Positions 1 through 32,653 of a DNA stretch of 32,653 bases are shown here, one piece after another. The position numbers and the translations under genes were made by a program. Under the pieces are notes generated by a model. It searched no databases, was not told where the DNA came from, and was given only the letters and a program-made list of their open reading frames with translations. The first letter of the stretch is position 1; each line of letters starts with the position of its first letter. The stretch is from Bacteroidales bacterium Bact_19 (GTDB lineage Bacteria > Bacteroidota > Bacteroidia > Bacteroidales > ML635J-15), in NCBI GenBank assembly GCA_001603595.1, contig LUZK01000116.1, positions 1 through 32,653 on the forward strand. Reading direction: 5' to 3'.

Positions 1-114
1 GTTTACAGGGACTTCTTGAATTTAAAAACTTCAATAGCATATGAAAACCCAATAAAACGTTGTTGGAAAACTTCGTTAAATTTTTATATTGAGGATTTTG
101 CAATTCCTTACTGA
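1..114 (+). CDS. Possible 3' end of an upstream gene (partial, unknown)
   Basis: The first + frame is open from the left edge for 37 codons and ends with TGA at 112-114. The other two + frames hit stops early. The peptide ends in a plausible mixed hydrophobic/charged tail (IEDFAIPY). If real, it would converge on the GH3 gene with a 13-bp gap, in line with the tight convergent packing elsewhere in this window. A minus-strand frame is also open across most of this stretch, so the call is weak. Nothing about function can be said. Confidence 0.25.
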   Translation, partial: VYRDFLNLKTSIAYENPIKRCWKTSLNFYIEDFAIPY

Positions 115-127
115 TAGAATAAAAAGA

Positions 128-1663
128 TTATAATTCTGAATTAATTTTTAGAAGTTCATCAATATATTCTCTTGTATTTGAAAGACGAGGAATTTTGTTT
201 TGTCCACCGAGTTTTCCTTTCTGTTGAAGCCATTTATAAAAAGTGTTTGTTTTTGCTATAATAATGTCGGGCGGTCCTAGAGTGATGTCATTAGTACGTT
301 TGGCTTCGTAATCAGAATTAAGTTCTTTGATTTTTTTGTCGAGAGAAAATCTGAATAATTCCAAATCATTAGGAGGGGTTAAAAATTCAATTAAATATTG
401 ATGAGCTCCTTGAGAACTTTTTTCATAAAAAATAGGAGCTGCTGTATATTCTTTAATTTCGGCGTTTGTCATAGAACTTGCGTATGCTAAAGCTGTTTGA
501 ACATTGTCAATAATAATTTCTTCTCCAAAGGCGTTAATGTAGTGTTTTGTTCTTCCGGTGATTTTAATTCTATATGGATTGGTTGACGTAAAAGATACGG
601 TATCTCCAATAACATATCTCCAAAGACCACCGTTTGTTGATATTACTAGAACATAGTTTATGTTGGGTTTAACCTGCTCTAGTGGTACAGCAAAATAATT
701 GTTGTTTAGATAATCTGAAAGCTCAATAAATTCAAAAAATATTCCGTAATCTAGCATCAGAAGCATTCCTTTATCTATTCCATCAGTTGATTGAGAGAAT
801 TCATCCTGAATTGCAAAAAAACCTTCAGATGCGTTATAAGTCTCAAGATAGGTCATTGATTTTGAGGGAATTAGTGTTTCAAATGTTTTTCTATAAGGAA
901 CAAAAGAAACCCCACCATGAACAAATAATTCAAGATTTGGCCAAACCTCAAGAATATTTGATTTTTTGGTATATTCTAATAAACGTTTTAACAATACTAA
1001 TAACCATGAAGGTACTCCTATGATATTTGTCACGTTTTTATTATGAGAAATTTCAACAATTTTGTTAAGTTTAGTTTCCCAATCTTGGATAAGGGCAATT
1101 TCTGCGGGTGGAATTCTGTTCAGATAAGTCCATAAAGGTAAATTTTTTATTATAACAGCAGATAAATCTCCAAAATAAGAATTCTCGTTGAGAGTATTAA
1201 TACTTGTGCTACCACCAATTGCAAGCGATTTCCCCAAAAAAATACTTGATTCGGGGAATTTGTCGGTGTACATTATAAAAATATCCTTTCCACTCCGAAA
1301 GTGACATTCTTCGAGAGATTCTTTTGTTATTGGAATAAATTTGCTTTTGTCCGAAGTTGTTCCGCTCGATTTAGCAAACCATTTTGTTTCTCCCGGCCAC
1401 AGAACATTTTGTTGTCCTTCAAAAGATTTTTGAATAAAAGGTTTTATTTCTTCATAAGAGCGAACAGGTACATTCTTAATAAAGTCGTCATAAGATTTTA
1501 TTTTGTCAAATCCGTGTAATCTACCAAATTCAGTGTCTTGAGCATAATTGATTAAATTCTTCAGTACATTATATTGGACAATATGAGGATTCCTTCTAAA
1601 GGAATCTATCTCTGCCAGACGATTGTAATTAACAATAGAAACTATGGAATTTATTATTGTCAT
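128..1663 (-). CDS. GH3-family (auxin-responsive GH3-like) adenylating enzyme
   Basis: About 511 aa. By family it is an acyl-acid adenylating enzyme of the GH3 branch of the ANL-like superfamily, which in plants joins amino acids to carboxylic acids; the substrate of bacterial homologues is not established. Numbering from ATG 1663, the ATP-binding motif SSGTTSDKSKF is at about 99-109, YNASEGFFA at 276-284, GGLWRYVIGD at 345-354 and GRTKHYINAFGEE at 370-382, so all core signature blocks are present. The ORF extends upstream to an ATG at 1699, but that codon lies inside a probable minus-strand promoter element (1697-1704). Starting at ATG 1663 also gives the usual short family N-terminus, so I chose 1663. 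No signal peptide is convincing, so a cytoplasmic or peripheral location is inferred. It is divergent from the cvpA-like gene and has no pathway neighbours that reveal its substrate. Confidence 0.9.
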   Translation of the reverse strand: MTIINSIVSIVNYNRLAEIDSFRRNPHIVQYNVLKNLINYAQDTEFGRLHGFDKIKSYDDFIKNVPVRSYEEIKPFIQKSFEGQQNVLWPGETKWFAKSSGTTSDKSKFIPITKESLEECHFRSGKDIFIMYTDKFPESSIFLGKSLAIGGSTSINTLNENSYFGDLSAVIIKNLPLWTYLNRIPPAEIALIQDWETKLNKIVEISHNKNVTNIIGVPSWLLVLLKRLLEYTKKSNILEVWPNLELFVHGGVSFVPYRKTFETLIPSKSMTYLETYNASEGFFAIQDEFSQSTDGIDKGMLLMLDYGIFFEFIELSDYLNNNYFAVPLEQVKPNINYVLVISTNGGLWRYVIGDTVSFTSTNPYRIKITGRTKHYINAFGEEIIIDNVQTALAYASSMTNAEIKEYTAAPIFYEKSSQGAHQYLIEFLTPPNDLELFRFSLDKKIKELNSDYEAKRTNDITLGPPDIIIAKTNTFYKWLQQKGKLGGQNKIPRLSNTREYIDELLKINSEL

Positions 1664-1687
1664 AAATGCAAAATAAACAAAAAATAT

Positions 1688-1695
1688 TATCTTTC
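1688..1695 (+). promoter_or_regulatory. Probable -7 element for the cvpA-like operon
   Basis: TATCTTTC matches TAnnTTTG at 7 of 8 positions and lies 16 bp upstream of ATG 1712. No clear TTG is seen at the right distance upstream, so this is a moderate call. Confidence 0.4.
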
Positions 1696-1696
1696 G

Positions 1697-1704
1697 CAAA
1701 AATA
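1697..1704 (-). promoter_or_regulatory. Probable -7 element for the GH3-family gene
   Basis: On the minus strand this reads TATTTTTG, a full match to TAnnTTTG. It sits 33 bp upstream of ATG 1663. It nearly abuts the opposing element for cvpA at 1688-1695, so the two divergent promoters are essentially superimposed. Confidence 0.45.
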
Positions 1705-1711
1705 TTATTAT

Positions 1712-2212
1712 ATGGGAATATTTGATATAATAATTTGTTTAGTGCTTGTATATTCTGCATACAAAGGATTTAAGAACGGACTTGTAAAGGAATTGGCAAT
1801 TAATTTTGCTTTAATTGCAGGAGTATTTATTGCCGTGAGATTTTCGGATATGATGGCTTCTCTATTATCTAATTCTGGAAAAATTGCTAAAGAATACATT
1901 CCTCTGGTATCATTCGTGGTTGTATTTGTGGCAGTGATAATTTTAATTTATGTTTTCGCACATGTTTTTGATAAACTTATGAATAAAATAAAACTTCAAT
2001 GGTTAAACAAAACCGGTGGGGTTGTTTTTGCATTATTAAAAATTTCAATTATAATTGGGGGATTGTTTTTTATTTTTAAAAGTTTTAATAACAGACTGGA
2101 AATCATTGCTCCTGAAAAATTGAATAACTCAATTATTTTTAAATTTCTCCTCAGAGTTTTTGAATATATTTTTCCATATGCTAAAAATCTAAAGGATATA
2201 GTGCATTTTTAA
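1712..2212 (+). CDS. CvpA family membrane protein
   Basis: 166 aa, polytopic inner-membrane protein. The N-terminus MGIFDIIICLVLVYSAYKGF followed by KNGLVKE is the usual CvpA opening. Four hydrophobic segments are visible, at about residues 2-18, 27-45, 62-86 and 103-124. In E. coli CvpA is linked to colicin V production and envelope stress tolerance; the molecular role of the family is not settled. The ORF is open further upstream, but ATG 1712 gives the family N-terminus and follows a likely promoter. It is the first gene of the left + strand run, 43 bp before the M23 peptidase gene, which fits an envelope role. Confidence 0.85.
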   Translation: MGIFDIIICLVLVYSAYKGFKNGLVKELAINFALIAGVFIAVRFSDMMASLLSNSGKIAKEYIPLVSFVVVFVAVIILIYVFAHVFDKLMNKIKLQWLNKTGGVVFALLKISIIIGGLFFIFKSFNNRLEIIAPEKLNNSIIFKFLLRVFEYIFPYAKNLKDIVHF

Positions 2213-2229
2213 TGTTCGGCAATTTTGTT

Positions 2230-2237
2230 TATTTTTG
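2230..2237 (+). promoter_or_regulatory. Possible internal -7 element before the M23 peptidase gene
   Basis: TATTTTTG is an exact TAnnTTTG match in the 43-bp gap between the cvpA-like gene and ATG 2256. It could give extra transcription of the M23-dxr-rseP segment. No convincing TTG lies upstream, so read-through from the cvpA promoter remains likely. Confidence 0.4.
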
Positions 2238-2255
2238 TGAAATTATTTGATTACG

Positions 2256-3080
2256 ATGCGTGGTAGTAAAATTTTTAAATGGTTTGGTAAAAAATTTCAG
2301 ATAGTCTTTTATCACGGACATTCTTATGATGTATTAAATAAACTGAGATTAAACAGATTAGGACTAATTTTGTTATTGTTTTTGCTTTTTGCTTTTTTTT
2401 ATGCAATAAATTCATTGCTAATTGTTTATACACCATTAAAGAGGCTTGTCCCCGGATATCCAAATGCGGAAACACGAAAGTTAATAATGGAAAATGCAAT
2501 CAGATTAGACAGTCTGGAAGCAGAATTAGATAAAAGAGATATATACATAAATGTTATCAGAGATGCTCTTTTAAATGATGTGCCAATAGATGAAGAATAT
2601 GCAGTTTCTCCATCAATACTTTCCGAAGAACAAATAAAGAATTTTAATAATCCCATAAAACCACGCGAAAAAATCGAAGACCTAAGTAATTATATCAGAA
2701 TTCCGAGTCGTATTCCGGATTTGTATCCACCTTCAAAAGGAATGATTATAAACCCTTATAATCCTGAACAAAGGCATTTTGGTATAGATATAGCCAGTAC
2801 AACAGATTCTGATATTTTTTCAGTTTATACCGGTATTGTAGTATTGGCTGAATATAATATTGAAAACGGTTATACAATAATAATTCAGCATAAACAAGGA
2901 TTTATAAGTGTTTATAAACATCTGGCTCAAATTTTTGTTAGAGCTGGAGACATGGTTTCAACCGGTAGTTTGATAGGAAAATATGGTAACAGTGGTGAAT
3001 ATACAACCGGACCTCATTTACACTTTGAATTATGGGATAAAGCTCGTTCGTTAAATCCTGAAGATTATATTGTTTTCTGA
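2256..3080 (+). CDS. Membrane-anchored M23 family metallopeptidase
   Basis: 274 aa from ATG 2256; an in-frame TTG at 2247 is less likely. The protein has a short basic cytoplasmic N-terminus, one transmembrane segment at about 36-58, a helical linker at about 70-105, and a C-terminal M23 (LytM/peptidase family M23) domain at about 160-270. The zinc and catalytic residues are visible: H174 and D178 in RHFGID, H222 in YKHL, and H254/H256 in GPHLHFEL. It should therefore be an active peptidoglycan endopeptidase acting in the periplasm, in contrast to degenerate M23 regulators. Its stop codon overlaps the dxr start by one base, so the two are probably translationally coupled. Confidence 0.92.
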   Translation: MRGSKIFKWFGKKFQIVFYHGHSYDVLNKLRLNRLGLILLLFLLFAFFYAINSLLIVYTPLKRLVPGYPNAETRKLIMENAIRLDSLEAELDKRDIYINVIRDALLNDVPIDEEYAVSPSILSEEQIKNFNNPIKPREKIEDLSNYIRIPSRIPDLYPPSKGMIINPYNPEQRHFGIDIASTTDSDIFSVYTGIVVLAEYNIENGYTIIIQHKQGFISVYKHLAQIFVRAGDMVSTGSLIGKYGNSGEYTTGPHLHFELWDKARSLNPEDYIVF

Positions 3081-4249
3081 TGAATAAGCGAAAAAGAATA
3101 GCAATACTCGGCTCAACAGGCTCTATTGGGACTCAAGCTTTGGATATTATCAGAGATTATCCCGATAAGTTCCATGTTGAAGTGCTTGTAGCAAATACTA
3201 ATATAGAGTTATTGGCCAGGCAGGCAATTGATTTTGAACCTAATTTTGTTGTTATAGGTGATAAATCCAGATTTCAAAAGTTAAAAGAACTGTTGGCAGA
3301 TTATCCTGTGAAAATATATGCAGGACCCGAAGCTGTGGAGCAAGTTTCAGCTCTTGATTGTGTTGATATCGTTCTTGCTGCAATGGTTGGCTTTTCGGGA
3401 TTTATCCCTACTTTGCGTGCTGCTCGGGCCGGAAAAACTATAGCTTTAGCAAACAAAGAAACACTTGTTGTTGGTGGTCATATAATTACTGAAGAAATTC
3501 AAAAGAATCGTGCTCAAATAATTCCTGTTGATTCTGAACATTCTGCAATATACCAGTGCCTTGTAGGAGAAGATATTAAGACAGTGGATAAACTGATTCT
3601 TACAGCATCAGGAGGTCCTTTCAGAGGTAAAGACAAAAACTTTATCAAGGAGGTTACTCCAGAAATGGCACTTAAACACCCCAATTGGGATATGGGCAGC
3701 AAAGTTACTATTGATTCTGCCAGTTTAATGAATAAAGGTCTCGAAGTAATAGAAGCTCATTGGTTGTTTGGAATTGATGTTGACCATATCGAGGTGGTGA
3801 TTCATCCCCAATCAGTGATTCATTCGATGGTGGAGTTTAAAGATGGCAGCATTAAGGCTCAAATGGGAGTGCCAAATATGAGAATCCCAATTCAGTATGC
3901 ACTCGATTTCCCAGAAAGAAGTTTTTCGGCTAAAAACAGATTTTTATTTACTGATTATCCTAATTTAAGTTTTGAAAAACCAGACCTCGAAACTTTTCGA
4001 AATTTAGCTATAGCTTATGAGTGTATTCGTAAGGGAGGCAATGCCCCTTGTATTATGAATGCCGCAAATGAAGTGGCCGTAGAATTGTTTCTAACAAAAA
4101 AAATCAGATTTACTCAGATTTCAGACCTAATTGAAGAAACTCTCCAAAACGTTGAGTTTTTCTCCGACCCAAATATCGAAGAATGTGTATATACCGACAA
4201 CATTTCAAGAATTAAATTGTTGGAATTATCTAAAAAATTTATAAGATGA
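3080..4249 (+). CDS. dxr: 1-deoxy-D-xylulose 5-phosphate reductoisomerase
   Basis: 389 aa, full family length. It converts DXP to 2-C-methyl-D-erythritol 4-phosphate with NADPH, the committed step of the MEP isoprenoid pathway. The NADPH-binding loop GSTGSIG is at residues 11-17. The metal-binding acidic pair D151/E153 lies in VDSEHSAIYQCL, and the active-site block SLMNKGLEVIEAHWLF starts at 215 with E222. It is a cytosolic enzyme. The ATG overlaps the stop of the upstream peptidase gene by one base, and the 3' end overlaps rseP by four bases (ATGA). The genes dxr and rseP are also commonly neighbours in other bacteria. Confidence 0.97.
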   Translation: MNKRKRIAILGSTGSIGTQALDIIRDYPDKFHVEVLVANTNIELLARQAIDFEPNFVVIGDKSRFQKLKELLADYPVKIYAGPEAVEQVSALDCVDIVLAAMVGFSGFIPTLRAARAGKTIALANKETLVVGGHIITEEIQKNRAQIIPVDSEHSAIYQCLVGEDIKTVDKLILTASGGPFRGKDKNFIKEVTPEMALKHPNWDMGSKVTIDSASLMNKGLEVIEAHWLFGIDVDHIEVVIHPQSVIHSMVEFKDGSIKAQMGVPNMRIPIQYALDFPERSFSAKNRFLFTDYPNLSFEKPDLETFRNLAIAYECIRKGGNAPCIMNAANEVAVELFLTKKIRFTQISDLIEETLQNVEFFSDPNIEECVYTDNISRIKLLELSKKFIR

Positions 4250-5550
4250 ACGGAATTGTAATGGCAGGACAATTAATATTGTCGCTCTCGATTTTAGTGT
4301 TGATTCATGAGTTTGGACACTATATCGCATGTAGAATTTTTAAAATCAGAGTAACTAAATTTTTTATCTTCTTTGACGCCGGTTTCAAAATCTGGAGTAA
4401 AAAAATCGGCGAAACAGAATATGGAATCGGGTGGCTACCACTTGGCGGATATGTTAAAATTGCCGGCATGATTGATGAATCCCTCGATACAAAACAGATG
4501 AAAGAAGAACCCAAAGAATGGGAATTCCGCTCAAAACCAGCATGGCAAAGACTAATTGTAATGCTGGCCGGAGTATTTATGAATGTCGTCGCAGCTATTA
4601 TTATTCTTACTTTCTCTCATCTTATTTACACAAAAGACTATCTTCCGGTTGATAATGTAAAAGAAGGAATTTATGCTTATCCTTATGCCAGAGAAATAGG
4701 TTTTCAGTCAGGAGATAAAATAAGAAAAATAAACAAAAAAGATGTTCTTAGATACGAAGATGTTTTTTCGTTTGACTTGTATTTCGCTAAGACAGTAACA
4801 GTTGAACGTAATGGCTCTCTTGTCGAAATTCAAATGCCGGAGAATCTTTATTCTTATCTGAAAAAGGGTGATGAATTTATTGCTCTCCACAACTTTGTTT
4901 TTAAGGTTGATAGTCTTGTAAACGGTATGCCTGCTCAATTGGCTGGAATTAAACCCGGTGCTAAAATTCTGGAAATAAATAGTCAACCCGTAAGCTCTTT
5001 TGGAGCTTTCAGAGAAATCTTGATGCAAAATAAAAATCAGGAACTTAAATTTATCGTTGACAATTCCGGGAAAATTGATACACTCAAGATTCAGGTTGAT
5101 AGCTTAGGAAAAATCGGTGTTTATACGCCAATACCAAAGTATGAAATGAAAAATTATAATTTGATAACCGCTTTTAAATACGGATGGAAAGATGCTTTTA
5201 CTTCTCTTACAGCAAACTTAAAAGGATTCTCATTAATATTTAAAGGACAGGAAAAAGCCTCAGAAAGTTTACAAGGCCCTATTGGAATAGCAAAAGTTTA
5301 CGGACCAGTTTGGGATTGGGCTAAATTCTGGAGATTAACCGGAATAATTAGCATGATACTTGCTTTTATGAATTTACTACCCATTCCTGCTCTTGATGGA
5401 GGTCATGCACTGTTTACTGTTTTTGAATTAATTACCGGCAAAAAACTTCCGGATAAGTTTATGGAAGTTGTACAGGTTATTGGGATGGTAATACTGTTAC
5501 TGCTAATGGTTTTTGTAATTGGTAATGACATAATTAAATTGTTTAAATAA
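4246..5550 (+). CDS. rseP: RseP family site-2 (intramembrane) zinc metalloprotease
   Basis: 434 aa, close to the usual family length. It cleaves transmembrane substrates such as anti-sigma factors within the inner membrane and clears signal-peptide remnants. HEFGH at residues 21-25 supplies two zinc ligands and the catalytic Glu. The second signature NLLPIPALDGGH is at 376-387, with the third ligand D384. Two PDZ-like regions lie between them, the second clear at about residues 225-260 (GMPAQLAGIKPG). Hydrophobic segments sit at the N-terminus, at about 100-125 and at the C-terminus. The start is fixed by the ATGA overlap with dxr. No sigma/anti-sigma pair is in the window, so its substrate here is unknown. 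Confidence 0.95.
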   Translation: MNGIVMAGQLILSLSILVLIHEFGHYIACRIFKIRVTKFFIFFDAGFKIWSKKIGETEYGIGWLPLGGYVKIAGMIDESLDTKQMKEEPKEWEFRSKPAWQRLIVMLAGVFMNVVAAIIILTFSHLIYTKDYLPVDNVKEGIYAYPYAREIGFQSGDKIRKINKKDVLRYEDVFSFDLYFAKTVTVERNGSLVEIQMPENLYSYLKKGDEFIALHNFVFKVDSLVNGMPAQLAGIKPGAKILEINSQPVSSFGAFREILMQNKNQELKFIVDNSGKIDTLKIQVDSLGKIGVYTPIPKYEMKNYNLITAFKYGWKDAFTSLTANLKGFSLIFKGQEKASESLQGPIGIAKVYGPVWDWAKFWRLTGIISMILAFMNLLPIPALDGGHALFTVFELITGKKLPDKFMEVVQVIGMVILLLLMVFVIGNDIIKLFK

Positions 5551-5552
5551 TT

Positions 5553-6395
5553 ATGAGTAAACTGTCATTAAAAATACTTACAATAAATGTTTTATTATTT
5601 TCTTTTCTACCTTTTGCTATCAAAGCTCAAATCGAATTGGATTTTAAAAGTGCAAAATTTAATCGAAAAAAAACTGTTTTAGTCGTTCCTTTTGACCCAA
5701 GAATTTATAATAATGATGCAACCTCATTAATTCTTAAAAACGATAAAATGACCCACGATGAATTGATGCAATATTTTAGATATCAATTCAATCTACAACT
5801 TGTAAATTCCTTAATTGACTCCTGTAATGTAGTAAGTTTATTTACTGATAATACACGTGTTGATCAGCAGGATATTGATAATCTTTATTCAATAATCTCT
5901 TATGAATGGAAAATAGCCCAACCCAATCGTCCAGAAAATCCTGAAAGTCAGAAAAAAAAGAATTATTTCGAACGTAAAAAAGAAGAAAAAGAACAACAAA
6001 AACGCAAACAAGAATTGGAAAATTCCCGAACAAGAATTCAAAATGGTGAAATTGTAGTTAAGCCCGTTCGCAAAGACGACCATTATCTTCATATTGTTTT
6101 TCATCAAACCGAAGTACTCGAAGAAATTGCCCGAAGACGACAAATTGATTATTTTATTTTTATTAATCAATTTGAAATCAAAGGAATATACGGCGACCCT
6201 TACATAGCCGGAAATCCAAAAGCTGAAAGAATTTTTAATGTGCATTTCAGTATATACAACTCTAAAGGCAATTTTATTCACGGAAGCTACGGACAAACAA
6301 AAATTCCATTTAACTTAGATGATAAAGACGAAATCGTTCGTAATTATTTTCCCGAAGTAATTCGACAAATAATTTTTAATTTAAGATTTAATTGA
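5553..6395 (+). CDS. Secreted/periplasmic protein of unknown function
   Basis: 280 aa. The N-terminus is a clear signal peptide (about residues 1-25, ending FAIKA before QIELD). A first block around residues 38-110 contains VLVVPFDPRIYNND. A very basic/acidic low-complexity linker follows at about 130-160 (rich in K, E, R, Q), then a second globular block from about 170 to the end. I do not recognise a named domain. It starts 2 bp after rseP stops and ends 9 bp before rdgB, so it is almost certainly co-transcribed with both. Placement next to rseP suggests an envelope function, but this is inference only. Confidence 0.8.
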   Translation: MSKLSLKILTINVLLFSFLPFAIKAQIELDFKSAKFNRKKTVLVVPFDPRIYNNDATSLILKNDKMTHDELMQYFRYQFNLQLVNSLIDSCNVVSLFTDNTRVDQQDIDNLYSIISYEWKIAQPNRPENPESQKKKNYFERKKEEKEQQKRKQELENSRTRIQNGEIVVKPVRKDDHYLHIVFHQTEVLEEIARRRQIDYFIFINQFEIKGIYGDPYIAGNPKAERIFNVHFSIYNSKGNFIHGSYGQTKIPFNLDDKDEIVRNYFPEVIRQIIFNLRFN

Positions 6396-6404
6396 TATTC
6401 AAAA

Positions 6405-7001
6405 ATGTATAAACTTGTTTTTGCCACTAACAACAAGCATAAATTACAAGAGATTTCTGATATAATCGGAGACAAGTTTTTAATTGTAAGCCTAGGAGAA
6501 ATCAGATGTTTTGAGGAAATTCCCGAAGATTTTACAAGTCTCGAGGAAAATGCTCTTCAGAAAGCAAAGTATGTATATGAAAAATATGGATATAGTTGTT
6601 TTGCTGATGATACCGGCCTTGAAGTTTTTGCACTAAACGGTGAACCCGGAGTGTTTTCTGCCAGATATGCCGGACCGGAGTGTAATTCTTTAAATAATAT
6701 TGCTAAATTGCTCGACAACTTAAAAAATATCGAAGACCGAAGAGCCAGATTCAGAACTGTAATTGCTTTGATTATAGATGGTGAAAAGTTTTTCTTCGAA
6801 GGAATTGTTAATGGACATATAGGATTTACTCCTAAAGGTAATAACGGATTTGGGTACGACCCCGTCTTTATCCCCGAAAAATTCGACAAAACTTTTGCAG
6901 AACTCAACTCTGACGAAAAAAATTCAATATCACACAGAGCAGTGGCGGTGCGTAAATTAATTGATTTTTTAAATGATTTTCTTGATAAGAATGAGCAATA
7001 A
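6405..7001 (+). CDS. rdgB: XTP/dITP (non-canonical purine NTP) pyrophosphatase, RdgB/HAM1 family
   Basis: 198 aa, full length. It hydrolyses dITP, XTP and related deaminated nucleoside triphosphates to monophosphates, keeping them out of DNA and RNA. Signature motifs are all present: FATNNKHK at residues 6-13, ADDTGLEV at 67-74 with D68/D69, GEPGVFSARYAG at 79-90, FGYDPVF at 149-155 and SHRAVA at 176-181. It is cytosolic. It lies 9 bp after the secreted orphan and 47 bp before porZ. Its link to its neighbours is operonic rather than functional, apart from recO further down also serving genome integrity. Confidence 0.96.
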   Translation: MYKLVFATNNKHKLQEISDIIGDKFLIVSLGEIRCFEEIPEDFTSLEENALQKAKYVYEKYGYSCFADDTGLEVFALNGEPGVFSARYAGPECNSLNNIAKLLDNLKNIEDRRARFRTVIALIIDGEKFFFEGIVNGHIGFTPKGNNGFGYDPVFIPEKFDKTFAELNSDEKNSISHRAVAVRKLIDFLNDFLDKNEQ

Positions 7002-7048
7002 ATTTTATTAACTTTTGTTATTTAATGATGTTAACTATCTAACTTTTT

Positions 7049-9397
7049 ATGTTAAGAATGAATATATTAAGCGTGTTTATCCTGGTTTTCTCCGTTTTAT
7101 CATTCGGACAGGTTGCTGTCGGCCAGTGGCAGGACCATCTCCCTTACAGTCATGGAACCAGAGTTGTTCAAGCCGGAAATTATGTTTATATGGTTACTAA
7201 CGTTGGATTGATGCGTTACAACCTTCAAAATGCTGAAGTTGAAAAACTTTCAAAAATAAATGGACTTAGTGATGTTGGAGTTTTATCAATTGCATATCAT
7301 AAAAATCTAAACACTGTAGTAATTGGCTATAAAAGTGGAAACATTGATTTAATTTCGGGAAATCAGATTTATAATATCAGCGATATAAAACGCAAGAGCA
7401 TGAGTTCCGACAAAGCTATTTATTCAATTAGCGTTTGGGAAAATAATGTGCTTTTAGGTTGTGGATTTGGTATTGTAGTGCTCGATATTCAACGAAAAGA
7501 AATCAAAGAAACTTGGTTTATAGGTAATCAAGGAACAGATGTAAAAGTAAATGCTCTCGATAATGACGGAAACTACGTTTATGCTGCTACCGACGAAGGC
7601 ATATACCGCGGGAAACTCTCTGATAATCTGGTGGATTTTTCTTTTTGGGAAATTATTACAAATAATGTTCCTGCTAACCTCAATTGGATGAAAAATGCAA
7701 GGTATAATACCTTGAAAATTTTCAATAACAAACTTGTTGTAAATTACGATTTCCCTAACCAAAACAACAGAGATACAATAATTGTATTCAATGGGGATGC
7801 CTGGTCTTACCTGAATAATACAGTAAATGATGTAAATTCTATTGATGCTAATAATAATATTCTTGTAGTTTCTGCAGAATATTTTGTAAAAATTTATGAT
7901 ACAGCTTTAAACGAAATACGTCACATTTGGAAATATTTTTTACCCTCAGGAGATGTAGGACCAAGACCAAACTCTTGTTTTATAAATGATAATGATGAAA
8001 TTTGGATTGCTGATAAAAATTCGGGATTAGTTCATAATCCGGTTAGTTGGAAATATACTAATGTTAAAATTATTGGTCCTTCAAACTACAATACATTTTA
8101 TATGTCTGCAATAAATTCAGATTTAATAGCTGTAGCAGGAGCAATGAATTTATCTTGGGGTCCTTTGTGGAGAAATCCTGAATTTTACATTTATAAAGAT
8201 AATGCGTGGAATAATTATTCTCACGTAAATTTTCCGGAAATTTCTTATGTCCGTGATTTAGTGAGAGTGATTTATGACCCCAAAGACCCCACAAGATATT
8301 TTATTGGCTCGTGGGTGCATGGTTTGTTGGAATTTAGAAATAATCAATTATATAAAATTCATAACACTTCAAACTCAACTTTAGCTGCTGTTCCTGGAAT
8401 TGACTATATCAGAATTGGAGGAATGGCATTCGATGATAACGGAAATCTTTGGGTTACTAACTCTCTCACAAGCCCTCAGTTTCACGTACTTTCTCGAAAT
8501 GGGAACTGGACAGCAATTGACTTTGGATCACTTTTAAGTAATTATAATATCGGACAAATAATTATTACACGTACAAACAAAAAATGGGTTATTTTGCCTC
8601 AAGGAGTAGGATTGTTTGTTTTCGACGATAACGGCACTCCCGGTGATAAAACCGACGATAAATTTAAAAAACTAAGTATTATTGATGAAACCGGTCAGGT
8701 AATTAGTAACGAAGTTTATTCAATCGCTGAGGATAAAAACGGATATATTTGGGTTGGAACAAATAAAGGCGTTGCCGTCTATTATAATCCCGATGATGTT
8801 TTCGATTCCCCGAATTTTTCTGCTCGCCAAATTAAAATTCCTCGTAATGACGGCACCGACAATGCCGATATCTTGCTTGCAAACGAACTCGTTACGGCAA
8901 TAAAAGTTGACGGAGCTAATAAAAAATGGTTTGGAACTCAATCCGGAGGAGTATATTATACCAGTAGCGACGGAGTTCAACAGATATATCATTTTACTAC
9001 CGAGAACTCCCCTTTGCTATCAAATACTATTGTTTGTATGGAAATAATTCCTAAAACCGGAGAAGTATTTTTCGGCACAAGCAGTGGTCTGATTTCATAC
9101 CGAAATATTGCAACTGAAGGTTCCGAAGACTACACAGGAGTTTATGTATTCCCAAATCCCGTTCATCCTGATTATGATGGCCCGATTACAATTACCGGAT
9201 TGGTAGCCGGTTCTTATGTGAAAATAACCGATATATCGGGAAATCTCGTCTTTGAAACTCGCTCCGAAGGCGGTCAAGCTGTTTGGTATGGAAAAGACTT
9301 AAACGGAAATAAAGTTAAAACCGGAGTATATCTAGTTTTCTCTTCAAATGAATCCGGCTCCAAAACTGATGTTACCAAAATTTTATTTATAAATTAA
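7049..9397 (+). CDS. porZ: PorZ-like T9SS beta-propeller protein with C-terminal sorting-type domain
   Basis: 782 aa. The signal peptide spans about residues 1-25 (cleavage before QWQDHLPY). Two large beta-propeller regions follow, with Reg_prop-like blades such as MVTNVGLMRYNL, IWVGTNKGVAVYYN (about 565-580), KKWFGTQSGGVYYT and FFGTSSGLISYRN. The last roughly 85 residues form a T9SS-type C-terminal domain (FPNPVHPD... to KTGVYLVFSSN and KILFIN). This order, length and the WQDHLPY opening match PorZ, the surface component of the type IX secretion attachment complex that in Porphyromonas helps deliver anionic LPS to cargo. The gene is 3 bp upstream of recO. ATG 7058 is an alternative start. 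A generic two-component-type propeller T9SS cargo is the main alternative. Confidence 0.75.
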   Translation: MLRMNILSVFILVFSVLSFGQVAVGQWQDHLPYSHGTRVVQAGNYVYMVTNVGLMRYNLQNAEVEKLSKINGLSDVGVLSIAYHKNLNTVVIGYKSGNIDLISGNQIYNISDIKRKSMSSDKAIYSISVWENNVLLGCGFGIVVLDIQRKEIKETWFIGNQGTDVKVNALDNDGNYVYAATDEGIYRGKLSDNLVDFSFWEIITNNVPANLNWMKNARYNTLKIFNNKLVVNYDFPNQNNRDTIIVFNGDAWSYLNNTVNDVNSIDANNNILVVSAEYFVKIYDTALNEIRHIWKYFLPSGDVGPRPNSCFINDNDEIWIADKNSGLVHNPVSWKYTNVKIIGPSNYNTFYMSAINSDLIAVAGAMNLSWGPLWRNPEFYIYKDNAWNNYSHVNFPEISYVRDLVRVIYDPKDPTRYFIGSWVHGLLEFRNNQLYKIHNTSNSTLAAVPGIDYIRIGGMAFDDNGNLWVTNSLTSPQFHVLSRNGNWTAIDFGSLLSNYNIGQIIITRTNKKWVILPQGVGLFVFDDNGTPGDKTDDKFKKLSIIDETGQVISNEVYSIAEDKNGYIWVGTNKGVAVYYNPDDVFDSPNFSARQIKIPRNDGTDNADILLANELVTAIKVDGANKKWFGTQSGGVYYTSSDGVQQIYHFTTENSPLLSNTIVCMEIIPKTGEVFFGTSSGLISYRNIATEGSEDYTGVYVFPNPVHPDYDGPITITGLVAGSYVKITDISGNLVFETRSEGGQAVWYGKDLNGNKVKTGVYLVFSSNESGSKTDVTKILFIN

Positions 9398-9400
9398 ACC

Positions 9401-10123
9401 ATGCTCGTAAAAACAGAAGCCATACTTATAAATAAAATAAAATATTCCGATAATTCCATTATTGTTTCACTTTTTACGAGTGAATTAGGAAAAATTTCAG
9501 CTATAGTCAGACTTAGTCATAAATCAAAATCAAATCTTAAGCCTGCATTGTTTTTTCATCTTAATATTATTACCACCGAAATAAATTTTAAAAATACTAT
9601 AGAGGTACAAAATCTAAAATACTGCGAATCAAATTATATACTGGCAGATTTATGTTCCGACATAAATAAAATTGCAATTTCCCAATTTATCGCCGAAATC
9701 TTATTTAAAACTATTCGAGAGCAAAGCCCAAACCAGAATCTTTTTGAGTTCTTGAAAAATTATATACTCCAACTTAATGAAACTAAAAATAATGTAAGCA
9801 ATTTTCATTTGAATTTTTTGAGAGATTTTGCGGATTTGGAAGGATTTAAAATTTATAATAATTTTTCTAAAGAAGTACCATATTTTAATTTCATAGAAGG
9901 AATGTTCTTCCCAATATTTTTTTCGGATGAAGAATCTCTTGATTATCAACATTCTGAATTGCTTCATAATTTTTTAAAATCAAATTCTACCGAAAATCCA
10001 ATAAAGATTAATTATCAGCATAGGAAAGAATTGATAAATATTTTTATGAAATATTATCAGAATCATTTTGCGGGATTTAAAGAATTGAAAACTCTGAAAG
10101 TTCTCGAAGATTTGTTCTCTTAA
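9401..10123 (+). CDS. recO: DNA repair protein RecO
   Basis: 240 aa. RecO loads RecA onto SSB-coated single-stranded DNA with RecR, in the RecFOR recombinational repair pathway. The N-terminal OB-fold is recognisable (KTEAILINKIKYSDNSIIVS, then LFTSELGKISAIVR at about residues 3-37), followed by the helical C-terminal domain. The four-cysteine zinc site present in some RecO proteins is absent; only scattered Cys residues occur. It starts 3 bp after the porZ-like gene and is the last gene of the long + strand run. Its stop lies 1 bp from the stop of the convergent gene. Confidence 0.9.
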   Translation: MLVKTEAILINKIKYSDNSIIVSLFTSELGKISAIVRLSHKSKSNLKPALFFHLNIITTEINFKNTIEVQNLKYCESNYILADLCSDINKIAISQFIAEILFKTIREQSPNQNLFEFLKNYILQLNETKNNVSNFHLNFLRDFADLEGFKIYNNFSKEVPYFNFIEGMFFPIFFSDEESLDYQHSELLHNFLKSNSTENPIKINYQHRKELINIFMKYYQNHFAGFKELKTLKVLEDLFS

Positions 10124-10124
10124 T

Positions 10125-11000
10125 TCATAAAATACCAAACAATTTTTTGTTTATAACAGGAAAATTTACAGTTATGCTTCCAAATGATGCAAAAAAACGA
10201 GCTATTGATGGAATTTCCGAACCTTCAAAGTCTAAAATTTTTGCCTGTGAAGAATTCTCGAAAATAATATGGTTAAGCAAAAATGTCATAGCATTGGTTT
10301 CTTTTCCCTTTTTCGAACTTACAGGGATTAAATTATAAATTCTGTTTTTATATTCCGGAAAAAATCCTGCGGCAACAATATTGGATTCTTTATCTAGAAC
10401 CGCTTTTAAAAAATTTTCTCCTAAATTAACTTCAACTGCTTCAATAATTTTTTGTAAAAGTTCAAATTTTTGTTTTAGTATTTTTACTTCAGAGTTTGCT
10501 TTTACAAAATTTATAAACTCATTAACTGATAAACTTTTCACCAATAAATTATTAGAAGCCGCTTTTTTTAAATTACGCTTACAATTGTTACGATATGATT
10601 TACGTAATGTTTCATAACTGTTTTCAAGATTCAGAATGTAATTTTTTCTGAAAATGGTGAAATTTTCTTTTGGCGTAGTTTCATTAAATTGTATGTAGTA
10701 TCTTTTGTAAGGAATTGAACTAATGAAAAAATTTGTTGTTTCATTGTCAGGAATAACTTTTCCGAAAATTCCGAGTTGTTGAGTAAAGTAAGGTTGGATA
10801 ATGTATTTTATACCTATTTTCTGCTTAGTTGCAATCGGCATCAAAAAGTTGAAAGTTTCGTCCGCAAGTAATTCCCATCCCGGATTCACAACATCCAGAT
10901 ACCAAGAACAGGAATATAAATTGCCATACGGAGATTCTGAAAGAATTTTGTCATAAATACTACGGTCAATATTTTTATTTTTAAAATGTAGAATTTTCAC
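10125..11000 (-). CDS. GNAT/FemAB-like acyl- or aminoacyl-transferase family protein
   Basis: 291 aa, cytosolic. An N-terminal half with a GNLYSCSWYLDVVNPGWELL pattern and a central YRNNCKRNLKKA stretch (about residues 135-148) resemble the double-GNAT FemAB/BioF2-type acetyltransferase-like proteins; the C-terminal half carries the conserved KILDFEGSEIPSIARFFASFG region. The substrate is unknown. Relatives include peptidoglycan bridge-forming and polysaccharide-modifying enzymes. The start is a GTG at 11000 (CAC on the + strand); no ATG is available near it. It is divergent from the secreted gene at 11081 across an 80-bp gap and convergent with recO. Confidence 0.7.
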   Translation of the reverse strand: MKILHFKNKNIDRSIYDKILSESPYGNLYSCSWYLDVVNPGWELLADETFNFLMPIATKQKIGIKYIIQPYFTQQLGIFGKVIPDNETTNFFISSIPYKRYYIQFNETTPKENFTIFRKNYILNLENSYETLRKSYRNNCKRNLKKAASNNLLVKSLSVNEFINFVKANSEVKILKQKFELLQKIIEAVEVNLGENFLKAVLDKESNIVAAGFFPEYKNRIYNLIPVSSKKGKETNAMTFLLNHIIFENSSQAKILDFEGSEIPSIARFFASFGSITVNFPVINKKLFGIL

Positions 11001-11080
11001 TTAACAAAAATTAACTTGTAAAGTTATATAAAAAATGATGATGAATTTTAAAAATTATTATCTTACACAAAATTTTAATT

Positions 11081-12007
11081 ATGAAGCAAATTTTATTAGT
11101 ACTGTTTTTTCTGTTGTCCTTTAATTTCTTAAATGCTCAGCCACAACATCAATGGGAATGTAATTCCAATGATTTTAGTTTTTCTATGAGAGCTTATGGT
11201 AGAGTTTTTCTCAATACAGGATATTTTGCAAGTCATCCCGAATTCAGACTTGGAGCTTTTTATAATGGACAATGCAGAGGAATTGCCAAAGCTCAAGGTG
11301 GAGGCTGTACTTACGACACTTTTAACCTTATCCTTCACAGTAATCAGGAAGAAGGCGAATTAATCGAGTTTATTCTCCTTACCCCCGACAGTGTCGAAAT
11401 TCCATTGTCAAATAAAATTTATTTTAGAAATAATACATTAGTAGGCTCAGATGTTGTACCTTTTATCTGGATGGAAACCGAGGTTTATACTTCTGCCGAA
11501 ATTCTTTATTTCAGATTTGTTGAATCTTGGCAACAAGCTGTCATTGACATAAATACTAAAAGTGTTTTAATTAAAATAGAACCTTACCTTTATTTGAATA
11601 ATCTTGTGGCATCTTTTGACCTTGCTCCGGGAGCTGTTGCTTTTATAAACGAAGTACAACAAATTTCGGGAATTACTGAAAATGATTTCACAAATCCTGT
11701 TATATATAATATTCTAGGTGTTGATAATAATATCGAAGATTGGACAGTATATGTTGATTATTTGCCAACAAATATTTTAGATATTTATTCTAAAACATTT
11801 TCTCTCGTAATCTCTGATAATAGCATTATATTGAATTCAGAAAAGCCCGGTGTACTTTATATCTATGGAACAGATTCAAAGCTGCTTGATGTTTATAATT
11901 TCCAAAATGGCTTAAATATTTTTCCGGCAGACTATATAGGAATAATATTTTATCAAGCAAAAACAGATACAGAAAAATTTTTTGGTAAATTACTGTTTGG
12001 TTTGTAA
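11081..12007 (+). CDS. Secreted protein with possible degenerate T9SS-type C-terminus
   Basis: 308 aa. The signal peptide is residues 1-19 (ending FLNA before QPQHQW). A first domain, about 20-130, has the pattern WECNSNDFSFSMRAYGRV ... FRLGAFYNGQCRGIAKA ... FNLILHSNQEEGE, which I recall from repeated modules of Bacteroidota surface proteins. The last roughly 60 residues (KPGVLYIYGTDSKLLDVYNF ... LNIFPADYIGIIFYQA ... KFFGKLLF) resemble a T9SS type A sorting domain but lack clear canonical residues. It lies 27 bp upstream of the PEGA-barrel gene in the same direction, so the two are probably co-expressed and may work together at the cell surface. Confidence 0.65.
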   Translation: MKQILLVLFFLLSFNFLNAQPQHQWECNSNDFSFSMRAYGRVFLNTGYFASHPEFRLGAFYNGQCRGIAKAQGGGCTYDTFNLILHSNQEEGELIEFILLTPDSVEIPLSNKIYFRNNTLVGSDVVPFIWMETEVYTSAEILYFRFVESWQQAVIDINTKSVLIKIEPYLYLNNLVASFDLAPGAVAFINEVQQISGITENDFTNPVIYNILGVDNNIEDWTVYVDYLPTNILDIYSKTFSLVISDNSIILNSEKPGVLYIYGTDSKLLDVYNFQNGLNIFPADYIGIIFYQAKTDTEKFFGKLLFGL

Positions 12008-12034
12008 TTTGCAAATGTTTTTGCAAAAAGCATT

Positions 12035-13882
12035 TTGAAATCATCAGTAAGAAATATTGTTGTTATAATTTCATTTCTTTTTGCTAATGAGTTGTTGGGA
12101 CAGCAATTCAAAATAATTACTTTTGAAGAAGACCCTAACGATTTAAGTGCACTTGTTAATCCTCGTTATAATGTTAATGATGAAAAATGTGCATTAATTA
12201 AAGTTTATACAAATTTGGATGCACTATTTTTTGAAACTCGCCTAGGTGTGGAAGGGGATATTGTTGAAAAAAAATCAGAATACTGGATTTATGTTTCGCC
12301 CAAAGAAAAAATGCTGAAATTTATTAAGAAAGGTTATATCCCGCATGAATATTTTTTTCCTGTTATAATTAAGCCTGCAACAGTTTATAAACTCGTATTA
12401 ACTGGAGATGGAATTAATTTCCCCGAAAATGAAAATGTTACTTCCGAGTTTGTGGTTTTTGAATCTGAACCTTCAGGAGCATCCGTTTTTATAAATGATA
12501 AATATAGAGGCGCAACTCCGCTTACTATTCCTTTATTTTGCGGAAAATATATTTGTAAATTTGAAAAACCTCAGTATAAAACGCGTGAACTGGAAATCAT
12601 TGTAAAAGCAGGTGAAACTCTTATTGTAAACGAAAAACTTGAAGAACTAGATATTTATGGTAATATCTCTGTTTCGTCAAATAGCTTTGCCGAAATTTTT
12701 ATTGACAAAGTTCCCGTCGGAAAAGGAAAATTTTCATCTAAAATTATTGAAGGACTGCATATAATTGAAATTAAAGCAGATGGGTACAAACCTTTTTACA
12801 AGGAAATTTATGTTGTTGTCGGGAAAAACTACACAATCTCTCAACAACTTGAGCCTCTGACTGGAGTAATTTCTGTACAATCAAAACCTTATGGAGCTTC
12901 TATTTTTATTGATGGAGAATTTTACGGTACAACACCAAAATTTATTAGAAATATACCTGTCGGACAGCGACTTTTAACTCTGGAATTAGAAAATTATGTT
13001 ACTGTTTCGGATAGTGTTTTAGTAGAATACGATAAAAGCAAAGAGTTTTTTTACGAATTAAAACCGGGACGAAAATTTAAGTTAACAACAACTCCTTCCA
13101 ATGCTTCGGTTTATGTTAACAATGTTTTAATAGGTAATACTCCTATTGAATTTTATCTCGACTACTCAAAACAAAATCGTATAAGAATCATTAAAGAAGG
13201 CTATCATATAGTGTTCGACGAAATACCACCAATGTCTCAATTGAGTGAAAAGTTTTATAAGCTCGAGAGAAAATCCAAAGGTATAGTTATAAATAAAACC
13301 ATAAATCTTAATAAACTTAAAAGCAAAGATTATTTAAAAAAACGAACTGTTTTGGGTTTTGGGATTTCAGGTTTTTCAAAATCTCCCGGAGGTATAGGAG
13401 CTAATGCGTATATGAATTTTAACGAGAAAAAAAAATGGGGCTTTTATGCAAATATTGGATACCAAAACAACTTATACTCAAATTTCTACTTAAATGAACA
13501 AAATGTTGATTTTTTCAGGTACTCTGCAGGTTTAAATTATAATATTTGGCTAAGAAGTTTTGCTGTCATTGAACTTTTTGCCGGATTAGGGCAGGAGTAT
13601 GCATCCGAATTATTATGGAATCCTAATTTTACACAAGCATATTATTACTATCCTGATTTGATTTATTCTAATTTTATTAATTTAGGTAGCAGATTGGGTA
13701 TCAGAATTATTAAAAATATTGAAATATTTGGAGGAGTAAATTATTTTGATTTCATGGGAAGTCTATACGACAAAATGAACATTCCTGTGTCGATTGGCAT
13801 AAATACCCCTTCATACAAAGACTTATTTCCGGACCGCAACGGCATTAACTACGAAGTAGGTATCAGATTAGTTTTTTATTAA
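12035..13882 (+). CDS. PEGA-repeat protein with C-terminal outer-membrane beta-barrel
   Basis: 615 aa from a TTG start at 12035. TTG is chosen because the signal peptide (residues 1-22, ending LLGQ) begins right there and no ATG precedes it. An N-terminal domain (about 23-140, with DPNDLSA, CALIKVYTN and YWIYVSPKEKMLKF) is followed by four PEGA-type repeats at about 142-204, 209-273, 278-343 and 347-411 (for example EPSGASVFINDKYRGATPL and SKPYGASIFIDGEFYGTTP). From about 435 to 615 alternating aromatic/hydrophobic strands ending in IRLVFY look like a small outer-membrane barrel. PEGA domains are often surface or envelope-stalk modules. The function is unknown; a barrel-anchored periplasmic or surface adaptor is inferred. 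Confidence 0.8.
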   Translation: MKSSVRNIVVIISFLFANELLGQQFKIITFEEDPNDLSALVNPRYNVNDEKCALIKVYTNLDALFFETRLGVEGDIVEKKSEYWIYVSPKEKMLKFIKKGYIPHEYFFPVIIKPATVYKLVLTGDGINFPENENVTSEFVVFESEPSGASVFINDKYRGATPLTIPLFCGKYICKFEKPQYKTRELEIIVKAGETLIVNEKLEELDIYGNISVSSNSFAEIFIDKVPVGKGKFSSKIIEGLHIIEIKADGYKPFYKEIYVVVGKNYTISQQLEPLTGVISVQSKPYGASIFIDGEFYGTTPKFIRNIPVGQRLLTLELENYVTVSDSVLVEYDKSKEFFYELKPGRKFKLTTTPSNASVYVNNVLIGNTPIEFYLDYSKQNRIRIIKEGYHIVFDEIPPMSQLSEKFYKLERKSKGIVINKTINLNKLKSKDYLKKRTVLGFGISGFSKSPGGIGANAYMNFNEKKKWGFYANIGYQNNLYSNFYLNEQNVDFFRYSAGLNYNIWLRSFAVIELFAGLGQEYASELLWNPNFTQAYYYYPDLIYSNFINLGSRLGIRIIKNIEIFGGVNYFDFMGSLYDKMNIPVSIGINTPSYKDLFPDRNGINYEVGIRLVFY

Positions 13883-13916
13883 GAAGAATTAATGTCAAAT
13901 TATCCAAAATCTTATT

Positions 13917-15419
13917 CTAACCAAGGTAATTCAAAAATTTATACAATCTGTTGATAGTTTCTTCTTTTCCAATAATTTCTGTGATATCAAAAACATGGGG
14001 GCCTTTGCCTTCGCCTACGAGTGCTAATCTAAAGGCAGGCATTACCTGTCCGAACCCAAGTTGTGTTTTTTCCAGCCAGCTTTTTACTGCATTTTCGGTA
14101 TGGGTAGAACTAAAATCCTGCGTGTTTTCAAGTATTTCAATAAGTTTTCTTAATATTTCAGGGGTATTTTCTTTAACAGCTTTTTTGAAAAACTTTTCTT
14201 CGTATGTTTCAGGTTGTTTGAAAAAGTAAATTCCTTCGCTAATAATGTCTTTCACAAAGTTAACTCTCTCTTTTATAAGGTTGCAAATTTTGGGAAGAGT
14301 TTCAATATTATAGTTTAAATTTTCTTCTTTGAGCTTTGGTTCAACCATTTTAGCGAGTTCTTCGCCATCTTTTTTCATAATATATTGATGATTAAACCAC
14401 TTTGCTTTATCAGGATCGAAACGGCTGCCACTTTTTCCGACTCTTTCAATCGAAAACGTCTCAATCAGTTCGTCCATGCTAAAGATTTCTTGTTCTGTAC
14501 CTGGATTCCAGCCTAAAAGAGCTAGCATATTAATAACAGCTTCTGGCAAGTATCCATCTTCGCGGTATCCTCTGAATATTTCATCTCCGTTATTCCATTC
14601 TAATGGGAAAACGGGAAATCCCATTTGGTCACCGTCGCGTTTGCTCAATTTCCCCTTGCCGTTTGGCTTGAGAATTAGAGGTAAATGAGCAAATTTAGGT
14701 GCTTCCCACTCAAATGCTCTGTATAATAAAACGTGCAAAGGCAGGGATGGTAACCATTCTTCGCCTCTGATAACATGTGTTATTTTCATCAAATGGTCAT
14801 CAACAATGTTTGCAAGATGATATGTAGGTAATCCGTCAGCTTTCATCAATACTTTGTCGTCTAGCTCATTTGAATTAAATTTTACATTATCTCTTATTTC
14901 GTCATAAACTTCAATAATTTCGTTTTTGGGGATTAAAAATCTTACAACATATGGTACTCCTGAATTTATCAATTTTTGAGTTTCATCCTGACCTAAAGTA
15001 AGAGAGTTTTTGAGACTTTTGCGTGTAATGTAATTATAGGTGAAGGTTTGTCCTTTTGATTCGTATTCTTTCCTGAGAGCTTCTAATTCTTCCGGAGTGT
15101 CAAAAGCTATGTATGCTTTCCCTTTATCCAATAATATTTTGCAAAATTTTTCGTAAATATCTTTTCGTTCACTTTGTCTGTATGGACCATAATTTCCACC
15201 TTCTCGTATGCCTTCATCAAATTTTATTCCCAGCCATTCGAGAGAATCCATAATATATTCTTCTGCTCCCTGTACATATCTTGTTTGGTCTGTATCTTCG
15301 ATTCGTAGAATAAAAGTGCCGGCATTTTTTTTTGCAAATAAATAATTAAATAAAGCTGTTCTTACTCCTCCAATGTGTAAAGGTCCTGTGGGACTTGGTG
15401 CAAATCTTACTCTTACCAT
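13917..15419 (-). CDS. gltX: Glutamate--tRNA ligase
   Basis: 500 aa from ATG 15419; the open frame continues 27 bp upstream, but MVRVRFAPSPTGPLHIGG is the family N-terminus. It attaches glutamate to tRNA-Glu. The class I HIGH motif appears as HIGG at residues 15-18, and the KMSKS loop as KLSKR at 257-261. The anticodon-binding helical region occupies about 330-500. It is cytosolic. It converges with the PEGA-barrel gene (34-bp gap) and diverges from the DAHP synthase gene. I cannot tell from sequence whether it is discriminating or also charges tRNA-Gln; no other ligase or amidotransferase gene is in view. Confidence 0.96.
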   Translation of the reverse strand: MVRVRFAPSPTGPLHIGGVRTALFNYLFAKKNAGTFILRIEDTDQTRYVQGAEEYIMDSLEWLGIKFDEGIREGGNYGPYRQSERKDIYEKFCKILLDKGKAYIAFDTPEELEALRKEYESKGQTFTYNYITRKSLKNSLTLGQDETQKLINSGVPYVVRFLIPKNEIIEVYDEIRDNVKFNSNELDDKVLMKADGLPTYHLANIVDDHLMKITHVIRGEEWLPSLPLHVLLYRAFEWEAPKFAHLPLILKPNGKGKLSKRDGDQMGFPVFPLEWNNGDEIFRGYREDGYLPEAVINMLALLGWNPGTEQEIFSMDELIETFSIERVGKSGSRFDPDKAKWFNHQYIMKKDGEELAKMVEPKLKEENLNYNIETLPKICNLIKERVNFVKDIISEGIYFFKQPETYEEKFFKKAVKENTPEILRKLIEILENTQDFSSTHTENAVKSWLEKTQLGFGQVMPAFRLALVGEGKGPHVFDITEIIGKEETINRLYKFLNYLG

Positions 15420-15435
15420 ATAAAAAATTTTTATG

Positions 15436-15451
15436 CAAAAATACAAAAATA
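15436..15451 (-). promoter_or_regulatory. Tandem -7 elements upstream of gltX
   Basis: On the minus strand TATTTTTG occurs twice back to back, at 15451-15444 and 15443-15436. Both match TAnnTTTG exactly. The nearer one ends 16 bp before ATG 15419. The duplication could give two closely spaced start sites. Confidence 0.55.
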
Positions 15452-15479
15452 CTCAGGCAGGTAAAATTTTATTCAAATA

Positions 15480-15512
15480 TTGAAATTATAATTTTTAAAC
15501 TTAGTATCTTCG
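15480..15512 (+). promoter_or_regulatory. Probable promoter of the DAHP synthase/chorismate mutase gene
   Basis: TTG at 15480-15482 and TATCTTCG at 15505-15512 (one mismatch to TAnnTTTG) are separated by 22 bp. The -7 element ends 8 bp before ATG 15521, so the leader would be very short. This also supports 15521 as the start, since the longer open frame would begin upstream of the promoter. Confidence 0.45.
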
Positions 15513-15520
15513 CAAAACTT

Positions 15521-16570
15521 ATGTGCGATGATTTTATCATAATTTCCGGTCCTTGTAGTGCCGAATCGGAGGAACAGGTTTTGCAAACTGCTTTGGAACT
15601 AAAGCAATTTGTAAATCCTACCTTTTTCAGAGCCGGAATCTGGAAACCTAGAACTCGTCCCGGAACTTTCGAAGGAATTGGCGATGAAGCAGTAAAATGG
15701 CTGGCAAAAGTTGTGAATATAACAGGAATACCTGTAATTACCGAAGCAGGCTCTGCACAACACGTAAAAATTCTTTTAGAAAATAATATTAAAAACTTCT
15801 GGATAGGAGCACGAACTGTTGCAAATCCTTTTTCTGTGCAGGAAATTGCTGATGCTTGCGAAGATAAAGAGGTTAATGTTTTTATAAAAAATCCCATTTA
15901 TCCCGATATTGAACTCTGGACAGGTGCTATAGAGAGATTTTTAAATAAAGGTATTTCTGAGGTAGCTGCAATTCATCGTGGTTTTTATCCTTTTAGAAAA
16001 ACTCAGCTTAGGAATATTCCTGATTGGGAAATTCCCATTGAACTTGCCAGAAGATTTCCAAACCTTAAAATTATTACCGACCCCAGCCATATTGCGGGAA
16101 ATAAAATCTACATTAAAGAAATTTGCCAAAAAGCAATAGACCTTAATTTTTGTGGAATTATGGTCGAAACCCATTATCGTCCAGAATCTGCCAGGAGCGA
16201 TAAAGGACAACAAATCACTCCTAAAGAGTTTAAAGAAATCTTAGATTCTCTTACGTATAGAAATATTTCTTCAACAAATATTGACTTTAAATCCGAACTA
16301 AATAATTTACGAGAGAAAATAGATGTTATTGATTTTCAGCTTATTGATATGCTCGAACACAGGTTTAAATTGGTTGATGAAATTGGGAAACTAAAGAAAA
16401 AGCATAATGTAAAAATTTTGCAACTCGACAGGTGGAAATCTATGGTGGAATCACGTCTTAAATACGTATGTGATGAGTCCATATCACGCGAATTTTTGTT
16501 GAAACTTCTACAGATGATTCACAAAGAATCTATAAAAAGACAAAACGATATTTTCAGAAACGAAGATTGA
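15521..16570 (+). CDS. Bifunctional DAHP synthase / chorismate mutase (type II)
   Basis: 349 aa. The N-terminal domain (about 1-245) is a KDO8P-synthase-like DAHP synthase that condenses PEP and erythrose 4-phosphate, the first step of the shikimate pathway. Motifs are GPCSAES at 10-16, KPRTRPGTF at 42-50, GARTVANP at 96-103 and DPSHIAG at 187-193. The C-terminal domain (about 256-345) is an AroQ-type chorismate mutase, with the expected basic residues R264, R281, K292 and R304. In this fusion the mutase domain commonly mediates feedback control of the synthase by aromatic products. The start is ATG 15521. Its TGA directly abuts the stop of the convergent lipoprotein gene with no gap. Confidence 0.95.
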   Translation: MCDDFIIISGPCSAESEEQVLQTALELKQFVNPTFFRAGIWKPRTRPGTFEGIGDEAVKWLAKVVNITGIPVITEAGSAQHVKILLENNIKNFWIGARTVANPFSVQEIADACEDKEVNVFIKNPIYPDIELWTGAIERFLNKGISEVAAIHRGFYPFRKTQLRNIPDWEIPIELARRFPNLKIITDPSHIAGNKIYIKEICQKAIDLNFCGIMVETHYRPESARSDKGQQITPKEFKEILDSLTYRNISSTNIDFKSELNNLREKIDVIDFQLIDMLEHRFKLVDEIGKLKKKHNVKILQLDRWKSMVESRLKYVCDESISREFLLKLLQMIHKESIKRQNDIFRNED

Positions 16571-18262
16571 TTATTTATTAGTTCGATTTTCAATATCCCA
16601 GTCTAATTCGTGATTCCAATTAGCTCGAAGTTCATATTCATCTTGCAAAAACACAACTTTTTCGGGTTGTTTTAGTTGAGTGTAATCTCCAGTATCCCAT
16701 TTCCCGTTTTTATTTTCGTCTATAATTACTCTTATCCGATATTTCGATGGTTTTAAGAATTCGAATATTGCAGTCCCTTCATTTGATATTGCTTCATAAA
16801 TAACTTTATCGGAGAGTAATAATTGTACTATATACTGTTTGTCTTTATCTGCAAAAAATAATTTTAAATTAGAATATTCCGCCGACGAAATTGTTGTGAA
16901 ACTTAGTTCAGCTTGAGTGTTAATATCTCCATAAACATTTTTACAAAATCCATCCTCAAGAAGAATCTTATAATCCGTTTTTTCGAGAAAGGATGAGGTT
17001 ATGATTACGTTTTGAGGATTTAAGCTGTCAATTTTTGCTTCAAATTTGGTGTTTATATAAACAGTATCGGTTCTGAATTTTAATTTTAATTTTTCTTTTT
17101 CAATGATTTTAATTGGTGTTTCAAAAAATAATTTTAAATCCTGATGCGGTTCTTTTGATTTATTAACTTTTGGAGAAAAGTCTTTCATTATAAAATTTTT
17201 GTTTGGATTTCTAAAAACGAGGGTATCTATAATTAAACTGTCATTAAAATCCGGGTCACGGAATTGAAGGATAGTTTCAATATTTTTTTCGAACAAATCG
17301 TCGTTTTGTATCCAGATAATTATAGTATCTGGATTATTTTTATTCGGAATTATAATAGCATTAGTGTCTTCAATTACATTAAGAGAATAAAAACTTTCAA
17401 GCGGTTTGTTGAAAACAAGTTCTATTTTGTTTCGATAAATACGTTTTGAAGATTTTACTGATTGAAGTTGTTTCTCCGAAGAAAAAAGACGAAGAATAAT
17501 ATCTGATGGTTGATAAATAACTTTTTTAGAAGCACTGTCAAAAACTGCGGTTGGAGTAATTATGCTATCGTAAAAAGCTATCATCTCGTTTGGTAAGTCA
17601 TAAATATAGTTGAAGTTTATATCTTTTAAAGCATATAATCTATATTGATTTTGCTTTAAGAATGGAACGGTAAAGTTGCCATTTTTGTCAGTTTTTGTAA
17701 TAAATTCAGGTTTAAAAGAAGTTATTGCTGTATCTGATAAATTTGTGTGTAATAATATCCATATGTCTTCGGCTGTTTTTAAGGAGAGAGCATCAACAAC
17801 TTTGCCTGAAATCATAAGTGAGTCTATAATATTTCCGGTGCTGAAAGCATAAATGAAGCTGTTGATTGCATTGTTTTCGTTAATATCGGCAATAGCGTCA
17901 TTGAAGTTGATTAGATATGTTGTGTTTTCTGAAAGTGTGTTTGGATCAAAAAAAATTTTAATGCTTTTTCCACTTAATTTGATTTGTGGTTCAGGATTTA
18001 TTGGAGGTGAAATAATTAATTTTTGATTTAAACTGTTTAATTTAATAAACTCATCAAATTTCAAAACAACTTTTTGCTGGTTGAAATTTGTGCTGCCATT
18101 GTTTGGAATAGCATATATAAGTTTTGGTTGTTCTGTGTCTTTGGGACCGCCTGTAAGTGGCACTTGTTTTGCACACGAAAATAAAAATGAAATAAAAGTG
18201 ACAACTCCGGCAAAAATTTTGAAAAAATTTGAAACGCTATTTGTTGTAATATTTTGTAACAT
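16571..18262 (-). CDS. Ig-like (SbsA-type) domain lipoprotein
   Basis: 563 aa. A lipobox FLFSC places the lipidated Cys at residue 30, giving CAKQVPLTGGPKD at the mature N-terminus, so it is an envelope lipoprotein. An SbsA-type Ig-like domain follows at about 45-145 (IPNNGSTNFNQQKVVLKFDE ... TTYLINFNDAIADINENN). A carboxypeptidase-regulatory-like beta module lies at about 150-230 (KNGNFTVPFLKQNQYRLYAL), then further beta-rich regions, with a second NKNGKWDTGDYTQL-type segment near the C-terminus. The family is common in Bacteroidota; its role is not known. It lies 73 bp downstream of the peptidase gene on the same strand but has its own likely promoter. Confidence 0.82.
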   Translation of the reverse strand: MLQNITTNSVSNFFKIFAGVVTFISFLFSCAKQVPLTGGPKDTEQPKLIYAIPNNGSTNFNQQKVVLKFDEFIKLNSLNQKLIISPPINPEPQIKLSGKSIKIFFDPNTLSENTTYLINFNDAIADINENNAINSFIYAFSTGNIIDSLMISGKVVDALSLKTAEDIWILLHTNLSDTAITSFKPEFITKTDKNGNFTVPFLKQNQYRLYALKDINFNYIYDLPNEMIAFYDSIITPTAVFDSASKKVIYQPSDIILRLFSSEKQLQSVKSSKRIYRNKIELVFNKPLESFYSLNVIEDTNAIIIPNKNNPDTIIIWIQNDDLFEKNIETILQFRDPDFNDSLIIDTLVFRNPNKNFIMKDFSPKVNKSKEPHQDLKLFFETPIKIIEKEKLKLKFRTDTVYINTKFEAKIDSLNPQNVIITSSFLEKTDYKILLEDGFCKNVYGDINTQAELSFTTISSAEYSNLKLFFADKDKQYIVQLLLSDKVIYEAISNEGTAIFEFLKPSKYRIRVIIDENKNGKWDTGDYTQLKQPEKVVFLQDEYELRANWNHELDWDIENRTNK

Positions 18263-18279
18263 TGCTTTTTTATATTTGA

Positions 18280-18287
18280 CAAAGATA
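18280..18287 (-). promoter_or_regulatory. Probable -7 element for the Ig-like lipoprotein gene
   Basis: On the minus strand TATCTTTG matches TAnnTTTG exactly. It ends 17 bp before ATG 18262, inside the 73-bp gap after the peptidase gene. This suggests the lipoprotein can be expressed separately from the peptidase. Confidence 0.55.
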
Positions 18288-18335
18288 GAATTTTTTATAT
18301 AGAGAATAAAATTTCACAAAATGGTAATTGCAAAA

Positions 18336-19619
18336 TTATTGTAACCATTTTGAAAGCAGCCCCATTACCTGGTCAATCTGAGATTTTTGCAAAGTTTTTA
18401 TTCTTGTTGCGTGCGTTCCTCTCGGACTTATTATTTTAATAACATTTTGATTATTCCCAATATCTGGGGCCGAGGCAGTCCACGGATCAAATTCACCATA
18501 AATAAGAATTGTATTTTTTGCTTTTTGTTTTACGAAGTTTTCCAGATCAATAGCTGTTTGAGGATAAAAATCAACATTCATGTTTTTTGGTAAAAACACT
18601 TTTTTAAAATATCCTTTTGCCGATTGTACATGAATAAGGAATTTTTTTAATGATTCTGTATCATAGCCATAATATCCTAGCTCTCTTGCAGCCTGATAAT
18701 AAAAAGGGAAAGTCTCTTTACTACCTTCGATGGAGAAATAATCAGGATGCGAAACAGCTAATAAATGCTGGAATAGAACATAATCCTGTGATTTCTTTGA
18801 AGGGATTTTTGTTACATCTCCAACCCATTGCCAAAATGCAAATTCATATTCAAGGATACAAAATTCGTAAACTTCTTCAAGTGGAATATAGTAATTGAGT
18901 TTTTGATTTTTTACAAATGCCTCAAACATCGGTAAAATCTTATCTCTTCTTTTAAGCATTTCGATCTGATATTCCAGAACCTTTCGTCGTTCTTTTTTAG
19001 TAGCTACATTTTTGAGAAATATTTCGTGACGACCGTCTTCTAATGCCCTGGCTACAGGAGCTACATAAGCAACTGTAATATCAACGTCTTTGGGAAAATA
19101 CATCTGATACAATAAGGCAGTTTGCCCGCCTTTGCTGATACCTGTGGCTATCCATTGGGTTTTGTATATTTGTTTGAAGGCTTCTCTGATTTTGTGATGA
19201 TCTTCTGCAGCCTGACTTGTGGTTAAGTAAGTCCAATCAAGATTGTCCGGAACTGATTTTCCGAAAAATCTATGCTCCACACAAATCTGATTGGCCATTA
19301 AAAGATCGCTTAATTCGTTAATGTAATTGGGCTTTGATGCATATTCAGCACTGTAGCCTTCTGTAACAAAAACAACAGGACTGTTATAGGATTTATGTGA
19401 TACGAAAACTCTTTGTTTAAAAGTTCCTGCTTCCGGTAATGAATGATCTAATGGTTGCTCGAAAAAAACAAGATATTTTTCCGAAAAGAAATCAACGGTA
19501 TTTAGTTTTTCTACCGAAACAACTCCTGGTAATGAACGTAACCTCGATTCAAATTCGGATGCAAAAACGCTCGAAATAACTAATAAAAAAACAAATACAA
19601 ACAAAAAAATCCTTCTCAT
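18336..19619 (-). CDS. Secreted S28/S37-like serine peptidase (alpha/beta hydrolase)
   Basis: 427 aa. The signal peptide is about residues 1-20 (ending SVFA before SEFESR). An alpha/beta-hydrolase fold contains the nucleophile elbow GISKGGQTALL with Ser162. The likely charge-relay acid is Asp378 in GEFDPW, and the base is His403 in GTHATR. The GxSKGG elbow and overall layout (FEQPLDH near 54-59, EHRFFGKS at 115-122) resemble the S37 tripeptidyl aminopeptidase (PS-10) and S28 prolyl peptidase groups, which release peptides from protein N-termini or after proline. Location is periplasmic or outer surface; no T9SS domain or lipobox is visible. Peptide scavenging is inferred. The exact family should be treated as open. 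Confidence 0.8.
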   Translation of the reverse strand: MRRIFLFVFVFLLVISSVFASEFESRLRSLPGVVSVEKLNTVDFFSEKYLVFFEQPLDHSLPEAGTFKQRVFVSHKSYNSPVVFVTEGYSAEYASKPNYINELSDLLMANQICVEHRFFGKSVPDNLDWTYLTTSQAAEDHHKIREAFKQIYKTQWIATGISKGGQTALLYQMYFPKDVDITVAYVAPVARALEDGRHEIFLKNVATKKERRKVLEYQIEMLKRRDKILPMFEAFVKNQKLNYYIPLEEVYEFCILEYEFAFWQWVGDVTKIPSKKSQDYVLFQHLLAVSHPDYFSIEGSKETFPFYYQAARELGYYGYDTESLKKFLIHVQSAKGYFKKVFLPKNMNVDFYPQTAIDLENFVKQKAKNTILIYGEFDPWTASAPDIGNNQNVIKIISPRGTHATRIKTLQKSQIDQVMGLLSKWLQ

Positions 19620-20009
19620 AACTTATCAAAATTCTTGTCGCAAGATAATATTTTATTGATACTTTAAAATTTGATTTTTGTTAAAACTTTTTAATTTTAT
19701 ACTTCATTAAAGGATAATTCTAAAATTTAGAGGGAATAATATTTTTGGAGCATGAAAGCAATTGATTGATATAAATTTTCATTTTTAAAAATGTTGTTAT
19801 TTTTAAATCAATAATCAAACTAAATGTTTAAAAATCCTAATGTAATGTTATTAATCAGAATATTGTTACATGCAGTCTTTGAAACTTTCCTGACGCTCGG
19901 AAATCTACACTTTTAAATTGCTTTATACGGATTGAAAAATAGTTTAAAATGAAAAGTCGTAAGTGTTAAATTTTATTAAGATATCGTCATAAAATTTTAA
20001 TTTTGCATT
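19620..20009 (+). other. 390-bp intergenic region between the peptidase gene and mfd
   Basis: This is the only stretch over 300 bp without a gene. No convincing ORF, tRNA or conserved RNA is seen. It is very AT-rich and holds a 14-bp perfect palindrome CATTTTTAAAAATG at 19780-19793. This sits inside a looser inverted repeat, ATTGATT at 19761-19767 with AATCAAT at 19806-19812. A small, relatively GC-rich hairpin TTTCC-N8-GGAAA is at 19886-19903. The mfd promoter is at its right end. Such AT-rich palindromes are expected by chance at this base composition. Confidence 0.5.
19998..20005 (+). promoter_or_regulatory. -7 element directly before mfd (near-leaderless)
   Basis: TAATTTTG matches TAnnTTTG exactly and ends only 4 bp before ATG 20010. 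Transcription would begin at or within a few bases of the start codon, so the mfd mRNA may be leaderless. No clear upstream TTG is seen. The alternative is a later start codon or a promoter further upstream. Confidence 0.45.
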
Positions 20010-23000
20010 ATGAAACAATTAACTGAAAAAATATTTTCCGGAAATCCTGCATTTATTGAAGTTGAAAATTATTATAGAAATTCGGATTTTGTTTATGTGA
20101 ATATTCAAGGTCTTTCAGGTTCGAGTTCTGCTTTTTTGGTGTCTGAATTATATAATAAAAACAGGAAATTAACTTGTATAATATGTAATGATAAGGAACA
20201 AGCTTCTTATTTTTATGATGATGTTGTGAATATACTGGGTCAAGATCAGGTATTGTTTTATCCCAGTTCATACAAACGTTCTGTTGAGTATTTGCGAACT
20301 GATAAAAGTAACATAGTTCTCAAAACAGAAGTTTTAAATAAACTGCTTTATAAGAAGAAACCATATATTATAGTTACATATCCCGGGGCAATTATAGAAA
20401 AGGTTGTTACAAATAAAACACTTAAAACAAACACTCTCGAAATTGGCGAAGGCGAAAGCCTTTCTATGGATTTCGTAATTGAGGTACTTAATGAATATGG
20501 TTTTAATCGTGCCGATTTTGTTTATGAACCGGGCACTTTTGCAGTTAGAGGCAGCATTATTGACGTGTTTTCGTATGGTAACGAAAAACCTTATCGAATT
20601 GATTTTTTTGGAGACGAAATAGAATCAATAAGGATTTTCGATCCTGAAACACAATTGTCTGAAAAAAAAGAAAAAAGAATTCGGATAGTTCCTGATTTAA
20701 GCGGTAAAAATCACGAAGACCAACTAATATCTTTTTTAGAATATGTTGGTGAAAATTGTAGGATTTTTCTTGAAAATTCTCAGTTAATTAAAGATAGAAT
20801 TCAAAAGGTTTATTCTACCGCTTTACAAAGATTCGAGGAAAATCAGAATTTTGATTTTGATGAGGATTTAATGCTTTTGGATCCAAAAAAAAATTTGATT
20901 GATGCCGATTCATTTTTAAAAAACCTAAATAATTATTCTGTTTTTGAGTTTGATAATCCCGTTGTATTGAAGGATGCAAAAACTGTAAAATTTAATTTTA
21001 ATCCGCATCCGGTTTTTAATAAACAATTCGAATTGTTTATTAACTTTTTGAAAGAATTTCGTGAAAACAATTATGAAATTTATCTGCTTTGCAATAATCA
21101 AAAGCAACTTGAGCGATTAGTTTCTATTTTGCAGGATCTCGGAGAAAATAATAATATGTTTATTCCGATTATAAATGCAGTAAACAAAGGTTTTATAGAT
21201 AATTATAATCGAGTTGTAGTATTAACCGATCATCAAATTTTTGAAAGATATCATCGTTACAAAACAAAAACTATTTCACGCGGAGATGCACTTACAATAA
21301 ATGATTTAAGTGAGCTAAAACCCGGCGATTATGTAGTTCATGTTGACAATGGTATTGGGAAATTTGGAGGTTTACAAAAAATAGAGGTTAATGGTAAAAT
21401 ACAGGAAGCAGTAAGCATCATTTATGATTGCAATGATATTCTTTATGTAAACATTCACTCTTTACACAGAATTTCTAAATACAGAGATAAGGATGGGGAA
21501 CCTCCGAAAATTTATCGTTTAGGATCAGGTTATTGGCAAAAATTAAAATCAAGAACAAAGAAAAACATCAAGGATATAGCTCGGGATTTGATTTTATTGT
21601 ATGCTAAGCGTCTCGAGCAAAAAGGTTTTGCTTTTTCTCCCGATTCGTATTTGCAATACGAACTTGAATCATCTTTTATGTACGAAGATACTCCCGACCA
21701 AATAAAAACTATGGAAAGCATCAAAAAAGATATGGAATCCGATGTCCCGATGGATAGATTGGTTTGTGGAGATGTTGGCTTTGGAAAAACAGAGCTTGCC
21801 ATTCGTGCTGCGTTCAAAGCTGTTACCGATGGGAAACAAGTTGCAGTGCTTGTCCCTACCACGATTTTAGCATTACAACATTATCAGACTTTTAGTGAGC
21901 GTCTTAATAAATTTCCTGTAACAGTTGCTCAGATAAGTCGGTTAAAATCGGCATCAGAAAACAAAAATACACTTCAGCTTTTAAAAGAAGGTAAAATAGA
22001 TATTATTATTGGTACTCATCGTCTTGTAAGTAAAGATGTAGAATTTAAAGACCTCGGTTTGTTAATTATCGATGAGGAACAAAAATTTGGGGTTGCAGTT
22101 AAAGAGAAACTTAAACAAATTAAAATAAATGTTGATACCTTAACTCTCACTGCTACTCCAATACCGCGAACCTTGCAATTTTCGCTTATGGGAGCAAGAG
22201 ATTTGTCTGTAATCAACACTCCACCACCAAACCGACAACCAATAATTACTGAATTGCACGCTTTTAACACCGAAATAATTAAAGAAGCAATTTATTATGA
22301 AATATCTCGAAATGGGCAGGTTTTTTTTGTAAATAACCGAATTGATAATATTTACGAGATACAGAGGCTGATTGCTAAATTGTGTCCGGAAGTTAAAACT
22401 GTTGTTGCTCACGGACAAATGGAAGGCGAGAAACTCGAAAAAATTATACTCGAGTTTATGCGTGGGGATTATGATGTGCTCATAAGCACTGCAATTATTG
22501 AAAATGGGGTTGATATTCCGAATGTAAACACAATAATAATAAATAATGCAAATAATTTTGGATTAAGTGATTTGCACCAGCTCAGAGGTCGGGTAGGACG
22601 CAGTAACCGAAAAGCCTTTTGCTATTTGCTTGCCCCACCGTTAAGCTCTTTAACTCCCGATGCACGACGCAGACTTAAGGCCATTGAAGAATTCAGTGAT
22701 TTAGGAAGCGGTTTGAATATTGCTTTGCAAGACCTCGATATTCGTGGAGCAGGTAATATTCTTGGCAGCGAACAATCGGGGTTCATTACAGAAATTGGTT
22801 ATGAAACTTATACCAAAATTCTTAATGAAGCTATTGAAGAACTGAAAGAAGAAGAATTTAGAGAATTATTCAGTTCCGGGAAGGAAGCTCAGCAAAGCTA
22901 TATTCCTAATTTTGACTGTCAAATTGAAACAGATCTTAATGCAAGAATTCCGGATTATTATGTTTCAGTTACTTCTGAACGCATAAAACTTTATAAACAA

Positions 23001-23399
23001 ATTGATGAACTCAAAAATCAAAAAGAATTAGAAGAGTTTATTTCAAAAATTACAGATCGTTTCGGCGAACCTCCCGAAGAAACTTTACAACTATTCGATA
23101 TTGTTAAAATAAAATGGTTGGCTCAAAAAATAGGATTTGAAAAATTGGTACTTAAAAACGAAACTTTTATCGGATATTTTCCTTTAGATCAACAATCTGT
23201 GTATTATTCATCAAAAATTTTTGCTGCTATTATTATGTATGTTCAGAAATTTCCAAAAAATTTCATATTTAAAGAGATAAATTCTAAGTTGACATTAAGG
23301 TTAAATTATATTAATAACATTAAAGCATTGCATGACAAGTTGCAAAAAATTGTTGATTTTATGGATGATTATGTTCTGAAAACCGAAAATGTTAATTAG
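20010..23399 (+). CDS. mfd: Transcription-repair coupling factor
   Basis: 1129 aa, full length. Mfd is a cytosolic DNA translocase that removes RNA polymerase stalled at DNA lesions and recruits UvrA. A UvrB-homology region occupies the N-terminal part. The RNA-polymerase-interacting domain is at about 427-500, with PGDYVVHVDNGIGKF from 438. The helicase core follows: Walker A GDVGFGKT at 587-594 with K593, Walker B DEEQ at 688-691, TATPIPRT just after, and a C-terminal helicase lobe with HQLRGRVGRS. The TRCF C-terminal domain covers about 970-1100. It is monocistronic: 390 bp precede it and 260 bp follow. uvrA and uvrB are not in the window. Confidence 0.97.
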   Translation: MKQLTEKIFSGNPAFIEVENYYRNSDFVYVNIQGLSGSSSAFLVSELYNKNRKLTCIICNDKEQASYFYDDVVNILGQDQVLFYPSSYKRSVEYLRTDKSNIVLKTEVLNKLLYKKKPYIIVTYPGAIIEKVVTNKTLKTNTLEIGEGESLSMDFVIEVLNEYGFNRADFVYEPGTFAVRGSIIDVFSYGNEKPYRIDFFGDEIESIRIFDPETQLSEKKEKRIRIVPDLSGKNHEDQLISFLEYVGENCRIFLENSQLIKDRIQKVYSTALQRFEENQNFDFDEDLMLLDPKKNLIDADSFLKNLNNYSVFEFDNPVVLKDAKTVKFNFNPHPVFNKQFELFINFLKEFRENNYEIYLLCNNQKQLERLVSILQDLGENNNMFIPIINAVNKGFIDNYNRVVVLTDHQIFERYHRYKTKTISRGDALTINDLSELKPGDYVVHVDNGIGKFGGLQKIEVNGKIQEAVSIIYDCNDILYVNIHSLHRISKYRDKDGEPPKIYRLGSGYWQKLKSRTKKNIKDIARDLILLYAKRLEQKGFAFSPDSYLQYELESSFMYEDTPDQIKTMESIKKDMESDVPMDRLVCGDVGFGKTELAIRAAFKAVTDGKQVAVLVPTTILALQHYQTFSERLNKFPVTVAQISRLKSASENKNTLQLLKEGKIDIIIGTHRLVSKDVEFKDLGLLIIDEEQKFGVAVKEKLKQIKINVDTLTLTATPIPRTLQFSLMGARDLSVINTPPPNRQPIITELHAFNTEIIKEAIYYEISRNGQVFFVNNRIDNIYEIQRLIAKLCPEVKTVVAHGQMEGEKLEKIILEFMRGDYDVLISTAIIENGVDIPNVNTIIINNANNFGLSDLHQLRGRVGRSNRKAFCYLLAPPLSSLTPDARRRLKAIEEFSDLGSGLNIALQDLDIRGAGNILGSEQSGFITEIGYETYTKILNEAIEELKEEEFRELFSSGKEAQQSYIPNFDCQIETDLNARIPDYYVSVTSERIKLYKQIDELKNQKELEEFISKITDRFGEPPEETLQLFDIVKIKWLAQKIGFEKLVLKNETFIGYFPLDQQSVYYSSKIFAAIIMYVQKFPKNFIFKEINSKLTLRLNYINNIKALHDKLQKIVDFMDDYVLKTENVN

Positions 23400-23593
23400 A
23401 AATTATATTTAAAAGAATTATTGCATAATAATCATTTTATTCTACAAAAATAAAAAATAATTCAAGATATAAATATTATACAATAGTTGTTTATTTTGAG
23501 GCTAAAGTTTAATATTAGCTCATAAAAGGGTCTTGTTTTTATATTTGTTTTGATGAAAAAAACTCTTTAATAAAAAATAAATTTAATAAAATG

Positions 23594-23623
23594 TTGAAAT
23601 ATTAAAATTTTTTATTATTTTTG
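23594..23623 (+). promoter_or_regulatory. Promoter of the T9SS beta-helix protein gene
   Basis: TTG at 23594-23596, a 19-bp spacer and TATTTTTG at 23616-23623 give the best two-part Bacteroidota promoter in the window. ATG 23660 follows 36 bp later. The rest of the 260-bp gap after mfd holds only an AT-only hairpin (23417-23432) followed by T-rich sequence, a weak terminator candidate for mfd. Confidence 0.6.
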
Positions 23624-23659
23624 CTTCGGCTAAAGAGTTCAATTATAGATGTACAAAAA

Positions 23660-25720
23660 ATGTTAAAAAAATCTTACTTGTTTTTGATTAGTTCTATTAT
23701 TGTATTATGTTGTGGAACAAAGCTTTTTTCGCAACCTAAAAAATATTATGTTAACGATGGTTCTACATTAGGTGATATTTATTGTACAGCGGTTGGTAAC
23801 AATTCGGGTGCTGACAGAGGAAAATCTCCCGGAACTCCTGCGCGTACTGTACAATATATAATTGATACTTATACTCTTGGTGCAGGTGATACTGTTTTTA
23901 TAGACACCGGTCTTTATAACACTACAAGTTTGTATGGAACAACTTATGAATATAGCATTTCAATTAGTAGTTCAGATCAAGGTAGTTCCTCTGCATATCT
24001 GGTTTTTAAAGGAGCTGGAAAAGATAATACTAAATTTCAATCACCAACAACAACCTCCGTTAACGTAATTTCTATTAATGGATCTGATTATGTTGTTTTT
24101 CAAAATCTTTCTGTTGAAAATAGATATAGTGGATATTGCGTTATTTTTTACGGAACTAGCAGAACCGAATACAATATAATAAAAAACTGTGAAATAAAAT
24201 ATTCAGGAATAAGTTCAAACTCTGATGCTATATATTTAAACGGAGATGTTCAAAACTGTATTATAGAGAATAATTATATTGAACATATTGGCGACGGAAC
24301 GAAAGCTGCAATTAACATTTACGGCACTTCTGCTACACCTCCTAAAAACAATATCTTCAGAAACAATACAATATATTCTCCCGGCAGGTGTATTAGAGTT
24401 TTTGCAAACACAACCACAAGTACATACTTTCCTGAAAATAATAGATTTGAAAAAAATAAAATCGAAAATAATAGCTCAAGTGCGATAATTTCAATTCAAA
24501 GAGCGAAAAATACCGAAATAACTAAAAATACAATCATTCAAGGGAATAATGGAGATATGATCAATACATCTGATAATGTAACGGGGCTAAAAATTGTGAA
24601 TAATTTTTTCATAAATAATAACGACAATCCTTCAGGAATACCTGCTGCTATAAGTGTTTCTGCTGCTGCACCGGAAATAGATATATATTTTAACTCAATA
24701 TACATGAAAAGAGGATATGGCTTTTATGGCAGTGCAAATAATGCTTACTCAAATATCAGGTTGAAAAATAATATAATCAGCATTGGAGATGAATTTTGCC
24801 AAGCGGGTGATTGTTTTTGTATTTATAAACAAACCGGAATATTTGCCTCTTCGGATTTTAACTTATTTTACACTAATGCTTCCAATGACATAGTATATGA
24901 TTCAGGATCAAAGGCCTATTTTAACTCTATAGAGGATTGGCAATTAGCAAGTCATTCAAATGATAATTCTGATGATGCTAATTCCATACAAGAAGATCCT
25001 TTATTTATAAATCCCTCCACAAACGACTTGAGGATCTATTTCAGCTCTCCTGCTTCAGGAAGTGGAGTTCAATTAACAGGAATATCCGATGATATTTTAA
25101 ATAATTCAAGACCAGACTCTCCATCTATTGGTGCATTCGAAGCTAACAGTTTATTACCGGTCGTTTTAGTTGATTTCGGTGCCTCATGTTTTACCTCTCA
25201 TGCACCATTGCCTCTCGTCTCATGGACTACTGCCGCCGAAATCAACAACGACCATTTTATCTTAGAAAAATCTTGTGATTTGAAAAATTTTACAATAGTT
25301 GCAAAAATTCCCGGAAAAGGTTTTTCAAATCAATTGAATAAATACAGTTTTATAGACGATACAGAACCTTGCGAAAAAAATTATTACAGGCTTAGTCAGG
25401 TTGATTTTGATGGAACTGAGCATAGATTCAAAATCATTTATGTAGATTGTGGAAGTAAAATATTGGATGTTGAATTTTATTTGTTGGCAAATCCAGTTAT
25501 TGAAAAATTAGAAATTAATTCAAATACAAATTTAAACGGAGAAATTTTGTTTCAAGTTTACGATTATAACGGAAAACAAATAAAAAATTTAACGACAACA
25601 GTGTTCAGTCAAAACACGATATCATTGGATGTAAATGAATTGTCAGCTGGAATTTATATTCTAAAAATTTTGTATCAGAATAAATTATATAATCTAAAAT
25701 TTTTTATAAATCGTACGTAA
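23660..25720 (+). CDS. T9SS-exported right-handed beta-helix protein
   Basis: 686 aa from ATG 23660; the upstream in-frame TTG at 23621 is inside the promoter. The signal peptide is about residues 1-25 (ending KLFS before QPKKYY). Residues about 35-500 form a right-handed parallel beta-helix, shown by recurring short strands with N-rich turns (IIKNCEIKYSG, IIENNYIEHIG, IFRNNTIYSPG, RFEKNKIENNS, EITKNTIIQGN, LKIVNNFFINN). A beta-sandwich linker with LPVVLVDFGA and ISWTTAAEINNDHFILEKS-like sequence follows. The last roughly 75 residues are a T9SS type A sorting domain (LANPVIEKLEIN ... LFQVYDYNGKQI ... LSAGIYILKI). The helix fold is shared by polysaccharide lyases and adhesins; no catalytic set is evident, so substrate and activity are unknown. 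Confidence 0.85.
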   Translation: MLKKSYLFLISSIIVLCCGTKLFSQPKKYYVNDGSTLGDIYCTAVGNNSGADRGKSPGTPARTVQYIIDTYTLGAGDTVFIDTGLYNTTSLYGTTYEYSISISSSDQGSSSAYLVFKGAGKDNTKFQSPTTTSVNVISINGSDYVVFQNLSVENRYSGYCVIFYGTSRTEYNIIKNCEIKYSGISSNSDAIYLNGDVQNCIIENNYIEHIGDGTKAAINIYGTSATPPKNNIFRNNTIYSPGRCIRVFANTTTSTYFPENNRFEKNKIENNSSSAIISIQRAKNTEITKNTIIQGNNGDMINTSDNVTGLKIVNNFFINNNDNPSGIPAAISVSAAAPEIDIYFNSIYMKRGYGFYGSANNAYSNIRLKNNIISIGDEFCQAGDCFCIYKQTGIFASSDFNLFYTNASNDIVYDSGSKAYFNSIEDWQLASHSNDNSDDANSIQEDPLFINPSTNDLRIYFSSPASGSGVQLTGISDDILNNSRPDSPSIGAFEANSLLPVVLVDFGASCFTSHAPLPLVSWTTAAEINNDHFILEKSCDLKNFTIVAKIPGKGFSNQLNKYSFIDDTEPCEKNYYRLSQVDFDGTEHRFKIIYVDCGSKILDVEFYLLANPVIEKLEINSNTNLNGEILFQVYDYNGKQIKNLTTTVFSQNTISLDVNELSAGIYILKILYQNKLYNLKFFINRT

Positions 25721-25779
25721 CGAACAATAAATTACAGTTCAAAATTATTTAGGAGTAAAAATTATTTGCTTATTATTTT

Positions 25780-25814
25780 TTGTTCATTATCTGCAAAATA
25801 ATTTTTTATATTTA
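25780..25814 (+). promoter_or_regulatory. Possible promoter of the HAD-GH65 gene
   Basis: TTG at 25780-25782 and TATATTTA at 25807-25814 (7 of 8 to TAnnTTTG) are 24 bp apart, somewhat long. The -7 element overlaps a 17-bp palindrome (see next entry). ATG 25844 is 29 bp downstream. Confidence 0.4.
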
Positions 25815-25825
25815 CCGCGTAAATA
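25809..25825 (+). promoter_or_regulatory. Palindromic candidate operator before the HAD-GH65 gene
   Basis: TATTTAC-CGC-GTAAATA is a perfect 7-bp inverted repeat around a 3-bp centre. It overlaps the putative -7 element and lies 18 bp before ATG 25844. A symmetric site with a CG-containing centre over the promoter of a sugar-degrading enzyme would fit a dimeric sugar-responsive repressor. No regulator gene is nearby, so this is inferred from symmetry and position only. Confidence 0.35.
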
Positions 25826-25843
25826 ACATATAAGTTTTTAGTT

Positions 25844-28800
25844 ATGGCTTTAGGATTTGATGCAGTAATATTCGATCTCGATGGCGTTATTACCGACACA
25901 GCTTCTGTTCATTGTTCGGCATGGAAACAAACTTTTGATGAAGTGCTGGAAAAATATTATCAAGAGAAAAACATTTCTGATTATAAATTTTTTGATCCTG
26001 AAAAAGATTATCTTTTGTATGTTGATGGTAAACCTCGGTACGACGGGGTTCAATCTTTTTTTGAATCAAGGGGCATAGAATTCCCTTATGGCAATCCTGA
26101 AGACTCTCCCGAAGAACTAACTATTTGCGGAATTGGTAATAAAAAGAATGTTTTGTTTAATAAAATTCTACAGGAAAGAGGTGCCGATGTTTTTGAAAGT
26201 ACTGTTGAACTTATCAAGCAATTAAAATCTCAAGATATAAAGATTGGCGTTGCCAGTAGCAGTAAAAATTGTATGGCTATTTTAAAGAGAGCAGGATTAG
26301 ATCATCTTTTTGAAGTTTTTGTTGATGGGATAGTTTCAGAAAAAGAATATTTAAAAGGGAAACCTGCTCCGGATATTTTTATAAATGCATGCGATAAACT
26401 TGGAGTTGATTATTACAGAACTGCCATAGTAGAAGATGCCGTGAGTGGCGTTGCAGCAGGTAAAGAAGGAAATTTTGGACTCATTATCGGTATTGCCAGA
26501 CATGATAATTCGCGTGAATTGAGAATAAATGGTGCTGATATTGTTGTGAGTGATCTTTCCGAGATTGACATCAAAACAATTCAGACATGGTTTGAGGCTG
26601 GATTGAAAGAAGATGGCTGGTGCCTAAAATATTTTGATTTTGATCCCGCAAAGGAAAAAAGCAGAGAATCCCTTTTGACTGTTGGAAACGGATTTTTTGC
26701 AAGTCGTGGTAATTTCTGCGAAGAGAAAGCTTCTCAATTTCATTATCCCGGAACATATATGGCAGGTGTTTATAATAAATTACCTTCGCAAGTTCAGGAT
26801 AAAATTGTTTTTAATGAAGACCTCGTAAATTGTCCAAATTGGTTATATACTACCTTTAAAATCGATGGCGAAGATTTTGTCAATTCTAACGAAATAAAAA
26901 TTCTCGATATAGAGCGAAACCTTGACATGAAAAAAGGAATTCTTTCAGGGTGGGCTTTAATCGAAGATAAAAAAGGCAGACGTACGATGATTGAATCAGT
27001 ACGTTTTATAAGTATGTTCGACCGAAATGTAGCCGGTATAGAATATAGTGTTACTCCTTTAAATTATTCTGCAAAAATTACTATTAAAACCGGAATTGAC
27101 GGCAATCTGATTAACGATGGTGTTGAACGTTACAGACAACTTAACCAGCAACATCTTGACAAAGCACAAACAGGACGCGAAGGTAATGTTATATGGTTAA
27201 AAACCTCAACCACACAATCAAAAATAAATATCGAAGTTGCTGCTAAACTATTTTCAAGTTTGGAAAACTATTATTTTGAAACTGTAGAAACTGAATCCGA
27301 AATAAATGCATATTTCGTTTCTGATGTAAAAGAGAATAAGGATTTTGTTGTCAGAAAAATAGTAGCATACAATAATAGTTTAAATCCGGTTAAAATTGAT
27401 GTCATCGAAAAAGCAAAAAGTTTTGAATTGTTATCCGACGAAATAAATAAATCTGTTGAAGAGTGGAAAAAAATATGGGAAGAGGCAGATATAAGTATCA
27501 ACGGAGACAGATTAGCACAGAAGTTATTAAGGCTGCATATATATCATACGATGATATCCGCATCAAAGCATATATGTGATCTTGATGTAAGTATTGGGGC
27601 AAGAGGATTACACGGTGAAGCATATCGCGGGCATATTTTCTGGGATGAATTGTTTATATTACCGTTTTATAATATTCATTTCCCTGAAATTACCAGATCT
27701 ATGCTGATGTATCGATACAGGCGACTTGATGCAGCCAGAAAATATGCTGCAGATAATGGTTACAGCGGAGCTATGTTTCCATGGCAAAGCGGAAGTACAG
27801 GTGAAGAAGAAACGCAAGAACTTCACTTAAATCCTAAATCAGGGAAATGGGGCCCCGATTACAGTCGTAATCAACGTCATGTTTCTCTGGCAATAGCATA
27901 CAATATTATAAGATATCATCAGGCTACCAATGATAATGAATTTATAAAAAAATACGGTATGGAGATGCTTGTCGAAATTTGTAGATTTTTTGTTTCGGCA
28001 TGTAAATATTCCGCAAAAGATTTCCGTTATCATACCGAGAATATGATGGGGCCAGATGAATTTCACGAAAAAGCTGAATACAGCGATGAGAGGGGGGGGC
28101 TTAGGGACAATGCCTACACTAACGTAATGCTCGCATGGACATTGAGTCAAACGCTTAACCTGTATTATAAATATAGAAATATAAAACCATGTGAACATTG
28201 TCCTTCTGAGGAGGAATTGAAAAGATGGAAAGATATCAGCGAGAACTTGAATGTTAATATTAGCGAAGAAGGAATAATAGAACAGTTTGACGGATATTTT
28301 AATTTAAAAGAATTGGATTGGGAATATTACAGACAGAAGTATGGTAATATCTATCGTATGGATAGAATTTTGAAAGCCGAAGGTGATGATCCTGATAAGT
28401 ATAAACTTTCAAAACAAGCTGATGTACTGATGATTTTCTATAATCTTAGTGATAAAGAAGTAAACGAAACATTTGTGCAATTGGGATATGAATTAAGTAA
28501 AGATTATCTCGAAAAGAATTTTTATTATTACTTAAAAAGGACTTCACATGGAAGCACCTTAAGCAGAATTGTTCATGCTTATGTCGCCAATAAACTCGAA
28601 TTGTATGATATAGCCGAAAAATTTTATCGGGAAGCTTTGATGAGTGATTATATTGATATTCAGGGAGGAACAACAGCAGAAGGGATACACTCGGGAGTTA
28701 TGGCTGCAACTGTTATGTATTTCTTAAATGTATATGCTGGAATAGAATTTAAGTCTAAAGTACTTTCTATTAATCCAAAGTTACCGGAAAAATTAGAAAG

Positions 28801-28966
28801 ACTAAAAGTAAGATTTATTTATCGAGGAGTTTCTTATAATCTAATTATTAATAGAGATTCATTTAATATTAAAACCTCTAATGATGTAGGTGTCAGCATT
28901 CTAAATACTCCTTGTGTAATAGAAAAAGATGAATGGTGGAATATTGACTTGCCATTAGAAGAATAA
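25844..28966 (+). CDS. HAD phosphatase/mutase - GH65 sugar phosphorylase fusion
   Basis: 1040 aa. Residues about 1-245 are a HAD enzyme of the beta-phosphoglucomutase subgroup: FDLDGVITDT with nucleophile D11 and acid/base D13, cap residues VHCSAWK as in beta-PGM, KGKPAPD and VEDAVSGV. From about 260 a glycoside hydrolase family 65 enzyme follows: N-terminal beta-sandwich, (alpha/alpha)6 barrel with catalytic Glu739 in MMGPDE, and probable phosphate-binding TSHGSTLS (900-907) and DIQGGTTAEGIH (938-949). GH65 phosphorylases split maltose, trehalose, kojibiose or similar to glucose plus beta-glucose 1-phosphate, and beta-PGM turns the latter into glucose 6-phosphate. The fusion would do both steps in the cytosol. 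The exact disaccharide cannot be read from sequence. A G8 tract lies at 28092-28099. Confidence 0.88.
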   Translation: MALGFDAVIFDLDGVITDTASVHCSAWKQTFDEVLEKYYQEKNISDYKFFDPEKDYLLYVDGKPRYDGVQSFFESRGIEFPYGNPEDSPEELTICGIGNKKNVLFNKILQERGADVFESTVELIKQLKSQDIKIGVASSSKNCMAILKRAGLDHLFEVFVDGIVSEKEYLKGKPAPDIFINACDKLGVDYYRTAIVEDAVSGVAAGKEGNFGLIIGIARHDNSRELRINGADIVVSDLSEIDIKTIQTWFEAGLKEDGWCLKYFDFDPAKEKSRESLLTVGNGFFASRGNFCEEKASQFHYPGTYMAGVYNKLPSQVQDKIVFNEDLVNCPNWLYTTFKIDGEDFVNSNEIKILDIERNLDMKKGILSGWALIEDKKGRRTMIESVRFISMFDRNVAGIEYSVTPLNYSAKITIKTGIDGNLINDGVERYRQLNQQHLDKAQTGREGNVIWLKTSTTQSKINIEVAAKLFSSLENYYFETVETESEINAYFVSDVKENKDFVVRKIVAYNNSLNPVKIDVIEKAKSFELLSDEINKSVEEWKKIWEEADISINGDRLAQKLLRLHIYHTMISASKHICDLDVSIGARGLHGEAYRGHIFWDELFILPFYNIHFPEITRSMLMYRYRRLDAARKYAADNGYSGAMFPWQSGSTGEEETQELHLNPKSGKWGPDYSRNQRHVSLAIAYNIIRYHQATNDNEFIKKYGMEMLVEICRFFVSACKYSAKDFRYHTENMMGPDEFHEKAEYSDERGGLRDNAYTNVMLAWTLSQTLNLYYKYRNIKPCEHCPSEEELKRWKDISENLNVNISEEGIIEQFDGYFNLKELDWEYYRQKYGNIYRMDRILKAEGDDPDKYKLSKQADVLMIFYNLSDKEVNETFVQLGYELSKDYLEKNFYYYLKRTSHGSTLSRIVHAYVANKLELYDIAEKFYREALMSDYIDIQGGTTAEGIHSGVMAATVMYFLNVYAGIEFKSKVLSINPKLPEKLERLKVRFIYRGVSYNLIINRDSFNIKTSNDVGVSILNTPCVIEKDEWWNIDLPLEE
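28092..28099 (+). repeat. G8 homopolymer inside the GH65 catalytic domain
   Basis: Eight consecutive G residues encode part of DERGGLRDNAY, 32 bp after the catalytic Glu739 codon. It stands out in DNA this AT-rich. Gain or loss of one G would frameshift the last roughly 290 residues. Confidence 0.9.
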
Positions 28967-28990
28967 TTATCTTAAAAAAAACTTTTGTTC

Positions 28991-30247
28991 GTGAATTTTC
29001 AAGAATTACGTGTGAATAAATTCTTGCTAAAGGTATTGGATGAATTGGAATTTGTTTATCCGACTCCAATTCAGAAAAAAACTTTTCGCAGAATTACTGC
29101 CGGCAAAGACGTTGTTGGTATTGCTCCAACTGGCACCGGTAAAACCTTTGCCTATCTTTTACCTCTATTGGGCATGCTTGAATTTTCTAAAGAAAAGCAT
29201 CCGCGAGCATTAATAGTGCTTCCTACTCGTGAGTTAGTTCTGCAGGTAAAAGAAGAGGCTTTAAAGCTTTGTAAATACAAAAGTTTACGAATCAAGGATG
29301 TTTATGGTGGAGCTAATATTAAAACACAAATTGAAAATTTAAATGATGGCGGCGTAGATATCATAGTTGGTACCCCCGTCCGTATTTTTGATATTGCTGT
29401 TACAGGTGTTATACGTTTTAGTAATATTAAGAAATTAGTTATTGATGAAGTTGATGAACTTCTAAGTCTTGGTTTTAGACCACAACTCGAACAAATTCTG
29501 GATATTTTACCGCAAAAGCGGCAAAATATCATGTTTTCCTCAACTCTTGATCAGGATATAGAGCAATTTATTAATAGATATTTTATTGAACCTGAAATTA
29601 TAAAAATCGAAGATGAAAATCCTCCGATAGAAAGAATAAAACATTTGCTTTATGAGGTTCCAAATATTAATACTAAAATTGAACTTCTGAAATTTTTACT
29701 TTCTAAAAATGAGTTTCGTAAAACATTGATTTTTGTTTCAGGTAAAAAACTTGCAGACTATACTTATGAAAAACTTAGGGAAGAAGGTTTTGATAATATT
29801 GGAGTTCTGCATTCAAACAAGGCACAAAATAACAGATTTAACACAATAAAATTATTTGAGAAGGGTAAAATTAAGGCACTTATAGCAACAGATGTTGTAT
29901 CAAGGGGTTTGGATTTTAAAGAAGTTAGTCATGTAATTCATCTTTCAGTTCCCGACTCTTATAACGATTTTATACATCGCGTAGGGCGTACAGGCAGGGC
30001 AGGAGCAGGAGGAACAGAAGTTTTAATGATTAGTTCTCTAGAAAAGCAACCTGAATTTATTTCTGATATTCCTTTTGAAAAGATAGAAATTCCGGATGGA
30101 ATTCTCGTTTCAACAGTTTTACTTGAAGAAGAAAAACAACTTAATCAACAGAAGAATCCTGTAAAAGTTCCCGATATTAAAAAAGGAGGTGGGGCTTTTC
30201 ATGAAGCTGGATTGAAAAAGAAAAGAATTCATAAAAGAAAAAAATAA
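28991..30247 (+). CDS. DEAD-box family ATP-dependent RNA helicase
   Basis: 418 aa from GTG 28991 (VNFQELRVN, read with fMet); a TTG two codons upstream is also possible. It unwinds RNA duplexes or remodels ribonucleoproteins with ATP. Motifs in order: Q-motif PTPIQ, motif I APTGTGKT, Ia PTREL, GG in YGGAN, Ib VGTPVRI, II DEVD in place of DEAD, III SST in place of SAT, IV LIFVSG, V ATDVVSRGLDF and VI HRVGRTGRAG. A short basic tail (KKKRIHKRKK) ends the protein and could contact RNA. No accessory RNA-binding domain such as DbpA is present. The gene begins 24 bp after the HAD-GH65 gene and is probably co-transcribed with it, with no evident functional link. Confidence 0.92.
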   Translation: MNFQELRVNKFLLKVLDELEFVYPTPIQKKTFRRITAGKDVVGIAPTGTGKTFAYLLPLLGMLEFSKEKHPRALIVLPTRELVLQVKEEALKLCKYKSLRIKDVYGGANIKTQIENLNDGGVDIIVGTPVRIFDIAVTGVIRFSNIKKLVIDEVDELLSLGFRPQLEQILDILPQKRQNIMFSSTLDQDIEQFINRYFIEPEIIKIEDENPPIERIKHLLYEVPNINTKIELLKFLLSKNEFRKTLIFVSGKKLADYTYEKLREEGFDNIGVLHSNKAQNNRFNTIKLFEKGKIKALIATDVVSRGLDFKEVSHVIHLSVPDSYNDFIHRVGRTGRAGAGGTEVLMISSLEKQPEFISDIPFEKIEIPDGILVSTVLLEEEKQLNQQKNPVKVPDIKKGGGAFHEAGLKKKRIHKRKK

Positions 30248-30283
30248 TCCCGACAGTTCATTTTTATTAAAGATTTGTCGGGA
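30248..30283 (-). terminator. Terminator between the helicase gene and frr (best on the minus strand)
   Basis: TCCCGACA at 30248-30255 and TGTCGGGA at 30276-30283 form a perfect 8-bp GC-rich stem with a 20-nt loop. On the minus strand the stem is followed by a T-rich run (complement of 30236-30247), giving a rho-independent terminator for pyrH-frr. On the + strand no T tract follows, so it may only stabilise the helicase mRNA 3' end. The T-rich tail overlaps the helicase stop region. Confidence 0.6.
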
Positions 30284-30334
30284 AAATATGGTAGATAAAA
30301 GTTTAGTTTTATCAGATATAAATAAAGATCAATT

Positions 30335-30895
30335 CTAAACAGTTAAAATTTCTTTTTCCTTAGCGGCTATAATTGTATCAACTTTTTTGATATAATCTTC
30401 ATGCATTTTATGGACTTTATCTTCACCGTCTTTGGCTAGGTCTTCACTTAAACCTTCTTTTTTTAGTTTTTTAATTTCTTCGATAGTGTCGCGTCGGGTA
30501 TTACGAATTGCAATTTTTGCTGTTTCACCAAGGCTTTTTATTTGTTTAACCAATTGTTTACGGCGTTCTTCGGTTAAAGGTGGTACAAGAATTCTTATAA
30601 CCTCACCATTGTTTTGGGGATTAAAACCTAAATTAGCAGCAAGAATAGCTTTTTCAATTGCAGAAATAGCGGATTTGTCCCAAGGTTGAATAAAAATTGT
30701 TTTTGCATCCGGAACCGAAACGTTTGCTATTTGTGATAAAGGAGACATTACACCATAGTATTCAACCTTGACAGAATCAAGCATTCCGGGATTTGCTTTT
30801 CCTGCTCTGACTTTTGATAATTCTTTTTCTAAATGTTGAAGAGCTCCAACCATTCCTTCTTTAGCGGTATCAATGTATAATTCAAGTTCTTCCAT
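30335..30895 (-). CDS. frr: Ribosome recycling factor
   Basis: 186 aa, full length. With EF-G it splits the post-termination ribosome so the subunits can be reused. The family pattern is clear: ELSKVRAGKANPGMLD at about 25-40, VSVPDAKTIFIQPWDKSAI at 59-77, IRILVPPLTEERRKQLVKQ at 99-118 and ETAKIAIRNTRRD at 122-135, with a helical C-terminus rich in charged residues. It begins 14 bp after pyrH ends, and the pyrH-frr order is conserved in many bacteria. The promoter before pyrH should serve both genes. Confidence 0.97.
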   Translation of the reverse strand: MEELELYIDTAKEGMVGALQHLEKELSKVRAGKANPGMLDSVKVEYYGVMSPLSQIANVSVPDAKTIFIQPWDKSAISAIEKAILAANLGFNPQNNGEVIRILVPPLTEERRKQLVKQIKSLGETAKIAIRNTRRDTIEEIKKLKKEGLSEDLAKDGEDKVHKMHEDYIKKVDTIIAAKEKEILTV

Positions 30896-30909
30896 AAATT
30901 TTCAATATT

Positions 30910-31638
30910 TTAGTTTATAATTTTTGTCCCAATATTTTCACTATTCAAAACTTTTAATAAATTTCCTTTTTTATCCATATTAAAAACCAAAATAGGCATA
31001 TTATTTTCTTTACATAAAGTAAAAGATGTTAAGTCCATTACTTTAAGATTTTTATTGTAAACTTCATCAAAAGATATTAAATCGTATTTTTTTGCTGAAG
31101 GATCCTTTTCCGGATCTGCCGTATAAACTCCGTCAACGCGTGTACCTTTTAACAAAACATCGGCTTCTATTTCAATCGCTCTTAATGCAGAGGCAGTATC
31201 AGTTGAAAAATATGGATTTCCTGTACCTCCAGCGAAAATACAGATGTAACCTTGCTCAAAAGCTTCAATAATTTTTGTTTTTGAAAAACGTTCGCCAACG
31301 GATTCAATTGTTACAGCAGTGAAAAGTTTCACCTTTGCTCCAATTGATTCTAAAGCACTTTGAAGAGCCATGGCATTAATTACTGTAGCTAACATTCCCA
31401 TCTGGTCGGCTTTTACCCTGTCGAATCCTTTAGCTTGACCTGATAATCCTCTAAAGATATTTCCTCCACCAATAACAATTCCAATTTCTGTTCCTAAATT
31501 AGCCGCTTCTTTAATTTGTTGGGCATAGTCTATTAAGACATTTTCGTCAAAACCCTGCTTTTTATTTCCGGCTAAAGATTCTCCACTTAATTTTAGCAAT
31601 ATCCTTTTGTATAATAACATCTTTACTGTGTTTTCCAT
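30910..31638 (-). CDS. pyrH: UMP kinase
   Basis: 242 aa from ATG 31638. It phosphorylates UMP to UDP in pyrimidine nucleotide synthesis and belongs to the amino-acid-kinase fold family. Motifs include KRILLKLSGESLAG at about 11-24, IGGGNIFRGL at 56-65 and ADQMGMLATVINA at 77-89; DTASALRAIE and GTRVDGVYTADPEKDP follow in the C-terminal half. The frame remains open to a TTG at 31650, but that codon lies inside the promoter's -7 element, so it cannot be the normal start. ATG 31620 (MLLYKRI) is a credible alternative and would leave a longer leader. It is cytosolic and co-transcribed with frr. Confidence 0.96.
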   Translation of the reverse strand: MENTVKMLLYKRILLKLSGESLAGNKKQGFDENVLIDYAQQIKEAANLGTEIGIVIGGGNIFRGLSGQAKGFDRVKADQMGMLATVINAMALQSALESIGAKVKLFTAVTIESVGERFSKTKIIEAFEQGYICIFAGGTGNPYFSTDTASALRAIEIEADVLLKGTRVDGVYTADPEKDPSAKKYDLISFDEVYNKNLKVMDLTSFTLCKENNMPILVFNMDKKGNLLKVLNSENIGTKIIN

Positions 31639-31647
31639 AACAATATG

Positions 31648-31676
31648 CAAAAATAATAAATTTCATTCTTAATCAA
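31648..31676 (-). promoter_or_regulatory. Promoter of the pyrH-frr operon
   Basis: On the minus strand a TTG (31676-31674), an 18-bp spacer and TATTTTTG (31655-31648) form a good two-part promoter. The -7 element ends 9 bp before ATG 31638. This decides against the upstream TTG start and leaves a leader of only a few bases, or about 20 if ATG 31620 is used. Confidence 0.55.
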
Positions 31677-31770
31677 TCCAAAGAAAAAATATTTTCTGAA
31701 ACTTTTATGGAATAGGCTTTGAGAATTAAAATCATTCGCTTTTTAATATTTTTACAAAACAAAAAAATAT

Positions 31771-31778
31771 TATCTTTG
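31771..31778 (+). promoter_or_regulatory. -7 element for the orphan gene at 31797
   Basis: TATCTTTG is an exact TAnnTTTG match, 18 bp before ATG 31797. The longer open frame beginning at 31719 would start upstream of it, so ATG 31797 is preferred. No clear upstream TTG is seen. Confidence 0.55.
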
Positions 31779-31796
31779 AATTATCAATTTTATATT

Positions 31797-32438
31797 ATGA
31801 AAGACGAAGAAAGGCTGATAAAACTAAAGAATATTTATGAAAAATATTTTGAACACCTTGAAGAAGATCTACAAATAGCAATCAGTACTCAGATTGATAA
31901 TTTTGAAAAAATAAACTCGTTCTACAAATTGTATGAGGAGCAAAGAACACATCTTGAAAGTGAAGTTATAAAGTTGTTTACAAAGGCAAAAAAATATTTT
32001 CAGCATTATTTTATGGCATTGTCAATGGCAATTGACAGGGAAGAAATTCCAGAGAATGTTGCGGAATATTACGGATTGAGCTATCCTTTTGAAATCCCTG
32101 ATACAAATGATTACGAAGAATTTCTTTTAAAAGCAAAAAATCTTTTTGAAGACGATCATAAAAGAATTTTAAACGGAGGTAAACACTTTACTAATCCTTC
32201 AATAGCTACAGTTAAGGTTTATGTTGAGAAATTTGAAGAAAAATATCTTGAATTTCAAAGTTTTATTAAAGCTAAAATTCCTAAAATTGAAAATATAGAA
32301 GCGATGAGACACACAACCGATAAGTTAATTTTTGAGATTACCGGAGAAAAAACAAATGAGACTAATCTTGTTGCAAAAAATGAAAAATCCCCAACTACAT
32401 CATCTAATTGCCAATTAAGTTTAGATTTTGATGTCTAA
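31797..32438 (+). CDS. Orphan helical protein with C-terminal clamp-binding-like motif
   Basis: 213 aa; no named domain recognised. It lacks a signal peptide and transmembrane segments, so it is probably cytosolic. Residues 1-75 are highly charged and predicted helical with coiled-coil character (EERLIKLKNIYEKYFEHLEED ... YKLYEEQRTHLESEVIKLFT). A middle part (about 80-180) is also helical. Residues about 185-205 are a polar, probably flexible tail, ending in QLSLDF at 206-211. This matches the QLxLxF hexapeptide that binds the replication sliding clamp (DnaN). A link to replication or repair is therefore suggested but rests on the short motif alone. It diverges from pyrH with its own promoter and is the last gene in the window. 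Confidence 0.75.
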   Translation: MKDEERLIKLKNIYEKYFEHLEEDLQIAISTQIDNFEKINSFYKLYEEQRTHLESEVIKLFTKAKKYFQHYFMALSMAIDREEIPENVAEYYGLSYPFEIPDTNDYEEFLLKAKNLFEDDHKRILNGGKHFTNPSIATVKVYVEKFEEKYLEFQSFIKAKIPKIENIEAMRHTTDKLIFEITGEKTNETNLVAKNEKSPTTSSNCQLSLDFDV

Positions 32439-32609
32439 TTTTTTCAGCGGATAAATTGCAAATTAAGGATTTAATCAGAAACTTTTACATAGTTTAAAAT
32501 GAATTATTGTGATTTCGATTAGCAAAAACATAATCTAAAAGGGATTCTGTAATTTTTTTGAAAAGTAGGGAGATATTATGTTAGGGAAAATTTTTTAAAA
32601 ATATCAAAA

Positions 32610-32634
32610 TTGTGTGAAAAATATTTTACCTTTG
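32610..32634 (+). promoter_or_regulatory. Promoter pointing out of the window
   Basis: TACCTTTG at 32627-32634 is an exact TAnnTTTG match, with a TTG at 32610-32612 (14-bp spacer, short). The 215 bp after the orphan gene hold no ORF I can support. The transcribed gene would begin beyond the right edge. Confidence 0.4.
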
Positions 32635-32653
32635 CAAAAAACTTTGATATTAA

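Follow-up and report, generated by a model that had tools for sequence, protein, structure and literature searches.

Near the end of the window, by which we mean the whole analysed stretch of 32,653 nucleotides, an orphan gene is flanked by a divergently oriented pair of familiar genes. The features of the region are the following:

30335 to 30895, minus strand: frr, ribosome recycling factor (Pfam RRF), adjoining the pyrH-type gene
30913 to 31626, minus strand: pyrH-type gene, the name being inferred (Pfam AA_kinase), divergent neighbour of the orphan gene
31797 to 32438, plus strand: coding sequence of the orphan protein, 213 amino acids plus stop, ATG start, drawn from the translation and the homologues
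31797 to 32360, plus strand: folded helical body, residues 1-188, acidic in the window's clade (AlphaFold2 model; body pI 5.3)
32361 to 32435, plus strand: disordered C-terminal tail, residues 189-213, pLDDT below 50, a poorly conserved linker
32412 to 32429, plus strand: clamp-binding-type motif QLSLDF, residues 206-211, read from the sequence and kept in the genus

The reading frame is open further upstream, as far as a TTG at 31719. The homologue in genome G004, 82% identical, has an equivalent ATG start, with merely 6 open codons ahead of it. Along the 182-codon body the two genes share 125 identical codons, and differ by 28 synonymous and 29 nonsynonymous changes, the pattern expected for a frame under selection. 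The AlphaFold2 model of the window protein (mean pLDDT 87) consists of helices only (residues 3-20, 23-80, 86-92, 106-125, 136-159 and 167-182), no strand of at least 3 residues being present, and the protein contains a single cysteine. In the model of L021, a long member from the same genus, the helical bundle lies between one strand at the N-terminal side and another at the C-terminal side, and residues 238-270 are disordered (pLDDT below 50). Judging from alignment and models, the window protein and its G004 homologue lack the N-terminal strand and the C-terminal strand region of the longer relatives, and still retain bundle and tail motif. An earlier note on this DNA, made from the sequence alone, had described a protein of no recognised family, with a helical body and a disordered tail, carrying QLSLDF within its last eight residues. 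These read QLSLDFDV, the motif covering residues 206-211, and the rest of the description holds as well: helices fall between residues 3 and 182, the tail has pLDDT below 50, and no family emerged in Pfam (over cut-off), NCBIfam or the sequence comparison with PDB. The same note had considered that a folded C-terminal domain might bury the motif; the tail is predicted to be disordered in both models.

Searches were extended to several collections. In Pfam nothing exceeds its cut-off for the window protein, the DinB-like family (PF05163) scoring 14.9 bits against a cut-off of 23, which does not support membership, and NCBIfam has no match. The best PDB match by sequence has E 0.056, and the family profile gives none. 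Foldseek returned no PDB match at E <= 0.001 with the model of the window protein or with a second model, and the latter had no match at the same limit in a viral structure library. The best VIA-align hits (Z 8.0) are helical bundles, in a range rated uninformative by the tool's own notes. Every match in PHROGs and PADLOC had E > 0.03, and the protein is unmatched among 50,697 phage records. In Pfam scans of 19 and 25 members, KHA, DUF4636, XLF, FliJ and others matched weakly, in 1-3 members each, and were set aside as inconsistent. Rfam has no match within 28000-32653, and sigma-70-type and terminator-like sites near the gene are no more frequent than in shuffles, other promoter types lying outside the scan. 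No account of the protein family, or of clamp partners in Bacteroidales, was found in the open-licence library searched. The family is unannotated, and the protein new, as far as Pfam, NCBIfam and that library show.

The divergent pyrH-frr pair lies upstream of the orphan gene at 8 of the 9 genus loci examined. Elsewhere the surroundings change. At 39 sampled loci with a called gene, a membrane-protease-like gene is found close downstream on the opposite strand in 16, and in 5 the orphan gene is preceded by a polyprenyl-synthetase-like gene and followed by a tatD-like one; a dus-like gene occurs among the neighbours in other genomes (all these genes were named by eye). In one part of the order, at L081, L087, L088, L089 and L090, the orphan gene sits between the polyprenyl-synthetase-like and tatD-like genes, all on one strand with short gaps or overlaps, in an operon-like manner. 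Operon logic was dropped as a clue to function because neighbours vary between clades. Neither the genus loci nor the 39 sampled loci point to a replication or repair pathway, so that the accessory role in replication or repair envisaged in the earlier note is not borne out by the neighbours, nor by the body, which has no match. Farther away in the window, positions 25844-28966 host an ORF of 1040 amino acids, with a HAD-type hydrolase domain and three domains of GH65 sugar phosphorylases/hydrolases.

Distribution of the family

Homologues were identified in 39 of the 61 genomes of the first search, that of the window included. The gene is present in 23 of 26 genomes of the window's genus, and the family in 123 of 247 genomes sampled from the order. 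Among 198 genomes sampled from the phylum, only the window's genome and one marginal match (56 columns, E 6e-4) were retrieved; but for this match, the family has so far been seen only in Bacteroidales. Three genus genomes yielded no match; the stated completeness of one of them, G025, is 99%, and the gene thus looks dispensable. Among the 80 best of 577 relatives, named carriers are mostly titled Bacteroidales or Bacteroidetes, and include two Prolixibacter strains and Salinivirgaceae bins; one is labelled Chitinophaga and one Rikenella, both being metagenome bins with titles as deposited. The usual member outside the genus starts with MPYRRLPNTDxAR.

The counts given below exclude members without a complete C-terminus (G008 in the genus cluster count), near-duplicates (identical over their final 120 or 150 residues), hits beyond the E limits, and the genomes G093, G121 and G130 (3 of the 123 order genomes). 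A set picked by similarity (the 80 best of 577 confirmed relatives) contributes 70 of the 180 unique members found outside the genus. The E limits leave aside a distant relative of the family, found in three copies per genome in G069, G130 and G170, in open frames of about 320 amino acids. Two such copies are L100 (5164-6144), the C-terminal part of which weakly matches CarbopepD_reg_2 (20 bits against 32.2), and L101 (5380-6336), which has no match.

The C-terminal motif in the genus and beyond it

Partners of the bacterial sliding clamp share the consensus Q-aliphatic-x-[LM]-(x)-[FL], as worded in PMC13254535, and PMC9690074 and PMC4549789 place such motifs at C-termini, often in unstructured regions. 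QLSLDF satisfies the strict form Q-aliphatic-x-[LM]-x-[FL]. Among the 21 unique tails of the genus the strict form fits 12, two as QLSLDF and ten only as QIPLF within QLQIPLF, a reading out of register with the other members; the remaining nine fail through F at position 4, and only 2 of 9 genus clusters comply. Since the tails with F at position 4 fall outside the strict consensus, the fit rests on what clamp partners look like in this lineage. MutS and the Y-family polymerases were used as local references; in other bacteria such segments of both proteins bind DnaN. The best-scoring MutS was read at loci L273-L299. In all 17 genus genomes examined it carries a segment of the form QLS[FIM]FQL, namely QLSFF in 14 genomes, QLSIF in two, among which the window's genome, and QLSMF in one. 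In ten other genomes of the order MutS has QLS[FI]F in five, and QMSFF, QIALF, QLSFI (twice) and QISLI in the others. Twenty-two Y-family polymerases display QLNLF (7), QLDLF, QLDMF and QQLNLF (one each), VQGNLF (9), and a terminal QLTFDW[CY] (3). The latter belongs to another type of Y-family polymerase, found in G007, G017 and G021 (L237, L241 and L240), others having QLNLF internally, and a Y-family polymerase from elsewhere in the order ends in QLQFNF. In the light of these variants there is nothing unusual, in this lineage, about F or I at position 4. A complete DnaN is encoded in the window's genome. The exact fit to the clamp-partner consensus claimed in the earlier note stands for QLSLDF, and the similar motifs of MutS and Y-family polymerases of the genus are consistent with it.

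Taken by itself, the string is weak evidence. Residue composition predicts a C-terminal QLxLxF for about 1e-4 of ORFs, yet 2 are present among the 183 ORFs of 239,703 bases from the window's genome, a non-random sample that includes the window. Besides the orphan protein it ends a DDE transposase (DUF4372 plus DDE_Tnp_1; L216:6330-7556), whose last residues are AQLQLKFNSS. Clamp binding has been reported for transposases of many IS families, often through a C-terminal motif (PMC4549789).

The real evidence is conservation. All 23 genus genomes having the gene encode a QLx[LFI]x[LF] end, the tail of G008 being taken from a second contig piece; in G012 a stop interrupts the frame of the body. 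The forms met are QLSLDF (2), QLQIPLF, QLKFDL or QLRFDL, either with or without FF, QLTFDF and QLQFSF. Clustering at 60% identity gives nine genus clusters, and each of the 9 has a Q-motif within its final 14 residues; shuffled tails have it in 0.4 clusters on average and in 3 at most, and none of 1000 shuffles reaches 9. In all nine the motif starts with Q followed by L. Identity between clusters is 63% in the motif, 11% in the 20 residues preceding it, and 48% over 159 ungapped alignment columns. At a shorter distance, the seven codons of QLSLDFD differ between window and G004 by one synonymous change and no nonsynonymous one, and the 23-codon linker by 9 nonsynonymous changes. The expectation, set out in the earlier note, that the motif would be conserved and the linker not, holds within the genus; most homologues elsewhere in the order lack the motif.

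Outside the genus a Q-motif, in a broad definition, has been found in the last 20 residues of 17 of 89 clusters, and is missing in 72. Its occurrence follows the length of the tail: none of 31 clusters with tails of at most 12 residues, 3 of 34 with 13-24 residues, and 14 of 24 with at least 25 residues have it, against 0.2, 0.7 and 0.8 in shuffled tails of the same classes. When the similarity-picked loci (drawn from the 80 best of 577) are left aside, the figures become 0 of 31, 1 of 25 and 12 of 22, against 0.2, 0.5 and 0.8. The broad pattern was widened after the tails had been seen, and admits loose cases such as QTSFPF and QTPFF, which makes the counts outside the genus softer than those within it. 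The strict consensus fits 1 of the 89 clusters, the shuffle mean being 0.4. The form which recurs outside the genus is QYS[ILF]xF. In a quick tree of 98 clusters, which does not tell gain from loss, the genus and two neighbours (with QFAFEF and QYTFAF) make up a clade of 11 clusters, all with the motif (SH-aLRT 96). The state of the motif changes many times elsewhere on the tree, with a minimum of 11 changes over the whole of it. The motif, as far as the sampled tails indicate, is not a family-wide trait. Homologues without the motif had been named in the earlier note as something that would refute its reading. Such homologues prevail outside the genus, so that the objection applies in part and the tether does not define the whole family; within the genus 23 of 23 genomes with the gene keep the motif.

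Bodies differ in charge along the same divide. Outside the genus 85 of 89 clusters have a body pI above 8 (median 9.5), and the median charge is +8 in the 17 clusters with the motif and +10 in those without it. Genus bodies are acidic in 9 of 9 clusters, with pI 4.8-5.3 and net charge between -13 and -6, and two sister clusters are slightly acidic (net charge -2 and -1). Neighbouring genes, used as a control, show no such difference (median pI 6.25 versus 6.39; 88 and 293 proteins). L168, which branches elsewhere on the tree, is acidic and has a long tail and no motif. The clade that never lacks the motif seems also to be the one whose charge reversed, and this looks like one main event. On these comparisons we hypothesize that an affinity for nucleic acids may have been exchanged for a clamp tether.

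A probable clamp-tethered adaptor and its alternatives

We regard it as likely that the window protein is a clamp-tethered helical adaptor. A flexible, unconserved tail would connect the helical-bundle body with a C-terminal peptide (QLSLDF in the window protein), and the peptide would dock on the DnaN sliding clamp, in the hydrophobic pocket that receives its partners. Docking may hold the body at newly replicated or repaired DNA, and the tethered protein would compete with polymerases and MutS for the DnaN pocket. The presence of a clamp-binding peptide in the window's clade is very probable, given the conservation described. A clamp client with a linear motif is a known kind of thing; the protein itself is new, as far as searched. 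As to the body, our best guess is a protein-protein role, as regulator or adaptor, because it is acidic, has no enzyme match and, with such a charge, would probably not grip DNA electrostatically. A DNA-binding role of the window protein itself was thought unlikely since the body is acidic. That the protein is a regulator comparable to Hda or YabA is a guess by analogy.

The alternative which survives best, and to which we give tentative credit, is that the family is one of nucleic-acid-binding helical proteins with an ancestral function independent of the clamp, the tether being a late, lineage-specific addition, real but minor. It is compatible with the basic bodies, by computed charge only, of nearly all clusters outside the genus, and with the short-tailed members, which stop soon after the C-terminal strand and never have the motif. 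Yet, QYS[ILF]xF recurs in several separated long-tailed clades, and an old motif lost many times along with the tail is an easier explanation of this pattern; because of this recurrence, such a history is plausible. The late-tether alternative can moreover coexist with the clamp-tethered adaptor as the reading for the window's clade.

We consider it unlikely that the end of the protein is a hydrophobic strand docking another protein or its own oligomer, with the likeness to clamp motifs due to a coincidence of alternating hydrophobic residues. Several tails do run on hydrophobic past the motif (QLTFDFVFPEN, QLKFDLFFPES), and would also suit strand pairing with another partner. The hydrophobic pattern exceeds six residues in several members (QLTFDFVF, LQYSILF, LQFAFEF), outside the genus Y or F often occupies position 2, and a pattern devoid of Q, [LIVM]x[LFIYM]x?F, is enriched there, occurring in 20 of 89 clusters versus 4.7 by shuffle. 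An amphipathic strand, however, needs neither the Q nor the L which are invariant in the genus, and Y-family polymerases of the genus or order terminate in comparable peptides (QLTFDW, QLQFNF). Mere chance is very improbable: the string is short and one other sampled ORF ends alike, but the motif form is kept wherever the genus has the gene while the linker drifts, and that other ORF encodes a transposase, transposases having been reported as clamp binders.

Going beyond the clamp-tethered adaptor, a bolder scenario can be drawn, to which we assign a low probability. The family would have started out as a basic, nucleic-acid-binding helical one with an optional clamp peptide; in one clade, where the body became acidic and the peptide invariant, association with DNA would have been exchanged for the tether. 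The protein could then fill, in Bacteroidota, the vacant place of Hda or YabA, coupling a decision on initiation or repair to the clamp. Whatever the scenario, the family offers a natural series in which the motif is fixed, variable or absent, together with a locally calibrated motif code, in about half of the sampled genomes of the order. With its named Prolixibacter carriers it opens a direct route to learning which factors are attached to the clamp in Bacteroidota, and lets one ask whether a protein can swap its own affinity for DNA for a clamp tether.

Most known clamp clients come from Proteobacteria and Firmicutes. Hda has an AAA+ body; the orphan protein has no AAA match in Pfam and is modelled as helices only, and is thus not a member of this group of initiator regulators. 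What is alike is the hexapeptide. PMC3836487 gives QLSLPL as the peptide which E. coli Hda needs for clamp contact and QFKLPL as that of Caulobacter HdaA, and this source and PMC12309361 present QLSLPL as a tight-binding hexapeptide; the peptide of the orphan protein is of the same make. Hda is a regulator carried by the clamp rather than an enzyme of synthesis, as the orphan protein may be. In contrast, the motif is N-terminal in Hda (PMC3836487) and C-terminal in the orphan protein, and the DnaA-like body of Hda (PMC9690074) differs from an all-helical one without AAA+ match in Pfam.

B. subtilis YabA is described in PMC4705661 as a hub made of a helical bundle and flexible linkers, contacting both DnaA and DnaN. 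Helical-bundle part, flexible linkers and DnaN contact, the latter only predicted for the orphan protein, are similarly combined in one small protein. YabA, however, contacts DnaN through a small zinc-binding C-terminal domain (same source), and the orphan protein would do so through a tail peptide. Membership in the YabA family was discarded, as the orphan protein has no YabA match in Pfam, a disordered C-terminus and a single cysteine.

Y-family polymerases ending in QLTFDW (3 genus genomes) or QLQFNF (1 order genome) have a similar motif at the extreme C-terminus; they are polymerases, with bodies unrelated to the orphan body. IS transposases resemble the orphan protein in that their C-terminal tail bears a short motif which differs among relatives, and these clamp motifs are thought to have arisen repeatedly (both points from PMC4549789). 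Unlike these mobile enzymes, the orphan gene keeps its place beside pyrH at 8 of 9 genus loci.
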